58,195 nt of DNA. Origin: a virus. The translations under genes were made by a program, and so were the position numbers. The stretch spans positions 1 to 58,195 of the IMG/VR virus record IMGVR_UViG_3300032116_000229. One strand, given 5' to 3'. Shown piece after piece: positions 1 through 58,195 of this stretch (its first letter is position 1; the number at the start of each line of letters is the position of its first letter). Under the pieces are notes generated by a model. The model did not search any database, was not told the DNA's origin, and was given only the letters and a program-made list of their open reading frames with translations.

Positions 1-59
1 GAACTACCATCTTTGCTATTGTCTTTGCTATCTCGAGCTCCATGGCAGTGCGTTTTTCA

Positions 60-84
60 GAAAAGCGGGTCGTTGGACCCGCTT
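60..84 (-). terminator. Rho-independent terminator
   Basis: On the minus strand an 8-bp perfect stem (AGCGGGTC/GACCCGCT, 4-nt loop) is followed by TTTCTG. It lies just past the stop of the gene at 92-391, so it probably ends that transcript. Confidence 0.8.
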
Positions 85-91
85 CCCTGAC

Positions 92-391
92 TCAAAAGTG
101 ATTGTTGGACGTGACGAAGTGTGCAATCGCGCCCATCAACTCGCCGCGCGTCTTGAATGTCTCACGACGGACGTGCGAGAACTGCTCAAATAGGCTTTCT
201 TCGCCGTTCATGTACGAGATGTTGAAGAAAGTGTCCAAGTCCTCGCATTCGGGCTTGCGTCCGTAGATGTCGAGGTGGTACTCGAGTCCGTCGAGTGACG
301 CGTCCAACGCCCACTTTCCCTGCTTCACGAACAGGGTGAGTCCGTCGTGAATGACACCCTCTTCGGGGTCCATGTAGTGCTGCTCTGACAT
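92..391 (-). CDS. Hypothetical protein, 99 aa
   Basis: Acidic soluble protein of 99 residues; no family recognised. The ATG has an AGGAG Shine-Dalgarno about 7 nt upstream. It is followed by a good terminator, so it is the last gene of its transcript. No membrane segment or cysteine cluster is visible. Confidence 0.65.
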   Translation of the reverse strand: MSEQHYMDPEEGVIHDGLTLFVKQGKWALDASLDGLEYHLDIYGRKPECEDLDTFFNISYMNGEESLFEQFSHVRRETFKTRGELMGAIAHFVTSNNHF

Positions 392-536
392 TTGATTGCT
401 CCTATGTGAGTGAGTGAATCGACGCGAGAATGATTACACGCGACGAAGCCCTGTGCGCTGGCAACTTGTAGGCAGTTTGTATTGTGAGTGGCGACCATGG
501 CGGGCTCCATGGAATTACCATGGCAACCTAGCCCAA
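392..536. repeat. Gap with phased GG repeats and CCATGG palindromes
   Basis: This gap holds two GGCAAYTTGT-like units whose GG dinucleotides are exactly 11 bp apart (460 and 471, plus-strand sense). It then has three CCATGG palindromes at about 497-525, including one copy of the 17-bp element CCATGGAATTACCATGG. The same combination recurs at 1656-1820, so this looks like a duplicated regulatory cassette. No gene is visible here. Confidence 0.6.
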
Positions 537-562
537 CAGAAAAGGGCACCAACGGTGCCCCT
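537..562 (-). terminator. Rho-independent terminator
   Basis: Minus-strand stem GGGCACC/GGTGCCC with a 3-nt loop followed by TTTTCTG. It follows the 23-aa gene at 572-643. Confidence 0.8.
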
Positions 563-571
563 TCTGAGTGG

Positions 572-643
572 TCAGACGAACCAGTGAGTGACCAGGATGG
601 CCCCAAACAGCATCCCACCAACAAACAGCGCAAACTCTTTCAT
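572..643 (-). CDS. Tiny membrane protein, 23 aa
   Basis: A 23-residue product consisting almost entirely of one hydrophobic helix (FALFVGGMLFGAILVTHWF). The ATG has a GAGGGA Shine-Dalgarno 5 nt upstream and the gene is followed by a strong terminator, which argues it is expressed. The same frame is open further upstream, but that part runs into the gene at 655-921. Function unknown. Confidence 0.55.
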   Translation of the reverse strand: MKEFALFVGGMLFGAILVTHWFV

Positions 644-654
644 GGTGTCCCTCG

Positions 655-921
655 TTAGAAAGGATTGAGAAGGCCGAGCCGTTGTTCCAGCTCGTCCACT
701 TGTCGCTTGAGCCGCCCGTTCTCCAGCGTCAGTCGCAACGCTTGGTTCATGTAGCGGTGCATACGCTCCTCGCAATGCTTGAGCGCGGCGGTGTTGAGAC
801 TGTTGGCTTTGATGCCCTCGTCCACCACCGTGCCCAACTGCAACAGGAACAGTTCCTGCTCTGTGGGCTCCATCTCCTTCAGCGGGTGCTTCTTCAGCAG
901 CTCGGCGAAAGTCATTTCCAT
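655..921 (-). CDS. Hypothetical coiled-coil protein, 88 aa
   Basis: Charged helical protein. Residues about 45-85 have heptad-like spacing (RLTLENGRLKRQVDELEQRL), suggesting a C-terminal coiled coil. The ATG is preceded by GGGAG at about 8 nt; an internal Met (residue 3) is an alternative start. First gene after the phased-repeat gap at 975-1025. No family recognised. Confidence 0.65.
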   Translation of the reverse strand: MEMTFAELLKKHPLKEMEPTEQELFLLQLGTVVDEGIKANSLNTAALKHCEERMHRYMNQALRLTLENGRLKRQVDELEQRLGLLNPF

Positions 922-968
922 GTGTTGTTCTCCCGTAGGTTGTGACTCATCAATCGACGGGGATATAG

Positions 969-1023
969 TCTACCCGTGACTTACGGATTGCAACGCAATC
1001 CACCCAGCTGCCTACTGACTACC
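969..1023 (-). promoter_or_regulatory. Phased repeats and putative promoter
   Basis: CC dinucleotides at 1000, 1011 and 1022 (GG on the minus strand) are exactly 11 bp apart within GGTAGTC/GGCAGCT-type units. Reading on, the minus strand has a GGATTGC/GCAATCC inverted repeat, TAAGTCACG and a TAGACTATAT -10-like stretch before the gene at 655-921. Promoter function is inferred. Confidence 0.5.
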
Positions 1024-1364
1024 TAGCGAATCTTGCGGCCCAGGGTGGTCAGGTCAGCCTCCTCCGTGATGTATTGCACGGCGCCCTTGTTGAACTGCGG
1101 TGCTAATCGCTTGGATTTGGCAATAATGGCGTCCTGCACCGCTTGGGACTCTTTTGCCAACTGTACCGGGTCCATGACTGACCGCCGTGCCGGCACAAAC
1201 GGCTCGTTGGTTATCAGCGACGGAATGTTGCGGGTGGAGTCCTCGCGCTGAAAACGCGGTGGCGGCACATAAGTGCCCGTGCTCACCACCCGGACCTTAC
1301 GGGCCACCACCGCGTGCTTTTTCTTCTTGCGGCGGCTCTTGGGAACTGCCGTGTAGACGAGCAT
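1023..1364 (-). CDS. Hypothetical basic protein, 113 aa
   Basis: Begins MLVYTAVPKSRRKKKK, giving a strongly basic N-terminus, then a proline-rich linker and a helical C-terminal half (residues about 60-113). I chose the Met two bases past the preceding stop (TAACC ATG spacing); the upstream extension is out-of-frame sequence of the neighbour. It could bind nucleic acid through its basic head, but no domain is recognised. Confidence 0.6.
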   Translation of the reverse strand: MLVYTAVPKSRRKKKKHAVVARKVRVVSTGTYVPPPRFQREDSTRNIPSLITNEPFVPARRSVMDPVQLAKESQAVQDAIIAKSKRLAPQFNKGAVQYITEEADLTTLGRKIR

Positions 1365-1366
1365 GG

Positions 1367-1570
1367 TTACTCCTCGTCCTCCCACTCCTTGTCGTCGAAC
1401 GGGAAATCCGCTTCCCGAAGAGCATCCACCGCAGCTTCCGCAGGTATCACATCGCTGTCGTACCACCCGCGATAGTCCACATCGGGCAAGTCATCGCAGG
1501 TCAGGCCACAGATAGCCACGACCCTCTTGTTGACTTCGCGCATCCAGGCATCAAAAGACAGGCTCGACAT
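1367..1570 (-). CDS. Hypothetical protein, 67 aa
   Basis: Starts MSSLSFDAWMREVNKRV, with GGGAGTAGG upstream. The MREVNKRV...G...DLPDVDYRGWYD pattern resembles very short phage proteins often found in genome ends, but I cannot name a family. Acidic C-terminus. It ends just before the basic protein at 1023-1364, so the two are probably cotranscribed. Confidence 0.6.
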   Translation of the reverse strand: MSSLSFDAWMREVNKRVVAICGLTCDDLPDVDYRGWYDSDVIPAEAAVDALREADFPFDDKEWEDEE

Positions 1571-1655
1571 ACGCCTACTCCCATGTAACTCCACAGTCAT
1601 CTGACTGCCCTGACAGCATAAGCGTGGCTATACCCTCCAGCAAGGGCATAGCATT

Positions 1656-1679
1656 GGTAATTGCTAGGCAGTTAGTAGG
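1656..1679 (+). repeat. 11-bp phased GG repeats, plus sense
   Basis: GG at 1656, 1667 and 1678 within TTGGTAATTGCTAGGCAGTT-type units, exactly one helical turn apart. Orientation is opposite to most other copies in the window, so it may direct a regulator toward the gene-free region. Confidence 0.5.
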
Positions 1680-1699
1680 CTACGCCGATAGTAGGCGGG

Positions 1700-1820
1700 T
1701 CCATGGCTGGCTCCATGGAATTACCATGGCGGGGTCCATGGCTGGCTCCATGGAATTACCATGGTCAGTCAATCCATGGAATTACCATGGCACCACTTTC
1801 CATCCCACCCCATGGCAATG
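1700..1820. repeat. CCATGG palindrome cluster
   Basis: At least eight CCATGG hexamers in about 120 bp. They are arranged as two near-identical copies of a roughly 35-bp unit (TCCATGGCTGGCTCCATGG...), plus a third partial copy. The core element CCATGGAATTACCATGG occurs three times here and once at about 509-525. Each core is an inverted repeat with a 5-bp centre. Confidence 0.75.
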
Positions 1821-2050
1821 GCTTTTCCACCTAGTATTCAGTCCGCCTTATGCCAATTGGACAGCAATAGGCCGTGTTGTTATTGGTAGATGTATATAAC
1901 AAGCCAACTTTCCAAAATCCGTCAGACTTTCAAAATTGCCATGGCCCAGTCAACAGCCAAAAAACTCCCCACTGGACTGACCAACAGGGAGAAACGGCTT
2001 CCTAAGGGAAAACGGCAGAATTAAGGGAATCAGGCGCTTAAGCCCAATTC

Positions 2051-2120
2051 AGACTCGGCTGCGGTGATGCACAGAGTGAGTCACCAACTCTGAGGGATTC
2101 ATCACCGCAGCCGTCAGTCT
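2051..2120. other. Large stem-loop, candidate structured RNA or DNA site
   Basis: A perfect 14-bp stem (CGGCTGCGGTGATG at 2056-2069 with CATCACCGCAGCCG at 2100-2113) is extended by AGACT/AGTCT across a small bulge. It encloses a second 6-bp stem CAGAGT/ACTCTG (2072-2077, 2087-2092) whose loop is GAGTCACCA. Smaller hairpins follow (GGCGG-A-CCGCC, and CCAGAA...TTCTGG near 2190). No U-run follows on either strand, so it is not a typical terminator. Confidence 0.55.
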
Positions 2121-3039
2121 ACGACAGGCCCCATTTATCTCCACTTAGGGAGGGGGCGGACCGCCGTCTCTTAACCAGCAAAGACCAGAAGGGATGGGGT
2201 TTCTGGTAGCGGCCAGGGGTCTAGGAGCAATCTATTACCCGGCCTCCTTTGCTTGTCTCGATGTTGATAATTTAAACACCCCAGAACTGGATGTCTATCG
2301 GTAGTTGATTGGCAGATTTCAGAAAAACGACCATGGAAGCCATGAAAAATTTTAAAACTACACTACTTTCCATGGTGCACATTACCTGGCCTAACTTTTA
2401 TGGACTGGTGGGTTGGGAATAGCATGGTAAAAGACAAGTGGTGATGGATTTGAGGAGAAGTGGGTGGAATCGGCCAGTCCGGCGACTTTCTTTACCAAGT
2501 CTTAATTGCTTACCAACGCTTCTACTCTCTTTACCAGCCCTCTAACTACTCCTACCCCACCTACTCTGTTCTATCTACCTATCTCTTACTGTCTATGGGT
2601 GGTCTTAACCTTGTACCTATCTCTTACTGGGTGACCTATCTACTCCCTTACCGTGGTCATCTTGCTGGTTTGCTACTGCTGGTGAAGTGCAATTTGTTAC
2701 CTTGGTGTTCCCTGCTTATTGCTTTGGCGTTAACTTGAATCTGGTGCTTTGGGTTGCTTGGAACTCGCTTTGATTCCTGCATTTTGAAAAGATGGAAATT
2801 ACCAACTCGGGCTTTGATTGGCTTGAATAACAATCTTGGAAAACCCTGCTGATTGGCTCATTCGATTGGCAGTGAAAGACTGTCCTTATACTTGACTGTC
2901 ATGGTGCTTGTTTCTTACCTATCTAGATGCTGCGCTTGTAGCCACGGCTTAAGTTGACTTTTGGTAATAGGCTGATACTAGAAGGCTTTTAGGCATTTCT
3001 ATAAGATGCTTTGGCGATTTTGGTACGGGCTTATTAGAA

Positions 3040-3190
3040 GCCCGGTGGGGCTAGGTGTGGGGTGGGGCGCGGGTAGGGTAGCGGGGGCTGCTACACCTAG
3101 TCACCTGGGGCTTTAGCGTGCGTTTGGGGCGTTGGTGCGTGGGTGGGTTTGGGGTTGGGTACGGGTGCGTTGGAGGGGTGGGTTATGGGC
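3040..3190 (+). other. G-rich tract with quadruplex-forming potential
   Basis: The plus strand carries many G3-G5 runs separated by 1-7 nt, for example GGGGTGGGGCGCGGGTAGGG near 3058 and GGGTGGGTTTGGGGTTGGG near 3143. Positions 3068-3087 are identical to the complement of 41648-41667 inside a coding gene. No gene is visible. Confidence 0.5.
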
Positions 3191-3229
3191 GTTCCATGGC
3201 GTTGTTGTGGGCGATATTGGCGGGCGGGT

Positions 3230-3580
3230 TTAGGAGTCCGCCAACTTGAGCAGCCGGTCGATTCTGTAGGTCAGACGGACCGCTTCGTCATCTCCGCCTG
3301 CTGCCGTTTCAGCAATCCCGGACATATAGTCCCTGGCGTCTCTTAGGGCGGCGAGAAGATGCGGCACTAGCATTTGCTTGGCTTGTTTATCGGCGATTGC
3401 CTCAAGCGTTTCTTGGTCGAAACTGGAAAGGTCGCCGTGGGCCAGGGCGAGGCCTTCCGCGATGCAGCCGATTGCCTCTTCTTGATTGGCATCCAGATTT
3501 TCGGGGTCTAGGCCGTCGAGTAGGTCGTAGACATCCTCGAGGATTGTGGCGATTCGATCCAGGCGTTGTTCTTGGTCCAT
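3230..3580 (-). CDS. Hypothetical acidic protein, 116 aa
   Basis: Acidic, helix-rich protein beginning MDQEQRLDRIATILEDVYDLL. Three or four amphipathic helices are suggested; no cysteines or membrane segment. It is the last gene before the gene-free region. Its ATG follows GGAAGTGCAAAC, 10 nt past the stop of the small membrane gene at 3594-3716. Family not recognised. Confidence 0.65.
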   Translation of the reverse strand: MDQEQRLDRIATILEDVYDLLDGLDPENLDANQEEAIGCIAEGLALAHGDLSSFDQETLEAIADKQAKQMLVPHLLAALRDARDYMSGIAETAAGGDDEAVRLTYRIDRLLKLADS

Positions 3581-3593
3581 GTTTGCACTTCCT

Positions 3594-3716
3594 TTATGGG
3601 ATGCCCCGACGACTGGCGATACCTACTGTTTCGTAGGCGAGCCAAATGATGAGCGCCGCCCAAAGCAGTTGGACGAAGCCAATGATGTAGTTGAGTTGGC
3701 GGTCAGAGAGGTTCAT
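3594..3716 (-). CDS. Small membrane protein, 40 aa
   Basis: A 40-residue protein with one predicted transmembrane helix (about residues 10-31, IIGFVQLLWAALIIWLAY). Its ATG overlaps the end of the upstream 57-aa zinc-ribbon gene by 14 nt, and it is followed 10 nt later by the next gene. Tight packing supports translation, though no family is recognised. Confidence 0.55.
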   Translation of the reverse strand: MNLSDRQLNYIIGFVQLLWAALIIWLAYETVGIASRRGIP

Positions 3717-3876
3717 TGGCTGTCTCGGATGTGGCGCAGGCTGAACAGTAATAGTCCTTGAATGGCTCGCCCGTTAAGTCGGCGAGACACTCGACCTCTG
3801 GCGTTAACTTGCCGCAGCCGATGCAGACAAGACGGACCTGATGGTCAAGATAGCGTTGGACGGGGACGAGGTTCAT
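3703..3876 (-). CDS. Small zinc-ribbon-like protein, 57 aa
   Basis: Contains CIGC (residues 18-21) and CSAC (residues 44-47), a classical two-knuckle zinc-ribbon spacing, plus Cys30. The ATG overlaps the preceding stop as ATGA (3873-3876), indicating translational coupling. Probably a small metal-binding protein contacting nucleic acid or protein; the partner is unknown. Confidence 0.6.
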   Translation of the reverse strand: MNLVPVQRYLDHQVRLVCIGCGKLTPEVECLADLTGEPFKDYYCSACATSETANEPL

Positions 3877-4265
3877 TGGCTGTCCTCATTGCGGTCTAGG
3901 TTTGCAAGGTCCGCCAGGCCTTTTTGGAAGCCCTGCTGATAGGCTTCTTGAAGTTCTGGATGCAAGGCGGCGGGGTTGTTTGGATTAGGCGTTCGCCCGT
4001 CGTAGTAACCCCTGGCGTAGCAGTAGGTCAGCTCCGCGCTAGAGATATCGTCGGCTGGGTTGGTGGGTACAACGCGGTAGTCCGTGATGTACCCACCACT
4101 CTTGCTTCTGCCAAAGCCGTGTCGTTCAGCCGTCTCTTGTAATCGCCTGGCCTCGTCTTTCGCCTCTTTGAGCGTGGCGAAAGATTTAAGCGGCTCCCAC
4201 CGATTAAGTTTCGTGTTAGCGAACCATAGGTGGCGTTCGACAGCGAATGGCGCGCTAGTCCTCAT
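3873..4265 (-). CDS. Hypothetical protein, 130 aa
   Basis: Starts MRTSAPFAVERHLWFANTKL, with its ATG overlapping the TAG of the gene at 4255-4554. Residues 1-60 look like a small alpha/beta module (RWEPLKSFATLKEAKDEARRL). The C-terminal half has a YYDGRTP...Y.QGFQKGLADL stretch of the kind seen in short phage and plasmid proteins of unknown role. Confidence 0.6.
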   Translation of the reverse strand: MRTSAPFAVERHLWFANTKLNRWEPLKSFATLKEAKDEARRLQETAERHGFGRSKSGGYITDYRVVPTNPADDISSAELTYCYARGYYDGRTPNPNNPAALHPELQEAYQQGFQKGLADLANLDRNEDSQ

Positions 4266-4554
4266 CGCGATTGTTCCAAGGGTTGTCTGACAGGTCGATG
4301 GGGGCGTCCATCCACTCGTCGATGGCGGCCTCCAAGTCGGTGCCCTCGTGGACCCAGAGAACATCGGCGCCTGGATAGGCATTTCGACATTGCTCTGCCG
4401 CGTGGTCGAGACTGTCCGCCTGGCATGGGAAGCCTTCAATGTCTGGGCCTTCATTGATGAGGCGGAGAATGTCTATGGTGTTGAGACCCTTGCCAAAGAG
4501 GTCTGCCGTGTTTTCGTCCGAGGGCTGATAGAGCACCATGTAGTGACGCATCAC
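4255..4554 (-). CDS. Hypothetical protein, 99 aa
   Basis: Soluble acidic protein beginning MMRHYMVLYQPSDENTADLF and containing GPDIEGFPCQADSLDHAAEQC. The start overlaps the previous stop (4551-4554), so it is coupled to the 149-aa gene upstream. The pattern of a short beta strand, an acidic helix and another strand resembles small single-domain phage proteins; no name can be given. Confidence 0.6.
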   Translation of the reverse strand: MMRHYMVLYQPSDENTADLFGKGLNTIDILRLINEGPDIEGFPCQADSLDHAAEQCRNAYPGADVLWVHEGTDLEAAIDEWMDAPIDLSDNPWNNRDED

Positions 4555-5000
4555 TTGCCCGCCTTCGATTCGTTCGCCTCAAGAATCTTGGCGATTTCGT
4601 CTGCACAGCGAGCGGAGTCGCCGCTGAGAATTCCATTTTCGACGATGGCGATGGCCTTCTTTACGATAGGCAAGTCAGACTCCAGACACCAAATTGTGGT
4701 GCGCGAAAGCGGCGTTCGAAAATCAGCCCTACGCGGACGATGTGGCACCTTGAGCGCCATGTCCTTTTTGAGCCGCGCGACGCTTGCTGTCGGATGCAAG
4801 TCAAAACCTATCGATCCGCCTTCGTGAAGGCGAAATGTGCAGGTGATTTTGTATTTCGACAGGATTTCGGGACTGATGACGACCGATGAGGCGGGTCGCT
4901 CGTGGTACTCGTCCATTGCCTTTGCGGCACGACGGTCCGCCCATTCGTGTATGCGACCGACAAGAATCTTGACGGAGATGTTGGAAATTTTCTTGGACAT
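4551..5000 (-). CDS. Hypothetical protein, 149 aa
   Basis: Starts MSKKISNISVKILVGRIHEW with a clear upstream GGGGAAG. The middle carries an ITCTFRLHEGGSIGFDLHPTAS beta-rich segment and the end is helical (ADEIAKILEANESK). No catalytic motif is evident. First of a coupled run with 4255-4554 and 3873-4265. Confidence 0.6.
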   Translation of the reverse strand: MSKKISNISVKILVGRIHEWADRRAAKAMDEYHERPASSVVISPEILSKYKITCTFRLHEGGSIGFDLHPTASVARLKKDMALKVPHRPRRADFRTPLSRTTIWCLESDLPIVKKAIAIVENGILSGDSARCADEIAKILEANESKAGK

Positions 5001-5025
5001 TGGCTTCCCCTGTGTTGGTGAGTTG

Positions 5026-5331
5026 TTACTCGGCGGTCGACTTTTCGTTTGCGGCGAGCGCCATCATCGTGAGTATCTGGAACGCGCCCATCCTGGCAAG
5101 ACACTGCCGAATCTCCCGCGCCAGGCCATTGCATTGCGCCTTCGACAGCGTGGCGTCAGGCTTCTCCAGGTTCATCGCGATGATGGCGAGCATATCGGCG
5201 GCCTGAAAAAGACTTTCAGCCATGAAGTGCGCGTTGGAGATGAGGTTACGCTGCCCTTCGAGCGGCAAAGCCTCATCGGGTTGCTTGGCGAGATTTTCCA
5301 GGACCGGGGTCCATATCGGGTTAAGAGTCAT
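5026..5331 (-). CDS. Hypothetical helical protein, 101 aa
   Basis: Predominantly helical (NLISNAHFMAESLFQAADMLAIIAMNLE) with one short hydrophobic helix around residues 45-55. Preceded by AGGAAGCACCA before the ATG. No family recognised. Confidence 0.6.
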   Translation of the reverse strand: MTLNPIWTPVLENLAKQPDEALPLEGQRNLISNAHFMAESLFQAADMLAIIAMNLEKPDATLSKAQCNGLAREIRQCLARMGAFQILTMMALAANEKSTAE

Positions 5332-5345
5332 TGGTGCTTCCTCTG

Positions 5346-5612
5346 TTAAGGGTGAACTTTGTTGGTTTCATCGTGGTCCAGGACGACCACATCGTGTGCG
5401 TCTTGGCGGGCAAGAACGACGACTTGGCGGCTGTCCTTCGTGGGCGTATCCATCAGCGCGCCAGCGAAGCGTCGTACCAACGCATCGAAGTCGGCTGGGG
5501 CAAGGCGCTCCAAGTTGTTGTTGAATGCGCCAACAATCTCAAAGGCGCCATTCGCGTCAATCCAACCTACTGAGTAGGATGGAATCGGACGATGGTCTCG
5601 CGACATATCCAT
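5346..5612 (-). CDS. Hypothetical protein, 88 aa
   Basis: Begins MDMSRDHRPIPSYSVGWIDANGAF. GAGGAG lies 8 nt upstream of this ATG, which decides the start over the Met two codons later and over longer in-frame extensions. Alpha/beta composition with ADFDALVRRFAGAL and a VVVLARQDAHDVVVLDHDE strand-rich end. Unknown function. Confidence 0.55.
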   Translation of the reverse strand: MDMSRDHRPIPSYSVGWIDANGAFEIVGAFNNNLERLAPADFDALVRRFAGALMDTPTKDSRQVVVLARQDAHDVVVLDHDETNKVHP

Positions 5613-5625
5613 GCGGCTTGCTCCT

Positions 5626-5778
5626 CTAGCCCTGCTTGGCGACGCGCCAGAAATACTGTTCCTGGCGATGACGCTTATCCACGACGCACAACGGATCCGG
5701 TTCCACGCCGACATACATCGGCAGCTGGTCTTGGCGCCGGAAAAGTCGACGCCACAGATTCTTGATGGACTTGAACAT
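5626..5778 (-). CDS. Small basic protein, 50 aa
   Basis: Starts MFKSIKNLWRRLFRR, a cationic amphipathic N-terminal helix that could lie on a membrane or on nucleic acid. GGAGG lies 8 nt before the ATG. A 12-bp palindrome GTCACTGGTGAC (5791-5802) sits immediately upstream of the ribosome site, containing the GTCAC element seen in other gaps. Confidence 0.55.
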   Translation of the reverse strand: MFKSIKNLWRRLFRRQDQLPMYVGVEPDPLCVVDKRHRQEQYFWRVAKQG

Positions 5779-5806
5779 TGCGTGACCCTCCGTCACTGGT
5801 GACTGA

Positions 5807-6307
5807 TTAATCAATGGTGAAACCTTCAGACTCGCGGAGAAAGTCGACGAACTCCTCGACATTCTCTGCGGAGAACGGGTACTGCGAGGCGATGTCTGGA
5901 ACGGTGCCAACACCGTCGCAGCCGTTGCACCAGCCAACCTGTCCTGCGCGTGGGTGTCCAGGCGGGTCCGATGGGATGATTTTGGTGGTTTGCCCCATCT
6001 GCATTCCAATGCCGTCTGAACGCACGCCACTCCCGCCGCAGATTTCACAGAGGCGACGGGGCAGAGCCGCTTGCCAAGCCTCGTATCTGATTTGGTACTC
6101 AACGGTTCGGCCGCTGTCGAGTTCCGCCTTAAGCAGATTCGCCAACTTGACTGAATCTTCCGCGTTCAGCCCTTCGCCGTCGTTGTAGTGCCAACCCTGT
6201 GTCACCATGTCGGGCGCGACCGTCTTGACATACTCTGCCAAGGGGCGCCACCACCAGACATTGTTGCGGAAGTAATTGCCGGAATTGCCGTGTACATCCA
6301 TTCCCAT
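5807..6307 (-). CDS. Protein with DnaJ-type zinc-finger motifs, 166 aa
   Basis: The first 80 residues are tryptophan-rich (NNVWWWRPLAEYV). They are followed by two cysteine knuckles, CEICGGSG (about residue 87) and CNGCDGVG (about residue 125), matching the CxxCxGxG repeat of DnaJ/Hsp40 central domains, with only one pair. No J domain is present. GAGGAG lies 7 nt before the ATG. Probably a zinc-stabilised phage protein; chaperone activity is not implied. Confidence 0.6.
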   Translation of the reverse strand: MGMDVHGNSGNYFRNNVWWWRPLAEYVKTVAPDMVTQGWHYNDGEGLNAEDSVKLANLLKAELDSGRTVEYQIRYEAWQAALPRRLCEICGGSGVRSDGIGMQMGQTTKIIPSDPPGHPRAGQVGWCNGCDGVGTVPDIASQYPFSAENVEEFVDFLRESEGFTID

Positions 6308-6318
6308 GATGATTCTCC

Positions 6319-6609
6319 TCAGGAACTTGCGTAGCCAAAGAACAGATACGAGCCTTCACCTAACTTGATGCAGCCCGCTGGACCCCACTTGTCGGAAACG
6401 CGGTCGTCGTCGTCGTCCAGCAGTTGCTCGGCAAACTCTTTCGGGTCTTGGCCGGGCGGAACTGGAATCAGAACATAGGAGTTCTTCTCGGCGATGCTAC
6501 CTGTGTAGCCCCTGCGGCCGTAGTAGTCCTCCGCGTCTCTAATCGCCTTGTTGAAGGCGTCCTTCGGGTTGTCGCCTTTGACGACGACAAAAAAGTTTTC
6601 GGCACCCAT
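6319..6609 (-). CDS. Hypothetical protein, 96 aa
   Basis: Starts MGAENFFVVVKGDNPKDAFNKAIRDAEDYYGRRGYTGSIAEKNSY, with AGGAG before the ATG. The strand-helix-strand layout (FFVVVKG; AFNKAIRDAEDYYG; YVLIP) followed by GPAGCIKLG is reminiscent of small ferredoxin-like folds common in actinophage and betaproteobacterial phage hypotheticals. Function unknown. Confidence 0.6.
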   Translation of the reverse strand: MGAENFFVVVKGDNPKDAFNKAIRDAEDYYGRRGYTGSIAEKNSYVLIPVPPGQDPKEFAEQLLDDDDDRVSDKWGPAGCIKLGEGSYLFFGYASS

Positions 6610-6619
6610 GATGTTGCTC

Positions 6620-7114
6620 CTATGAAATGTGGGCCTTGTAAAGTTCCAGAGCCTTGCTGCGCTCAAGTCCGTTCAAGACTTGAACGGCATCGGGCAGCAG
6701 GGTTGGATTCTTGATGTAGTGGTCGCGCTCAGACACGGTCAGTTTCCGCGTCTGCATTAACTGACCCGACCTACTGATGAACAGAACGCGCTCGGTCATC
6801 GCCTTCGTCATGTCGCCTTCGAGCAGCCAGTGCCGCAGCGCATTGTCGATGAGGATGTCGGCAGACTGCTTGAGTTCCGCCTTGCCCGATTTCGTGGTCG
6901 GGTCGGGCCAGTCACAGATGACTGGCGGGAGCGTTGCGCCATATGCGTCAAGCGCCACCTCTAACGAGTGCGGCTCGTACCCGTTGGGTCCGCCCGTGCC
7001 CTCGTTCCAGACCTGCCCCATGCGTTTGCCGTTGATGTAGACCGACGCCTGAAAGCACTCGGTCTCTTGGCTGGCCCACTTGGACCACCGAACATTTTTC
7101 AATTCAATCCGCAC
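6620..7114 (-). CDS. Hypothetical protein, 164 aa
   Basis: GTG start with GGAG 6 nt upstream. The N-terminus reads MRIELKNVRWSKWASQETECFQASVYINGKRMGQVWNEGTGG, an all-beta segment that resembles phage proteins acting on modified or wrapped substrates, but no name can be supported. The C-terminal half is helical and basic (RVLFISRSGQ, LERSKALELYKAHIS). Confidence 0.6.
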   Translation of the reverse strand: MRIELKNVRWSKWASQETECFQASVYINGKRMGQVWNEGTGGPNGYEPHSLEVALDAYGATLPPVICDWPDPTTKSGKAELKQSADILIDNALRHWLLEGDMTKAMTERVLFISRSGQLMQTRKLTVSERDHYIKNPTLLPDAVQVLNGLERSKALELYKAHIS

Positions 7115-7186
7115 TTGTGACTCCTTAGTTAGCAGGGTCGGCCCCTGCGAGTCATTAAGTTATCAACGCGCACATATGGATAAAAG

Positions 7187-7582
7187 TCATTCCGATGAAC
7201 TACCTAGTGACTGCCTATCTTTTGATTCGACACGCTCGGCAGGGCCGGTTGGATTGCCGTTGATATCAATAGGAGTTCGCAGCCAGTAGGAGCGGCACTC
7301 AGGATTGTTAGGCTCGAGCGGCTTTGTTAGGCCCTGCCGCAGCGACTTCAGAACGCCATGGTCTGGACACTCGAAGTGCCAACTCCATGTGTACGGGTCT
7401 TTGGCGTGCTCCGCTGCGCGCTTTTCTTGGACGCGCTTGTAGATTCGCCAAAATCGCTGATTGGCTTGCTCGGGCGTTAAAGACGGCGGTGGCTGATAGA
7501 TTTCAACTGGCTCGATTAAATCGACCGCCATGGCAACTGTTGTAGTTGCCAAGACCAGAAGAACTGGGATGGCGCGCCTCAT
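7187..7582 (-). CDS. Secreted or periplasmic hypothetical protein, 131 aa
   Basis: Has a clear N-terminal signal peptide: MRR, then a hydrophobic core (AIPVLLVLATTTVA) and an AMA-like cleavage site near residue 19. The mature part is polar with two cysteines (CPDHG, NPECRSYW) that could form a disulfide in the periplasm. Its 3' end overlaps the phased repeats at 7192-7215. Possibly a cell-envelope-acting accessory protein. Confidence 0.65.
   Translation of the reverse strand: MRRAIPVLLVLATTTVAMAVDLIEPVEIYQPPPSLTPEQANQRFWRIYKRVQEKRAAEHAKDPYTWSWHFECPDHGVLKSLRQGLTKPLEPNNPECRSYWLRTPIDINGNPTGPAERVESKDRQSLGSSSE
7192..7216 (-). promoter_or_regulatory. 11-bp phased repeats at gene end
   Basis: CC at 7192, 7203 and 7214 (GG on minus: GGCAGTC, GGTAGTT, CGGAATG). 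They lie upstream, in the direction of transcription, of the gene at 6620-7114 and inside the last codons of 7187-7582. A TTGATAACTTAATG stretch nearer the gene could be a -10 region. Confidence 0.45.
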
Positions 7583-7583
7583 T

Positions 7584-7649
7584 TCATATCCTCTTCCTTT
7601 CGACGGTTTTGCCGCAGAAGTAGCACGGCCCTGGATATCGGTTTCTCAT
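7584..7649 (-). CDS. Tiny zinc-knuckle peptide, 21 aa
   Basis: Encodes a 21-residue basic peptide with a single CYFC knuckle (residues 9-12). Its ATG overlaps the previous stop as ATGA (7646-7649) and its TGA is 2 nt before the next ATG, and its coding sequence supplies GGAAGAGG as the next ribosome site. It may be a real gene or a translational bridge. Confidence 0.4.
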   Translation of the reverse strand: MRNRYPGPCYFCGKTVERKRI

Positions 7650-7861
7650 GGCTCGTATTCTCTTGTGCCGTTGGCCGCCTCAATCAGCGCGATTGCCAAT
7701 TCCAGCGTCTGCTCTCGCGTGAGAGAGGCGTAGTCGCCAATAGAGTTGGCGACGCGCGGTGGCGAAAGTTGGACGCACACACCGTTCGCGACGCCACCCC
7801 AATATCGGGTCAGCCCTACCTTGCCGTTTAGCACATTGACGCCTTTTAATTCGTTGGCCAT
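7646..7861 (-). CDS. Hypothetical protein, 71 aa
   Basis: Starts MANELKGVNVLNGKVGLTRYWGGVANGVCVQLSP. The C-terminal helix reads LTREQTLELAIALIEAANG. Short phage proteins with this strand-rich front and 'TREQALELAxxL' helix are common in tailed phages of proteobacteria; role unknown. Confidence 0.6.
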   Translation of the reverse strand: MANELKGVNVLNGKVGLTRYWGGVANGVCVQLSPPRVANSIGDYASLTREQTLELAIALIEAANGTREYEP

Positions 7862-7866
7862 AACGA

Positions 7867-8208
7867 TTACTCCGCAGGTTCGACCTTGTAGCCCCTGTTC
7901 ATCCAGGGTTCCATTTTGATGTTGAGCAGCCAATCGGCCACCGTTGGGATTCGTCCGCCGCAGTCTTCGCGGATGTGCTGCTCGCCAATGTAGCGAACTG
8001 GCACAGTACGACCGTCCGAATTGACAATCGTCCGCCCAAAGACGCGCTCCGCCTCAAAGATGCCTGATGAATGATGGCGGAGCGCGCGGTGCCTGGCGTC
8101 TGCAACCAACTCCTTAGTCGCATCGAACCAATCGTGGATAGCGGCATAATCTTCCGGCTTGCCGCCCCAAATCTTGACCGATGTAAGACTGTGGTGATGC
8201 GGGTGCAT
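7867..8208 (-). CDS. DUF6915-like protein, 113 aa
   Basis: Opening MHPHHHSLTSVKIWGG, then YAAIHDWFDATKELVADARHR, ALRHHSSGIFEAERVFG and PVRYIGEQHIREDCG. This series is characteristic of a conserved family I recall as DUF6915 in phages and plasmids (histidine-rich, biochemical role unknown). The many conserved His, Asp and Glu residues suggest metal binding. The start was chosen at the MHP signature. It ends just before the gene at 7646-7861. Confidence 0.75.
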   Translation of the reverse strand: MHPHHHSLTSVKIWGGKPEDYAAIHDWFDATKELVADARHRALRHHSSGIFEAERVFGRTIVNSDGRTVPVRYIGEQHIREDCGGRIPTVADWLLNIKMEPWMNRGYKVEPAE

Positions 8209-8213
8209 AACGC

Positions 8214-8699
8214 CTACTCCTTGTAGGGTCGCCACTCGAACGAGTGGTCATCTGTTTCCATGTGATTGATGCCCACTTCGCCAACAAAGACCAACTTGCC
8301 GTCGTCGTCGAATTCCAGGCTGATGCTTCCTTGACCGCCCTCGTTGTTAAACCAGTCCAGATTGGTCGATTCCAACAAGGCGTAGGCGACCGTCGAGACG
8401 ACTTCGGAAAGCGCGTTCGTCTCGACCTTGCGCGTCCGATAGACATACTTCTTGGACTCGGAGTCATACTCCTGGTACGACTCGGTGTAGGCCGGGCCTG
8501 GAATCTGTCCTGCGTTGACAATCCGCTTGTCGTCGCCGTCGTAGAAAACGACCGCGTCTATCGCACCGCTGTCACCACAGCCAGAGAACTCGATGACCAC
8601 TTTTCTGATTCCGTGCGAAAGAACGACTTTGGCAAAATCGTCGCGCTCTTCCACATTGGTGAACGGAAAAAACTCGTTATCTTCCGGATCTTTTGCCAT
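8214..8699 (-). CDS. DUF6878-like hypothetical protein, 161 aa
   Basis: Contains IEFSGCGDSGAIDAV near residue 37 and LLESTNLDWFNNEGGQG near residue 108, followed by a strand-rich end. The 'GxGDSGxI...LE.....W.NN.G..G' pattern matches a phage/plasmid family I know as DUF6878, function unknown. GGAGAGAGTC precedes the ATG. The family call is from memory of the motif pair. Confidence 0.6.
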   Translation of the reverse strand: MAKDPEDNEFFPFTNVEERDDFAKVVLSHGIRKVVIEFSGCGDSGAIDAVVFYDGDDKRIVNAGQIPGPAYTESYQEYDSESKKYVYRTRKVETNALSEVVSTVAYALLESTNLDWFNNEGGQGSISLEFDDDGKLVFVGEVGINHMETDDHSFEWRPYKE

Positions 8700-8708
8700 G
8701 ACTCTCTC

Positions 8709-8801
8709 CTAGAAAAATGCGTTGAAAAGGATAATCGCCGTGACCACGATGATTATTTCGGCAGCCGCCATCGCGCGGCTTTGCTCACGCCGTTTGGGCA
8801 T
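8709..8801 (-). CDS. Tiny membrane protein, 30 aa
   Basis: A 30-residue protein with basic N-terminus (MPKRREQSR) and one hydrophobic helix of about 17 residues (EIIIVVTAIILFNAFF), so a likely N-in inner-membrane peptide. GGGGGTT precedes the start and the next gene's ribosome site overlaps its stop region. Function unknown. Confidence 0.5.
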   Translation of the reverse strand: MPKRREQSRAMAAAEIIIVVTAIILFNAFF

Positions 8802-8823
8802 CCGCTAACCCCCATGAACTTGG

Positions 8824-8857
8824 AAAGAAGGGACGGGGGCCGTTAAGCCCCCGCCCC
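8824..8857 (-). terminator. Rho-independent terminator
   Basis: Minus-strand GC stem CGGGGGC/GCCCCCG, extended by GGG/CCC across one bulged base, loop of 6 nt, followed by TTCTTTCC. It lies 20 nt after the stop of the gene at 8875-9567. Confidence 0.8.
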
Positions 8858-8874
8858 GTTGCCGTGCTGCTGAC

Positions 8875-9567
8875 TCAGGCAGCGGCCGTCGCAGCGGGTG
8901 CTGCGGCCGGCGCCGTCTCGATGTACCGCAGAACGATGCTCTCCTCGTTCAGAACGAGCGGAGTGCCCTTGCCCGCCTCCTTGCTTGCGATGCGGAAAGC
9001 AGGGAACAAGGCGAACATCTCCGACGCCTGCCGACGCGCAGTACCCGGCTTGTAGGAGCACTGCGTGAGGTAGTAGTCGACCAGGCCCTTGAGCGAAAGC
9101 GTGCCGCCCGACGAGCGCAGGGCCTTGATAGCCTGCACCGTGTAGACGCTCGGACGCTTGCCCGAAGCCATCGAAGTGACAAGATTCACCGCTTTCTCGC
9201 GAGTTTTCTTGTCCAGACGGTCGATTGCGGTGAGGGCTTCACCCTCCAGTCGCTCGCCGCCAGTCGTGAGAACAATCCCGCCAATCGACGCGCCCGACGA
9301 GGCGATGATATCGCTCGCCTTGTGCGTCACAAGGGACAGGCGAGGGGCGCGGGGCGCCTTCTCCTTCTTGCCCTTGATTTCGGCAGAGACACCCTCGGCA
9401 GTCGTCTCGGCGGGCTGCTCGGCATACGCTTCGCGCTTCGCATCGGACGCTTCCAGGTCAGCGATAACGCTGGCGATTTCGCCTGCGTCCGCATCAGACA
9501 CGGTGAGTTCCGTCCCGTCGGCCAGGACGACTTCATCCGCCACATCAGCCAACTTCTTCTTGGCCAT
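8875..9567 (-). CDS. Hypothetical Ala/Lys-rich protein, 230 aa
   Basis: Preceded by a near-perfect GAGGTGAT Shine-Dalgarno and a recognisable promoter, and closed by a strong terminator, so probably a monocistronic and well-expressed gene. Acidic helical N-terminal third, a charged linker (KGKKEKAPRAPR), a helical domain with KRPSVYTVQAIKALRSSGGTLSLKGLV, and an Ala/Pro tail (APAAAPAATAAA). The central part could be a small winged-helix DNA-binding fold, but that is a guess. Confidence 0.65.
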   Translation of the reverse strand: MAKKKLADVADEVVLADGTELTVSDADAGEIASVIADLEASDAKREAYAEQPAETTAEGVSAEIKGKKEKAPRAPRLSLVTHKASDIIASSGASIGGIVLTTGGERLEGEALTAIDRLDKKTREKAVNLVTSMASGKRPSVYTVQAIKALRSSGGTLSLKGLVDYYLTQCSYKPGTARRQASEMFALFPAFRIASKEAGKGTPLVLNEESIVLRYIETAPAAAPAATAAA

Positions 9568-9639
9568 TTCAATCACCTCAGGCGACTAGTGTTGTTAGCC
9601 GGACAGGGTAGTCGCCGTTGAACCCTGCTCGACGATGCT

Positions 9640-9698
9640 AGTATCAGCGTGGATTTAGTCACCAGCAACTGATTCCAGCGAACTACCAATCAACTACC
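9640..9698 (-). promoter_or_regulatory. Promoter with 11-bp phased upstream repeats
   Basis: Minus strand: -35 TTGCTG (9663-9668), 17-bp spacer, -10 GATACT (9640-9645). Immediately upstream are three GG units at 9675, 9686 and 9697, 11 bp apart (TTGGTAGTTGA-type). The same layout occurs at 9991-10049, which strengthens both calls. Confidence 0.65.
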
Positions 9699-9705
9699 AA
9701 AAGCG

Positions 9706-9957
9706 TCAAGGAATGACAGCGGAGATGTCCACCCCGCCGTCCCGAAGAACTTCCACGACCCTGCTAGGCAGCACGCCTATACCGTCGTAGTCCGTGAGCA
9801 CCAGGCGGCCTTTATCGTCGCGCTCGAACCAGAGGCCACCGCCGCACTCCCAGTCAACATTGCCGATGTATTCAAAGTATCCATAGAGGGCGTTGCTATC
9901 CACCCGGACTTCGTAGATTCGGCTCGGGAAAACCAAGTCATATTTGCGTTCCGACAT
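9706..9957 (-). CDS. Hypothetical protein, 83 aa
   Basis: Start taken at MSERKYDLVFPSRIYEV, because GGAG is well spaced for this ATG and too close to the one two codons earlier. Strand-rich protein with a CGGGLWFERDDKGRLVLTDYDG core and an SRVVEVLRDGG helix. No family recognised. It has its own promoter copy (9991-10049). Confidence 0.6.
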   Translation of the reverse strand: MSERKYDLVFPSRIYEVRVDSNALYGYFEYIGNVDWECGGGLWFERDDKGRLVLTDYDGIGVLPSRVVEVLRDGGVDISAVIP

Positions 9958-9990
9958 TTGCATGACTCCAAAAGGCTAATTGACAGAGTT

Positions 9991-10049
9991 AGTGTCACGC
10001 TGGATTCAGTCACCAGCAAGTGTCTCCTAGCAACTGCCAACAACTCGCC
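9991..10049 (-). promoter_or_regulatory. Promoter with 11-bp phased upstream repeats
   Basis: Minus strand: TTGCTG (10014-10019), 17 bp, GACACT (9991-9996). CC units lie at 10026, 10037 and 10048, each 11 bp apart. About 35 bp around the core are clearly related to the promoter at 9640-9668, including GTGACT.AATCC, so one is a duplicate of the other. Confidence 0.65.
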
Positions 10050-10148
10050 AATCCAAGCCCTGGAGACGCTTCCGTGGCCCGTGTGCGATAGATATAAGAT
10101 GAACGCGCCTGCGCGCGTAGTGCTGGACACAATGGATGTCAACGCTTG

Positions 10149-10172
10149 CCAACGAGCTGCCTATCAACTGCC
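10149..10172 (-). repeat. 11-bp phased repeats
   Basis: CC at 10149, 10160 and 10171 in the series GCCAACGAGCT, GCCTATCAACT, GCCTATTTGCG. On the minus strand these read as GGCAGTT-type units. No clear -10 hexamer follows. Confidence 0.5.
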
Positions 10173-10682
10173 TATTTGCGTTGTGTGGATGCGCGGCACG
10201 CAGTCTTGGCGCTTCCAATTGGCTTGCCGAAGTGGACACTAGGTGGCTGGCTCGGCAAGCGGATTCCACGGATGCAGCGCGCAGAAACTTCCATGGTCCC
10301 GTAGCCACACCATGGAAGCTCGAGCCACTTAGGTGCGCCAATGGAGCGTGAAACGCCTAGAAGTCGGCCCCGCCTCATTCCTTGGGAAGTCTCTTTCCTG
10401 CCTCATACCTATTAGGAAGCAATAGGCCGCGCCCTTTTGGGCTGGCGCTTAGGTGCGTGAGGCGAAAAGTTGTCAGCGAGGAGTTTTCGGGAAAACGAAG
10501 GCGCCAGATCCTAGGGTAGGCTTTCCTAGTTTCAATTTTCGGAATTCGGCTGGCCGTTTTATTATTTAGCCTGCGAGGCTTGTCAGGCTTCAATTTCGGA
10601 AAATCTAAAGGCGCCAATTCCCTTTCAAATCGGATCTATTGGCAAGCGCCGGGTAGAAAATGGCGGTTTCGATTTAGACGCT

Positions 10683-10745
10683 ATTAGGGCGGGCCTTTCC
10701 CGGTCTAGCCCTAGCCCTTACCCTAGCCCTGAGGCCCGCCCTAAT
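10683..10745. other. Inverted repeat enclosing a telomere-like G-quadruplex motif
   Basis: A perfect 14-bp inverted repeat (ATTAGGGCGGGCCT at 10683-10696, its complement at 10732-10745) flanks a 35-nt loop. On the minus strand the loop (10709-10729) has four GGG tracts separated by CTA, TAA and CTA, the ideal short-loop quadruplex pattern. There is no gene on either side for several hundred bases. Confidence 0.7.
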
Positions 10746-10953
10746 GGGCTTATAGCGCGAGGTTTTCGCAGCCTTTCGGTTAACTTTCTAGTAGTCGCCC
10801 AAACTGTCGGAGTTCGGGCCTTTTGAGGCTGCTAATATAAGGCAGTTCTTATATTTGTAAGCCGAATTCAGGAAAAGGCCAGGTAGGAAATTCGAGAAGT
10901 GGCTGCCGCGTCCTTGCAGCAGCCTACTACCCGTGCGCCCCCGCTGGCCGGAT

Positions 10954-11496
10954 TTATGTGGACTGGTCCTGGTTGGACGGCTCGCTGCGGTAGCGACGGA
11001 GGATGTGGGCGCGGTCCGCGTCCGACACCTCTTCTGGCGTCAGGTACCTAAAGAAAGCCGACAGGTCGTAGCCGTCCTTCTCCATCCCGGCTTTGACTTG
11101 GCCCAGCCTGTAGTTCATGTGCCGAACAATCGAGTCGGTGTGCGGGACGACATGAAGGCGACCAGAGATTGCACCGAAGGTCAGAAGAATCCGATGAACG
11201 ATTGTTCCAATCGGCATCAGAACAATGCTGGCAACGCCGAGAATCATGCCGAAGATTCCAAGACCGGCATTTTTAATGCCTCTGCCAAATTCGCGGATGA
11301 TATCGAGCGGCAGCGGGGCAAGCACTGCCTTAAGCCAGAGTTCCAAATTCTTCCGCGTTCGCACCGGGCCAACCTTCAAGTCAATGGCTTGAGGATGAAA
11401 GTTCATGATTGGGTTGGCACTCATGCGCCGCTTAAACTCAGCCCAGGCCGCATCGTCCTGCTCGGTCCAGTCTTCCGGCTTATCATCTTCGGTCAC
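10954..11496 (-). CDS. Membrane-associated hypothetical protein, 180 aa
   Basis: GTG start with AAGGAGA upstream. Acidic N-terminus, then a hydrophobic segment at about residues 78-105 (GLGIFGMILGVASIVLMPIGTIV) long enough for one or two membrane passes, then a soluble C-terminal domain ending in a basic RAHILRRYRSEP stretch. Upstream neighbour is the DnaQ-like exonuclease. Function unknown. Confidence 0.65.
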   Translation of the reverse strand: MTEDDKPEDWTEQDDAAWAEFKRRMSANPIMNFHPQAIDLKVGPVRTRKNLELWLKAVLAPLPLDIIREFGRGIKNAGLGIFGMILGVASIVLMPIGTIVHRILLTFGAISGRLHVVPHTDSIVRHMNYRLGQVKAGMEKDGYDLSAFFRYLTPEEVSDADRAHILRRYRSEPSNQDQST

Positions 11497-11521
11497 AATC
11501 GTCTCCTTCCTTACGGGTTAC

Positions 11522-12076
11522 TTACTTCACGGACGAAATGTCGTAGAAGTTCCTTTTGAGGCCACGATGAAGGCATTTCAGCGTGACCATCACATCGTAT
11601 TCCGCAGCGTGTGCAAGGCTGCGGTCGTAATCAATCGTCAGCGACCAGCAGAGTTCTGCCAGCCTGGGGTACTTGCCGAAAGCCGTAGCCCATCTAGCGT
11701 TTTCCATCGTGCAGAACACGGGCGGCGTCGGGGGCATGATGCCGACACGCATCAACTCGGCAGCGATAAACGGGCCGTCGAAGGCCATGTTGTGCGCAAC
11801 CAGGATTTCCCCGCGCTTCATCCAGTCGACAATGGCCGGCGCAACACGATTCCAGGTTGGCTTGCCGACAAGTTCGCTGATGCCGATTTTATGAACAGCC
11901 TCAGCGTCAGGGTCGATGGCCCGCTCCGGGTTGATGCGCTGGACATACTTGTCCAGGACTTCAATCTCCGGCTTTGTAGGGTCGATATCGGCAAGCACCA
12001 TCGCGATTTCGATGATGCGATGGCCTTTAGCCTGGTCCAGACCGGTGGTTTCTGTATCTACGCCAATGACTTTCAT
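11522..12076 (-). CDS. dnaQ: DnaQ-like 3'-5' exonuclease
   Basis: A 184-aa DEDDh exonuclease of the DNA polymerase III epsilon type. Exo I is DTETTG (residues 7-12), Exo II is HNMAFDGPF (about 94-102), and Exo III is HAAEYD (about 155-160), with His and Asp conserved. Such proteins remove mismatched 3' ends during replication. The phage polymerase at 37846-41184 is of the DnaE type, which usually lacks its own DEDD domain, so this protein is the natural proofreading partner. It is encoded 26 kb away from the polymerase. Confidence 0.85.
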   Translation of the reverse strand: MKVIGVDTETTGLDQAKGHRIIEIAMVLADIDPTKPEIEVLDKYVQRINPERAIDPDAEAVHKIGISELVGKPTWNRVAPAIVDWMKRGEILVAHNMAFDGPFIAAELMRVGIMPPTPPVFCTMENARWATAFGKYPRLAELCWSLTIDYDRSLAHAAEYDVMVTLKCLHRGLKRNFYDISSVK

Positions 12077-12080
12077 GTGC

Positions 12081-12386
12081 TTACCTGTAGCGACTCGTAG
12101 TGAGCGCCTGATGAAGAAGGTGGGCCACGCTATTCACCATCGACTCGCGCCTATTGAGCGAGTTCTGACTCAGCATGGTAAGAATGGCGTGCACCAGCTC
12201 GTGGAAGAAGACCTGCTCGGTGCGCGAACGCTCCGGGCAATCCAGGATGTCGATTTGCAACTTGTCCGGATCCCACGAGCCAATCGTGCCGATTTTGTGC
12301 GGCCACTTGCGCGCAGGAATTACCCGGACTTCAATCGTGTGTCCAAGCAGTTGCAGGCTCTTGGGGATTTGGAATCGGTTATTCAT
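12081..12386 (-). CDS. Small HExxH metallopeptidase-like protein, 101 aa
   Basis: Contains HELVHAILTML near residue 57, an HExxH zinc site followed by a hydrophobic helix, as in small ImmA/SprT-like zincins. A third ligand is not obvious after the motif. Start at MNNRFQIPKSLQLLGHTIEV, overlapping the previous stop by 8 nt. A role in cleaving a host or regulatory protein is possible but not shown. Confidence 0.65.
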   Translation of the reverse strand: MNNRFQIPKSLQLLGHTIEVRVIPARKWPHKIGTIGSWDPDKLQIDILDCPERSRTEQVFFHELVHAILTMLSQNSLNRRESMVNSVAHLLHQALTTSRYR

Positions 12387-12741
12387 GTCTGCCAGAAAAG
12401 CCAATTGGTTGCCAGTATTCACAGTCCTTCTTCCCCTTGCCTTGTCGTTCCAGCAATTCAGCCTGAACGCAATGGCTAATTAGGCCGCTATCGAATACAC
12501 AGCCGTCTGGTTTCATGCCTGGCTCGAGGTCGACATGACAGCCATAATCAGTGGGGCCAAGACCGTCATCAGGAAGCTCGACTGTGCGGACTTCGTACGC
12601 CTCTTTCAGCGTGGCGTCGGGCTTTTGCCGCGCTACCCACTCACACGCCGCAGCCTCCGAATCGAACGGGCCGAAGATGCGGGTCAACGAGGCAAAGTAA
12701 CGCTTGATGACCACATACTTTTCTGGCGGGCGGTCAGTCAC
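12379..12741 (-). CDS. Hypothetical protein, 120 aa
   Basis: GTG start overlapping the previous stop as GTGA. The N-terminal part (YVVIKRYFASLTRIFGPFDSEAAACEWVARQKPDA) is a short alpha/beta module seen in many small phage proteins, where a 'FGPFDSEEEA..WA' turn precedes a helix; compare the gene at 14366-14548. The C-terminal half has three cysteines. Unknown role. Confidence 0.6.
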   Translation of the reverse strand: MTDRPPEKYVVIKRYFASLTRIFGPFDSEAAACEWVARQKPDATLKEAYEVRTVELPDDGLGPTDYGCHVDLEPGMKPDGCVFDSGLISHCVQAELLERQGKGKKDCEYWQPIGFSGRHE

Positions 12742-13028
12742 GGCAGATACCTCTGAAAGATGGGCAGAGCGCGGCGGTAGGCCTTCCTCTCCTTGTCACT
12801 CTGGCCTTCAAGCATTGCGATGGCCCCATAATGAACCAGCTTCATGCCTTTCATATGTCTTTCCCACCACTCAGTATCGTCGTCGATGCCTAATAGGCGA
12901 ATTTTTTTGTCACGCCTATCAACTTGCCTGTACAGCAGTTCTTGAACGAAGGCTGCCGTTGCCATCTTGGCGGTCTTGTAGGGGCGACCACTAATATATG
13001 CCGCAGGCACAATCTTAACATTCGACAT
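12738..13028 (-). CDS. Hypothetical protein, 96 aa
   Basis: Basic helical protein starting MSNVKIVPAAYISGRPYKTAKMATAAFVQEL. It ends in a Pro-stop (CCGTGA) whose GTG is the start of the next gene, a junction type repeated many times in this window. No family recognised. Confidence 0.6.
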   Translation of the reverse strand: MSNVKIVPAAYISGRPYKTAKMATAAFVQELLYRQVDRRDKKIRLLGIDDDTEWWERHMKGMKLVHYGAIAMLEGQSDKERKAYRRALPIFQRYLP

Positions 13029-13101
13029 TTGCCCTCCGATTCGCGTTGCTTACTTGTGACTTATGTTAGCAATCAAACAACAGTCCGGGAATCACTACCA
13101 A

Positions 13102-13239
13102 TCACCCGCCGAAAAATTGCCGCCACTTCTCTTTGGCGTAAGAGATTGCGAGCATGGTGCAGCCATATACCAAGCCAAGTACCCACATCACCGCCAGGAA
13201 CTCTATGACAAACGCCAGCGCCTTATACTGTGCGCTCAT
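13102..13239 (-). CDS. Small membrane protein, 45 aa
   Basis: One or two hydrophobic helices over residues 8-33 (LAFVIEFLAVMWVLGLVYGCTMLAI) and a basic C-terminus (KEKWRQFFGG). It starts 12 nt after the stop of the coiled-coil gene at 13252-13491. No strong Shine-Dalgarno, so expression may rely on coupling. Confidence 0.5.
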   Translation of the reverse strand: MSAQYKALAFVIEFLAVMWVLGLVYGCTMLAISYAKEKWRQFFGG

Positions 13240-13251
13240 GAATGTCTGCCG

Positions 13252-13491
13252 CTACGGCGCCCTGGCCATTAGGTTGGCAACCTCGCCTTCTCTGAAGGCG
13301 CGACTCGAGAACCTGGAAAAGATTTGCGCGACCAGCTTGGCATCTTGCTTGAGCAGCCACTCGTATTGGGCCACCTTTTCGCGCAGCGCCTCAATCTTCT
13401 CGTCACGGTCGCTAACCATCCGCTCTAGCGTGATGATTTGGCTTGCAGGAGAAGCGCCACGGGTATCGTAGTTGTAGAAGCCTTTACTCAC
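13252..13491 (-). CDS. Coiled-coil protein, 79 aa
   Basis: GTG start (GTGAGTAA overlap with the preceding stop) giving SKGFYNYDTRG. It is followed by a long charged helix with heptad spacing (ITLERMVSDRDEKIEALREKVAQYEWLL), a likely dimeric coiled coil. A longer in-frame start exists, but it would overlap the membrane gene upstream. Confidence 0.55.
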   Translation of the reverse strand: MSKGFYNYDTRGASPASQIITLERMVSDRDEKIEALREKVAQYEWLLKQDAKLVAQIFSRFSSRAFREGEVANLMARAP

Positions 13492-13654
13492 TGCGGCTGG
13501 CTCTCTTGATGTAAACCCGGTTGCTCGCCGATTCAAAGCCATACGCGCAAACAAGCGCCACGATTGCGAACCCAACGGCTACCAGGGAGATTGGAACAAA
13601 GATGACCCGACGAATGACCGTCACTCCGTACAAGACTTTATCTGCCAACTTCAT
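13484..13654 (-). CDS. Small membrane protein, 56 aa
   Basis: Encodes 56 residues with a hydrophobic segment over residues 18-38 (IFVPISLVAVGFAIVALVCAY) and basic flanks (VIRR before, KRASR after). The overlapping GTG start of the next gene supports its being translated. Function unknown. Confidence 0.5.
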   Translation of the reverse strand: MKLADKVLYGVTVIRRVIFVPISLVAVGFAIVALVCAYGFESASNRVYIKRASRSE

Positions 13655-13669
13655 ATGCTGACCTGCACC

Positions 13670-13873
13670 TTAATTACCAGCGTAGATGGAAATGTAGAAC
13701 TCTCCTTCTTCCAAATCGAAGGGGCCACACTCGTCTTCAATGTGGTTAGTGACAAAGGCAGTACTCAGCTTGCCGCAATCACCAGAGGCGCCATGACGAT
13801 AGAAAACCTCGAGGTCGCCATGACCCTCTAATTGCAACTTTTGCAGGCACTCCACAAATTTATTTAGTTTCAT
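13670..13873 (-). CDS. Hypothetical protein, 67 aa
   Basis: Starts MKLNKFVECLQKLQLEGHGDLEVFYRHGASGDCG. The 'L+KFVexLqkL...GHGDLeV' opening is common in small phage proteins of an uncharacterised beta-rich family. Coupled by ATGA to the gene at 13870-14202. Confidence 0.6.
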   Translation of the reverse strand: MKLNKFVECLQKLQLEGHGDLEVFYRHGASGDCGKLSTAFVTNHIEDECGPFDLEEGEFYISIYAGN

Positions 13874-14202
13874 TGGGCTTCGTCCTGTCTTGTGCTATCC
13901 GCTACCTTGTTAAATGTCTGGCGCTCAACCGATATGTTTTGTCGCCGCGCAATCAGACCCTTCTCCAACCAGACCTTGATGGCGTAATTGACGGTGTGCG
14001 ACTGGCGCTCTTTACCGTTCTTGTCGATAAAGTAGATATCACTACCGTCGAAGAGCAGGTATCCGTCTCCGGGATAGACGACAATGGAGTAACTGTCGTT
14101 GTGCGTCAGGAATCCGAGACCGATGCCTAATGTGTTGAGAACGGGGTCACCGTTAGGCACCGCAACAATGTCGTACTCACCGATGTAATCCTTGTTTTTC
14201 AT
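13870..14202 (-). CDS. Hypothetical protein, 110 aa
   Basis: Strand-rich N-terminal 70 residues (YDIVAVPNGDP...GFLTHNDSYSIVVYPGDGYLLFDGSDIYFIDKNG), then a helical segment NYAIKVWLEKGLIARR that may be a small winged-helix-like end. AGGA precedes the ATG. Unknown function. Confidence 0.6.
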   Translation of the reverse strand: MKNKDYIGEYDIVAVPNGDPVLNTLGIGLGFLTHNDSYSIVVYPGDGYLLFDGSDIYFIDKNGKERQSHTVNYAIKVWLEKGLIARRQNISVERQTFNKVADSTRQDEAQ

Positions 14203-14210
14203 ACGCCGTC

Positions 14211-14369
14211 CTATCGAGTCTTGTATTCGCCGTCTTGGCTCGCCTTTATCACCTCATTAATGGTGGATAGCGGCAGACCAACTTCTTTGGCAATTGCGCC
14301 TTTGGGCCAGTGGAACACGAAATACAACTCCAGTGTTTTCAGAACCATATCTGTGTCCGGCTCGTTCAC
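14211..14369 (-). CDS. Small HTH protein, 52 aa
   Basis: GTG start overlapping the preceding stop (14366-14369). Residues about 22-45 (PKGAIAKEVGLPLSTINEVI) have the spacing of a helix-turn-helix, with AKEVGL and STI as the turn-flanking positions, as in resolvase or sigma region-4 type motifs. Possibly a compact DNA-binding regulator of the small-gene cluster. Confidence 0.6.
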   Translation of the reverse strand: MNEPDTDMVLKTLELYFVFHWPKGAIAKEVGLPLSTINEVIKASQDGEYKTR

Positions 14370-14548
14370 GGCTCTCCCACTTCCAGGTGGGCGTTTCGCA
14401 CCATCTGAATTTGGTAGGCGGCAAAATCCATCTGCTTTTCCGCATAAGCGAAGGCTTCTTCGCGGGAATCGAACAGCCCGTACACTTCCACGGGGTCGTA
14501 GTGGAAGTAACTTAGGACTACCCACTTGTCTGTCTCTTCCCCGTTCAC
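14366..14548 (-). CDS. Hypothetical protein, 60 aa
   Basis: GTG start at a CCGTGA junction. The sequence WVVLSYFHYDPVEVYGLFDSREEAFAYAEKQ is a small strand-turn-helix module similar to the N-terminal part of the gene at 12379-12741, suggesting a shared minidomain. Unknown role. Confidence 0.55.
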   Translation of the reverse strand: MNGEETDKWVVLSYFHYDPVEVYGLFDSREEAFAYAEKQMDFAAYQIQMVRNAHLEVGEP

Positions 14549-14730
14549 GGCTCGTCATACTCACGGACGACGCACGACACCTTCCAATCCTCGAAAGTAA
14601 GCCGCCTCGATATCCACCCGTTGCCGAGTTCGTGATAGAGGCCCTGCTTTTTTGCTTCCTTGTCGAACGCAGCCAACAGCGCGTCATAAAGGTCATCGTC
14701 AATCGTATTGATATCCAAGTGCATCTTCAC
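14545..14730 (-). CDS. Hypothetical protein, 61 aa
   Basis: GTG start preceded by GGGAGG at 6 nt; an ATG two codons later is an alternative. Acidic helical front (TIDDDLYDALLAAFDKEAKKQG) and strand-rich end (RRLTFEDWKVSCVVREYDEP). Ends in a CCGTGA junction with the next gene. Confidence 0.55.
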   Translation of the reverse strand: MKMHLDINTIDDDLYDALLAAFDKEAKKQGLYHELGNGWISRRLTFEDWKVSCVVREYDEP

Positions 14731-14755
14731 CTCACACCTCCCGCCGTAAATTGGC

Positions 14756-15130
14756 TTACCAATCGCATAGTTCCTTAAACTTCATAACATCGCCTTGAAG
14801 TTCGTCCGGGTTGTCGTCGCTAAGCCAGTGGGCGAGACACACCATCAACGCCTTTCGCAGTTGTCCATTCTTGTACGCCAAGTCGATGGCAGCACTCTGC
14901 GCTTGAAGTGCGACGGCATTCAGCCGCTCGTTCTCTGCCTTCAGCCGCTCGATTTCTTCTTCCTTGCATACCTGGCTGTACATGACCGGGTCGATGCACC
15001 TCGCCACATCAGCCCAAAAGGATGTCATATCGCGGTGATACTCCTTCATCCCCCATGCGTACTCGAAAGCCTTGTCCTTGCCCAGTGATGCGATGAGGCA
15101 CTTGGCGTGCTCCTTGCAGTCGTTGCTCAT
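14756..15130 (-). CDS. Hypothetical coiled-coil protein, 124 aa
   Basis: Start MSNDCKEHAKCLIASLG with AGGA 7 nt upstream and an ATGA overlap with the 27-aa gene before it. Residues about 70-105 (EEEIERLKAENERLNAVALQAQS) are a clear coiled coil. Four cysteines are scattered. No known family. Confidence 0.6.
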   Translation of the reverse strand: MSNDCKEHAKCLIASLGKDKAFEYAWGMKEYHRDMTSFWADVARCIDPVMYSQVCKEEEIERLKAENERLNAVALQAQSAAIDLAYKNGQLRKALMVCLAHWLSDDNPDELQGDVMKFKELCDW

Positions 15131-15210
15131 CGGAACATCCTCCCCACCCAGGCCAGAAACGCCTCCAGTGCATCCATCGCCCACTCGGCGGCTTTGCGTA
15201 AGGCGTTCAT
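15127..15210 (-). CDS. Tiny amphipathic peptide, 27 aa
   Basis: A 27-residue amphipathic helix (start MNALRKAAEWAMDALEAFL), rich in Ala, Trp and Leu. Both ends form ATGA overlaps with the flanking genes (15127-15130 and 15207-15210), a precise arrangement that is unlikely by chance. Its 3' end supplies the next gene's GGGGAGGA ribosome site. Could be a membrane-active or regulatory peptide. Confidence 0.5.
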   Translation of the reverse strand: MNALRKAAEWAMDALEAFLAWVGRMFR

Positions 15211-15611
15211 CGTTTGCCGAAGAAATACAGCCAATCCATATGGGTCAACTGAAGGCTCATCGATGGCCTGTCCTTCAGCACATCAATCCAGCCTGCGTAT
15301 TCGTCTGCCGCTTGCTGATGGCTCTGAATCTTGGCGTGACACTCAGCCAGCTTCCTCTGCAACTCTGGACGAATCATTACTTGAGGCCCACCAGGCTGCT
15401 GGCTCGTGTAGTTGCTGATGGTTGCGGCAATGCTCTCGTTGATTTCCAGTCCAGACTCCCGAATCTCGGCAAGGACTTTCGCTTTTTCGTCAGCCCACCA
15501 CGCTACGCGGCTGCGTCGGAATTCGCGCTGGAGCCTCGCCCCTTCCGCAACCTGTGCTGCCGTGTATGGAAACTGCCATTCGTTTCGCTTACCGCTGCCA
15601 ATGTGCATCAT
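15207..15611 (-). CDS. Hypothetical helical protein, 134 aa
   Basis: Helical throughout, with long charged helices (ARLQREFRRSRVAWWADEKAKVLAEIRESG; ELQRKLAECHAKIQSHQQAADEYAGWIDVL). AGGAACG precedes the doubled ATG. Coupled to the tiny gene at 15127-15210. Function unknown. Confidence 0.6.
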   Translation of the reverse strand: MMHIGSGKRNEWQFPYTAAQVAEGARLQREFRRSRVAWWADEKAKVLAEIRESGLEINESIAATISNYTSQQPGGPQVMIRPELQRKLAECHAKIQSHQQAADEYAGWIDVLKDRPSMSLQLTHMDWLYFFGKR

Positions 15612-15662
15612 GATTTCGTTCCTGTTGGTTTATTGAACATTGATAAAGGCTGCCGCGATTAC

Positions 15663-15842
15663 TCACGGCATTGCTCCCCACAGCCACACAACGACACCGG
15701 CGAACATCAAGCCGAAGCCGACAAATATGGCCAAGAAAATCATTATCCAAAGAAAAGCCACAGACCGGCGAGAGCCACCCCAAGGGGCCACTAGTGACGC
15801 CAGCAGCCCGACCGTAAACAGAACTAGGCCTATTGCGGTCAC
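15663..15842 (-). CDS. Small two-helix membrane protein, 59 aa
   Basis: GTG start overlapping the preceding stop (15839-15842). Two hydrophobic segments, about residues 3-19 and 28-55, separated by GGSRRS, predict a helical hairpin in the membrane. Holin-like in size and shape, but it is far from the lysis cassette, so that role is unlikely. Function unknown. Confidence 0.55.
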   Translation of the reverse strand: MTAIGLVLFTVGLLASLVAPWGGSRRSVAFLWIMIFLAIFVGFGLMFAGVVVWLWGAMP

Positions 15843-16234
15843 GGCTTCGTCTCTCTAATTTCGTCCAGAATCTTTTGCTGCTCGGCGCGCTCAACATCCC
15901 ACGCCGCGTCCGAAGCCCACGCAGCAGCCTTCGCGGCAGACTTTGCCGCAGTCCACGCAGCAGCCTTCGCCGCACCCCACGCTGAAGCCCACGCCGCGTC
16001 CGTCTCATCGGACGCCGCATCCATCGCAGCCCACGCATCCTCCGCAGCCCACGCCGCAGCCCTCGCCGCAGCCAGTTCCTCGTCCGTCGCCTCGCCTCGT
16101 GCGTGACGCTCGGCAACATCCAGCGCGGCAATGCTTCGCGGGTCGGCCATCAGGTGCTGCACCCGTCGCGCACAGCGGACAGCAAACAGGCGCAACTGCG
16201 CGTCGGTCAGGCCGTCGAGGTTTAGGTCGCTCAC
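15839..16234 (-). CDS. Ala/Trp-repeat protein, 131 aa
   Basis: N-terminal 55 residues (LTDAQLRLFAVRCARRVQHLMADPRSIAALDVAERHARGEATDEEL) are followed by an A-A-W-A repeat region (residues about 57-112: AAARAAAWAAEDAWAAMDAASDE). This architecture is familiar from phage and bacterial proteins loosely annotated 'putative immunity protein', though no immunity function is known for phage copies. GTG start at a CCGTGA junction. Confidence 0.65.
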   Translation of the reverse strand: MSDLNLDGLTDAQLRLFAVRCARRVQHLMADPRSIAALDVAERHARGEATDEELAAARAAAWAAEDAWAAMDAASDETDAAWASAWGAAKAAAWTAAKSAAKAAAWASDAAWDVERAEQQKILDEIRETKP

Positions 16235-16563
16235 GGCTTCGCCTCCTGTTGTCGCCGCACCTCTTCGAAGGCGTCATCGATGTGGCTCTCAGCGTCCTCG
16301 AGCGCAGTTAAAAGGTGCTGAGTCATGCTCTCGATTGGAACATCCTGACGAATCTGAATAACCAGTTCGCGAAGCAAATGGGTTGGCGACGAGGTCTGCA
16401 AATTTTCGGCAGTGCACTGGATAATCCAGTTGTCGTAGAAGAAATCGTCCGGGTTGAAGAAAAACGGCCCTGACTGCGTGGCCGCCCTGAAGGCACGAAG
16501 AACACCGTCGTATGTGCTTTCGTCCAAATCGTCCGCTGTAATCGTCAACTGCACCTTGTTCAT
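16231..16563 (-). CDS. Hypothetical protein, 110 aa
   Basis: Start MNKVQLTITADDLDESTYDGVLRAF with CAGGAGG before the ATG. The opening resembles the gene at 14545-14730 (both put an acidic TIxxDD segment before an aromatic/Asp pair), suggesting distant paralogy. Helical C-terminus ending EAKP at a CCGTGA junction. Confidence 0.6.
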   Translation of the reverse strand: MNKVQLTITADDLDESTYDGVLRAFRAATQSGPFFFNPDDFFYDNWIIQCTAENLQTSSPTHLLRELVIQIRQDVPIESMTQHLLTALEDAESHIDDAFEEVRRQQEAKP

Positions 16564-16584
16564 AAGCCCTCCTGGGTTGTGCAA

Positions 16585-16630
16585 TCATAATACTCTAGTC
16601 GTGACTTAGTTCACGCGGCAGTTAATAGGT
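16585..16630 (-). promoter_or_regulatory. TAAGTCACG motif and putative promoter
   Basis: Minus strand reads TAAGTCACGACTAGAGTATTATG, close to the TAAGTCACGGGTAGACTATAT at 969-984. GG units lie 11 bp apart at 16617 and 16628 (plus sense). It precedes the gene run from 16563 downward. Confidence 0.5.
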
Positions 16631-17075
16631 AGTTTGTGTTGCCAATGCGGAAGCGTCCGCAGGGTCTTGGCCACAGGTAAGGCTTGGTCGGGTCTTCCGT
16701 CCAGCCATGCACTCCGAAAAAGTCAGCATCTTTCCTAAGAAGGTTGCTGCGATGCGAGGCATGAAATGCCGGCACTCCAAGCCACCACGGGCGTTCGGCC
16801 TTTACGCCAGCGAGGGTATCAAGATGGGCGAGCGCCAGCGGTTCCTGATTGTCCACATAGCCCCGAGACTTCCACTCGCGGCACATGACGAGCCAATACA
16901 GCACCAGGGTTTTCTCGTATCCAATCCACATGACGGTCGCCGGGTGACTTGACCACCCGCCACCCTTCATTGCCTTGAGGATTTGCATACACTCGGTGCG
17001 TTGCTTGCCGAGCCGCCTGTAATCCAGGGCCTTAGCCGACGCTACGAAATCCGGGTGTGGGAGGAATGTTTGCAT
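16611..17075 (-). CDS. Pyrimidine-dimer DNA glycosylase family protein (MSMEG_6728-like)
   Basis: 154 aa opening MQTFLPHPDFVASAKALDYRRLGKQRTE, then KGGGWSSHPATVMWIGYEKTLVLYW and ending with an RPCGRFR element. This matches the MSMEG_6728-type branch of the pyrimidine dimer glycosylase (T4 DenV-like) superfamily. T4 DenV nicks DNA at UV dimers using its N-terminal amine. Residues corresponding to that chemistry cannot be confirmed here, so activity is inferred. It may protect or edit phage DNA. Confidence 0.7.
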   Translation of the reverse strand: MQTFLPHPDFVASAKALDYRRLGKQRTECMQILKAMKGGGWSSHPATVMWIGYEKTLVLYWLVMCREWKSRGYVDNQEPLALAHLDTLAGVKAERPWWLGVPAFHASHRSNLLRKDADFFGVHGWTEDPTKPYLWPRPCGRFRIGNTNYLLTAA

Positions 17076-17097
17076 AGAATATTATGCAGCGCCTCGT

Positions 17098-17307
17098 TTA
17101 CGCCTCGGGCGGTGAATCTGCTGCGGGGACAAGCCTTACGGTAAACTCGCTGCCAAACTTGTCGATGACTTCCTGCGGGTAGCCGTTCTGAACAAGCCAC
17201 TTTTTCATGGTGTCCTCAGAGCCTATCTCGTACAGCGAAAGCAACTTTGGAAAGCCGTAGAGATAACCAAGCGGCGGGTCAACCCAGTACCGTCGTCTAC
17301 TCAGCAT
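17098..17307 (-). CDS. Hypothetical protein, 69 aa
   Basis: Short protein with a KKWLVQNGYPQEVIDKFGSEFTVRLVP C-terminal half that looks like a small alpha/beta unit. Its ATG overlaps the last codons of the gene at 17297-17563. No family recognised. Confidence 0.55.
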   Translation of the reverse strand: MLSRRRYWVDPPLGYLYGFPKLLSLYEIGSEDTMKKWLVQNGYPQEVIDKFGSEFTVRLVPAADSPPEA

Positions 17308-17563
17308 AGCCGTCGTCTTCGCTCGCCAAGATTTCCGCCAGCGAACTCTTGTGCAGGATGATGGGTGTCAGCGGCCCAACATAGGCCCCGTCGATGTTGA
17401 ACTGGAAGTATTCCCAGGCCTCCTCTTCGGACATTCCCTGGCTCATCAACTTCCTAATCATCTTGCGGCCTTCGTAAATAATCCGCGTTACTTTCTGGCC
17501 ATCCGTGCCCCAGACTTCGCTGTAGCCAATCACGCAATCATCAAAGCCATCGAATACAACCAT
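17297..17563 (-). CDS. Hypothetical protein, 88 aa
   Basis: Starts MVVFDGFDDCVIGYSEVWGTDGQKVTRIIYEGRKMI and continues SQGMSEEEAWEYFQFNIDGAYVGPLTPIIL. It resembles a widespread phage family ('MSEEEAxEYFxFNixGAYvGexTPiF') of unknown role. A TAAGTCACCC motif lies just upstream (17584-17595). Confidence 0.65.
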   Translation of the reverse strand: MVVFDGFDDCVIGYSEVWGTDGQKVTRIIYEGRKMIRKLMSQGMSEEEAWEYFQFNIDGAYVGPLTPIILHKSSLAEILASEDDGYAE

Positions 17564-17612
17564 ATAGTCCTCGGAAAGAGTAATGGGTGACTTAACTTTT
17601 GCGGCAAACCTG

Positions 17613-18101
17613 TTAGTCCAGGTCGCTCAAATCGTCCAGGTCGTCCAGGTCGTCGATGAAGTCCACGCCGTCAACATCCGGGACGACCTTCTGCGCGGGC
17701 TTGACGGGCGCCGCGTTGGTAATCGGCAGCAAGGCGAGGTTAGTTGGATGAACAGTCACAGTGGCAGTCCCAGGAGTGGTGACCGCCTTGCCCTGGTCAA
17801 TTCTGGCGCGAATTTCCAGAAGGATGTTCCAGTCGTCAGTAGGCACCTCGTCAGCCTTAAAGACCAGACGCTTCGACACCTCGCTGACCATACTCTTAAG
17901 GTCAACGCCGTAGACTGAATGAACCTTGTTCGCCAGCTCGAGGCTGAAGTTGACAGTGCCATTCTCCACCTTCGACAGATGAACAGAATGAACGCCAAGT
18001 TTGTCAGCCATCTGGCCGAGCGTTTCGTCCAGGTCGATGCGCAGTTTGGCGAGAGTCTTGCCGACCGGCGACCGGCCCTTCAGTTTCTTTCTTACTTCCA
18101 T
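17613..18101 (-). CDS. Xre-family HTH protein with acidic tail, 162 aa
   Basis: Residues about 13-70 form a Cro/CI-type helix-turn-helix (LRIDLDETLGQMADKLGVHSVHLSKVENG...LANKVHSVYG). A middle domain and a Pro/Val linker follow, then a strikingly acidic end (DFIDDLDDLDDLSDLD). Probable transcriptional regulator. The acidic tail resembles that of the phage SSB at 31265-32101 and could serve as a protein-contact or DNA-mimic segment. It overlaps the gene at 18092-18535. Confidence 0.75.
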   Translation of the reverse strand: MEVRKKLKGRSPVGKTLAKLRIDLDETLGQMADKLGVHSVHLSKVENGTVNFSLELANKVHSVYGVDLKSMVSEVSKRLVFKADEVPTDDWNILLEIRARIDQGKAVTTPGTATVTVHPTNLALLPITNAAPVKPAQKVVPDVDGVDFIDDLDDLDDLSDLD

Positions 18102-18535
18102 TTCTCATCTCCTGAGTGTTCAGCCAATGACTCATAGCCGTTGGTCTTCAAATGCTTACGGAAACCCTTGAGCGCGGCGATAGTTTCCTTGCTGCCGCCC
18201 GTGTCGACGCCACGATGGGATACGATTTTGCCGATAGTAGCAAGGCTTGCCGTGACGCGCTTGTTGCCTTGACGAACCAGAACAGACATAGCCCGGTCAT
18301 CCTTCAGCCATACCTCGATTTCGGGCGGTGCCTCGTCGGGCATAGAGGCAGAGAGAAGTTCATTCACATCGGAAGACAGAAGACCTGCCAGCGCCATGAA
18401 CAGCGCCTGCCTTGCTACATAAACCTGGTCTGGCCTAAGTTCGCCGGACTCCTCGCCTTCGGCAAGCCAAGTGAGGGCATCAACCGACTTCCGGTTTAGC
18501 TCCTCAAATAGTGTGGGAATGGAAGACACGGACAC
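18092..18535 (-). CDS. Hypothetical protein, 147 aa
   Basis: Helical protein beginning MSVSSIPTLFEELNRKSVDALTWLAEG, with a DVNELLSASMPDE segment and a basic C-terminal KGFRKHLKTNGYE. It overlaps the Xre-family gene by 10 nt and is first in that unit, with GGGAGGTG upstream. The pair could be a regulator and its partner, but no toxin or antitoxin motif is seen. Confidence 0.6.
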   Translation of the reverse strand: MSVSSIPTLFEELNRKSVDALTWLAEGEESGELRPDQVYVARQALFMALAGLLSSDVNELLSASMPDEAPPEIEVWLKDDRAMSVLVRQGNKRVTASLATIGKIVSHRGVDTGGSKETIAALKGFRKHLKTNGYESLAEHSGDEKWK

Positions 18536-18544
18536 CTCCCGTAT

Positions 18545-18592
18545 CGTGCTACTGCGTTAATATAGCACTCATGCAATACTTTTGACTTGGTA
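18545..18592 (-). promoter_or_regulatory. Putative promoter
   Basis: Minus strand has AAGTCA, 18 bp, TATATT and a GGGAGGTG ribosome site leading into the gene at 18092-18535. The AAGTCA/TATAnT arrangement recurs before the amidase gene (17-bp spacing). Confidence 0.45.
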
Positions 18593-19213
18593 TTACATTG
18601 GCAATTTCTGCTTAAACGGAATCATGCTAGGACTGTTCGGCATATTTGCTACAATGTTAACCAACGCCTCGCACCTTTCATCCAACTCTGTGCAACTTCT
18701 GGACACGGAGTACATGGAGGTAGTTTGCAACTTGGCAGACGCAGCAAGCCCGAGGCAAATCACATTGATATGCTCCATGTAGGACTCTGTTGCCGGCGCC
18801 TTGGTCTCGTCCTCGACAATAGGGATTCCAGGCTGAATGATGATTACGGCATCAAAGAACTTCTTGGTCAGGGTCAAGCATTCGTCCACATAAGCCATCA
18901 CCTCTTTGTCGGTATACGGGTCGACGGACTGACGGGTGATATCTGCCAGCATATAAGCCGCAAGGTCTACCGGGGTTCGGTCCACGACAACAAAGTGCCT
19001 GTTGGCCTGGTAAATCTCCGTTAGGTCTTGAAGTATCTGGCGCTGAATCCAAAGCCGCTGACTAACCGGGTAGTCAACGCGCGGATCCATGCCGTGCTTC
19101 TTGAAGGTTGCCGATACGCTAGTCTCCACAAAGCGGTAACCAGCAACCTCGGCAAACCTCTTCGCAAGCGTGGTCTTACCAGTTCGATGCGCACCCGTCA
19201 GTCCGATAATCAT
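18593..19213 (-). CDS. AAA-type NTPase / nucleotide kinase-like, 206 aa
   Basis: P-loop GAHRTGKTTLAKR at residues 7-19. It is followed by RFVETS, a VVVDRTPVDLAAYMLADI Walker-B-like region at about residue 75, and a late DERCEALVNIV helix. This is the layout of the AAA_28 / NadR-like kinase group frequent in phages. Coupled to ThyX by an overlap (19210-19213), so a role in nucleotide or cofactor metabolism is likely. Substrate unknown. Confidence 0.7.
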   Translation of the reverse strand: MIIGLTGAHRTGKTTLAKRFAEVAGYRFVETSVSATFKKHGMDPRVDYPVSQRLWIQRQILQDLTEIYQANRHFVVVDRTPVDLAAYMLADITRQSVDPYTDKEVMAYVDECLTLTKKFFDAVIIIQPGIPIVEDETKAPATESYMEHINVICLGLAASAKLQTTSMYSVSRSCTELDERCEALVNIVANMPNSPSMIPFKQKLPM

Positions 19214-19893
19214 TCCGGCACCCGCAGGCTATTGTGATAAGCCTCGATAGTGAGCGGCACGATAGGCGCAACAAGCGTCTCCAGTGCCTGCGCGTACTGC
19301 CTAATCTCCCATTGCGCGTGCTCATGGCTGCGCAGCCGCAGAAAGTGCAGAAGATTGTGGAGGTCCACGGAAGCGAACATCCGGCTGTAAGCGGCGAAGG
19401 GCAGCACAGAGCGAGCCAGCTCTCGCGGACAACCCTGCGCGATAAGTTCCTTGTAGACCTTATAGGACGCATCGCACTGCTTCTGGATTAGGGCCTGGCA
19501 CAAGTCTGCGCTCTCGAGCGGCTCGGCCGTTCGCATCTGCTTGTTGGACTCTGACTGCTTGGTAATCTGCGCCTGGTCCGGGATGTAAAAGCCCTCGTCC
19601 AGCTCACAGTATCTGGCGGAGATTTCGTTGTAACTCCAGGTACGATGCCGATGCCACTGGCGAAGAATGAACACCGGGGCCTTGACTTCAAAGGTGAAGG
19701 TGACCGCCTCAAACGGACTGGTGTGCTTGTTCCGATAGAGGTAGTTAATCAACTTGCGGTCTTTGCCTTCATCTTCGCCCGTACGCCAGTCGGCGTCATA
19801 ACTGACTCGAGCCGCACGGACAATCGACAAGTCGCTGCCCATGTGATCGACGAGCCGTACATAGCCGTGGTCCAGAACCTTGACTTCTTTCAT
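19210..19893 (-). CDS. thyX: Flavin-dependent thymidylate synthase ThyX
   Basis: 227 aa starting MKEVKVLDHGYVRLVDHMGSD. The diagnostic ThyX signature RHRX7S is present as RHRTWSYNEIS near residue 84. Also visible are the SPFEAVTFTFEVKAP strand and the HNLLHFLRLR segment that binds dUMP and FAD. It converts dUMP to dTMP using methylene-THF and NADPH, and works with the neighbouring dUTPase. The start was set past the overlapping out-of-frame dut sequence. Confidence 0.93.
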   Translation of the reverse strand: MKEVKVLDHGYVRLVDHMGSDLSIVRAARVSYDADWRTGEDEGKDRKLINYLYRNKHTSPFEAVTFTFEVKAPVFILRQWHRHRTWSYNEISARYCELDEGFYIPDQAQITKQSESNKQMRTAEPLESADLCQALIQKQCDASYKVYKELIAQGCPRELARSVLPFAAYSRMFASVDLHNLLHFLRLRSHEHAQWEIRQYAQALETLVAPIVPLTIEAYHNSLRVPE

Positions 19894-19894
19894 G

Positions 19895-20350
19895 TTAGGC
19901 CCCCGTGCTGCCAAAGCCGCCCAGACCACGCACGGTGTCGCCGGCGCTGAAGTCTGCAACCCGGCGAAACTCCGGGTGAAGAACTGGAATGAAAACAGCC
20001 TGCGCAATCTTCTCGCCAGGCTGAATGAGAATTTCGTCCTGCTGACCACGATTGCAGGCGCTAACGAACCACTGGTTCTGGTAGTCGGCATCAATAAGCC
20101 CAACTGAATTTCCAAGAACAAGACCCTGCTTATGACCAAGGCCCGAGCGCGGCAGAATTATCGCCGCCACGTTTTGATGGTCCATGTGAATGGCAAGACC
20201 GGTTGGGATAAGAATTGCCTTCTCCGACTTTTTGAGAATCAGAGGCTCGTCAATACAGGCGACAAGGTCGTAGCCCGCCGACATTGATGTAGCCGGACCA
20301 TAAATCATGGTAGCCGCCCTCGGATCCAGGACTTTAACTTCGAAAATCAT
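19895..20350 (-). CDS. dut: dUTPase (dUTP diphosphatase)
   Basis: 151 aa with the five motifs of trimeric dUTPases in order: SAGYDL (24-29), PRSGLG (about 67-72), GLIDADYQNQW (about 83-93), PGEKIAQAVFIPV (about 111-123) and the P-loop-like RGLGGFGSTG at the C-terminus. Hydrolyses dUTP to dUMP, feeding ThyX one base downstream and keeping uracil out of phage DNA. That fits with a glycosylase-like domain on the phage polymerase. Confidence 0.95.
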   Translation of the reverse strand: MIFEVKVLDPRAATMIYGPATSMSAGYDLVACIDEPLILKKSEKAILIPTGLAIHMDHQNVAAIILPRSGLGHKQGLVLGNSVGLIDADYQNQWFVSACNRGQQDEILIQPGEKIAQAVFIPVLHPEFRRVADFSAGDTVRGLGGFGSTGA

Positions 20351-20571
20351 TTGGAAATCTCCTTCTTATGAAAACGATTAAAGACTCGCCGCAAGATGTA
20401 ACTGCGGACAATAGAGACGACGGTAAAGATGGCGACGATTTGAATGTCCTGGCTCAGCGTGATTTGGATTCCGTAAAGCGGAAACACCAATCGCTGAACA
20501 AGGAGTGAAATCAACGAACCAATCAGAATGTTGGCCGTCGCCTCAAGAAAACTGTGTAGGCGTGTTTGCAT
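20347..20571 (-). CDS. DUF7220-like membrane protein, 74 aa
   Basis: Two hydrophobic segments: residues about 12-33 (ANILIGSLISLLVQRLVFPLYG) and about 43-60 (IVAIFTVVSIVRSYILRRVFN). The 'FTxVSIvRSYxlRRxFN' end is typical of a small phage/prophage membrane family I recall as DUF7220. Coupled to dut by ATGA (20347-20350). Function unknown. Confidence 0.7.
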   Translation of the reverse strand: MQTRLHSFLEATANILIGSLISLLVQRLVFPLYGIQITLSQDIQIVAIFTVVSIVRSYILRRVFNRFHKKEISK

Positions 20572-20577
20572 ATTCCC

Positions 20578-20610
20578 TCAAGAAAGGAGGGGCAGGAATC
20601 CCTGCCCCTC
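20578..20610 (-). terminator. Terminator after ribonucleotide reductase
   Basis: Perfect 10-bp stem GAGGGGCAGG/CCTGCCCCTC with a 4-nt loop, followed on the minus strand by CTTTCTTG. It sits 12 nt after the RNR stop and before the membrane gene at 20347-20571. The U-run is weak, so read-through is likely. Confidence 0.7.
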
Positions 20611-20613
20611 GTT

Positions 20614-20638
20614 GGTCAGCCGTTACTTACTATTCTGG
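20614..20638. repeat. Direct repeat, copy 1, at RNR 3' end
   Basis: GGTCAGCCGTTACTTACTAT followed by TCTGG. It matches 23094-23118 at the other end of the RNR gene with only a few changes over about 22 bp, same orientation, about 2.5 kb apart. It overlaps the RNR stop codon. Confidence 0.65.
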
Positions 20639-23046
20639 TCGTCCTCAGCGGAACGGAAGTCGATGGGGCAGGCACCCGAGGAGCAATCGACGTGCTCCAT
20701 GGACACCTCTTCCTGAACATCGACCGTGTTCACCTTGACCTCCATCAGAATCTGCTCGTACTCGTGCTTGGTGACCTCCTCTTCGGGCAGGTACTCATAA
20801 GCCGAAGCCGAGACACCCATCTGTGGCATGACCGAACAGCACTTGATGGTGCTCTGTCCGTACAGCAGCGTCTCCTCAAATCGGTCGTAATCAATCTCAG
20901 ACGCCTTGTACTTGAGCGTGTAGGAGACCTGGTTCCCGGTGTCGACCGGCAGCGGGTTGCCCGCCTCGTCAACGCCACGAATCCAGTACTTCTCCAGAAG
21001 TCGCAGATACTGATACTGCTCTTCCGGGGTTGCCTCTGCCGCAGTCACCAACTTGTCGCCCATGCCGAGCGTGCAAATCTTCGGCTGCGTCGGGAAGCCA
21101 ACGATGGTCGTGCCACTGTAGGTCTTCAACTTCCGCACCGGGTAGCCCATCGTCTGGAACTCAGCGACGGCAGGGGCATCATTGCGAAACTGAACCCAAC
21201 GGAGATACTCACGCATGGACGGAAGATGCGCGCCCTCAGAAAGTCCGAACAACTTGCTGGTCGTGCCCGCCGGCTTGATAGTCGTATCCGTGTGAGGGCG
21301 CGTGACGCTAAGATGCCGCGAGTACTTACCAGCCTCATCGACGACGGCACGCTTGAAGCGGGCCAGCATCATCCAAAACGGCTTGGACTTCTCTTCGTCC
21401 ACGAGGTCCGCCCAGCCGTAACCAAAGCGCGACCAGGCATATTCGTGCAGACCCGTAATGGAAACGCCAATGCGATTCGTGCGGGCCACTTCGCGCCCAT
21501 AAAGGGCCTCCATCAGATTCGTCCGAATGAGCATTCGGGTCGTCGTCCGGAAGGCATCCTCAGCATCGTCGTCGCTCTGTGCATGGAACGGGACAACATC
21601 GCCGATGACACAGTAGCCACCAAGCATGAACAAGGCGATTTCACCGCAGGGGTTGGTAATCATCTTGTATTGGCTGTTCTGCGCCCGAATGGTCAGCGTC
21701 TGGAACAGTTCTTTGGTCGATTCGGCGGGCTTGAAGCGGCTCGACTCGATGACAACGCCTTCGGAGTAGACCTCCATGCCGGCAGAGTTGTGGACCAACT
21801 TGTCAGAATTGATAAGCCCAGGCTCGCCGGTGCCGTCGTGATAGGCAGCCGAGCAGATAGCCTCGAAGATATCCAGGGCCATCTCCTCTTTTGCGGACAT
21901 GGTGTCGCTCTCATCTTCCGCAGAACGCATGGCACTCTTAACGAGCGTCCAGAACTCCTCGTCGACCGTCACGGAGTTGTTCGACGACCACAAGAAGCCA
22001 CCCTGCTTGATGTGGATGAAATCCATCACGCTCTCGTCGCGCCAAGACTTCGTAGACATTCTCGCCGCACGACGGGCGCCGCCAACGAGAACGCACTCAG
22101 CCAGATAGTGGTCAACGAACATCGCAGCGCGCCAAGGCTCCATCGCCGAGCCGCGAATCTGCGAAATCTTCTTGATGGCGTTCATCATCGGGCCAGGGCC
22201 AGAAGCCGGGCGGTTCTGCATACCGCCAATCGGCTGCCCACGGTGCCGAACATCCGAGAAGTCGAGGAGGACGACGCTATCGGACAGGCCCTGGAAGGTG
22301 GCAACCTCGACCAATTCGACGGCGTGCGCCCAACCCTCGCGGGAGTCAGGCACCTTGAAGTCGATGATATCGGCGTAGGCGTAGAGGTGCTCCGCCTCCT
22401 CGAGAGACATTGCCTGAATCTCACCGCTGATGACATCCGGGTGGTCCTGACGAATGACCGGGATGACGGTCGGCATATTCGCCCAATCGACGACCATCAT
22501 GGTGTCGTCGTAGCAACGGCCTACACCAGAGCCGTTAAGAAGAAGGTAGAAGGTGACAAAGCTGGCGGCGCTAGTGGCACAGTTGGTAAACACCTCAATG
22601 TTTCTAGCAGGCTGATTTTCGTCGCCGTGCTGAAGATGCCGACCAGAGAGGAGAATGCTTGCCTGCCGAAGATGATGGTGGGCGCGATTGAACTCCGCCT
22701 CCTGCTCATCCCGATTAGGCGTCAGCAGAGAGTTTCCAAGGGCGACGCGGTGAGCCACATCCTCCCAAGTCTCATAACGCTCCTTGGCGCTAGTAGTGAC
22801 TTCGATTTCCACGGACAAGTCATCGCCATGTTTGACTGTCCACGAGTCCACGATATAGCCCTCGCCTTTCGCCCAGGCGGCGACAAGGTCATCAAGGGCA
22901 ACATCATCACGGCGTGGAAGGGTCACAGGAACGATGAGTGGGGCTGCGAATTCCTCGCGAACCCGACGATTGACGGTACGATTGGCGACGGCGTCACCAA
23001 TCCCCGGCGCATAGGAACGCGCCGGAGGAAGCACGACTTCAGGCAT
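20623..23046 (-). CDS. nrdJ: Adenosylcobalamin-dependent (class II) ribonucleotide reductase
   Basis: 807 aa. N-terminal catalytic region with TNCATSAASFVTFYLLLNGSG near residue 155 and the radical-site motif NPCGEIALFMLGGYCVIG near residue 466. The C-terminus ends in the redox pair CSSGAC. Fold-specific strings (LLLNGSGVGRCYDD, VLVGGARRAARM) place it with the monomeric vitamin-B12-dependent RTPR/NrdJ branch; no separate NrdB-type small subunit is visible nearby. It reduces ribonucleotides to supply dNTPs, independently of oxygen. Flanked by direct repeats and a terminator. Confidence 0.88.
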   Translation of the reverse strand: MPEVVLPPARSYAPGIGDAVANRTVNRRVREEFAAPLIVPVTLPRRDDVALDDLVAAWAKGEGYIVDSWTVKHGDDLSVEIEVTTSAKERYETWEDVAHRVALGNSLLTPNRDEQEAEFNRAHHHLRQASILLSGRHLQHGDENQPARNIEVFTNCATSAASFVTFYLLLNGSGVGRCYDDTMMVVDWANMPTVIPVIRQDHPDVISGEIQAMSLEEAEHLYAYADIIDFKVPDSREGWAHAVELVEVATFQGLSDSVVLLDFSDVRHRGQPIGGMQNRPASGPGPMMNAIKKISQIRGSAMEPWRAAMFVDHYLAECVLVGGARRAARMSTKSWRDESVMDFIHIKQGGFLWSSNNSVTVDEEFWTLVKSAMRSAEDESDTMSAKEEMALDIFEAICSAAYHDGTGEPGLINSDKLVHNSAGMEVYSEGVVIESSRFKPAESTKELFQTLTIRAQNSQYKMITNPCGEIALFMLGGYCVIGDVVPFHAQSDDDAEDAFRTTTRMLIRTNLMEALYGREVARTNRIGVSITGLHEYAWSRFGYGWADLVDEEKSKPFWMMLARFKRAVVDEAGKYSRHLSVTRPHTDTTIKPAGTTSKLFGLSEGAHLPSMREYLRWVQFRNDAPAVAEFQTMGYPVRKLKTYSGTTIVGFPTQPKICTLGMGDKLVTAAEATPEEQYQYLRLLEKYWIRGVDEAGNPLPVDTGNQVSYTLKYKASEIDYDRFEETLLYGQSTIKCCSVMPQMGVSASAYEYLPEEEVTKHEYEQILMEVKVNTVDVQEEVSMEHVDCSSGACPIDFRSAEDDQNSK

Positions 23047-23093
23047 GAATCTCTCCGAAACTTAACGGTGGGTGGTTTGTATGACTATAAACT

Positions 23094-23118
23094 GGTTAGC
23101 GGTGACTTACTATTCTTG
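23094..23118. repeat. Direct repeat, copy 2, at RNR 5' end
   Basis: GGTTAGCGGTGACTTACTAT followed by TCTTG. On the minus strand it reads through AGTAAGTCACC and leads to a TATAGT -10-like box before the RNR start, so it doubles as promoter-region sequence. Confidence 0.6.
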
Positions 23119-23130
23119 ACAGCAACTGGT

Positions 23131-23649
23131 CTACCATGTAGCCCAAGTCGCTGGCGTAACTTCTTGATTTGGCGACGGTTTCGCCTTTCGCGAATCGCCA
23201 CGAATCTTGGTATCCAGCTCGGCTCTGAGGGCGGCTTCGAGGTCGTTTACCGATTCGGATGGACTTTCGTAGCCGCCGCGTCTCTCCAAAGCGGCTGTTG
23301 CCAAACTGGCAACGTGATTCTTTACGACCGTTGGGTTTGTGTCCGGCACGGGTGGGCCATCAAAGTAGTCCAGGTCGCTTATCATCGTGACGCTAGAAAG
23401 TCCGTCCCGCATTCTGGCGTGCAGCCAATCATCAACGCCACTTGGACACTTATCCAGCTTGTGGATACTGCACTTACTAAGTGCCGTAAACTGCCTTGCC
23501 GCTGTCGAAGGACTTGGCGCGCTTGACTGCCACAGTTTCAGTTTAGGACAGAAAAGGCAGACATGAGGCACAGAGCGAAGAACATTAATCCAGTTCCTCT
23601 CTACCGCTATATCCATAGCGCGCCGACTTTCAGGGCCTAGAATACTCAT
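23131..23649 (-). CDS. Hypothetical protein with C-terminal TWATW tag, 172 aa
   Basis: N-terminal half has cysteines in CLFC (about residue 31) and CSIHKLDKC (about 60), possibly one zinc site. The C-terminal half is a linker with acidic helices. The last residues ATWATW resemble the TSWGAW and TWGAW ends of the genes at 24208 and 48510. ATG chosen 11 nt after GGAG; the Met at residue 12 is possible. Lies between RuvC-like and RNR genes. Confidence 0.6.
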   Translation of the reverse strand: MSILGPESRRAMDIAVERNWINVLRSVPHVCLFCPKLKLWQSSAPSPSTAARQFTALSKCSIHKLDKCPSGVDDWLHARMRDGLSSVTMISDLDYFDGPPVPDTNPTVVKNHVASLATAALERRGGYESPSESVNDLEAALRAELDTKIRGDSRKAKPSPNQEVTPATWATW

Positions 23650-23656
23650 TGCTTAC

Positions 23657-24208
23657 TTATCTCCGCGCCTTATCAAAAATGCGGCAGTATTCCCAAAAGT
23701 CCTCGTGGTCGAAGCCTGCGTGAAGGACGCCAACAGCATCGGCCATATGCTCGTTGCGCGGCGAAATGCCATTGCGACCCTTAATCCAGGGCAGGCTGGG
23801 GTATTTGGCTCTAGCCCAGGTGATGATTTCTTCCTTCGTCGCGTCCTTTCGACCGGTCGCTGCCAGCTTGGTCATCGTCGGCGTAATCTCAATCATGGGG
23901 TTACGCACGGCAACATTTGCCAGACACCCCATGGCGATACCCAATGCCCAAGATGCCCTGGCACTTTGGCTGCCGGTCGGAATCTCTGCGAACACCATAT
24001 CCACACTTTCTGCGTATTTGGTCAGGGCGCGGGAAATCTCTTTGGCCCGCCGCAAGTCGTCGCTAGAGCGGCGAATAGTCTTAACGGCAGCCTTCTCAGT
24101 AGAGATAAGTCCACCATCAACAACTCCGACGCGCCGCTCCTCCATATCGTAATGGCCGATGCACCAGCCGGTGTTCGCAAAGGACGGATCAATGGCTAAG
24201 ATTTTCAT
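23657..24208 (-). CDS. ruvC: RuvC-like Holliday junction resolvase
   Basis: 183 aa with an RNase-H-fold opening MKILAIDPSFANTGW, where the first Asp is catalytic. A strand ends in MVFAEIP (second acidic residue, near 75). Then come a SARASWALGIAMGCLAN helix, KLAATGRKDATKEEIITWA near 120, and a late NEHMADAVGVLHAG with the closing Asp. This is the RuvC / poxvirus-A22-like arrangement. It cuts branched recombination or replication intermediates before packaging. Start overlaps the preceding stop as TAATG. Confidence 0.82.
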   Translation of the reverse strand: MKILAIDPSFANTGWCIGHYDMEERRVGVVDGGLISTEKAAVKTIRRSSDDLRRAKEISRALTKYAESVDMVFAEIPTGSQSARASWALGIAMGCLANVAVRNPMIEITPTMTKLAATGRKDATKEEIITWARAKYPSLPWIKGRNGISPRNEHMADAVGVLHAGFDHEDFWEYCRIFDKARR

Positions 24209-24894
24209 TACCAGGCTCCCCAACTTGTGGTGCCGTACTCGCCCTCGCGGGTACGGATATACTCTTCGCGCTCCTTGCGCTCCTTCTCGGCAAGCGCAGC
24301 AGCGGCTGCCTCTTTTGCTCTAGTGGCGCCATCGACAATCTCCGATGGGTTATCGCCAAATGTCATCAGGAATTGGTCGATAGGCTCCTTGATGGAGGCT
24401 GACCCATCTGCAATACACCAAGACTTGGCCAACTCAGCAAGCGGCACCTCGCAAATGCAGTCCTTCTTATCAAAGCCCAATATCTCGCCCGCCTTGATAT
24501 CCAACTTGACGATAATGCCGTCGCGCTTGCCAATGTAGGCCCCGGTGACAAGCCCAGCCTCGTCACCTACAAGGGCCATGCGTTGATAGGTGTGCTTTGG
24601 GTCGCCTTCAAGAGCGGACGCGATAGCCCCCATCATGTCCTTCACGTCCTCAGCCGAAGTCTCATCGTCAGGGCCACGCCGAATGACTACGACGCCTGGG
24701 CCAATCTTCCTGACATACTTGGAAAGAATTGGGCCAGACTTATCGAGCACCTCAAGAACGGCTTTCGCCGCGTCCATAAGCCCCTCCCGCTCCAAACTGG
24801 CGGTTGGCATATAGAACCAATCGTGTGGACCTGGTTTGTCCCACAGGATTGATGGCTTAACAGACTTCTTTTTGGACTTCTTCAACTTGGGCAT
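24208..24894 (-). CDS. Hypothetical protein with C-terminal TSWGAW tag, 228 aa
   Basis: Basic N-terminus (MPKLKKSKKKSVKPS), an alpha/beta core (residues about 20-170), an Ala/Glu/Lys-rich helix (AKEAAAAALAEKERKEREEYI), then the tag TTSWGAW. Unknown family. It is embedded between SbcC-like and RuvC-like genes, overlapping SbcC by 13 nt, so it is probably a recombination accessory factor. The tag is shared with 23131 and 48510. Confidence 0.65.
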   Translation of the reverse strand: MPKLKKSKKKSVKPSILWDKPGPHDWFYMPTASLEREGLMDAAKAVLEVLDKSGPILSKYVRKIGPGVVVIRRGPDDETSAEDVKDMMGAIASALEGDPKHTYQRMALVGDEAGLVTGAYIGKRDGIIVKLDIKAGEILGFDKKDCICEVPLAELAKSWCIADGSASIKEPIDQFLMTFGDNPSEIVDGATRAKEAAAAALAEKERKEREEYIRTREGEYGTTSWGAW

Positions 24895-26831
24895 AACACA
24901 CCTCTCACCACAGACTGACCTTCAGACTTCTCGACCGTCACAACATCGCGTATCCAATCGGACAGCGAATTGTGGGAAATCACCAGAACCGTGCCGCGCT
25001 CCCGCGCTTTCTCTTCAAGCACAGCCATAAGGCGCTCGAGTCCGGCCGGGTCGAGGGCATCGTCAATCTCGTCTGCCACAAACAACCGGAACGCCTTTGT
25101 CGCTCGGGTCGATACCAAGTCCTGCAACGCCAATGCGCAAGCAAGGCGAACCTTCCGCTTCTCACCGCCCGACAGCAGCCCGAAGGAGTTGCCACCCGTC
25201 GCGTTGGAAACCTCGATGACGAAACGCTCTCGGAGTTCTCCCTTGGCGGTCGTGCTGAGTGTCGACCACACGGCAGTCAGGTTGCCGTCCGAGAGGGTGG
25301 ACAGGTACTCGCCGGTTCGGGTATTCAGATAAGGCGTGACATTGTCCAGGATATGCGCCCGAACACCTGCCGGCCCGAACACTTCGACCGCCTGGGCATG
25401 GAGCGCAACCGACTTTTCAAGCTCGGCGACTTCCTTAGTGGCGGCCTCAAGTTCGGCAACGGCGCTCTTCTTACGCTCAATCGCCTTCTGCAACTTATCC
25501 CAATCCGGACTCTCAGCCTTCTCCAGCGCGTCCAACTTAGATGCCCACAGGCGATATCGCTCCAACTGGGCCTCCAAGTCCCGGCACAGGTCTCGCGCTG
25601 CCTGGACTTTGTATTGGGCGTCCAGAGCGGCTTCCTGAAGCGCCTCGATAGGGGGCTTACTGGCGATGTAGGTGTCGCGCTCCAACTTCGCTTCACCGCT
25701 GATTCTGCGCGCTTCTGAGAGGGCCTCTTGCAAGTCCCTGTGGGTCTGCACCCTGCCCCTGAGGCCCGCTGTCTGGGCTTTACGCGCAGAATCTAAGTCG
25801 TCCGCTTCGTAGACTTTCCCGCACTCCCCGCAGGGGCTACCCACCTTGCCTTCGATGCGCTCGAGGTCAGCCTTAGCCCGGAGAATCTCGGCGGCGCTGG
25901 CCTTGAGGGTCGCCTCGAGCGAGACGACCTTGCGCTCAGCCTTCTGACAGTTCTCCAGATACCCCTGCTCTGCCGGATCCTTCTTGGCAAGGGCGGCCTT
26001 AGCGACCTCGTAGGCTGCGGCAGCCACAAGCACTTCGCGCTTGGCGGCGGTAATCTCCGCAGTCAGGCGCGCCTCCGGGTCATCCCCGAAGGTCTCCTTG
26101 ATAGTCGCCCGAAGGTGCTTCTTGTCCGCCTCTTTCTTCTCCAGCCACTTAAAGTGACTCTCCTCGAAAGAGACAATCCACTCCGAAGCGTCGGCAATGA
26201 CTCTATCAACTGCCTTGAGATTAGCCTGCTTGATGCCCAGTCGGTCTTTGATGCTGAAGTGCCAGGCTTTGGCGCGCTGATAGAAGCCGTGCAACTCGGA
26301 GATGCCAGCGGCCTCCTCCAGCAGCTCCTTCAACTGCTTATCGGTCATCGACGGCAGGTCGGGCATACGCTCCTGACCCGCATAGATAGCCGATGTAAAG
26401 ACCGACTCCGAACAGCCGACAATGCTCTCGATAAGTTCCTGAGTCTGTCGGTCGGTGCCGAGGGTCAAGTCGACCTTCGTACCGTCTGCGTCTACGGAGC
26501 CGAGCGTCAGCCTGTTCTTGCTGTGGCTGTGCTTGCGATTCCGGGTAACGACATACTGCTTGCCGTCGTCGTCCGTCAGGGTAATCTGAACCCTCGTGTC
26601 GCCGCCCGCCTTCTGATTGACGATAGCATCGCCAGTCTCGCCACGGGCAGTCTTGCCGAACAGACACCAGGAGATGCCATCCGCAATAGACGACTTGCCG
26701 GCGCCGTTCGATGCCGCCGAAGTGTCGTCCTTGTTGACGCCTTGAATCAACACAAGACCCCGGTCGTTCAGCATGAGCTCGGCGGTGCCGATACTCATGA
26801 AGTTCTGGATGTTAAGTTTGCGAATTTCCAT
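24882..26831 (-). CDS. sbcC: SbcC/Rad50-like (T4 gp46) recombination ATPase
   Basis: 649 aa. Walker A NGAGKSSI near residue 42 inside a typical Rad50 head start (MEIRKLNIQNFMSIG). Two long coiled-coil arms flank a zinc-hook CGEC (residue about 333), then the ABC signature LLSGGEKRKVRLA (about 555), Walker B LFVADEIDDALD and a D-loop. With its partner SbcD it resects double-strand ends to start recombination-dependent replication. The start overlaps the SbcD stop (TAATG). Confidence 0.92.
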   Translation of the reverse strand: MEIRKLNIQNFMSIGTAELMLNDRGLVLIQGVNKDDTSAASNGAGKSSIADGISWCLFGKTARGETGDAIVNQKAGGDTRVQITLTDDDGKQYVVTRNRKHSHSKNRLTLGSVDADGTKVDLTLGTDRQTQELIESIVGCSESVFTSAIYAGQERMPDLPSMTDKQLKELLEEAAGISELHGFYQRAKAWHFSIKDRLGIKQANLKAVDRVIADASEWIVSFEESHFKWLEKKEADKKHLRATIKETFGDDPEARLTAEITAAKREVLVAAAAYEVAKAALAKKDPAEQGYLENCQKAERKVVSLEATLKASAAEILRAKADLERIEGKVGSPCGECGKVYEADDLDSARKAQTAGLRGRVQTHRDLQEALSEARRISGEAKLERDTYIASKPPIEALQEAALDAQYKVQAARDLCRDLEAQLERYRLWASKLDALEKAESPDWDKLQKAIERKKSAVAELEAATKEVAELEKSVALHAQAVEVFGPAGVRAHILDNVTPYLNTRTGEYLSTLSDGNLTAVWSTLSTTAKGELRERFVIEVSNATGGNSFGLLSGGEKRKVRLACALALQDLVSTRATKAFRLFVADEIDDALDPAGLERLMAVLEEKARERGTVLVISHNSLSDWIRDVVTVEKSEGQSVVRGVLCPS

Positions 26832-27889
26832 TAGAGGCTTACTCCAGCAGATTCTGAACCCAGGATTTTGGCGCACAGTGCGGCGAGGTCTTTGCCGCCT
26901 TTGAGTTCGGCATACTTGTCGACCATCGTCGCAATGTTGTCGATGCCAGAAGTTTCAGACCGCTTCGTAGTCATGGCAGTACGGGACAGGTTGGCGCAGC
27001 GCAGAAGAACACCAACTGCGCCAGAGTCTTTGAGGGCGGCGCGCATAGCGGCCTCCTCCCTGACGGTTGGACTCTCGGGAAGCGATACGCGGCAATAGTT
27101 GCCCTTCACCCACCCGACCAGTTCCTCGCGATACTTTTCCTCGAAGGCGGCAGGGGGCAGGTCCACAAACTTGGGTGCCTTGCTCTCGTGCCACTCGACC
27201 CGGTCCTCGTAGACCAAGCAGTAGCCCGCCTTCGAGCCGACATCCGACCAGGTCTGGTGGGTCAGCGCGCCGATAGAGTAGACGCCAGAACCCATGTCCT
27301 TGTGGTTGTGATAATGCCCGGAGAACACCCGCTTGAAGCCGAGTGAGGCAAGCATTGATGCCGTCAACCCATGATTGGGCAGGCTAAGAATGCCGTCGAC
27401 CGGGGCGTGGATGATGAGGTCACAATCGGCCCGGTCCTCCGTCTTGGCTGCAAGCAGCACCAGGTCGTCGTACAAGTCCTCGACCCTGGGGTACCAGTTG
27501 ACCAGGATGACATTGCCGACTCTCTTAGTGTCAACGGCAAAGATGACACCCATCATTGCCGTCGCAGCGGTCAGCCACTTCGTCTCGTTCGATTCCAGGT
27601 CGTGATTCCCGGCAATCGCATAGACATTGCCAAGCGTTGCCGTCTGCATCTTCTGATACAGCCGCCTCGTCGGGTTAACGACAGAAGGCACAAGCGAACC
27701 CCTGGTGTGGAACATATCCCCGGCGTGAAAGACCGTATCGCCGCCCTCACGGACAAGATGCTCAAAGGCAGCCCCTGTCTCGTCCAGGATGATTTGCAGC
27801 CGGCTGTTCACGCCATCTTCGTTGATGGTGCTGAACGCATCCCAAGCGTGGTAATGCGTGTCGGATAGCAGTAGATAGGGGTACTTCAT
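26831..27889 (-). CDS. sbcD: SbcD/Mre11-like (T4 gp47) nuclease
   Basis: 352 aa calcineurin-like phosphoesterase. Motifs in order: SDTHYHAWD (residues 9-17), HAGDMFHTRG (about 55), GNHDLESN (about 93), HAPVDG (about 162) and GHYHNHKD (about 193). These are the metal ligands of Mre11/SbcD. It has the C-terminal cap expected for gp47. Forms the end-processing nuclease with the coupled SbcC-like ATPase. The ATG was preferred over a TTG five codons earlier. Confidence 0.92.
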   Translation of the reverse strand: MKYPYLLLSDTHYHAWDAFSTINEDGVNSRLQIILDETGAAFEHLVREGGDTVFHAGDMFHTRGSLVPSVVNPTRRLYQKMQTATLGNVYAIAGNHDLESNETKWLTAATAMMGVIFAVDTKRVGNVILVNWYPRVEDLYDDLVLLAAKTEDRADCDLIIHAPVDGILSLPNHGLTASMLASLGFKRVFSGHYHNHKDMGSGVYSIGALTHQTWSDVGSKAGYCLVYEDRVEWHESKAPKFVDLPPAAFEEKYREELVGWVKGNYCRVSLPESPTVREEAAMRAALKDSGAVGVLLRCANLSRTAMTTKRSETSGIDNIATMVDKYAELKGGKDLAALCAKILGSESAGVSL

Positions 27890-27899
27890 GCCTTTGAAT

Positions 27900-27932
27900 T
27901 CCAAGTGTTTTTAACCCGTGACTTAGTATATG
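27900..27932 (-). promoter_or_regulatory. Putative promoter before sbcD
   Basis: Minus strand reads CATATACTAAGTCACGGG: a TATACT -10-like box running into the recurrent AAGTCACGG element, 35 nt before the sbcD start. A -35 box is not obvious. Confidence 0.45.
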
Positions 27933-28298
27933 TCACAGCGCAGAGCCTTTCATTGGCAGTTCATCGGTATTGAATCGGACAATGTAGAAGCCTGCACCAA
28001 TGTAGCCCTGTCGGAACAGGTCGTAGACGAAGAGCGGAATCGCGGACTCCGTAATCAGATTCATGGCCTTAGCCGTACGAAGATTTTCCAGCCTGCTATC
28101 AAAGTCCGGGTTCTCCTCGATGTTGCCTACAACCAGATAGCCAGAAGAAGGAACAAGCGCCTTCAACTCACGCGGGTTGAGGTTTGCGGCCCGAATCAGC
28201 TGCTCCTTCAAGCCGTAGAAGTTCTGCTCCTGAAGGCTTGGTGTTGTCTCCCAATCAAGGAGGACGGCGTCTTCGAGGGGCTGCTCAAACATCGTCAT
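27933..28298 (-). CDS. Hypothetical protein, 121 aa
   Basis: Alpha/beta protein opening MTMFEQPLEDAVLLDWETTP, with ALVPSSGYLVVGNI and a YIGAGFYIVRFNTDELP end. No catalytic motif recognised. Coupled (ATGA at 28295-28298) to a basic 123-aa protein, between the RecA and SbcD genes. Confidence 0.6.
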   Translation of the reverse strand: MTMFEQPLEDAVLLDWETTPSLQEQNFYGLKEQLIRAANLNPRELKALVPSSGYLVVGNIEENPDFDSRLENLRTAKAMNLITESAIPLFVYDLFRQGYIGAGFYIVRFNTDELPMKGSAL

Positions 28299-28666
28299 AG
28301 CCTTATCTCCTGCTCCGTCTCGACGAACAAGCCGAGCGGAATCATTCTGCTCATGGTCTTGCCGCGAGTGATTAACTTGGTCTGACTCGGGTTGAGGAAG
28401 TTCTCAATCCTGGTGACCCAAAAATGCCGACGACGGCGCAACTTGACCACAACATACTTGCAGCCAAGACTGCGCGCCTTCATCAGCGTAGGAATATCGA
28501 CAGACCAGCCAGCGTTCCCGCTGCGCTTAGCCTCCGAAATGGTAACTTTCCTGGCACGGTCAATTTCGGCGTGGCCCTTCAACGCAACATAAAGGGCCAC
28601 GCCGTTTTCCTGCCAGACGAAGAAGCCTAGTTTACGCTTCCCCTTCCAATTGACTGTCGTCCGCAT
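28295..28666 (-). CDS. Hypothetical basic protein, 123 aa
   Basis: Strongly basic (KGKRKLGFFV, KARSLGCKYVVVKLRRRRHFWVTRIENF), mostly strands, so a nucleic-acid-binding role is plausible. It overlaps the ASCH-like gene by 35 nt. No family recognised. Confidence 0.6.
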   Translation of the reverse strand: MRTTVNWKGKRKLGFFVWQENGVALYVALKGHAEIDRARKVTISEAKRSGNAGWSVDIPTLMKARSLGCKYVVVKLRRRRHFWVTRIENFLNPSQTKLITRGKTMSRMIPLGLFVETEQEIRL

Positions 28667-29243
28667 TGAGATTCCTCAAGTAGATGACAGTCACCTCAGA
28701 AGATTCGTCCACCTCGACCATCCCGTAACTCTGCCTAATCAACTTCCGCATCTTTTCAGCCGCTTCATCCGGGTTCAGATGCAGCATGGCATGGTTGTAT
28801 TGGGCGTGCTCCTCGCACATTTCGGCGAGCGGCCCCGTCACAACATCCACAACTTCTGCCTTTGCAAAGATGGCATTGGTGCTTGTGTCGACCAACGCCG
28901 CTTTTACACCAGGCCCTATCCTGTAGTACCACGCCGTCCCGAGCCTGAAGGTGTTGAAATCATCTTCAAACCCACGGAGGGGTGGCCTAAATGTCAGTAA
29001 GGGTTGAAAATCCGGACAAGTCCTAATCAGCAGTTTTACGCCTTCTTGGCTGTTCTCCAGGAGTCTGGCCCTGGTGATACAAGCCGAATATCCCGCCGTG
29101 GCATTTCTGAATCCGCAATGGTCGCAGAGAACTTTGCCACGAGCCTCTTCCAGCTTGGTCTCCAGTGTGTACACGAGCCTATCGTTAGGCCCTGGAATCC
29201 GCTTAAGTGACCGCATATTCGTTTTCAGTTCACCTTCTTTCAT
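28632..29243 (-). CDS. Putative ASCH/PUA-like domain protein with zinc knuckle, 203 aa
   Basis: N-terminal part carries LCDHCGFRNATAGYSACI, a likely zinc knuckle. Residues about 95-165 (FRLGTAWYYRIGPGVKAALVDTSTNAIFAKAEVVDVVTGPLAEMC) have the strand order and 'G..W...i.pG..v.l......i..A.V..V' pattern of ASCH/PUA-like folds, which often bind RNA or modified bases. It is preceded by an unusual hairpin that covers its Shine-Dalgarno, so its synthesis may be post-transcriptionally controlled. Confidence 0.6.
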   Translation of the reverse strand: MKEGELKTNMRSLKRIPGPNDRLVYTLETKLEEARGKVLCDHCGFRNATAGYSACITRARLLENSQEGVKLLIRTCPDFQPLLTFRPPLRGFEDDFNTFRLGTAWYYRIGPGVKAALVDTSTNAIFAKAEVVDVVTGPLAEMCEEHAQYNHAMLHLNPDEAAEKMRKLIRQSYGMVEVDESSEVTVIYLRNLNADDSQLEGEA

Positions 29244-29283
29244 CTGTCACCATGTAGTGAGTTGCCCGACTACATGGTGACAG
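29244..29283 (-). promoter_or_regulatory. 15-bp hairpin sequestering the Shine-Dalgarno of the next gene
   Basis: CTGTCACCATGTAGT (29244-29258) pairs perfectly with 29269-29283 around a 10-nt loop. On the minus strand the 3' arm ends CATGGTGACAG directly before the ATG at 29243, so the GGTGA ribosome site is inside the stem. There is no U-run, so it is not a terminator. Candidate RNA operator, thermometer or autoregulatory site. Confidence 0.7.
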
Positions 29284-29300
29284 ACGATACCGATGGACTA

Positions 29301-30284
29301 CTAGTGAAGGAGCGCAATCAGTTTGTCGGCGAAATTGTTTTCGTCGATGTAGGCAATCAACTGACTGCGAAAGTACGACTTGCCATCAAAAGTGATGCGC
29401 GGCCCCTTCTGCTCCAACTTGCCTGTCTCCACAAGATGGTCGATAAGGCTGCCGGTTACATCAAACTTGCCAAACGACTCCTCGAAAAGAAAATCCCACT
29501 CCGTCTTCTGGAAGGGCCGAGTCAGTTTGGTCTTGATGACCTCTGCCGTAATGCGCTGACCGAGACGCTCCTTGTCTGAATCAACCAGCGCCTTAGCCGA
29601 CAACTTGATGCGGACCGAAGCGTAGAAGCCGGGGGCCTTACCGCCAGGTGTGCGGGTCGGGTCGCCGTAAGCCACGCCAGGGTTCTCGCGGGTCTGGTTC
29701 AAAATCAGAATCAAGGTGTTGTACTTCTCGGCGTACTGATTGACCGCAGGCATGACCGACGAGGTCGCCTTCGCAAGCGCAAGCGAGTCTGCCATCGTCA
29801 GTTCGGTCAGCTCCTTCTCGCTCTTGGTGCGGGGAATCATCGCGGCAAGAGAATCGAACACCGCAATGATTGGCGCGTTCTCATCAATCAGGCCGTCCTC
29901 TCGAATCTTCGCCGCAGTCTTCAGGGCGCGGGTGAAGGACTCTTCGAGCGTCTCCGGCTTGGTATGAGCGAAGGTGCCAGATTCCACATCCAGCCCCAGG
30001 TGCGCAGCCAGGTTCACATCGAACGACCGCTCGTGGTCGAAGAACATGGCGAAGCCATTGTGCTGCTGCGCCGAAATCATCGCCTTAGTGGCGATAGCAG
30101 TCTTGCCGCACGAGGGTGGCCCGAACATTTCCACAATTCGTCCACAGGGCATACCCTTACCGTAATCTCCCGAAATTGCCTTATTCAGCGGCGGGAAGCC
30201 GGTATCAAGGAAGTGCGTCACCTCGAAACTGCTTGCGGCAGTTTCACCGAGGGTACCAATTAGGCTGTCAATCAACTTAGTCAT
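29301..30284 (-). CDS. uvsX: RecA/UvsX-like recombinase
   Basis: 327 aa with Walker A GPPSCGKTAI (residues about 55-64). Also AMFFDHERSFD (about 79), Walker B IIAVFDSLAAMIP (about 140), and a LILILNQTRENPGV segment (about 190) equivalent to RecA's ATP-sensing Gln motif. Then TPGGKAPGFYASVRIKL, as in RecA/UvsX L2. Forms presynaptic filaments on ssDNA for strand exchange. The phage also has a UvsY-like mediator and gp32-like SSB, completing a T4-style recombination set. Confidence 0.93.
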   Translation of the reverse strand: MTKLIDSLIGTLGETAASSFEVTHFLDTGFPPLNKAISGDYGKGMPCGRIVEMFGPPSCGKTAIATKAMISAQQHNGFAMFFDHERSFDVNLAAHLGLDVESGTFAHTKPETLEESFTRALKTAAKIREDGLIDENAPIIAVFDSLAAMIPRTKSEKELTELTMADSLALAKATSSVMPAVNQYAEKYNTLILILNQTRENPGVAYGDPTRTPGGKAPGFYASVRIKLSAKALVDSDKERLGQRITAEVIKTKLTRPFQKTEWDFLFEESFGKFDVTGSLIDHLVETGKLEQKGPRITFDGKSYFRSQLIAYIDENNFADKLIALLH

Positions 30285-31192
30285 TTGTGCCTCAGAGCAA
30301 AAGGTTGAATCCAGTTATCGAAGTCGGACAAGATTGAGTGAAACGCCAACTCTTCGGCAATCACGCGAACCGTATCCGGGTTGTACTCTCCTTTAGTGAC
30401 CTGGCGCTCTTGAACGCCTGGCAGCGGCCATTGCGTAAGGCTCATCAGTTTTCTGTTGAGCCGATAACGGTCAAGCCGCCCATCTTCGTTGTTGATTAGC
30501 CGCGCCCAAGGCGTTGGTATGTCGCCCAACTTGCCTTCGTCTTTAAGCCGCAGCATCTGCTCGACCGTCCCGTAAGCCGCAAGCAGTTTCCTGGCATTCA
30601 CATCGCCGATACCACCGACGCCTTTAACATTGTCTGAGGTATCGCCAACGAGACACTTGTGCTGGAGAATCTGCTCGGGGTTCCGAAAATCCGTCTGCTC
30701 CGAGAAGTTGCTCGCCGTTATGATTCGGTCACGAATCGGGTCGTGCCAAGTAATAAGCGGCGTCACAAGTTGCAGCCAGTCTTTGTCTGCGGTGATAAGG
30801 CGAACAGATTTGCCTTTCTGCGCGAATAACCTGGCGTAAGCAGAGGCAAGGTCGTCCGCTTCGCAGATGGGCGACCGCATTTGGTCTACACCCAACGCAC
30901 GAACCAGCCGCTCGATGTATGGACGCTGGGCTTTGTAGGCCTCGCGCATCGCCAACATCTTGGGGTTTGCCTCTCGGTTAGCCTTGTAGTCGGGGTACAG
31001 GTCAATGCGCCACTGCGCCCGACCGTCCCAAAGCATTGCCTTGTAGACGGACGGATGCTGAACAGTCATGGCCCTCAGAGTTCTGGCGATGCCAAAAATC
31101 GCCTGAGTCTGGAAGGATCCGACGCTCAGTTTCTGACCAGTGTGACAAGCAAAGCCAACGGCGTTGCCATCAATCAGGAAGATGTTTGCCAT
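30281..31192 (-). CDS. 5'-3' exonuclease / flap endonuclease
   Basis: 303 aa PIN-like nuclease of the T4 RNase H / Pol I 5'-nuclease type. Acidic residues in IFLIDGNAVGFA (near residue 7), MLWDGRAQWR, CEADDLASAY (near 107), ITADKDWLQLV (near 132) and VGDTSDNVKGVGGIGDVNARKLL, the helix-hairpin-helix, near 180. Removes RNA primers and flaps during lagging-strand synthesis. ATGA overlap with the recombinase gene. Confidence 0.92.
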   Translation of the reverse strand: MANIFLIDGNAVGFACHTGQKLSVGSFQTQAIFGIARTLRAMTVQHPSVYKAMLWDGRAQWRIDLYPDYKANREANPKMLAMREAYKAQRPYIERLVRALGVDQMRSPICEADDLASAYARLFAQKGKSVRLITADKDWLQLVTPLITWHDPIRDRIITASNFSEQTDFRNPEQILQHKCLVGDTSDNVKGVGGIGDVNARKLLAAYGTVEQMLRLKDEGKLGDIPTPWARLINNEDGRLDRYRLNRKLMSLTQWPLPGVQERQVTKGEYNPDTVRVIAEELAFHSILSDFDNWIQPFALRHK

Positions 31193-31200
31193 AGGTCCAG

Positions 31201-31250
31201 AAAGAAAATGGGCCGGGACTGGCGGAGGTGTGTGTACCAGTCCCGGCCCG
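31201..31250 (-). terminator. Terminator after SSB gene
   Basis: Minus strand 13-bp perfect stem GGGCCGGGACTGG/CCAGTCCCGGCCC, 14-nt loop, followed by ATTTTCTTTC. Lies 15 nt after the SSB stop and just before the exonuclease gene, so it may lower expression of the genes beyond. Confidence 0.8.
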
Positions 31251-31264
31251 TTGATTAGCCGAAC

Positions 31265-32101
31265 TTACTCGTCGAGTCCGTCAAGACCCGACAAATCGAC
31301 TTCCGACAAATCAACATCCAAAGCATCGTCGTCCGTACGCGAGACAGCCGCCGAAGCAGTCGCCTTGCCCGTCACTCGCGGCGGGGTAGCGGCTGCACCG
31401 CTACTAACCGCACGCGGGAGCATCGGGGTAGAAGCCGACGACAGACTGCCGATAGCAGCGATAGCCTTCGTCTTGGCTTCCTCGTACTCCTGCTGGACAT
31501 AGTCCGACAGGTTGGCCGCCTTCGTCATGTAGGACTTGTCGATGGGCGACGAACGGGGCGCCAGCATGGCCTTGTACTTGGTCTTGAGGCCAGTACCTTC
31601 GCGGTTGAAAAGAATATCGTAGCCTTCGTCCATGCTGAAGATATTGATTCCATCCGACGCGTACTGCGCCGCGAGGCTAATCACATCATCGAACGGGCCA
31701 GAAGGCAGCTCGAGGATAGAGACTTCGCTGGCGTAGCCCTTGTCAGTGCGCTGAACGGCGTTGACGAGATAACGCTGCGCCGCTTTTGCGCCCTTGAGGA
31801 GATTCTTCGCATTCTCGTCCGTAGTCGAGAGTTCCGCCTTCGTGATGGCGTCACAGACCGGGCAACCATCGCCGAAGGTCTTGGCGGTGCAGATGTAGAC
31901 CGCCTGCACCTCGCCAGAAAAGTCCTTGACGAAATGCTTGCCGTAATCGTGGGAAGGAAGACCCGCGTTCTCGTCACCCGACCAGTGCGGCAGGATGCGC
32001 CAACGGGAGTTGCCGTTAGGAATTTTCACCGTGTTGTCACGGGACTTCTTGGCCGACAGTTCCTTCTGCTTAGACTTCAGCATTTCCAACAGGTTTGACA
32101 T
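31265..32101 (-). CDS. T4 gp32-like single-strand DNA-binding protein
   Basis: 278 aa starting MSNLLEMLKSKQKELSAKKSRDN, a gp32-type N-terminal cooperativity segment. It has a beta-rich core with HYGKHFVKD-like lead-in and CPVC (about residue 87) as part of a zinc site. It ends in an acidic tail (DDDALDVDLSEVDLSGLDGL), the usual partner-binding end of SSBs. Coats ssDNA and recruits replisome proteins. Strong terminator follows. Confidence 0.85.
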   Translation of the reverse strand: MSNLLEMLKSKQKELSAKKSRDNTVKIPNGNSRWRILPHWSGDENAGLPSHDYGKHFVKDFSGEVQAVYICTAKTFGDGCPVCDAITKAELSTTDENAKNLLKGAKAAQRYLVNAVQRTDKGYASEVSILELPSGPFDDVISLAAQYASDGINIFSMDEGYDILFNREGTGLKTKYKAMLAPRSSPIDKSYMTKAANLSDYVQQEYEEAKTKAIAAIGSLSSASTPMLPRAVSSGAAATPPRVTGKATASAAVSRTDDDALDVDLSEVDLSGLDGLDE

Positions 32102-32145
32102 GACAGACTCCAGATAAATGATAGAACAGACAACTAGAGTATAAC

Positions 32146-32682
32146 TCACCGCTTACTTTTTTTCATTGGTATGTTAGCGGAAATTTTCGGGGCGGGCGGC
32201 GGGTCAATCGTGGCGACCATTGTTTTACGGCACTTTATTGACCCGCAGAAGCACCGATACCTTCTGCGAATGGTCTCCTTGCTGGCGCGCTCACCGCTGA
32301 TATGCAGGGCATAGTCAAAGGTAAGCTCCTCTCCGGCACGAATGGCTTTGGTGGCGATAATGAATACCCTGCCTTTCGACACCTCTGCGTAGCAGTTGCC
32401 ATCGCAGGAATGATTCAGAAACCTGGCAGCGTTGCCGTTCTTCCCGCCATCTATCGTATGACGGGACGACACCTGGAACATGAAGGTATGGTCTGCGGCG
32501 ACGGAACTGCCCTTTTCGGACTCCCGTCTATCCGCCTCCCGATTCGTTATCCGCTCGCCTAGATATTCGATAATGCAAGTACCTTCGGCAATTGGCTTTT
32601 TGGCAAACAGGCCGTAGCCGTGTATGCGCGAACCCTTAACTCCCACTAACCTCGAAGTCTTGACTCCTTCCAGCCTAGTCAT
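32146..32682 (-). CDS. SET-domain protein (lysine methyltransferase-like)
   Basis: 178 aa. SET motifs in order: GYGLFAKKPIAEGTCIIEYLGE (near residues 22-43), ARFLNHSCDGNC (near 86-97) and GEELTFDYA (near 121-129), plus post-SET cysteines in CFCGSIKC (near 144-151). NHSC and the final Tyr are intact, so AdoMet-dependent lysine methylation is plausible. The target could be a host protein or a phage DNA-binding protein. Very basic C-terminus (PMKKSKR). ATGA overlap with the preceding 40-aa gene. Confidence 0.88.
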   Translation of the reverse strand: MTRLEGVKTSRLVGVKGSRIHGYGLFAKKPIAEGTCIIEYLGERITNREADRRESEKGSSVAADHTFMFQVSSRHTIDGGKNGNAARFLNHSCDGNCYAEVSKGRVFIIATKAIRAGEELTFDYALHISGERASKETIRRRYRCFCGSIKCRKTMVATIDPPPAPKISANIPMKKSKR

Positions 32683-32801
32683 GCCTTCCTCCAGTACGAC
32701 CATGCGCGGCCCACCATCTTCCTAAATAGACTTGGATTGCCGAAACCGCCTTCAGCATAGAAGGTTTGTCTGGCTATTCGCGTTCTGTTGATGGAACTCA
32801 T
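32679..32801 (-). CDS. Small basic protein, 40 aa
   Basis: Forty residues, rich in Arg and aromatic residues (RTRIARQTFYAEGG; RKMVGRAWSYWRKA). ATGA overlaps at both ends (32679-32682 and 32798-32801) make it a convincing gene despite its size. Function unknown. Confidence 0.55.
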   Translation of the reverse strand: MSSINRTRIARQTFYAEGGFGNPSLFRKMVGRAWSYWRKA

Positions 32802-33022
32802 TTCTGCGCCAAGGCTTGGGCAATGCGTAAAAACAGGCTCTCGGCTATGGGGTGATGCGTTGGCAGGTACTCCCTCGCCTCCTGTAGCAGCCCCCGCAGC
32901 CGCTCGATCTCGGCGTGTTGGCGGCGGAGTTCGGCGGCGGCTTCCGTCTCCACACAACTAAAACCGCGATACTCGGCATACAAATTATCCGCCAACCTCA
33001 AAGCCACGGGCTTCTCGTTCAT
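32798..33022 (-). CDS. Hypothetical helical protein, 74 aa
   Basis: Starts MNEKPVALRLADNLYAEYRG, then CVETEAAAELRRQHAEIERLRGLLQEAREYL, a typical phage module with an 'E.aAELRRQHaEIerLr' coiled coil. Related helices appear in 33019-33711 and 34416-35048, pointing to a shared module in this cluster. ATGA junctions on both sides. Confidence 0.65.
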   Translation of the reverse strand: MNEKPVALRLADNLYAEYRGFSCVETEAAAELRRQHAEIERLRGLLQEAREYLPTHHPIAESLFLRIAQALAQK

Positions 33023-33711
33023 GTCTTGTCTCCCATCGCCGCGTCGATGGCGGCTGTTCTCATCGGCGTGCAAGAAAGGTCTGCATCGACCGCAACTGGA
33101 ATGGCCACATACGCTTCGTGCTCATGCCGTATCCACCGGGCGTTTTCCACGCCCCACCTGTACCGCTCGGCCTCCCGCCGCAGGGCCGCAACATGACCAA
33201 CAGCACCGCCATTGGTACGAGAGCCGGACGCACGAACCAACGAGTTCCAGTCGCTCAACACCGCAGCAAGTTCTTGCCGCAGGGCATCGATATCCTCGCT
33301 CGGCGCGGCTGTGGGTGGGGCGAACCAGTACGGCAGGACTTCAATCGGTGGCGCTCCGTTTATCGTGCTGCCGCCGTTAAACCTCAACACGCCATCGTTG
33401 TAGCGATACGCATACCCACTCGGCTCCGGGCGCGGCGCGGCTGCGGGTGGGGCGGCGTAGAGCGGCTGTGCGTTTTTGTCTTTGAACTGCGCCACCTGCT
33501 TGCTTGTCGTGACTTGATAATTGTCATGCCAGCAGTTTCCGTCAAACGACGGTTCGTCTTTGTATTGCCACGCCACCGGCTCCGGCTCCGGCGCGGCGAG
33601 GCGGTCGCGGAGGGCTTCGATAGCGCCAACGACCTTATGCCGGTCTGCGGATATCGGGCGTGAAACCATCAACGCCTCCAACGCCAACTTCATCGCTTCA
33701 CGGTCGCTCAT
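33019..33711 (-). CDS. Phage accessory protein of the PVAW/YAAPP type, 230 aa
   Basis: Mosaic of familiar phage modules: EALRDRLAAPEPEPVAWQYKD, then DKNAQPLYAAPPAAAPRPEP, a VEVLPYWFAPPTAAP strand, a coiled coil (ALRQELAAVLSDWN), and an AIDAAMGDKT end. Similar mosaics are abundant in betaproteobacterial phages; no biochemical function is known. The DKT-stop end contains the next gene's ribosome site. Confidence 0.65.
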   Translation of the reverse strand: MSDREAMKLALEALMVSRPISADRHKVVGAIEALRDRLAAPEPEPVAWQYKDEPSFDGNCWHDNYQVTTSKQVAQFKDKNAQPLYAAPPAAAPRPEPSGYAYRYNDGVLRFNGGSTINGAPPIEVLPYWFAPPTAAPSEDIDALRQELAAVLSDWNSLVRASGSRTNGGAVGHVAALRREAERYRWGVENARWIRHEHEAYVAIPVAVDADLSCTPMRTAAIDAAMGDKT

Positions 33712-34022
33712 TTCATGTTCCTCCCGATCTCTGCCGCAGCAAGGAAGATGGCTCGGCGGGTGGCGGCGTCGGGGTCGGTGCCGTAATCTTCGTACACCTC
33801 AACCGTTTCTTCGTGGTTGAATACATAAACTTCGCGGCTAGTTATCAACTGCGCTACGGTCAGCCCCAACTTCACCGCCAACCGCAGCGCATCGCCGTCG
33901 TCGTCGCGGGGGTTCCAGTACCCCCGGCCATCGTGGATGCACTTCGTCCCGTCCTCGCGGGTTGCGTGGTAATCAATCCCCGCCGCCTTCGCTGCGAGTC
34001 CAAGCAGTTCACGGTCGCTCAT
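33708..34022 (-). CDS. NinX-like (DUF2591-type) protein, 104 aa
   Basis: Starts MSDRELLGLAAKAAGIDYHATREDG, with WNPRDDDGDALRLAVKLGLTV near residue 37 and DAATRRAIFLAAAEIGRNMK at the end. The 'WNPLxDDGDALRLAVKL...ATRRAIvxAAAEIG' pattern is a well-known phage family related to NinX/DUF2591. Its function is unknown. Coupled on both sides. Confidence 0.7.
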   Translation of the reverse strand: MSDRELLGLAAKAAGIDYHATREDGTKCIHDGRGYWNPRDDDGDALRLAVKLGLTVAQLITSREVYVFNHEETVEVYEDYGTDPDAATRRAIFLAAAEIGRNMK

Positions 34023-34222
34023 GTCTTGTCCTCCAATTCAATGCGAATCCGCGCTATCAAATCTTTGTGGGTCTTGGTGTCACCGAACATGACACTTGCC
34101 TGCATTTCTTTCAGGCACTCTTTCAACACCCGTTGCAGCCGGTGATTGCGCGCTTTTCGCTCTCGATACTGCCGCAGCCAATCGAACACGGTGTCTGCCT
34201 CCGGCTTGGTCAGGTCGCTCAC
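34019..34222 (-). CDS. Hypothetical helical protein, 67 aa
   Basis: GTG start (GTGA overlap). Basic helices (RQYRERKARNHRLQRVLKECLKEM) and an IARIRIELEDKT end. The last codons GAGGACAAGAC form the Shine-Dalgarno and spacer for the next gene. Role unknown. Confidence 0.6.
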   Translation of the reverse strand: MSDLTKPEADTVFDWLRQYRERKARNHRLQRVLKECLKEMQASVMFGDTKTHKDLIARIRIELEDKT

Positions 34223-34419
34223 GGCTGCACCTCCCCGCGTGAGCGAATGGCGTCGGCGTAATGCTCTGGTAAATCGTCAACGCTTCCTTCGGTTTCGCAC
34301 ACCTTCGCACACGCCTCACGCTCCTCTGCAATCAATTCGAGGATGCAGTCCATCACACGCCGCGAGACAAAGTCGCGGGTGCGTTCGTAAATGACTTGTT
34401 CAAGTTCCTCGCGGTTCAT
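34219..34419 (-). CDS. EREACA-family small protein, 66 aa
   Basis: Contains EEREACAKVCETEG near residue 33 and ends AIRSRGEVQP. This combination defines a very common small phage protein family of unknown function. Paralogues in this window: 36083-36283, 36280-36552 and 36764-36973. The N-terminal MNREELEQVIYERTRDF differs between copies. ATGA and GTGA couplings. Confidence 0.75.
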   Translation of the reverse strand: MNREELEQVIYERTRDFVSRRVMDCILELIAEEREACAKVCETEGSVDDLPEHYADAIRSRGEVQP

Positions 34420-35048
34420 CGCGGCGGCTCCTGTCTCCGCAGCGTGGCGGAGACGAATCTGTGGAAAGCGGCTTCTAGTGATTTGTCTGGCTCGGAAAGG
34501 GGAACGGGCATGGAGATTTTCAACTCCCAATTCTGCACCGCTTCATCAGCGTCGGAATGTATGTGCTTGTCAGCCCACTCCGCACCATTCATCGCACGGC
34601 AAAGCACTCTCAACAGCGCATCTCCTTGTGCCGCCAGCCGCTCGTTGTCGGTTTTGAGTGCGTCACGCTTGCCAATAAGTTCGGCGTAATCTTCGTTCTT
34701 GACATATACATATCCAACAAAAGACTTCTTCCAATTCCGCACTTCCTCCCGCAGCCGCTCGGCATCCCGCCGCAGTGCTTCAACATCGTCCGGCGCGGCT
34801 GCGGGTGGGGCGGTGTAGAGGAATTGTCCATCTTCAAGCATTGGCGAACGGGGCAACAGCACAGGCTGCCCCATCCGCTCGTCAAACATCGCCACCGGCT
34901 CCGGGCGCGGCGCGGCGAGGGCGGCGCGAAAGTGTTCAATAAGCGGGTCTGCTGTCCAAAGCCCTGCGTGTTTGCTCGCGACCTCAGCCACTCGCAACGC
35001 CCGTTCCACCAACTCGCGCGGCAGCGTGATTGTGTCTTTGTCGCTCAT
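34416..35048 (-). CDS. Phage accessory mosaic protein, 210 aa
   Basis: Starts MSDKDTITLPRELVERALRV, has an EHFRAALAAPRPEPVAMFDERMGQPV segment and FLYTAPPAAAPDDVEALRRDAERLREEV. Thus it shares the PVA.../Y(T/A)APPAA and coiled-coil modules of 33019-33711. The central IGKRDALKTDNERLAAQGDALLR is another coiled coil. The C-terminus RRQEPPR couples to the next gene. Confidence 0.65.
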   Translation of the reverse strand: MSDKDTITLPRELVERALRVAEVASKHAGLWTADPLIEHFRAALAAPRPEPVAMFDERMGQPVLLPRSPMLEDGQFLYTAPPAAAPDDVEALRRDAERLREEVRNWKKSFVGYVYVKNEDYAELIGKRDALKTDNERLAAQGDALLRVLCRAMNGAEWADKHIHSDADEAVQNWELKISMPVPLSEPDKSLEAAFHRFVSATLRRQEPPR

Positions 35049-35422
35049 GTCTTGTCTCCTCGTGGAAGATTTGCCACCCAACATTCTTCAATGTCCTCCT
35101 CGATTCCCGGTATCTGGCAGTACGCTTCCCAATACCCCACGGCAATCTCTCTGGCGCGGTGCTTGTTCACGCCTTCGCGCATCAGGGTTGCAGTCAGTCC
35201 ATCCACCCACCATGCGGGGGTTTTGCTCTCCGGTTGCGGCGCGGCGAGGGCGGCGCGGAGGGCGGTGATGGCTTCGCTAACTTTCTCCGGCAGCAGGTTT
35301 AGCGGCCATTCAGCAGCAGTGCTGCTGTAGTCCGTGAGCTGGTCAGCGTAGGGTTCTACCATTTCCAGCATCTTCAACAACTGCTCCATCACCTCGCGGG
35401 ACAGCGTGATGTTGCCGGTCAT
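35045..35422 (-). CDS. Phage accessory protein, 125 aa
   Basis: N-terminal helical part (LSREVMEQLLKMLEMVEP) and AITALRAALAAPQPESKTPAWW share the 'LREAL/RAALAAPxPE' linker of neighbouring mosaics. The C-terminal part is WVDGLTATLMREGVNKHRAREIAVGYWEAY. Ends RGDKT at a GACAAGACATGA junction. Unknown function. Confidence 0.6.
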   Translation of the reverse strand: MTGNITLSREVMEQLLKMLEMVEPYADQLTDYSSTAAEWPLNLLPEKVSEAITALRAALAAPQPESKTPAWWVDGLTATLMREGVNKHRAREIAVGYWEAYCQIPGIEEDIEECWVANLPRGDKT

Positions 35423-35574
35423 GGCTTAACCTCCCTCAGTTTCTTGGTTCCTTGCAGAATGCAGATTGACCGAGCCTTCTTTGCAAAATTGCTGTGGCGC
35501 GTGCACCAGTCCTCGTGTTTCGTACCGCGCTTCCCGATGTTGTGGTACACGCAGCCTTTGCAGTGCTTGGTCAT
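35419..35574 (-). CDS. Small cysteine-rich zinc-binding protein, 51 aa
   Basis: CKGC (residues 5-8), then DWC, and SIC near residue 38: four Cys able to bind one zinc. The front 'HCKGCVYHN...WC' is typical of tiny phage zinc proteins; compare 36549-36767. ATGA overlaps on both sides. Confidence 0.6.
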   Translation of the reverse strand: MTKHCKGCVYHNIGKRGTKHEDWCTRHSNFAKKARSICILQGTKKLREVKP

Positions 35575-35771
35575 CGCTTCTTCCACCACCACAAAATCAG
35601 CGGGACGGGCCATGCCGTCAGTGCTAGCGGCTGTGCAAACCAGGCAATCTGCCTCGGGCATGAGCGATACCATGCAAGCAAGGTTTGCCTTTCGTCGTCT
35701 ACTGTCGCCCAAACGGCAGCACCAAGCATGGCGTTAGCAATAAACCCAAGCAATAAATAGGCAGTAGTCAT
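35571..35771 (-). CDS. Small membrane protein, 66 aa
   Basis: Two hydrophobic segments: residues 4-22 (AYLLLGFIANAMLGAAVWA) and about 44-63 (WFAQPLALTAWPVPLILWWW), with a basic WKKR end. Likely a two-span inner-membrane protein. Coupled by ATGA to the zinc protein downstream. Confidence 0.6.
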   Translation of the reverse strand: MTTAYLLLGFIANAMLGAAVWATVDDERQTLLAWYRSCPRQIAWFAQPLALTAWPVPLILWWWKKR

Positions 35772-35941
35772 CCGAACACCGCTTTAATCCAGAGCATGGC
35801 AAGCGGTGGGAGCCACCAGACGGCAACCCACACAGCGCCGACAATGCGAGTCGCCTTGTGCTTGCCCTCAAAGTAAAGAGGAAAGCCAAACATCCCGGCT
35901 AATGGCATCAGCATCAACGCAATAACCTGCTCGTCGTTCAT
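35768..35941 (-). CDS. Small membrane protein, 57 aa
   Basis: Start MNDEQVIALMLMPLAGMFGFPLYF after an ATGA overlap. Two hydrophobic spans, about residues 7-22 and 33-54 (IVGAVWVAVWWLPPLAMLWI). It and the next gene form a pair of consecutive membrane proteins, possibly interacting. Confidence 0.6.
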   Translation of the reverse strand: MNDEQVIALMLMPLAGMFGFPLYFEGKHKATRIVGAVWVAVWWLPPLAMLWIKAVFG

Positions 35942-36078
35942 GGCTTTATTTCCTTGTCGAGTTCCGCGATGAGGGCATTCACAAAATCTGTCCGCGTCCA
36001 ACCCAATTGTTTGAGTCGTTTAGCCTCTTTCTCGGCTTCTTCTTGCAAGGCTTTGACTGTTTCGGGCTTCTCACTCAC
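35938..36078 (-). CDS. Small helical protein, 46 aa
   Basis: GTG start at a GAAGCCGTGA junction. Acidic/basic helices (ETVKALQEEAEKEAKRLKQLG) and an RTDFVNALIAELDKEIKP end. Coupled by ATGA to the membrane protein downstream. No function known. Confidence 0.5.
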   Translation of the reverse strand: MSEKPETVKALQEEAEKEAKRLKQLGWTRTDFVNALIAELDKEIKP

Positions 36079-36082
36079 GGCT

Positions 36083-36283
36083 TCACAACCCTCGCTTGCG
36101 GATAGCGGATGAATAGGTTGAAGCCGGGGCACGGAGTTCTACAAGCCTGTCTACTAGCCTGGCACACGATTCACGCTCATGGGCGATACAGGACCGACAG
36201 TGCGCCTCTATGTGCTCGGCAATTAAGTCGACTTGCCAAGCTTGGATTTCCGGGCAAAGTCCTGCAATCCAATCGCGGCTCAC
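36083..36283 (-). CDS. EREACA-family protein with shortened C-terminus, 66 aa
   Basis: Carries HERESCARLVDRLVEL and SSAIRKRGL, the family core, but stops right after RGL. The DNA that follows (TGTGAAGCCGTGA) still reads as V-K-P-stop in a neighbouring frame, so a one-base deletion seems to have truncated the usual RGxVKP end while leaving the next gene's ribosome site. GTG start. Otherwise intact. Confidence 0.65.
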   Translation of the reverse strand: MSRDWIAGLCPEIQAWQVDLIAEHIEAHCRSCIAHERESCARLVDRLVELRAPASTYSSAIRKRGL

Positions 36284-36552
36284 GGCTGCACCTCCCCTCG
36301 CTTGCGGATGGCAGTGGCAAGAGCAAGCGTGACCAACTTCATGCCCCCGCTATCGGTGACATACGGGCTGATTGCATCCTCACACACCTTCGCACACGCC
36401 TCACGCTCATGGGCGGCGACGAGGGCGGCGACGAGGGCGGCAAAGCGTTCAAGTTCGTCTTGAGTTACCGTCCAAAACTCGTTGTGCCATGCGTCCACTT
36501 TGTCTGTGTCGCAAACGCTTCGCATCATGCGGATGATGTCCTCGCGGTTCAC
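36280..36552 (-). CDS. EREACA-family protein, 90 aa
   Basis: GTG start (NREDIIRMMRSVCDTDKVDAWHNEFW), then ELERFAALVAALVAAHEREACAKVCED and LATAIRKRGEVQP. This is the fullest EREACA copy here; its first part resembles small phage proteins with an 'REDIIRMAREAG' start. A short in-frame duplication, VAALVAA, is visible. Function unknown. Confidence 0.72.
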   Translation of the reverse strand: MNREDIIRMMRSVCDTDKVDAWHNEFWTVTQDELERFAALVAALVAAHEREACAKVCEDAISPYVTDSGGMKLVTLALATAIRKRGEVQP

Positions 36553-36767
36553 GGCTTCGCCTCCCGAGTCGGACAAACCTCGTCCTTTTCATAATGTCGA
36601 TTGATTTGTCCTCCGTATGGCTTAAGTTCGCTAAAAATGAAATACATCGAGGCCGGAAGTGGCGGCACAACATACGGGTACTTGCACCACCCGTCGCCTG
36701 ACGGATGGAGGTTACCCTTCCCCGTTTTCTTCCAGTCTGCATGAACGCATCCGATGCACCCCTTCAC
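36549..36767 (-). CDS. Small cysteine-rich protein, 72 aa
   Basis: GTG start giving KGCIGCVHADW; further Cys in GWCKYP (about 28) and DEVCPTREAKP (about 65), a four-Cys zinc pattern like that of 35419-35574. The closing CGGGAGGCGAAGCC encodes REAKP and is the ribosome site of the next gene. Confidence 0.6.
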   Translation of the reverse strand: MKGCIGCVHADWKKTGKGNLHPSGDGWCKYPYVVPPLPASMYFIFSELKPYGGQINRHYEKDEVCPTREAKP

Positions 36768-36973
36768 GGCTTCACTTTCCCGCGTGCGCGAATGGCGGCG
36801 GCTACACCAGCCTTATTCCTACCAGCCTCAGTAGCCAACTTTAAACACGCCTCACGCTCCTGCTTCGCACCCCACTCGGCGGCGAGAGTGGCGAAGGCGA
36901 GGAAGCGCCGTCCTCGCGAAGTCTCCTCCGCAATCAAGACCCACTCGGTAACCAGTTCGTTGCTTGGACTCAC
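36764..36973 (-). CDS. EREACA-family protein, 69 aa
   Basis: GTG start. Contains GAKQEREACLKLATEAG and VAAAIRARGKVKP. The N-terminal half (ELVTEWVLIAEETSRGRRFLAFATLAAEW) differs from the other paralogues. Coupled by GTGA at both ends. Confidence 0.7.
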   Translation of the reverse strand: MSPSNELVTEWVLIAEETSRGRRFLAFATLAAEWGAKQEREACLKLATEAGRNKAGVAAAIRARGKVKP

Positions 36974-37227
36974 GGACTCACCTCCCGTACGGTGACTATG
37001 TTTACCGGCGGCACGCTGTTCATCGACTTCCTAACGCGCTCGTCGTGCGGATGCGACGCCTTCCTTCCTTTGGGCGTTTCGCAGAGATAGCCTGGATCGC
37101 TGCCGCAATTTGGACACTTTGCCAGCCTGATGGCATCAGAAAATATCCAGCCAGTTGGTGGACCGCCGACAATGTGTCGTGGAGTTGGGTCGTCTTTGGT
37201 CCAGCCGATATACTCAAACTTGTTCAT
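36970..37227 (-). CDS. Phage zinc-binding domain protein, 85 aa
   Basis: Start MNKFEYIGWTKDDPTPRH. Near residue 38 it has CPNCGSDPGYLCETPKG followed by HPHDER, matching the short 'C..C.a..G..C.t..G....pH..R' phage zinc-binding domain often found in actinophage and proteobacterial phage proteins. Probably a structural zinc site for nucleic-acid or protein contact. Confidence 0.68.
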   Translation of the reverse strand: MNKFEYIGWTKDDPTPRHIVGGPPTGWIFSDAIRLAKCPNCGSDPGYLCETPKGRKASHPHDERVRKSMNSVPPVNIVTVREVSP

Positions 37228-37267
37228 GGCTTTTGCCCCCGTTTGCCAACCGTACTTCCAGCGGCTG

Positions 37268-37771
37268 TTATGCGCGCTTCGATGCAAGGCCGCGAATAGC
37301 CTTGTTGGCGATTTCCTTAGCGTCAGAGGTCGGCACCAGCGCACTGGAGTAGGCCCACTCACGCTCGGAGTTCTTGTTGAGCTGGATGAGCATATCGCGC
37401 TTCATCTCCAGGCTAGTCAGCGCCGTTTCGGCCACCGACAGAATTGAGTTAGCCTCGTTAAGAAAGCCAACCGCCTCGATGTAGACCTTCTGCAAGACCA
37501 GTTCCGAGCGAATCTTGTTCTCGGTGACCTTCTCGCCCGCCGCTGCAAACTTGTCACGCAGCGCCTTGTCCAGCTTTGCCTCGACAAGTTCCAGGGTCGT
37601 CTTGCAGGCATCACGCTGAGAGCGGGCCTTCGCTGCGACAACGCCGAAGTCCGAATACAGCGCGGCCATCCTGATGAGTTCCGAATCCAGGTCGGTCGGA
37701 TTGATGGATGTGGCCTGGGCGAAATTGTGCGCCGTCAGAAACTCATCCAACTTGCTTTCATTTACGGACAT
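37268..37771 (-). CDS. UvsY-like recombination mediator candidate, 167 aa
   Basis: Long helical protein: TDLDSELIRMAALYSDFGVVAAKA, KTTLELVEAKLDKALRDKF, then GEKVTENKIRSELVL and SVAETALTSLEMKRDMLIQL. The order of helices and the 'LYSDF...LE..eAkL....R......G.KvTE..I' pattern fit phage proteins I associate with T4 UvsY, which loads UvsX onto SSB-coated DNA. The phage has UvsX- and gp32-like partners. The assignment rests on pattern only; a structural role is the alternative. Confidence 0.5.
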   Translation of the reverse strand: MSVNESKLDEFLTAHNFAQATSINPTDLDSELIRMAALYSDFGVVAAKARSQRDACKTTLELVEAKLDKALRDKFAAAGEKVTENKIRSELVLQKVYIEAVGFLNEANSILSVAETALTSLEMKRDMLIQLNKNSEREWAYSSALVPTSDAKEIANKAIRGLASKRA

Positions 37772-37787
37772 ATGAAACTCCTTAATG

Positions 37788-37858
37788 GGTGACTTAACTC
37801 TACACACTAGTAAATTGGATTACAGCAATTCCGCGAAAGTACCAATCAACTTACCAAT
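37788..37858 (-). promoter_or_regulatory. Promoter with TTGGATTACAG element
   Basis: Minus strand: -35 CTGTAA (37820-37825), 17 bp, -10 TAGAGT (37797-37802), then AAGTCACCC and GGAG. Two ACC units lie upstream, 12 bp apart. CTGTAATCCAA (complement of TTGGATTACAG) is shared exactly with the cobT promoter at 45942-45952. Confidence 0.6.
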
Positions 37859-40800
37859 TCAGCGACGGTCGCCAAAATCTCGTTCAGCGCCGTCTGCTTG
37901 GATGAATCGAAGGCAATCATCGCGGGGTTGAATCCAATGACGATATTGGCATCCAGTTTGGGGTTGTAGTGAACCCTGCCGGTATGCTCCTGCACACCAC
38001 CCTTTAGCCCCGGCACCAGATAATTCACAGTCGAACTACCAAGCGCCAAGATTACGGGCGGCTTGAGAATCTCAATTTCCTTCATCAAGTAGCCGGCGCA
38101 GCCGTTGATTTGCTCATTGGAGAGCAACTTGCCGGACTTGGGCGATTTGACCAGCGAGGTGAAGTAAGCGTCTGCTGCCTTCAGTTCTGCCGAGTTCAGC
38201 GCCTCCCTCAAGAACCCGGAGGCTTTGCCTGAGAACATCTTGTTCTCAGCCTCCTCCGAGTAGTTCGGGCAGTCGGTGACCACCATGAACTTGGCTTTAG
38301 CACCGAGTCTAGGCATCGGGTGTACGCCACCGCTGAGGCTACAGCCCTTACAGGACTGAACGGGCCTGACAACTTCGGAAATCAGGATGTTCTTGATTGC
38401 CTCTCCGGTGACGATTGCCCGGTCTGCCTTGACCATGTCGATAATCAGACCGGGCATGAGGGCCATCTGGTCTTTGCGACGGTCGGGATGCAGGGGCGGC
38501 AGACTTCCCGGTTCGATGCCATGAAAAGCACCGACCTTGTCCAGCGCGTCGCGATGACGAACATTGACCTTCGTCCTGTTGACGATGCCTTCAAGATGCT
38601 TCCGACTGAGGAACTTACCTGCCTTGTTGCGCGCCTCGAGAATAGACTGGGCCGTGTTTTCGGAGATTCCCTTGACGCGGCTAAATGGCGCAATCAAGAC
38701 TGCATTGGGCAACTTCTCGGAACGCTCCTTCAGTCCGTCGATAATCTCAAACCGCTGAGTGGAGGTGTTGATGCGGGGCGGCATCACCTCGATTTCTCGC
38801 TTCCTGGCGTCACGCACCAGGCCCTCCAGCTTGTCGTCGCCGAGAATCGTCAGGCCCGCCGCGTAGAACTCTGCCGGGTAATTGACCTTGAGCCACATCG
38901 TCCAGTACGAGATTACGGAATACTCGACAGCGTGGCTTCGATTGAAGGCGTACGCGGCGAAATTCATAATCTTGTCGAACAAGCCATTAGCGGGCCTCGA
39001 CTCCATACCCGAGTGACTTTGCGCGCCCGCCACAAACTTGGCGCGCAGGGCCTCCATCTTGTCTTTGTCCTTCTTGCCCATCGCCTTTCGAGCAGCGTCG
39101 GCTTCTGCGGCAGAGAATCCGCACAGGTCGCGGGTAATCTGCATGACCTGCTCCTGGTACACCATGACCCCGCCCGTTGTTTCCAGCGCAGGAATCATGT
39201 TGGGATGCTCGTAGTAGGGCCTCTTCAGGCCCTGACGAATAGCCACATAGTCGTCCAGCAGACCAGAGTCCTTCGGGCCGGGGCGATACAGCGAGGTAGC
39301 GGCGGCCAAGTCCTCGAAAGTCAACTTGCCACCCATGCCCAAGTCCTTGAGCAGCGTCCGCATTCCCGATGATTCAAACTGGAACACGCCGACCGTCTGG
39401 CCCTCTGCGAAAGAGTCCAGGGTCTTGGGGTCATCAAGCGGCAGCGTGGTCATATCAATGGTGATGCGATGCCGCTGCTCGATGTATTTGAGCGCCAACC
39501 CGATGACATCCAGCGTAGACAGACCGAGAACGTCCATCTTCACCAGCCCCAGGTCTTCCACGAACACCTTGTCCCAATTGACCACGGGTTCGCCGCGATG
39601 CGTCTCGACTACGGCACGATTTGAAAGCGGCTCGCCAGCGACGACAACGCCAGCAGCGTGACGGCCAAACGACCGCATGACGCCCTCCAGACGGGTCGCT
39701 GTCTTCCAGATAGCCGGATGCTTGACCCGGAAGTTGTCGATTTGCGGCACTTCGTCAGCAGCACGCTCCAACTCGTAGGGCTTGCCGTGCTCCTTCGGCA
39801 CCAACTTCGTGATTTCCATTTCACGCAGGTCGATGTTGTAGACGCGACCTACATCGCGCAGGGCTGATGCGGATGCCATCGTCGAGAAGTTAGAAATGCC
39901 GGCCACCATGTCCCGACCGTACTTGTCGACTAGGTACTGAATAACCTCTTCGCGGCGGGAGGACTGAAAGTCGAGGTCCGCGTCGGGCAAGTCGAGGCGT
40001 TCCGGGTTGATGAAACGCTCGAAAAGTAGGTTGAAGCGGATGGGGTCGACATCCGTGATTCGCGTCAGGTAGGCGACAAGACTGCCGCCAACAGAGCCTC
40101 GACCGGGGCCTACAAGAATCCCGTTCCACTTGGCCCAGTTCACCACATCTGCGACGACCAGGAAGTACCGCTCAAAGCCCATCTTGCGGATGACGCCAAG
40201 TTCGTACTTGAGGCGCTCCTGATACTTGGGCAACTCCTCTGGGCCTGGCTTGTGTCCGAGAATCTCCTGGCTGAAACGCTCCTTCCAGCCCTTCTTACAC
40301 AGGCGCACAAGCATATCGAACTCGGTCTCGCCAGTAGCAATGCTAGGCAGCGTGACCGGCAATTTTGACCAGGAGAACTCGATGCGCGGCTCGATTTCGT
40401 ACTCGACCGTAGGCTTGATGCCGAGCCGCCCGTAAGTGCCTTCCTTGTGGGAGCGGAGTTGACTGGCATCAACAGGGTGATGGCACCGGGTATGCGGGAT
40501 ATGCCGGAACCGGTCGGTAATCTTGTGATTGGAGATGATTGCGGACGCCACATCGCGCGCTTCCGCTTCCTCCCCGGTCAGGTAGAGGATGGGCCAGGTG
40601 ACGGCGTGGGATTTCGTGTGCTTGATGACCTCGAAATTGTACCTATCCCAAAACGGAGTATTGAGCGGCACGACCTCGCCGCAGGCCAGTTCTCCCGCTG
40701 CCGCCTCAATGGCGGTCCAAATCTTAGCCGCACTAGGATGCGTGAACACGCCGTTGAAGTCGCCAGAGGTGACGATAAGCCCGCCGCGTTCCAATTCCTC

Positions 40801-41184
40801 GAGCAAGTCATCCAGCCCGATGCGCGGCTTGTAGTAGAAGTAGTCCTCACTCAGCCCCTTGGACAGCAGCCTCAGAACCGAGAGCCAACCGTCGTGATTC
40901 CGGATGTAGACATTCGGATAGTATTCGTAGTTGTCCTTCTTGGGTTCACCAAGGCCGGGCTTCCGATAGAGCGGGTCATCCACAACCCGCAGTCGCACGC
41001 CGACGATGGGCTTGATGCCGCCCTCCTTGCACCGCTTGCAGAAGTCAATCATGCCGGACACATTCATCGTGTCCATAAGTCCGATGGCATGAACGCCCTG
41101 CTCCTTTGCGGCGTCAACCAACTCGTCAATCTTGACCACACTCTCGCCGAGCGAGAAGTGCGTCCGGGCATTCAGCCAAATCAT
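37846..41184 (-). CDS. dnaE: DNA polymerase III alpha subunit with C-terminal uracil-DNA-glycosylase-like domain
   Basis: 1112 aa. N-terminal PHP-like domain starts HFSLGESVVKIDEL, but the usual metal-binding TDHGN is LMDTMNVSG, so PHP activity is doubtful. Polymerase motifs: GPGRGSVGGSLVAYLT (about 360), PDADLDFQ with catalytic Asp residues (about 400), RHAAGVVV, LYRPGPKDSG and VYQEQVMQI (about 665). After a helical region there is CKGC (about 945) and a UDG-fold domain (MVVTDCPNYSEEAENKMFSG; ALGSSTVNYLVPG; VIGFNPAM). Replicative polymerase; the UDG part may read uracil or be structural. Confidence 0.9.
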   Translation of the reverse strand: MIWLNARTHFSLGESVVKIDELVDAAKEQGVHAIGLMDTMNVSGMIDFCKRCKEGGIKPIVGVRLRVVDDPLYRKPGLGEPKKDNYEYYPNVYIRNHDGWLSVLRLLSKGLSEDYFYYKPRIGLDDLLEELERGGLIVTSGDFNGVFTHPSAAKIWTAIEAAAGELACGEVVPLNTPFWDRYNFEVIKHTKSHAVTWPILYLTGEEAEARDVASAIISNHKITDRFRHIPHTRCHHPVDASQLRSHKEGTYGRLGIKPTVEYEIEPRIEFSWSKLPVTLPSIATGETEFDMLVRLCKKGWKERFSQEILGHKPGPEELPKYQERLKYELGVIRKMGFERYFLVVADVVNWAKWNGILVGPGRGSVGGSLVAYLTRITDVDPIRFNLLFERFINPERLDLPDADLDFQSSRREEVIQYLVDKYGRDMVAGISNFSTMASASALRDVGRVYNIDLREMEITKLVPKEHGKPYELERAADEVPQIDNFRVKHPAIWKTATRLEGVMRSFGRHAAGVVVAGEPLSNRAVVETHRGEPVVNWDKVFVEDLGLVKMDVLGLSTLDVIGLALKYIEQRHRITIDMTTLPLDDPKTLDSFAEGQTVGVFQFESSGMRTLLKDLGMGGKLTFEDLAAATSLYRPGPKDSGLLDDYVAIRQGLKRPYYEHPNMIPALETTGGVMVYQEQVMQITRDLCGFSAAEADAARKAMGKKDKDKMEALRAKFVAGAQSHSGMESRPANGLFDKIMNFAAYAFNRSHAVEYSVISYWTMWLKVNYPAEFYAAGLTILGDDKLEGLVRDARKREIEVMPPRINTSTQRFEIIDGLKERSEKLPNAVLIAPFSRVKGISENTAQSILEARNKAGKFLSRKHLEGIVNRTKVNVRHRDALDKVGAFHGIEPGSLPPLHPDRRKDQMALMPGLIIDMVKADRAIVTGEAIKNILISEVVRPVQSCKGCSLSGGVHPMPRLGAKAKFMVVTDCPNYSEEAENKMFSGKASGFLREALNSAELKAADAYFTSLVKSPKSGKLLSNEQINGCAGYLMKEIEILKPPVILALGSSTVNYLVPGLKGGVQEHTGRVHYNPKLDANIVIGFNPAMIAFDSSKQTALNEILATVAELVS

Positions 41185-41807
41185 CGGGCAACTCGGATGA
41201 GCATTTTGCCGTCCACAGCAAGGATTCCTGTCGCGACCATGTAAGATGCGATGATGGACAGATGGGACGCTGCCGTTTTGGAGTCCCACCCAAGATTGTC
41301 GGTATACGCCTTGTGCAGTTTGGCGCGGTCGAGGGCGCCGTCAGCCAGGAGCAGGTCGCAGGCAATCTTGAAGAAACTAAGCCTGTCGAAGCCCTCCATC
41401 GGGTTCCTACCCGCCTTCAGACTTTCGACCGCATTGATGTTGAGCCGCTTGAGCGACTCGTCCAGCTGGCGAGCCTTCTTGCTCATTTCCCCTGCGGCAT
41501 ACCGCTTGGGTTCCGAACCACCACGCTTGGGTACTTCTGCCTTGATTTCCACGACTGTCTCCACTACTGCGATATGCACAACGGGAGCGGGTGTAGCAGG
41601 CGCTACGCTAGGGCGCATTGCAGCCCGTTTCAGCGGGCCTCGCGCACCCCCCGCTACCCTACCCGCGAGTAACTTTTCCAACGCTGTGCGACGCTCAGAA
41701 ACAACCGCCGCACAGGCTTCCTCGTGATTACACCCGGAGCAGAACTCCGAGCCTGGCTCGTAACAGACCACAAACCCGAAGCAGCCTGGTCTTTCTAGAT
41801 GTTCCAT
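41181..41807 (-). CDS. Hypothetical protein with N-terminal Cys cluster, 208 aa
   Basis: Four or more Cys within the first 32 residues (GCFGFVVCYEPGSEFCSGCNHEEAC) suggest a zinc or Fe-S site. There follow a Gly/Ala/Pro linker, whose DNA includes the 20-nt repeat shared with 3068-3087, and a helical domain KARQLDESLKRL...SFFKIACDLLLADGALDRAKLHKAY...TAASHLSIIASYMVATG that looks like a winged helix. Overlaps the polymerase start (ATGA), so perhaps a replication partner. Confidence 0.6.
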   Translation of the reverse strand: MEHLERPGCFGFVVCYEPGSEFCSGCNHEEACAAVVSERRTALEKLLAGRVAGGARGPLKRAAMRPSVAPATPAPVVHIAVVETVVEIKAEVPKRGGSEPKRYAAGEMSKKARQLDESLKRLNINAVESLKAGRNPMEGFDRLSFFKIACDLLLADGALDRAKLHKAYTDNLGWDSKTAASHLSIIASYMVATGILAVDGKMLIRVAR

Positions 41808-42439
41808 GCACCTACCACCCCCTGTACTTTGGCCCTAAGCCTCTTGATTGCCGCCTGATTCTCCGGAATCAACTTGGGCAGGAGTTCGCCAAACAGAAAG
41901 CGAATGTCCATTTCAAGATTGACGGCATTGCGTCGAATTCCACGCCGATTCATTTCGGCAAATTTCCAACGAAGCGCGTTGAGTTCCGCCTCAATTTCCG
42001 GAGGCGGGCTAATCATCCACTCAATCATCTGTTCGCCGAGCGGACCCAGTTCTCTCAAGGAGTTTTCAAGGGAGTCCGTCGCCATCAACTCATCGAGTGG
42101 CGACGGGTCGTACCCAGGAAACACCTCGTGGGCATCCCCGTCCTCTTCCAACATCGAGTCCAGACTGACCGTCCTACCAACCAGCTGGCGGTCCATCTTT
42201 TTCTTGTAGTTGGCAAGGGACGAATTAACGGCGGCGCCAAGATAAGTGATGAATCGGAACCCGAGTTCCGGCTTGAATGTCCTCAGCGCGCGAACATAGG
42301 CTGTAGCCGCCTCCTGGAAAATGTCGTCAAATTCCATTGGGCGTCCAGCCATCCTGGATCTCCGGTGAGATTTCCAGGACAGCTGTGCCACAAACCGCTC
42401 GTAGTCCTCCCATTTTGGAGGCTGCGCTGGCGCTGTCAT
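41795..42439 (-). CDS. RNA polymerase sigma-70-like factor, 214 aa
   Basis: Residues about 34-80 form sigma region 2: MEFDDIFQEAATAYVRALRTFKPELGFRFITYLGAAVNSSLANY, comparable to 'DLxQEGxiGLxrAixkFDpxxGxrFstYaxxxIrxai'. A SLDSMLEEDGD linker and a less conserved region-4-like helical part follow. It could redirect host RNA polymerase to the phage promoters with TATACT-type -10 boxes found in this window. Overlaps the gene at 41181. Confidence 0.75.
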   Translation of the reverse strand: MTAPAQPPKWEDYERFVAQLSWKSHRRSRMAGRPMEFDDIFQEAATAYVRALRTFKPELGFRFITYLGAAVNSSLANYKKKMDRQLVGRTVSLDSMLEEDGDAHEVFPGYDPSPLDELMATDSLENSLRELGPLGEQMIEWMISPPPEIEAELNALRWKFAEMNRRGIRRNAVNLEMDIRFLFGELLPKLIPENQAAIKRLRAKVQGVVGAWNI

Positions 42440-43596
42440 CAGGTGAAAATCCTCTGCACCAACTGACGCGCAACCTCCTGCTCGACGGGCGGCAGGCGAT
42501 TGATGTAAGCAAGCGACAGGCCCACCTTGAAGTCACCCTTGACGATGCCGAGTCGGGCGGCATTGATGAGCGACCGGGGAGTAATCGGCGTGCTGATGGA
42601 ACTCTTGTCGACCTCCTGACGAATCAGGCTGGCAAACTTGATGAAGTGGTCCGCATCCTTGCTGCCGAGACCGCAGCGGCTGATGAGGATGCGCTTCTCG
42701 ATGCTTGCGTCCATGAACTCCACACGCTGCACGACGGCGAAGCGTTCGTAGTTCGCCGCGTTCTGCAACTGCGTACCTTGATAGATGCCCGTCGAGTCGC
42801 CGGTGCCGTTAGTGTTGCCGTTCGCAAGGAACCGGAAGTTCGGGTGCGGATGAACGACACGCCATTCGGGGTCGGCGTCCTTGATAATGAGCGGCTTACC
42901 CTCGAGAACCGACTGATAGACCGACAGGACGTGCGGCACACAGAAGTCGTACTCGTCGGCGACATAGACAAGTCCATATCGCATCGCGATGGGCAGCCAG
43001 GCCGGCTGATAGACCGTCTGCCCGTCACGGAAGACGTGCTGGCCCAGAATGTGCGCTTCCTCTGTGTTGACGGTGTGGTTGACCCGAATCATCGGGCGGC
43101 GCGTATGCGCACACGCCTGCTCGTAGATAGTGGTCTTGCCCGTACCCATGTGGCCCCACAGATAGCAAGGCATATTCATTTCCAGGCACATCAACACCGT
43201 CTTGAGCAGGTCGATGTTGAACACATAGGACTTGTCGACGGCCGGCACCATCGCAGTGCCGTACTCGCCTTCGATATCGTCCAGGACAGCAATGGGAATG
43301 GGCTTGCCGGATGCCGACATAGCGGCGGGCACCGTACCCAGGTCAAAGACCTCATGCAGAAATGTACCGGGCTTGGTCGGGACACCACGAGGGGCAGCCA
43401 CATCAGTCACGCCCGACTTAGTTTCCTGAGCACGCCGCTCGGCAATTTTTGCCCTTGCGGCCTCGCTCAGAATTGGCGAGTCTGGGAACTGGGCCTTGTA
43501 AGCATCCAGACTCACGTCCGGATGCGCCTCCGCCAAGTGCTTCTGAATGGCGTGAACCTGCTCGCCGCAGATTTGACAAGTAATCTTACTGGACAC
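42439..43596 (-). CDS. cobS: CobS-like AAA+ ATPase
   Basis: 385 aa, GTG start chosen because GGAGG is 5 nt upstream. N-terminal CQICGEQVHAIQKHLAEAHP zinc/CobS-N segment, Walker A GHMGTGKTTIYEQ near residue 150, Walker B LVYVADEYDFCVPHVLSVYQ near 215, sensor FLANGNTNGTGDSTGIYQGT near 258. This matches cobaltochelatase CobS and related MoxR AAA+ proteins. In B12 synthesis CobS and CobT drive cobalt insertion; phage copies may do that or remodel another target. Next gene upstream is the VWA partner. Confidence 0.85.
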   Translation of the reverse strand: MSSKITCQICGEQVHAIQKHLAEAHPDVSLDAYKAQFPDSPILSEAARAKIAERRAQETKSGVTDVAAPRGVPTKPGTFLHEVFDLGTVPAAMSASGKPIPIAVLDDIEGEYGTAMVPAVDKSYVFNIDLLKTVLMCLEMNMPCYLWGHMGTGKTTIYEQACAHTRRPMIRVNHTVNTEEAHILGQHVFRDGQTVYQPAWLPIAMRYGLVYVADEYDFCVPHVLSVYQSVLEGKPLIIKDADPEWRVVHPHPNFRFLANGNTNGTGDSTGIYQGTQLQNAANYERFAVVQRVEFMDASIEKRILISRCGLGSKDADHFIKFASLIRQEVDKSSISTPITPRSLINAARLGIVKGDFKVGLSLAYINRLPPVEQEVARQLVQRIFT

Positions 43597-43665
43597 AAAC
43601 ACCTCCAAAGTGCGATAACGCGACAATTGCAATATACAAGACAACCCCATTGGTAACAACACTTA

Positions 43666-43690
43666 CCAATGACTTACCGATTGATTACCA
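43666..43690 (-). promoter_or_regulatory. 11-bp phased repeats before cobS
   Basis: CC at 43666, 43677 and 43688; on the minus strand GGTAATC, GGTAAGTCATT and GGTAAGTG units exactly 11 bp apart. Downstream TTGTCT and TATATT stretches may be the promoter core. It separates cobT from cobS. Confidence 0.6.
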
Positions 43691-43699
43691 AGTGCTCGA

Positions 43700-45889
43700 C
43701 TACGCGGCTTTTGTCGAGTCAAGCAGCATGACTTCCAGCTGCCGCATAACGGTAGTCGGAAGCTCATCCAACTTGTTGATGACAACATGATTGCGGTAAT
43801 ACCGCTTGACGGCAGCGGACATGATGCCAATGCCGAATACTTCGATACCGCCGGACTGAATTCGCTTGACCGTCTCGGCAAGATGCCAGTCTTGTGCGGA
43901 ACGGTCGCCCTCAGCGCACGGCAGGCCGTCAGACAGGACAATCATCAGTTTGCGGGCCTCTCGACGCGCCCACAGCCGTTTGGCGGCATATTCGACCGAC
44001 TCGCCGTCAATATTGTTTGCCAGGTCAATTTCGTCATAACAAGCCATTGCGCGGCGTCGCTCTGAATTAAAGCGGCTGTTGAAAGACTTGAAGATAGGCA
44101 TATAAACAGCCTCAGACCGCGAATACTTATGGCGGTCTGCGCCTACTTCTGCAAGATACACGCCAACCTTGCTCGGCCAATTAGTGGTGAAGCCGATAAT
44201 TTCGTGCGTGATATTGAGCCTATCAAGCGATGAGGACAGGGCGAATGCCGCCTTCATAGCCAAATCAATCTTTGACCCACCCATCGAGCCAGAAAGGTCA
44301 ACAACAAGGCTGACCGCAACATCCTTAGTCCGGCTTACATACTTGCGCCTGAACAAGCGTTCGTCGCCAGTCGCAATGCGATGCAAGGCGCTTGGGTTGA
44401 TTCGGCCCGAGCGATAGCCTGGAATCATGCGGCTGTGAGAGCGGGCCGCAACAAATCGCTCCAAATGACGCTGCAAAGGCCCGATATGACTGCTAACGGC
44501 GGCCTCCATTGCAGCCATTTGCCTCAGTTGGGTCGGCACACCTGCGCGCGGACGAAACTCGGAGATATCATCCAAGTCCCTAGTAAGCGGCGTGTATCTT
44601 GACGCCGCGTGGGCCTTCTCAATCTCCTCAGCGATTTTCTTATCCATCATCGCGTCGAGGTCTTTTGCCTCCTCGATAGCCTTGATGACATCCGCAATTG
44701 ACTCTGCGATTTCGCCGTCGAGGCCCTCCTCAGAGTCCTCGTCCTCGCTCTCATCTTCGGAGTCCTCATCAGAGTCCTCATCAGAGTCCTCATCAGAGTC
44801 CTCATCAGAGTCCTCATCAGAGTCATCCTCGTCGGAGCCACCCTCAGAGTCCTCCTCATCAGAGTCCTCATCAGAGTCATCCTCGTCGGAGCCACCCTCA
44901 GAGTCCTCCTCATCAGAGTCCTCATCAGAGTCATCCTCGTCGGAGCCACCCTCAGAGTCCTCCTCATCAGAGTCATCCTCGTCGGAATCGCCCTCGTAGT
45001 CAGAGTCGTCCGCAGAGTCCTCCTCCGGATGTCCGTCCTCGGGGTGCTCGTCCTCAGACTCATCGCCGGGGCCGTCATCAGGGTCGCCGGAGTCGCCGGA
45101 GTCAGAGGCGCTAGATTTGCTGCGACGGGTGGGGCCAGAAGAATCACCATCTGCATCGGGCGTGCCGCCAGAGGTGTCCTCGCCTTCGCCTTTTTCGCCC
45201 TCCTCCTTCTCCTTCTTTTTCCTTTCCTCTTCCTCGACGCGACGCTTGAGTTCCTCAAGCCGATTGTGCATCGCAACCGCCAACTTGTAGCCGTCCTCCG
45301 AAGAATTGACGGTACGAATCCGGTCAATCAAGTCGCTGCCGATTGCCTTAATCATCGGCTCGATAGTGGGCAGGTGCGGCTTAATCAGCGCCTCGCACTC
45401 TTTCTGGCCAGACCAGAAGCGCATGAGCGGCACAAGCAGTGTGCCGAAGATTGCTTCCTTGCTGCCTGATGCAACCGCCTTAGCAAGCGGCTCCTTGAGA
45501 ATGTGCTCCTCGACGAACGACCAGGTCTTGACGAGATTCTCCTTAGAACCACCGTAAGCCTCCTTCATTTTTCGTTCGATGAAGGTGTCCTCGATGACAC
45601 CGTAGATGCTGCCGACCTTCGAGTGTCTGGCAGTTTCCACAAACTTCGCATTGCTAAACAGAATGTGCGCGCACTCGTGGTCAACGAAGCCTTGAATGGC
45701 AATCAGCAGGGCATCCGGCGCGCTGTCCGGAATGTACGGGATGTTTACCCGCTCCGGGACGAAGGTCTTGGGATGATAAGAGACATACGCCTTAGTGCCG
45801 ACCTGCGTGACTTCGACACCGCGCCCGGAGAGCAATGGCACGATTTTTGCAATTGACTCTCGGAGAATTTCTACTTTTGTGGGCTTCAC
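43700..45889 (-). CDS. cobT: CobT-like VWA-domain protein
   Basis: 729 aa, GTG start. N-terminal helical domain with DHECAHILFSN (near residue 62, an HExxH-type site). A very acidic low-complexity centre (about 235-395) is built of DSDEEDSEGGSDED repeats. A C-terminal von Willebrand A domain has MIDAS DLSGSMGGSK near 535 and VLSDGLPCAEGD near 660. This is the architecture of CobT, the partner of CobS. Transcribed first in the cobT-cobS unit from the promoter at 45907-45992. Confidence 0.82.
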   Translation of the reverse strand: MKPTKVEILRESIAKIVPLLSGRGVEVTQVGTKAYVSYHPKTFVPERVNIPYIPDSAPDALLIAIQGFVDHECAHILFSNAKFVETARHSKVGSIYGVIEDTFIERKMKEAYGGSKENLVKTWSFVEEHILKEPLAKAVASGSKEAIFGTLLVPLMRFWSGQKECEALIKPHLPTIEPMIKAIGSDLIDRIRTVNSSEDGYKLAVAMHNRLEELKRRVEEEERKKKEKEEGEKGEGEDTSGGTPDADGDSSGPTRRSKSSASDSGDSGDPDDGPGDESEDEHPEDGHPEEDSADDSDYEGDSDEDDSDEEDSEGGSDEDDSDEDSDEEDSEGGSDEDDSDEDSDEEDSEGGSDEDDSDEDSDEDSDEDSDEDSDEDSEDESEDEDSEEGLDGEIAESIADVIKAIEEAKDLDAMMDKKIAEEIEKAHAASRYTPLTRDLDDISEFRPRAGVPTQLRQMAAMEAAVSSHIGPLQRHLERFVAARSHSRMIPGYRSGRINPSALHRIATGDERLFRRKYVSRTKDVAVSLVVDLSGSMGGSKIDLAMKAAFALSSSLDRLNITHEIIGFTTNWPSKVGVYLAEVGADRHKYSRSEAVYMPIFKSFNSRFNSERRRAMACYDEIDLANNIDGESVEYAAKRLWARREARKLMIVLSDGLPCAEGDRSAQDWHLAETVKRIQSGGIEVFGIGIMSAAVKRYYRNHVVINKLDELPTTVMRQLEVMLLDSTKAA
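44765..44990. repeat. Coding tandem repeats (12 bp and 54 bp periods)
   Basis: The acidic centre of the CobT-like gene is built from a 12-bp unit (CATCAGAGTCCT) and a higher-order 54-bp unit whose TCGTCGGAGCC mark falls at 44829, 44883 and 44937. It encodes an 18-residue Asp/Glu/Ser/Gly repeat. Such arrays expand and contract, so copy number probably varies between isolates. Confidence 0.8.
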
Positions 45890-45906
45890 CAGATACCTCC
45901 GTCATG

Positions 45907-45992
45907 GGTGACTTTGTTTTTCTAGTATAGAAAGAAAGTGCTTGGATTACAGACTCTCCAAGCACTTACCAATCAGATACCGATAAATGACC
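45907..45992 (-). promoter_or_regulatory. cobT promoter with four phased repeats
   Basis: Minus strand: -35 CTGTAA (45947-45952), 17 bp, -10 TATACT (45924-45929), then AAGTCACCC and GGAGG before the GTG. Upstream CC units at 45958, 45969, 45980 and 45991 are all exactly 11 bp apart. This is the best-formed example in the window. Confidence 0.7.
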
Positions 45993-46051
45993 AACTTTGT
46001 TTTTCTTGTTGTTGGCACTGACTTACTCTATGTGGAAGCCAAAGCGATTGC

Positions 46052-46672
46052 TCAGTCCGCTGTGTCGGATTGAGAGCCTGATTCTGACTGGTGAAGACGG
46101 TCAAAAATGAACCTGGTCAACTGGTTGACCTGCCAATCCTGCGACCGCTCTTCAAACTGCTCCAGGCAGTAATCCCATGGCATCAACGAAACCCACTCCA
46201 GCTCCGCACGGGTCAGGAGAAAGCGTCGCCTGTAAATCTCCCAGTCGGCTTCGATATCCTGGAACATCCGCTGAGCAAACCTATGCCGCTGAAGGCTCGG
46301 CGTGATGTTGATGAATACCTTGATGTGTTTCCAGCCGTACTGGTTGGCGACCCTAGCCAACTGCATCGCGCCGTTTGGCTCCACGATAACGATAGGAACC
46401 TGACCGCTCTGGATTGCGGCTTTTACACTGTGAACCGCTACGCCGTACTTATAGCCGCCGTACTCTACCCGCTCGGCCATTTCTACGGACTCAAACTCCT
46501 CGTCCGAGACGAAATAGTAATCCACCATGTCCCGCTCGCCTGCGCGAGAGGGTCTGGTAGTGTGACTGACAATCTCCTTGAAGCCGCCCCGCGATTGCAG
46601 GGTCCGCATAAGGGTCGTCTTTCCAGAGAGCGACGGACCAGTAAGGCTTACGATTGCATTGATAGGTTTCAT
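46052..46672 (-). CDS. gmk: Guanylate kinase-like protein
   Basis: 206 aa. P-loop GPSLSGKTTLM near residue 12, then HTTRPSRAGERDMVDYYFVSDEEFE near 37-61, the GMP-binding region of guanylate kinases, and YKYGV/VEPNGAMQL. Phosphorylates GMP/dGMP toward dGTP supply. The family's usual core is nearly full length; C-terminal 50 residues are divergent. Starts on the ligase stop (TGATG). Confidence 0.85.
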   Translation of the reverse strand: MKPINAIVSLTGPSLSGKTTLMRTLQSRGGFKEIVSHTTRPSRAGERDMVDYYFVSDEEFESVEMAERVEYGGYKYGVAVHSVKAAIQSGQVPIVIVEPNGAMQLARVANQYGWKHIKVFINITPSLQRHRFAQRMFQDIEADWEIYRRRFLLTRAELEWVSLMPWDYCLEQFEERSQDWQVNQLTRFIFDRLHQSESGSQSDTAD

Positions 46673-47964
46673 CACCACTCCGACTTATCCATTCTGAGGG
46701 AAACGAAGCGCGGGTGCCGAAGCGAGCCGGCCTCCGTGACTTCCTGGAACTGAACTTCCGCAAGTTTGTGGCGATAAACTTCTCGATTGCGCCAGATGAG
46801 ATTTCGGTCCTCGTCGCTGATGCCCGAGCCGACACGAACCGGCACACCCTTGCGGTCCACAATAAGAGCGCCGAGAGTGCCGACAAACTTGCCTTCGCCC
46901 TCCTCGAAACCGATGATTTCCAAATCTTCGGAGTCCTCGGCCTTCATCTTGATCCAGGCTGAAGACCGCTTGCCGACATAGCCGCTATTAGGCGCCTTGA
47001 TGATTGCGCCCTCGAAGCCTTTGTCTCGGAAGGCGCCATAGTAATGGGTGACTTCTTCTTCGGAGGAAGCCACATAGGACGGAGGGAAACTAATGGAGGC
47101 CGGACCGTCGTTGAATTTGAGCGCGGACAGGTTAACCGCAGTGACAAGAGCCTGCCGACGCGCCGCATAGTTCTTTTCCGTCCAAGACTGCTTGCCAGCC
47201 TTTCTGAAGGCCTCGTACGGCAGCCAGTCAAATACATGGTAGGTCGCATCGTGGAAAACTTCAGACTTGCGACGGGCCTTTTCCATCGTCTCCTTGAAAG
47301 ACTTGCCCATCACTTCGCCATCAATAACTACGGCGTCGCACCCTTCGTCGGAACACAACTTGTTGGCAATATTTTGCAGCGACTTTTCCAGCGATTCGGG
47401 TAGGGAGGTCACAGGTTTGCCGCTTCTGGTGTAGAACTTGACGCCAGACGCATCCACGACCGAGAGCACCCGCATACCGTCGTACTTAGGCTCGATGCGA
47501 CACGGATATTCGATTTTCCGACTGTCGTACGGCTCGGCGAGCATACAGGAGAACTCAAACAGAAAGCCCGGAATAGCCGTGTTGATGGTGCCTGCGCCCA
47601 GGCCCCAGGACAGGTCCTTGTCGAGAATGGCAACAAGAAGTTGTGCCTCGTCGAACAACAGTTCCGAGCACCGCTTGTTGGCCCACTCTGCGCCTTTGCT
47701 TCTATTCATCTTGCGACTTGCCAAAAGCCGTAGCGTCTCAAAGTCCTTCGAATTAAGTACCCCGGTAACTTTCTCGGCGATTGAGAGTCGCAGCTCCACG
47801 CTGTTCTTGCCAACATTGAAGGCAATCGAGGGGTCCATCGCAAGGGAAACCATTTCGCCAAAGTTTGGCACGGTCTCCACAAACTTCTTAAACAGGTCCA
47901 CCTTTTCCTTGCGGCTACCCGCTGCGCGGACCTGGTTAACACATTCCGACAAAATCAGATTCAT
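46672..47964 (-). CDS. ATP-dependent DNA ligase
   Basis: 430 aa. Nucleotidyltransferase motif I is EPKYDGMRVL near residue 155 (Lys is the adenylation site). Then FYTRSGKPV (III), VVIDGEVMGKS (about 213), FEGAIIKAPN (IV, about 325), SSAWIKMKAED (V) and an OB-fold end. N-terminal 140 residues are helical, as in T4/T7-group ligases. Seals nicks in lagging-strand and recombination products. The first gene after the small gap at 47965-47988. Confidence 0.92.
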   Translation of the reverse strand: MNLILSECVNQVRAAGSRKEKVDLFKKFVETVPNFGEMVSLAMDPSIAFNVGKNSVELRLSIAEKVTGVLNSKDFETLRLLASRKMNRSKGAEWANKRCSELLFDEAQLLVAILDKDLSWGLGAGTINTAIPGFLFEFSCMLAEPYDSRKIEYPCRIEPKYDGMRVLSVVDASGVKFYTRSGKPVTSLPESLEKSLQNIANKLCSDEGCDAVVIDGEVMGKSFKETMEKARRKSEVFHDATYHVFDWLPYEAFRKAGKQSWTEKNYAARRQALVTAVNLSALKFNDGPASISFPPSYVASSEEEVTHYYGAFRDKGFEGAIIKAPNSGYVGKRSSAWIKMKAEDSEDLEIIGFEEGEGKFVGTLGALIVDRKGVPVRVGSGISDEDRNLIWRNREVYRHKLAEVQFQEVTEAGSLRHPRFVSLRMDKSEW

Positions 47965-47988
47965 TTTTACCTCACCAAGTTAGTCTGA

Positions 47989-48510
47989 TTATTTATCTTT
48001 GGCTTGCTCTGCCATCATCTTATTTACCAAATCTGCATACAGATTTCCTGTGCTGACTTGTGGCTCGACTCTGGCAGGTCGTCTGGTCGGGCGACTGACC
48101 GGAGCCGACCTTTCGGGTCGCGGGGCAGTCTCAACAGGCTCGGGCAACCCGGATTCGCGCCTCTTGATTGCCGCAATTGCTAGTCCAGCCCGGTCCCATC
48201 CGCGCTGGAAACTTGGACTCAGCACATCAACCGCCGGCTTTGGTCTGCCGCCTGTGGCTGGTGTGGGTTCGCGTGGGGTATAAAAGAGCGCGTGTCCAGC
48301 CTGTCGCTCCTCCGAGCGCATCTTTTTGGCAGGGCAACCGCCGCAGTTGAAGGCGCGTATGCAAGCCGCGTCTTTCGATTGGTAGTCGCGCTTCTCAATC
48401 CGCTCAATGAGATTGAGGCATACAGCGTAGTGCCGATGCCCACCGTAGACCGAGCAATTCACGGTCAGCGTGTTGTCGCCGCGCTTTGAGTATTCAAGTG
48501 GCTTAGTCAT
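47989..48510 (-). CDS. Hypothetical protein with N-terminal Cys cluster, 173 aa
   Basis: Start MTKPLEYSKRGDNTLTVNCSVYGG on the previous stop (TAATG). Cys in NCS, VCL, ACI and FNCGGCPAKKM suggest zinc binding within the first 70 residues. The rest is a Pro/Arg/Ala-rich linker and a short NLYADLVNKMM helix. Position between ligase and a TWGAW-tagged gene hints at a replisome accessory role. Confidence 0.6.
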   Translation of the reverse strand: MTKPLEYSKRGDNTLTVNCSVYGGHRHYAVCLNLIERIEKRDYQSKDAACIRAFNCGGCPAKKMRSEERQAGHALFYTPREPTPATGGRPKPAVDVLSPSFQRGWDRAGLAIAAIKRRESGLPEPVETAPRPERSAPVSRPTRRPARVEPQVSTGNLYADLVNKMMAEQAKDK

Positions 48511-49133
48511 TACCATGCACCCCAAGTTGCAGGCCTGGAAGTCGACTCGATAGGCAATTCAATAGGCGACTCAAATGCAGCAGAAAGACCGGCTGCTGAA
48601 GTCGGTACTGGAGTAACTGACAGTCCAGACGGGATGACCGGATAACTTATGTTTGTCGCCATAGCATACGCATGGATGCTGGTGACAAACGCCTCGATAT
48701 CCCCGGATGTCGCAGGAGAGGGCCGAAGGTCCGTACCGAATCGGTACAGCGCGTTTCTGAAGGGCCTCATCTTCGTCTCGTCATTGACCATACCCGACAC
48801 CCAACTTGAAATTGGAGGTATTTCGGCGTTGAGTAGCAAAGCGTCACCCAGATGCTTGCCGTCGTGAAAGATAAATTTTGGTCTGTTGTCCTGGTACTTG
48901 AGCGTGAGTTTGTGGAATCTAGCGGCCAAATGCGTAATGGCGGCAGTGGGCGAGTTCAAAAGCCAAGCCCAACAGGTTTCACCCTTAAAGCCGTATCGCT
49001 CCGCGATGAAGATTTTAGCCAGCGACGTGGAACTCAGTACCTCCCATTTGTACCTGGTCGTATGGTTTCCAAAATCGTTTTCGGCGACAAACTCAATTTG
49101 AGCGCGTCGGACATGAATTGCCTTCGCCGTCAT
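48510..49133 (-). CDS. Hypothetical protein with C-terminal TWGAW tag, 207 aa
   Basis: ATG preceded by GGAGG at 7 nt. Alpha/beta N-terminal two thirds (RRAQIEFVAENDFGNHTTRYKWEVL; GFKGETCWAWLLNSP), then a Pro/Ser/Thr-rich linker and the terminal RPATWGAW. No family recognised. The tag matches those at 24208 (TSWGAW) and 23131 (TWATW). A promoter-like gap lies upstream, after the primase gene. Confidence 0.62.
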   Translation of the reverse strand: MTAKAIHVRRAQIEFVAENDFGNHTTRYKWEVLSSTSLAKIFIAERYGFKGETCWAWLLNSPTAAITHLAARFHKLTLKYQDNRPKFIFHDGKHLGDALLLNAEIPPISSWVSGMVNDETKMRPFRNALYRFGTDLRPSPATSGDIEAFVTSIHAYAMATNISYPVIPSGLSVTPVPTSAAGLSAAFESPIELPIESTSRPATWGAW

Positions 49134-49144
49134 ACACACACCTC

Positions 49145-49202
49145 CTCAGTCGTTACTTATATCTTACACGCGCCCGTGATTTTTGGGACGGTAGTTGCGC
49201 GG
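49145..49202 (-). promoter_or_regulatory. Putative promoter with AAGTAACG leader and phased GG
   Basis: Minus strand has TAAGATATAAGTAACGACTGAGGAGG before the gene at 48510-49133, with TAAGAT or GATATA as a possible -10. Plus-sense GG units at 49190 and 49201 are 11 bp apart and overlap the primase stop. Confidence 0.4.
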
Positions 49203-50282
49203 TCAAAACATAATGGCCCTGAGGAGAGACTTTGCGCCGGCGGCATCAGATGGATTGACGGCACCAAGAAACTGCTTCCGAACAACCGCGCCAGATACCT
49301 CGTTGGGGTCTTTACCCTTTGGAAGAATGGCGATGTTGACCGTCAAACCGATGCCACGGAGCTTATCCGCCGCCTTAATAGCAGACCTAAGTGCGGCTGG
49401 CTCCGAGTCCCACATTATGGTGACGGTTCGCAGGTTTGCTGCCTTCAGGGACGCAAAGGCATCTATCTGCGTGTCGCCTTCAAGCCCCACAGATAGGTGC
49501 ATACCGAAGGTGCCTACCGCAGCGACATTACGAAGTGCCGGATCTTCCTGCAATGCTGCATGAATGGCTATCACATCGAACACGCCTTCGCCCACGACAA
49601 TGTGGCTGGACTGCCAAGCGTTGTGACCGTTATAGAGATAGCGGCCCGACGCACTCAGCCCAGGCGGGAATAGATACTTCGGCTCCTTCGCCCCGGTAAT
49701 GTCGCGGCCCTGAAAGGTCTTGAGGTTGCCCTCCAGGTCGAATATCGGAATGATGACCCGACCAGAGTAGTCTTGGCGGTAGACGGCCCCATCAACTTCC
49801 ATCTTGTGCCCGCCAGTATGGCAGTAACGAAGATTGAAGAACCGGGCCAAGTCGCCCGTGACTCCACGGCTCTCGAGATACTCCAGATTGTTGCCGTCAA
49901 TGTCTGGCAATTCAATGCTGGTCGGCAACTCGACGCTCCCGCTCCAATCTACTGCCGCAGCCTTCCTCCGCGCCCGCCATCCCATCGCTGACGCGCTCTC
50001 TTTTATATGTGCGATGACTTCGCGATGGGCTGCGTCTCCAAGGAGCGCACGGATGAACTTATACTTGTTGAAGGTTCCAAGCTGGCAACCGCCTTTGAAG
50101 CAGTTGCCAAGGCCCGTAGATTCGTTGGCGTAGACTTTCCAATTGTTGTCTCCGCAGGACGGGCAGGTTTTGATGTTCAGCTGCCTGCCCGAAGAGCCAG
50201 GGCGCGTCCTATACTCGACCCCCATGTGGTCCAAGTAGGACTCCAAGTCCAACGCCTCCAAGATTTCGTTTAACTCCGACAC
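49203..50282 (-). CDS. DNA primase (zinc-finger + TOPRIM)
   Basis: 359 aa, GTG start. N-terminal zinc ribbon CPSCGDN...CFKGGC (residues 40-68). Linker, then an alpha/beta TOPRIM core with VVGEGVFDVIAI (catalytic Glu near 222) and TIMWDSEPAALRSA (Asp near 290). It also contains SGRVIIPIFDLEGN, typical of DnaG/gp4-type primases. No helicase domain is fused; the helicase is the next gene upstream. Makes RNA primers for lagging-strand synthesis. Confidence 0.88.
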   Translation of the reverse strand: MSELNEILEALDLESYLDHMGVEYRTRPGSSGRQLNIKTCPSCGDNNWKVYANESTGLGNCFKGGCQLGTFNKYKFIRALLGDAAHREVIAHIKESASAMGWRARRKAAAVDWSGSVELPTSIELPDIDGNNLEYLESRGVTGDLARFFNLRYCHTGGHKMEVDGAVYRQDYSGRVIIPIFDLEGNLKTFQGRDITGAKEPKYLFPPGLSASGRYLYNGHNAWQSSHIVVGEGVFDVIAIHAALQEDPALRNVAAVGTFGMHLSVGLEGDTQIDAFASLKAANLRTVTIMWDSEPAALRSAIKAADKLRGIGLTVNIAILPKGKDPNEVSGAVVRKQFLGAVNPSDAAGAKSLLRAIMF

Positions 50283-50287
50283 TCGGA

Positions 50288-51610
50288 TTACTCTTTACCA
50301 ATTACCCTAGCAATGAACTTCGCGCGCTCGAGCGCCTGCTTAACACGAATGGTGATTCCATCTTCCTGGTTTCTCGACGCTGCGAAGTAAAGCCGCGCCT
50401 CTTGTCTGGCCTTCTCGTCTTCCGTGGAGTTGATAGAGATAAGAAGGTCGACGATGCGCGCCTTGTTAATGTCCTCGGAAACGTGCTCCATCCTTTGAAC
50501 AGCCTGCTGGAAACCTTCTCGATTGGTCTGGGTCGCAGATACCAAGGCCAAATTTTCCATCTGAGCGATGGCGCGGACCCCGGTGTATATTTGCTTGGAG
50601 TTTTCGATGGATTCTGTCGTCCGATAGTCCGGCGCCATCAGGTCCAAGTAGTCCAGGACGACCATATCGAAGGTCGTGCCTTTCGCCTTGTAATGATGGA
50701 GCAGCCGTACCAACGCCTTTGGCGTCAAGGAACCCGTTGGGAACTCGTGAATACGAAGTAAGCCACAGTCTTTTCTTGCCGTTTCTATACGGTCGGCGAC
50801 CTCTAAGGCGGAAATTCCAAGCGTCGACAGGCTGATTTCGGAGATGTTGGCGTCGAGCCGCTCCGCAACAATCTTGGCGGAAAGTTCCAGCGTGACATAC
50901 ATCACGTTGTGGCCAGCAAAGCAGGCGGCTCGAGCCGAATCAATCAGCGCCATACTCTTGCCGGACTTGGGGCCGCCCATGTAGATGGACAGCTCCTTCC
51001 GGCCCCACCCGCCGTGGTAGAGGATGGTGTCCATGATTTCGATGCCGGTGGTGATGCCAGACTTCGAGATTCGGCCAGCCACCAGGTCTTCGCGGTAAAG
51101 CTTCCGCTCCTCGATGGTGTCGAAGTAGGAGTAGCCCTGGTCGGTCTCCACCACGCCGACTTCGCTGGCGCGCTTGACCACGCGCTCAACATCGTCGAAC
51201 TTGCCTTTGTCCACCAGGTCGACGGACTCGAGAATTGCCACCTTCAAGGCCTGGTGCCGAGCGAACTCGGCGACCTTGTCGATTACGAAGTCCCGGTCCG
51301 CGATGACCACATCATTCAGCGCAGTCAGGGTGGCCGGGATTTCATGGACTACCCCCTTGCGGAATTTCTTTTTGACAATCCCATCCTTGATGACCTCGGT
51401 AATCGCGCCCTTCCCGCGAGGGATGGTGCGATATTTCTGGAAGTACTCCAGAAAGCAGGACGCAATGCCCGCCTCTAGTTCGTTGGAGAACTGCTCCGGC
51501 TTAATGAGGCCATCCGTACGGATGTGAAAGTCCACGTCCCTGCACAGCAGGGCCACGATGGTGGTCTGGAAAGCCTCGTCAAACTGGAACTTCTCGAGTT
51601 CCTCGGACAT
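50288..51610 (-). CDS. dnaB: DnaB-like replicative helicase
   Basis: 440 aa. N-terminal helical part, then a RecA-like core: Walker A MGGPKSGKSMALID near residue 222, Walker B FDMVVLDYLDLMAP near 320, SATQTNREGF near 365 and an arginine-bearing end (LYFAASRNQEDGITIRV). The hexameric 5'-3' unwinding motor works with the adjacent primase. Starts 3 nt after the Hfq-like gene's stop. Confidence 0.9.
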   Translation of the reverse strand: MSEELEKFQFDEAFQTTIVALLCRDVDFHIRTDGLIKPEQFSNELEAGIASCFLEYFQKYRTIPRGKGAITEVIKDGIVKKKFRKGVVHEIPATLTALNDVVIADRDFVIDKVAEFARHQALKVAILESVDLVDKGKFDDVERVVKRASEVGVVETDQGYSYFDTIEERKLYREDLVAGRISKSGITTGIEIMDTILYHGGWGRKELSIYMGGPKSGKSMALIDSARAACFAGHNVMYVTLELSAKIVAERLDANISEISLSTLGISALEVADRIETARKDCGLLRIHEFPTGSLTPKALVRLLHHYKAKGTTFDMVVLDYLDLMAPDYRTTESIENSKQIYTGVRAIAQMENLALVSATQTNREGFQQAVQRMEHVSEDINKARIVDLLISINSTEDEKARQEARLYFAASRNQEDGITIRVKQALERAKFIARVIGKE

Positions 51611-51613
51611 GGC

Positions 51614-51925
51614 TTACTCCAGGATTTCGAGGGTGAACGACTCGATGGCGTGCTTGAAGAAGATGGTCGGGTTTTCCTCGCCATCCCGGAAGAACGACAC
51701 GGTAAAGCGGTCCGACTGGCTAAGACGACCGACGTGCTCCTCACCGGAGATTGCCACGATTGTGATGCGGACATTCTTGTGCCGCAGCATATCAATCAAG
51801 GCGTCATGGCCTTCCTTGCGGTTAACTTCCTTGCGAACCGGCGACCGGCTGGTTCCATAGGCACGAACTCGACCCCGCTCGGGAAGTCCAAGTTGCTGAC
51901 GAATGGTCACGTTTTCATCACTCAT
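51614..51925 (-). CDS. hfq: Hfq-like Sm-fold protein
   Basis: 103 aa. After a basic N-terminal extension of about 38 residues there is one Sm domain. GHDALIDMLRHKNVRITIVA is followed by a G-x-x-G turn and SDRFTVSF, which correspond to Hfq's first helix and Sm1. FFKHAIESF (89-97) matches the bacterial Sm2 hallmark YKHAIS. Acidic short C-terminus. Hfq hexamers bind A/U-rich RNA; this one could redirect host sRNA networks or bind phage RNA. Cotranscribed with helicase. ATG chosen over a GTG three codons earlier. Confidence 0.7.
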   Translation of the reverse strand: MSDENVTIRQQLGLPERGRVRAYGTSRSPVRKEVNRKEGHDALIDMLRHKNVRITIVAISGEEHVGRLSQSDRFTVSFFRDGEENPTIFFKHAIESFTLEILE

Positions 51926-51960
51926 GTTATTCACCCGTTACTTACTGTTTGAGACAAAAA

Positions 51961-52443
51961 TCAATGGCCGGCCAATTTCTTGACGACCGCTTCAACGACA
52001 TTGCTGTTTGCCAACTCGCGAGGTAAGGCGAGTCGCTTCCAACCTGCACGCTCTGAATAGTCTAGAGCATGGAAGCAAAATTGCTCATAGTCTGCACCGA
52101 TGGAATCGGCTGCTCGGCGAGCTGCCCACAGGCCGACCCGATTCTGCTCGGTGTCGTCCATAGGGTTGGCCGCCGAAAAGATACGGTGCTTATCAACCAG
52201 CCTGAAGTCTTCTCGCTTCCGAAGTGCCCATCTGTAGGCAGCGACATAGGCTTCTGCAAAGAGCATCGTAGCGGCCATAGGATGTAGGCTGCGGTACTTT
52301 GCATTCTTAGTCGTATACAGTCTTGCTTCGCCAGCAAGATACTTCTCTGGAATTGAAGTCAGTGACCTAGAGTCTAGCTCCAGGTCGCTGAAGTGTCTAC
52401 CAAAGTAAGGCCCGTTACTCTTTCCGATAGCATCAACAATCAT
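51961..52443 (-). CDS. Hypothetical protein, 160 aa
   Basis: Mainly helical: HPMAATMLFAEAYVAAYRWALRKREDFRL, then a VGLWAARRAADSIGADYEQFC segment. No motif recognised. Lies between PhoH-like and Hfq-like genes; the AAGTAACGGG element is in the gap after it. Confidence 0.6.
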   Translation of the reverse strand: MIVDAIGKSNGPYFGRHFSDLELDSRSLTSIPEKYLAGEARLYTTKNAKYRSLHPMAATMLFAEAYVAAYRWALRKREDFRLVDKHRIFSAANPMDDTEQNRVGLWAARRAADSIGADYEQFCFHALDYSERAGWKRLALPRELANSNVVEAVVKKLAGH

Positions 52444-52473
52444 GGGTTGATTATATCGGGCGGCTTTGTTTTT

Positions 52474-53178
52474 TCAGTCAGTCTCGTAGACTTCGACAAT
52501 GCGCTGCGAAATCCCGGAGCGCACAATATCCGCCTTGGTGAAGTTGACAACGCTAACGCCGCCAATCGACCGGGTGCGGTGTACAGCGTCCTCCAAGCCA
52601 TTCGCATTCGGGATGTCACGCTGCCTGATATCGCCGTTGACCACGACTTTCGAGTGATTGCCAACGCGGGTCAGAAACAACTTCATCTGAACGGAACTGG
52701 CATTTTGTGCCTCGTCGAAGAGGACAAAGCAGTTGTCGAAGGTATGCCCACGCATATAGGCCAGCGGTAGCGCCTCGATTGTGCCCCGCTTCACCATGTA
52801 CTCGACCTGACTTTTGCCAAGTCGGGCCTCGAGAATCGCCTTTACAGGCCGAAAATACGGGTCGAACTTCTCTTCCAGCGAGCCAGGGAGAAAGCCGAGC
52901 TCCTCGCCTGCCTCCACAGCTGGGCGCGTAACGATGATTTTTCTGACTTGCCGACTCTTAAGTGCCTCTGCTGCCTCACAGGTCGCAATGTATGTCTTGC
53001 CAGTTCCTGCGGGGCCGACACCAAAAGTGACAACTGACGACCGAATCGCCGTCAGATACTCTGACTGGGCGGCAGTTTTTGGCTCTAGCTTGGAGTCGTC
53101 TCGCTTTTCTACCTTGTGGTCCGTACCCAGTTCCGCAGCCAAGCTCTCTTTCTTGGTTCGCTTCCTGACTTTGGACAT
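52474..53178 (-). CDS. phoH: PhoH-like ATPase
   Basis: 234 aa. Basic N-terminal extension, then the PhoH core: Walker A VGPAGTGKTYIA near residue 58, TRPAVEAGEELGFLPGSLEEKFDPY near 87-111, Walker B CFVLFDEAQNAS near 154, FLTRVGNHSKVVVNGDIRQRD near 168. PhoH-type ATPases are common in large phages, where an RNA-related role is suspected but unproven. Next to an Hfq-like gene, which supports an RNA theme. Start set at MSKVRKRTKK, 4 nt after the upstream stop. Confidence 0.88.
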   Translation of the reverse strand: MSKVRKRTKKESLAAELGTDHKVEKRDDSKLEPKTAAQSEYLTAIRSSVVTFGVGPAGTGKTYIATCEAAEALKSRQVRKIIVTRPAVEAGEELGFLPGSLEEKFDPYFRPVKAILEARLGKSQVEYMVKRGTIEALPLAYMRGHTFDNCFVLFDEAQNASSVQMKLFLTRVGNHSKVVVNGDIRQRDIPNANGLEDAVHRTRSIGGVSVVNFTKADIVRSGISQRIVEVYETD

Positions 53179-53182
53179 GGGC

Positions 53183-54517
53183 TTACTTGCCAGGCCAAAT
53201 TGCGACGTTGTTGCCACCCTCTTCGGTGGTTCGATGATAGAACTTGCCGCCGACAATCGCGAAATTCGTCACCTGAACATACTCCATTGCTGTCGCCTGA
53301 GTCTGTGTGTCGGCGTGGGCAATCAGAAACCCATTCGACCACCGTTCGCCTTCGCAGTACTCGGCCATACGCCTATGGCCGGCGCCAAGCTGGTGCCACT
53401 CATAGGTTCCATACATCGGGTTGTAGTTTTGCCAAATCTCATGGCTGTGATGGTGTCCATTCCAGCCGGGTACGCCCATCCTCCGAGCGTGCGGGAAGTG
53501 GTGGGCTATGAAGCAGCCAAAGTAGGACTTGTAGTTTTTCGCCAACTCTCGGCTGAAGTCAGTCTTGTTGAAGACGGACAAATCCATTTTGGCAACATAG
53601 TTGCACTCGTACTTGTCTAGACCCAGAAGCTTCGGAACAGTCCAGCCATGAAGGTCTGATAGAAGTACGCGCATTGCAGGAGTCGCGTCCGCAAGCATTC
53701 TAAGAAGACGGGCCTCATGATTTCCCTCGATGATATCCAGCTGGGCATTCGGTGCAGCCTCTCGGAGTGGCTTGAGAATGTGGTCATGCACGAACTGGAT
53801 CCGGCCAACCACGTCCCAGTCGCGGGGGTCGACCGTGTATTTTCCAAATTCGGGCAGGTCGAACACGTCGCCGTTAAGGCAGATAACGTCGGGCTGAATG
53901 CGTCGGGCCGCGTCAATGAAGGTGCGCAACCAGAACGGGTCGCACTCGCGGTCATGCAAGTCGGACCCCACTAGAATCGTCTTATAGCGTCCCTCGCGGG
54001 GCCTATCGTACTTACCCTCGTAGCCCATGCGTTCAGCGGACAACGCCCTGTAATGGTCTCTGGATGCGTGTACCGCGATGTTGCGCTCAAGGGCGTGGGC
54101 TTGCCGGGAAAGCTTGATGTTGGCTTGCCGCTTGAACTCCTCGAAGGTACCGAAGTACCGATTCCAGGTGGACTCAGAGATGCTTGAGTTTGTCCGGAAG
54201 AAGTTTCGGGTGATGACCTTGTCCGGGTGCGCCTCGGCAATCCGACGAAGCTCCGAAAGGCAGTCTTCCGCGCTGTACTCTTCCTGATACTTCTCGGCGC
54301 TTTCCGACATCAGCGGCGGGTGGTACTCACCGCGATGAATCAGCTCCGGGACCGACCGCTTGCCCTTGCCGCGAGCCGCCCGAAGGCGGCGTGCTTTGTC
54401 AGAAATCTGCTTGCGGGTAAGGCCGAGTGCTTCCGCAAGGTCTGCCGTGAGTGGGTATTTCTGGACGTTGTTATAAGCGGACGCAAAGTCGTTGTCGGAA
54501 AGCTTTCCCTTCTGCAT
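53183..54517 (-). CDS. HTH-metallophosphoesterase fusion, 444 aa
   Basis: Residues about 10-50 form an HTH (NNVQKYPLTADLAEALGLTRKQISDKARRL); a helical linker runs to about 175. Then a calcineurin-like phosphoesterase: GSDLHDRE (about 182), LNGDVFDLPE (about 213), EGNHEARLL (about 265), AHHFPHAR and GHHHSHE (about 355). All metal-binding motifs are intact. Possible DNA-directed nuclease or phosphatase. First gene of the replication module, separated from lysis by a 20-bp palindrome. Confidence 0.85.
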   Translation of the reverse strand: MQKGKLSDNDFASAYNNVQKYPLTADLAEALGLTRKQISDKARRLRAARGKGKRSVPELIHRGEYHPPLMSESAEKYQEEYSAEDCLSELRRIAEAHPDKVITRNFFRTNSSISESTWNRYFGTFEEFKRQANIKLSRQAHALERNIAVHASRDHYRALSAERMGYEGKYDRPREGRYKTILVGSDLHDRECDPFWLRTFIDAARRIQPDVICLNGDVFDLPEFGKYTVDPRDWDVVGRIQFVHDHILKPLREAAPNAQLDIIEGNHEARLLRMLADATPAMRVLLSDLHGWTVPKLLGLDKYECNYVAKMDLSVFNKTDFSRELAKNYKSYFGCFIAHHFPHARRMGVPGWNGHHHSHEIWQNYNPMYGTYEWHQLGAGHRRMAEYCEGERWSNGFLIAHADTQTQATAMEYVQVTNFAIVGGKFYHRTTEEGGNNVAIWPGK

Positions 54518-54539
54518 ACATCCTCATGAAGTTAGCCCA

Positions 54540-54559
54540 GGTAATGCAACTGCATTACC
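54540..54559. promoter_or_regulatory. 20-bp near-perfect palindrome at module boundary
   Basis: GGTAATGCAACTGCATTACC: two 9-bp arms around a 2-bp centre. It lies between the last lysis gene and the HTH-metallophosphoesterase. Dyad of operator size; as RNA it would be a poor hairpin with a 2-nt loop and there is no U-run. Confidence 0.55.
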
Positions 54560-54575
54560 GCCCGGTCTGCGCTAG

Positions 54576-54878
54576 TTAGGCGTTCAGAATCATCTTGATG
54601 ACTGCTGCACCCACCATGGCGACCATGAACAGAACGGCGCCAACTACCCACCCTTTGATGGTTTTGAGCATTGGCATTTCGATTTCGACGGCCTTAATTC
54701 GGTGATCGTGGCTGTTGACGGCTTTCACAACCTTGTCGATTTCCTCGCGCGTTGTTGCATGGCGCAACTCGAGCGTCGTAAGCCGCTCTAGGTTCTTCGC
54801 CATCGCCTCCAGCGTGTCGTCAATCCGAGACAGCCGGTAATTGATGAGGTCCTTGTCGTCTTGGTTTTCGGATGTCAC
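54576..54878 (-). CDS. XhlA-like membrane protein, 100 aa
   Basis: GTG start on the Rz1 stop (GTGA). A long coiled coil (residues about 10-65, YRLSRIDDTLEAMAKNLERLTTLELRHATTREEIDKVVKAVNSHDHRI) is followed by one C-terminal transmembrane helix (GWVVGAVLFMVAMVGAAVI). This matches the XhlA/haemolysin-type lysis accessory layout. Last gene of the lysis cassette. Confidence 0.68.
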   Translation of the reverse strand: MTSENQDDKDLINYRLSRIDDTLEAMAKNLERLTTLELRHATTREEIDKVVKAVNSHDHRIKAVEIEMPMLKTIKGWVVGAVLFMVAMVGAAVIKMILNA

Positions 54879-55147
54879 TTCCGGTTCTCCAGCTGGTCTG
54901 CGACTGCTTCTCTGACTTTCACGGCGTCAATCAAGGCATCAAGCTTGGCCTTGCAACTGCGCCCCCACGTTCCCGCCTCTACCAGCGCACGAGCGAGGTC
55001 GTATTGGTCAGCATCTGTGAGTGGTGCCGCAGCACGCTCGGGGCATGACTCCAGGTACTCACGGGGCACCGGAGGCATCGAGATGGTGATTGATGGAGTC
55101 GCGCAACCCGACAGGAAGGCGACAACCGGCAGAAGAAGGATTCGCAT
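54875..55147 (-). CDS. Rz1: Rz1-type o-spanin lipoprotein
   Basis: 90 aa. Signal peptide MRILLLPVVAFLSGC with an LSGC lipobox, so an outer-membrane lipoprotein, then a Pro-containing stretch (MPPVPREYLESCPE) and a C-terminal helix. Its first 89 nt overlap the Rz gene in a different frame, as in classical overlapping spanins. Fuses inner and outer membranes at lysis, implying a Gram-negative host. Confidence 0.82.
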   Translation of the reverse strand: MRILLLPVVAFLSGCATPSITISMPPVPREYLESCPERAAAPLTDADQYDLARALVEAGTWGRSCKAKLDALIDAVKVREAVADQLENRK

Positions 55148-55406
55148 TCTTGGCCTCACTGAGTTGAGCCTGGAGCGTCGCAGCACGCCGCTGCGTTGCG
55201 GAAAGTTGAGCCTTAAGTTTGTCCACGCCCGCCGTGTCAACGGTCGTAATGGTGCTTGTGGTGACTTCCTGGGTAGTGGTCTGAACGGCCTCTACCGCCG
55301 CGTCACGCTTGGAAGTCTTCCAGGCGTGGTGGCCGTACCCAATGCCGTAGCCGAGGAGAAGGGTCAGCAGAATTGCTGCCCACACTCTGGGGTCCAGGAA
55401 AGGCAT
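55059..55406 (-). CDS. Rz: Rz-type i-spanin
   Basis: 115 aa starting MPFLDPRVWAAILLTLLLGYGIGYG, an N-terminal membrane anchor. A periplasmic coiled-coil part follows (KLKAQLSATQRRAATLQAQLSEAKNA), and its end overlaps Rz1. The start was placed at the anchor, a few bases after the holin-like gene ends. Confidence 0.8.
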   Translation of the reverse strand: MPFLDPRVWAAILLTLLLGYGIGYGHHAWKTSKRDAAVEAVQTTTQEVTTSTITTVDTAGVDKLKAQLSATQRRAATLQAQLSEAKNANPSSAGCRLPVGLRDSINHHLDASGAP

Positions 55407-55411
55407 AACCC

Positions 55412-55639
55412 TTACCGATGCGGGAGCGGGGTCGTCGTGATGGCGCGCAGGGCAATGTTTGCCGCGCCACCAATGAGCAGAATCGCTGCGGCGGCCTTTG
55501 CACCAAAGAGGGTGGTAAGGTGCGCCCCGAACAGCTCGAGGCCCGCCAGAACTGCCAGCAGGACGTTCCAATACATCGTCCGGGAGCGGAGTGCGCCCCG
55601 AACCCAGTCCTTAAGGTTCACCATCACTTCGTCGGTCAT
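55412..55639 (-). CDS. Putative holin-like membrane protein (DUF7940-like), 75 aa
   Basis: Begins MTDEVMVNLKDWVRGALRSRTMYWNVLLAVLAG. Two hydrophobic helices: residues about 23-40 and 45-64 (GAKAAAAILLIGGAANIALRA). Size and position directly after the amidase and before the spanins suit a holin. I recall similar proteins as DUF7940. ATGA overlap with the amidase. Confidence 0.65.
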   Translation of the reverse strand: MTDEVMVNLKDWVRGALRSRTMYWNVLLAVLAGLELFGAHLTTLFGAKAAAAILLIGGAANIALRAITTTPLPHR

Positions 55640-56145
55640 ACTGCTCTCCAAAGAACTCTGGCAAGGGCGTCGCAACACGCCGCACGGTTGGCGTAGATTT
55701 GGTCCGCCCAGTAGACGAACTCCGGCTCCACAATGACTGCCGTACACTTAGTTTTAGAAAGGAAGGCCAGCGGACCCTTCGCGGGGTCCGCCTGATACCA
55801 GCCAATCTTCGTTCCGCGATTCGGGAAGAAGAACTGAGAGACGCAAGCCTGAATTTCTCCAGCCCAGGCCTGGCCGCTTATAGAGCCAGGGGCAAAGAGC
55901 GTTTCCGAGCCTTTGGCAGAGGGCGTAGCGGCGTTGAAGTGGATCTCCACCGCAAGGTCGCCCTTCTTTGCCCTGGCGTTAATCCAGGCAACTTTTCTGC
56001 CGAGGTCGCCAGTTGGCACCATCATGGCGTTGGGCATAAGGCGCGCAAGGTGGGTCACCCACTTAACGGCCTCCTGATGCTCAACAAAGCCTTTCCAAGC
56101 TGCGCCTGGTGCTGCCGGATGATGACCAGCCGAAAGAAACAGCAT
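55636..56145 (-). CDS. N-acetylmuramoyl-L-alanine amidase (endolysin)
   Basis: 169 aa Amidase_3-type zinc hydrolase. LSAGHHPAAPGAAWKGFVEHQEAV holds the first His and Glu ligands, AVEIHFNAATPSAKGSE holds the second His, and VIVEPEFVYWADQ the catalytic Glu region. Cleaves the peptidoglycan amide link at lysis. No signal peptide, so it needs the adjacent holin-like protein. Its own promoter-like region precedes it. Confidence 0.87.
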   Translation of the reverse strand: MLFLSAGHHPAAPGAAWKGFVEHQEAVKWVTHLARLMPNAMMVPTGDLGRKVAWINARAKKGDLAVEIHFNAATPSAKGSETLFAPGSISGQAWAGEIQACVSQFFFPNRGTKIGWYQADPAKGPLAFLSKTKCTAVIVEPEFVYWADQIYANRAACCDALARVLWRAV

Positions 56146-56159
56146 TGCGACTCCTACCA

Positions 56160-56230
56160 ATCTGTACTGACTAGTATACCAGCCTTCGTCATTCGTGACT
56201 TACTTTCTATGTATAAGGTCGCCCTTATAC
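56160..56230 (-). promoter_or_regulatory. Tail-gene hairpin and amidase promoter
   Basis: Minus strand first shows an 8-bp hairpin GTATAAGG...CCTTATAC (56211-56230) just after the tail-gene stop, then AAGTCA, 17 bp and TATACTAG (about 56172-56200), leading to GGTAGGAG before the amidase. This could let lysis genes be transcribed separately from tail genes. Confidence 0.5.
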
Positions 56231-56232
56231 AG

Positions 56233-56646
56233 TCAGCAGTCTTCCGCGTCAGCGAACAGCGGCGGACCCTGCGTGGCAGGCACCCATACTTCGCGAACAA
56301 CAGGCTGCGGAGGTGGCGGCGGCAGCGGCTGGCCATTCTCGTCAAACGTCGGCGGCATCGGTGGCACCACCATGTCGGTGACGCGCTCGACGCGGCCGGG
56401 AATCTGCTGCGGCTGCTGCTTGACCCACTCGTAGGCTGCCGCAGTGCCGCCGTGACCGAGGTAGCCTTCGAGCGCCACGAGCGCATCGGATGCCGGTGCC
56501 TTGCCGTCGAGCCGTGCCTGCTCATCGAGGTAGCCCGCGATGATGACGGTGCCGGTGCCGGTGGCGAAGTCCTGCTGCACGCGAACGATGCGCCAGTATT
56601 CGCAGACGTGGCCCGAAGGAAGGGTTAGCGATTTCTTAAGTGCCAT
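56233..56646 (-). CDS. Tail-fibre-associated hypothetical protein, 137 aa
   Basis: N-terminal beta part MALKKSLTLPSGHVCEYWRIVRVQQDFATGTGTVIIAGYLDEQARLDGK resembles small phage proteins encoded beside tail fibre/J genes. The proline-rich region (PPMPPTFDENGQPLPPPPPQP) is a flexible linker. It starts 2 nt after the big tail gene ends, so cotranslated. Chaperone or fibre-tip role is inferred only from position. Confidence 0.6.
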   Translation of the reverse strand: MALKKSLTLPSGHVCEYWRIVRVQQDFATGTGTVIIAGYLDEQARLDGKAPASDALVALEGYLGHGGTAAAYEWVKQQPQQIPGRVERVTDMVVPPMPPTFDENGQPLPPPPPQPVVREVWVPATQGPPLFADAEDC

Positions 56647-56648
56647 GA

Positions 56649-58195
56649 TTATTCCTCTGTGCTTACGATGGAAACGCGCTGGCTGTTGCTGCCAGTGCCA
56701 AATGCGGTCGAGCGTGCCGTGACGGTCGCACGATAGGTGCGGTCGCCCATGCTGCTGTCAGAATCGGTGTACGTGACCGAGCCACTCATGGCTTGCTCCC
56801 AATAGCGGTAGTAGATGCCGCCCGGCTGCTGCTCACCGTCCGTGTAGTAACTCCAGTTGCCCGACACATTGAGCGTGGCAACCTCGGTTTCGCTGCCCGC
56901 GCCGATTTTCCGATAGAGCCGAACGGTGGCGCTGATGGTGCCGCTTGACGAGCCGCTCGATTGGTTCTGGAACTCCGTCCAAGTGCCGCTGTACGAGTAC
57001 GACACGGTGACCAACTTCGGGTCGCCATTCGTGCCGAACGGCCCGACGATAATTTGCGCCGAGGTCGAAAGGTCGCTTGTCTCGCCGCGATTCGTGAGCG
57101 TGCCCGCCGAAAGCGAGCCGCCAAAGTAGGCAGCGCCGTTCGTTTTGAGGTACGCCGTCGCGTTCGATTCGGTGCAGTTGGCGAGGTTGCTCTGATACGG
57201 GCCGAACCACTCGATGAACTGGCTGCTGCTGCCGAACGGCGCGCCGGTAACCTTCATCAGCGAGCCAATCTGTACGATGGTGCGGCCGTTGGTCACATCG
57301 GTGCGGTAGGTGTCGGCGGCGTTGCGGATGACACCAGCGGTGAGCGTGCCCACGTTGGCGCTGATGGCATCGAGCGTCGAAACCGCCATCTTCGCGGCAG
57401 TGACGGAGCCAGCCGCGATGGCGTTGGCGGTCACCGAGTTGGCGGCCATCTTGTCAGCCGTGATTGCTCCGGCTGCGACCTTCTGCGCGATAACCGAGCC
57501 GTCTACGATAAGGTCTGCGCCGGTTTTTTCGACAACCGAAAGCCGCGTGAACCGGGACACGCCTGCGCCGCTGTAGTTGGCGAGAACGCCGATACGAAGA
57601 AACGCCGCGCCTGGCGGAATCTTCGCAGTCTCGCCCGGCCCGAAGGCATAGCGGTACTCCGTCCATACCGAAGGGATGAGTTCATTTGCGCGGCCCCAAT
57701 AATGGAAACTGCCCGCGCTGTACCAGCCGGTCGGATAGTTGCCGCCGATTAGCAGGCTTCCAGCCGCGTCATAGAACGCGATGAGGAAGTACGAACCCGG
57801 CGAGCCGCTTACCTGTCGCGCCCAAATCGTGGCAAGGTAATTTTTGGTCGCATCAATCGGAACCATGCGCTCGCTGTAAGTCGTTTGACCCACTGACGAC
57901 ACTTCGAGCGCCTTCCCGGTCGGAGAACTCGTGTCGTTGACGATGGTGATTGTGCTACCGCTTGTCCACGCGGAAAGGTCTTGCGTGTTCGGGTCATCAA
58001 CAATCGACGCGCCCACCCCGGTGACCAGAAGTTTCCCGGTCGTGACCGCGTTGGCTGCAATCTTGTCGGCAACCACGGCTCCGGCGGCAATCTTTGATGC
58101 GATTACAGCGCCGTCAACGATGAGTTCCGCCGACGCGGCGCGAATGACGCGGAGATTGGTGAAGTAGACAGAGCCGCCACCGCCGAAGGTGCTCT
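56649..58195 (-). CDS. Host-specificity (J-like) tail protein, 5'-truncated by window edge
   Basis: Open to the right edge, so only the last 515 codons or so are seen. Repeats of 'ELIVDGAVIASKIAAGAVVADKIAANAVTTGKL' type occur at the edge and again near 57500, the helical coiled repeats of DUF1983/central tail fibre proteins. They are followed by a beta-rich carbohydrate-binding-like domain (about 57530-57960) and a Ser/Gly/Tyr-rich end with EVATLNVSGNW. Likely at the tail tip, contacting the host surface. Confidence 0.78.
   Translation of the reverse strand, partial: STFGGGGSVYFTNLRVIRAASAELIVDGAVIASKIAAGAVVADKIAANAVTTGKLLVTGVGASIVDDPNTQDLSAWTSGSTITIVNDTSSPTGKALEVSSVGQTTYSERMVPIDATKNYLATIWARQVSGSPGSYFLIAFYDAAGSLLIGGNYPTGWYSAGSFHYWGRANELIPSVWTEYRYAFGPGETAKIPPGAAFLRIGVLANYSGAGVSRFTRLSVVEKTGADLIVDGSVIAQKVAAGAITADKMAANSVTANAIAAGSVTAAKMAVSTLDAISANVGTLTAGVIRNAADTYRTDVTNGRTIVQIGSLMKVTGAPFGSSSQFIEWFGPYQSNLANCTESNATAYLKTNGAAYFGGSLSAGTLTNRGETSDLSTSAQIIVGPFGTNGDPKLVTVSYSYSGTWTEFQNQSSGSSSGTISATVRLYRKIGAGSETEVATLNVSGNWSYYTDGEQQPGGIYYRYWEQAMSGSVTYTDSDSSMGDRTYRATVTARSTAFGTGSNSQRVSIVSTEE

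Follow-up and report, generated by a model that had tools for sequence, protein, structure and literature searches.

An Hfq-family Sm protein encoded beside the replicative helicase in a wide lineage of large phages

Hfq is among the best-studied bacterial RNA regulators, and the family is represented by the profiles PF17209 and TIGR02383 and by structures of the proteins from Escherichia coli, Bacillus subtilis (YmaH), Listeria and Caulobacter. A patch of arginines on its rim, R16, R17 and R19 in the numbering used here for Hfq positions, is conserved in Gram-negative Hfq and less so in Gram-positive Hfq. In the proximal pore, which prefers U-rich RNA whose 3' end is free, a base stacks on F/Y42 and is read by Q8, the residue at position 41 and K56, while H57 contacts the ribose 2'-OH; the rim arginines drive annealing (PMC10628458). 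In bacteriophage T4, the host E. coli Hfq hexamer has been reported in assembled portal–neck complexes (preprint PMC12270204). What is already known of phage-encoded members is the label of one GenBank record, in which Nican01_00034 is called 'hfq RNA-binding protein Hfq', and the annotation of Hfq-like domain proteins in mycobacteriophages. The papers on Nican01 and the Italian Nickievirus isolates make no mention of Hfq, and a literature search, short on subscription journals, found nothing on phage-encoded Hfq, functional studies included.

The window analysed here is the whole of a linear IMG/VR virus record of 58,195 nucleotides, possibly a fragment. On its minus strand, an open reading frame (ORF) of 103 codons runs from an ATG at 51925 to a stop at 51614; an alternative in-frame GTG at 51934 would lengthen the product by three residues. 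The first-pass annotation, guided by the Sm2-like motif FFKHAIESF (residues 89–97), had taken this product to be an Hfq-like RNA chaperone encoded beside helicase and PhoH genes. The neighbours are as it described: PhoH and then a phrog_2500 gene lie upstream, and a DnaB-like helicase and a primase downstream.

43703–45889: CobT-like VWA-domain protein, following the ligase gene
46672–47964, minus strand: ATP-dependent DNA ligase, in the same conserved replication module (phrog_114, E 5e-97)
49203–50282, minus strand: DNA primase, Toprim (phrog_47, E 5e-56)
50288–51610, minus strand: DnaB-like replicative helicase (phrog_19, E 2e-68; Pfam DnaB_C)
51614–51925, minus strand: Hfq-like Sm protein, 103 residues (Pfam Hfq above cut-off, AlphaFold2 model, Foldseek); residues 1–38, basic N-terminal tail; residues 39–101 approximately, Sm core
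51961–52443, minus strand: phrog_2500 gene, next upstream of the Hfq-like gene; product of unknown function (E 4e-25)
52474–53256, minus strand: PhoH-like ATPase (Pfam PhoH, E 3e-77; exact start uncertain)

Only 3 nt separate the stop codon of the Hfq-like gene from the ATG of the helicase. The window also codes for SbcCD-like nuclease subunits, a UvsX-like recombinase and a DNA polymerase, and no Rfam family was found in it. The CobT-like VWA protein is common to the window and the Nickievirus phages, and is likely not concerned with cobalamin synthesis. Comparison of the Hfq-like gene with that of a close relative (71–74% protein identity) gave a dN/dS of about 0.21 overall and 0.19 for the core, and we conclude that the gene is under purifying selection.

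The window protein scores 28.7 bits against Pfam PF17209 (Hfq; cut-off 27, E 1e-6) and 28.8 bits against TIGR02383 (E 8e-7), where it does not reach the equivalog cut-off of 61.7 bits. All phmmer matches in the PDB with E below 0.1 are Hfq proteins. The by-eye alignment with bacterial Hfq is borne out by the E. coli protein, to which the window protein aligns without gaps along the helix and strands one to three, and then at the Sm2 sequence FFKHAIE. When 50 divergent members of the family described below were scanned singly, 43 matched Hfq at E ≤ 0.01, the best of them at 8e-11, and other Pfam families were each matched by at most one member; RimP-C, LSM and SM-ATX each gave a weak match to one member, so that LSM/SmAP (PF01423), with 1/50, is not the best profile, nor is any non-Sm family. 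The 'Hfq related' profile PF21979 (Hfq_1) did not match the window protein at E ≤ 10; it matches only two Nickievirus members, from hairong (14.0 bits) and nickie (16.2 bits), against a cut-off of 27. No PHROG family gave a convincing match to the Hfq-like proteins.

An AlphaFold2 model of the monomer, computed with a 50-sequence family alignment as input, consists of a helix (residues 40–48) and five strands (52–58, 63–71, 75–80, 86–90 and 94–101), which is the fold of an Sm barrel rather than a non-Sm fold. The pLDDT is about 93–95 for residues 51–100, and the N-terminal tail is of low confidence. Searched against the PDB with Foldseek, the model gave 50 best matches that are Hfq throughout, and in a search of viral folds its top match was the nickie protein, at about 20% identity. 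The second-best viral match, BFVD Q3V4S2, is ORF86 of Acidianus two-tailed virus, possibly an Sm protein of an archaeal virus. We conclude from profile and predicted fold that the product of the 103-codon ORF belongs to the Hfq/Sm family, and the proposal of an Hfq homologue coded by a phage thus holds, the window being a virus record. The extra basic N-terminal extension that had also been remarked upon is real, comprising 38 residues with a net charge of +4 in the window and, across the family, a median of 43.5 residues with a mean net charge of about +3.3.

A protein search of viral contigs with the window protein returned three loci, and tblastn against the INPHARED phages a single weak match, in Pseudomonas phage hairong; two other family members found no match there, so plain similarity searches miss this family. 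With E. coli and B. subtilis Hfq as queries, only host-like copies or short or unannotated records were recovered, none of them belonging to the family. The hairong locus reads PhoH, unknown gene, small gene, helicase, and then primase, ligase and CobT; the product of the small gene, hairong_042, is also above the Pfam Hfq cut-off, and the equivalent slot is occupied in nickie, phiK7B1, ZY21 and Nican01. Because the Hfq-like protein is small and divergent, the wider search was started from the helicase, and an alignment of eight helicases yielded 80 loci from IMG/VR and 29 from bacterial assemblies. A first profile, which combined the window protein and a close relative with five proteins from Nickievirus and two Hfqs of bacterial origin, revealed an Hfq-like ORF directly upstream of most of the helicases recovered. 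When a profile of the expanded family was applied, such an ORF was found in 65 of the 74 IMG/VR loci that carry both the helicase and phrog_2500, always in the order phrog_2500 – Hfq-like – helicase and with no second match elsewhere in a locus, and in 16/24 comparable loci of bacterial assemblies, whose contigs are assigned to Xenorhabdus, Photobacterium, Magnetospirillum, Ectothiorhodospira and Methylocystis, among others. These counts are not independent since some contigs are near-identical; the distinct Hfq-like sequences number 73. A search independent of the helicase was made with a 14-sequence Hfq-like sub-alignment, the full 50-sequence alignment being too divergent for the scan. Among viral contigs found by the Hfq-like protein alone, the helicase came next, and phrog_2500 came before, in 63 of 63 testable loci in each case. 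A wide lineage of phages of about 100–120 kb and phage-like elements conserves the Hfq-like gene, and for this lineage the earlier statement that phage Hfq homologues are rare is wrong.

On Xenorhabdus contigs of about 64–109 kb, a very divergent Hfq-like ORF occupies the same slot and has lost the KH pair (FYGSIESF or NYSAIESF):

L118, 3655–3942: divergent Xenorhabdus Hfq-like ORF
L119, 3681–3935: divergent Xenorhabdus Hfq-like ORF
L121, 3716–3946: divergent Xenorhabdus Hfq-like ORF
L125, 3716–3946: divergent Xenorhabdus Hfq-like ORF

The gene is absent from phages of the Rhizobium RHEph10 type, SSU5, Cyrano and a few others, in which phrog_2500 abuts the helicase, and no Hfq-like protein was seen in the segments of T5 examined around its helicase D6. 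Altogether 23 of 95 distinct related helicases, about a quarter, are without it, so that in some clades it is dispensable or replaced. In the Stenotrophomonas phages ANB28 and BUCTxx99 and related contigs, the slot holds an unrelated-looking ORF of 69–70 residues:

L012, 3278–3484: 69–70-residue ORF in the Hfq slot
L090, 3775–3984: 69–70-residue ORF in the Hfq slot

The 69-residue form looks Sm-like by eye, which is borne out neither by profile comparison (probability 2.4%) nor by a single-sequence fold prediction (pLDDT 65). It is possible that this ORF is a replacement or a highly divergent Sm protein. The phrog_2500 gene, for its part, always precedes the Hfq-like gene, or the helicase where the Hfq-like gene is missing, a placement as conserved as that of the replication genes.

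Parsimony on the helicase tree requires 7 changes of presence, compared with a mean of 20.8 after shuffling; the root state depends on midpoint rooting. Distances between the Hfq-like proteins correlate with those of the helicase (Mantel r 0.79), the primase (0.78) and phrog_2500 (0.75), in no case equalled in 2000 permutations, and the comparison pairs helicase–primase and helicase–phrog_2500 gave 0.83 and 0.85. Since its distances track those of its neighbours, the gene is an old, co-inherited member of the block and was not captured recently from a host. We conclude that, in all probability, it has long been passed on vertically within the replication block of this large phage lineage.

Residue conservation was counted over the 73 distinct sequences. 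D40 is present in 73/73 and G34 in 70/73. In the proximal pore, K56 is kept in 68, an aromatic residue at 42 in 65, Lys, Arg or Gln at 41 in 58 and H57 in 51; the position of Q8 is His in 68, and that of H57 is Ser in 17. The window pocket itself (Q8, 41, F/Y42, K56, H57) reads H, R, F, K, H. The comparison of proximal-face residues that had been proposed thus finds the pocket kept with Q8 exchanged for His, and the U-binding pocket is retained, with that exchange as a caveat because uridine recognition may differ; the RNA preference could also be relaxed where H57 is Ser. The distal A-rich face (Y25, I30, K31, Q33) reads V, E, E, V in the window and is variable across the family, with mostly Glu, Val or Thr at Y25 and a mixture at K31. 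The rim positions R16, R17 and R19 are R, H, N in the window and mostly E/K/Q, G, G in the family. Distal-face and rim-arginine residues are thus mostly not conserved, which argues against a matchmaker of small RNAs (sRNAs) and mRNAs in the style of the host protein. The simplest reading of the residues would be a ring for U-rich RNA that does not have the surfaces of the host-type matchmaker.

Our preferred reading, to which we give a probability of about one in two, is that a ring of the Hfq type handles phage RNA during replication-stage expression, a role suggested by the constant presence of the gene in the replication block. The protein would form a six-membered ring whose proximal pore takes up single-stranded, U-rich RNA, probably by the 3' end. 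The position of the helix implies that the basic N-terminal tails should emerge on the proximal face, where they may assist RNA binding. Such a ring would serve as a phage-specific chaperone or stabiliser of the phage transcripts produced alongside the replication genes, and may act together with the neighbouring PhoH ATPase. Points against this reading are the His at Q8, the Ser at H57 in 17/73 sequences and the 23/95 helicases that lack the gene. An Hfq that a whole phage lineage has at a fixed place beside the replicative helicase, its U-binding pore preserved and its annealing surfaces gone, is a natural separation-of-function variant and opens a phage-coded step of RNA handling in replication or early expression to direct testing.

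The first-pass annotation had suggested as a target the phage transcript with a hairpin at 29244–29283. The stem is real: 29244–29258 and 29269–29283 form a perfect 15-bp inverted repeat with a stable predicted RNA fold (z −6.8), placed between the UvsX-like gene and a phrog_2105 gene, with the base abutting the ATG of the latter. The hairpin has no U-rich tail and nothing else connects it with the Hfq-like protein, so we reject this link, and the suggestion is unsupported. The hairpin could mask the start codon of the phrog_2105 gene, or its ribosome site.

The strict linkage with the helicase could mean a role in DNA replication and not in RNA handling. The main rival to RNA handling, which we hold to be unlikely though deserving of attention, is accordingly an accessory of the replisome, an Sm ring sitting on the DnaB-like helicase hexamer or primase, or on primer RNA or single-stranded DNA at the fork. 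It draws on the helicase lying immediately downstream in every testable locus found by the Hfq-like protein alone, on the 3-nt gap in the window, on the co-variation with helicase and primase distances, and on the E. coli Hfq crystallised with double-stranded DNA (PDB 5uk7) that is among the fold matches. The helicase distances, however, co-vary at least equally with those of primase and phrog_2500, and since the order of the whole block (PhoH, phrog_2500, helicase, primase) is conserved, lying next to the helicase does not single out a partner; close helicase relatives in the Rhizobium phages and SSU5, and the T5 helicase locus, do without such a protein. Somewhat less probable again, in our view, is a ring dedicated to the phage replication machine, where it would dock with the helicase or deal with primer RNA; were it so, an RNA-chaperone fold would have been turned into a conserved element of the replisome across a large phage lineage.

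Position and conservation of the gene make two further alternatives less likely. Interference with the host, in which the protein competes with host Hfq or enters mixed rings with it and so disables or redirects sRNA regulation, is doubtful. Fold and proximal pocket are those of host Hfq, and loss of the distal and rim residues could make the protein a decoy for U-tailed sRNAs; it is, however, no more than about 20–31% identical to bacterial Hfq, which makes mixed rings doubtful. Genes for host takeover usually differ in where they lie and in whether they occur at all, whereas the Hfq-like gene stays in its slot across a wide range of hosts, with distances that follow those of the helicase. 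The idea that the protein rewires host small-RNA regulation is weakened further by the residues needed for matchmaking being mostly not conserved. A part of the virion or its assembly, a ring plugging the head–neck channel, has a precedent in the E. coli Hfq hexamer reported to seal the gp13/gp14 neck of T4 (preprint PMC12270204), but is improbable for a gene that in every locus examined lies in the replication block and not among head or neck genes. Least credible, and already contradicted, is some other small SH3-like barrel with no kinship to Hfq: despite modest individual scores below the NCBI equivalog cut-off and the isolated weak matches to RimP-C, LSM and SM-ATX, the single-member Pfam scans and the fold matches both converge on Hfq, and the N-terminal helix and the KH motif of Sm2 are conserved in the family.

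RNA handling by an Hfq-like ring thus remains our preferred reading, and the protein may be set beside the systems already described. With bacterial Hfq, it has in common the N-terminal helix and predicted five-strand Sm barrel, the Sm1 G-G-D and Sm2 F/Y-K-H-A-I signatures and the proximal-pore set of K56, H57, aromatic 42 and polar 41. It differs in its low identity, in the His at Q8, in falling below the NCBIfam equivalog cut-off, in the non-conserved distal Y25 and K31 and rim arginines, and in its long basic N-terminal tail and phage replication-block context. The Nickievirus genes (hairong_042, FDJ16_gp117 and Nican01_00034) occupy the same slot upstream of the helicase in the same gene order, ligase included; their products are about 24% identical to the window protein, their tails are shorter, and nickie-type members have KS where the window protein has KH. 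The mycobacteriophage proteins of Tonenili and Phabba share a predicted Sm/Hfq-like fold with the window protein, to which they are weak fold matches (E 5e-3 and 7e-3). T4 is a parallel in that a phage uses an Hfq ring, but there the ring is host-encoded and structural, whereas here the protein is phage-encoded and belongs to the replication block. Compared with these systems, what appears to be new is the status of the gene as a conserved block member in a large phage lineage, together with the proximal-only pattern of residues; with it, dozens of genes for a 'hypothetical protein' gain a name in a lineage almost unannotated for Hfq.
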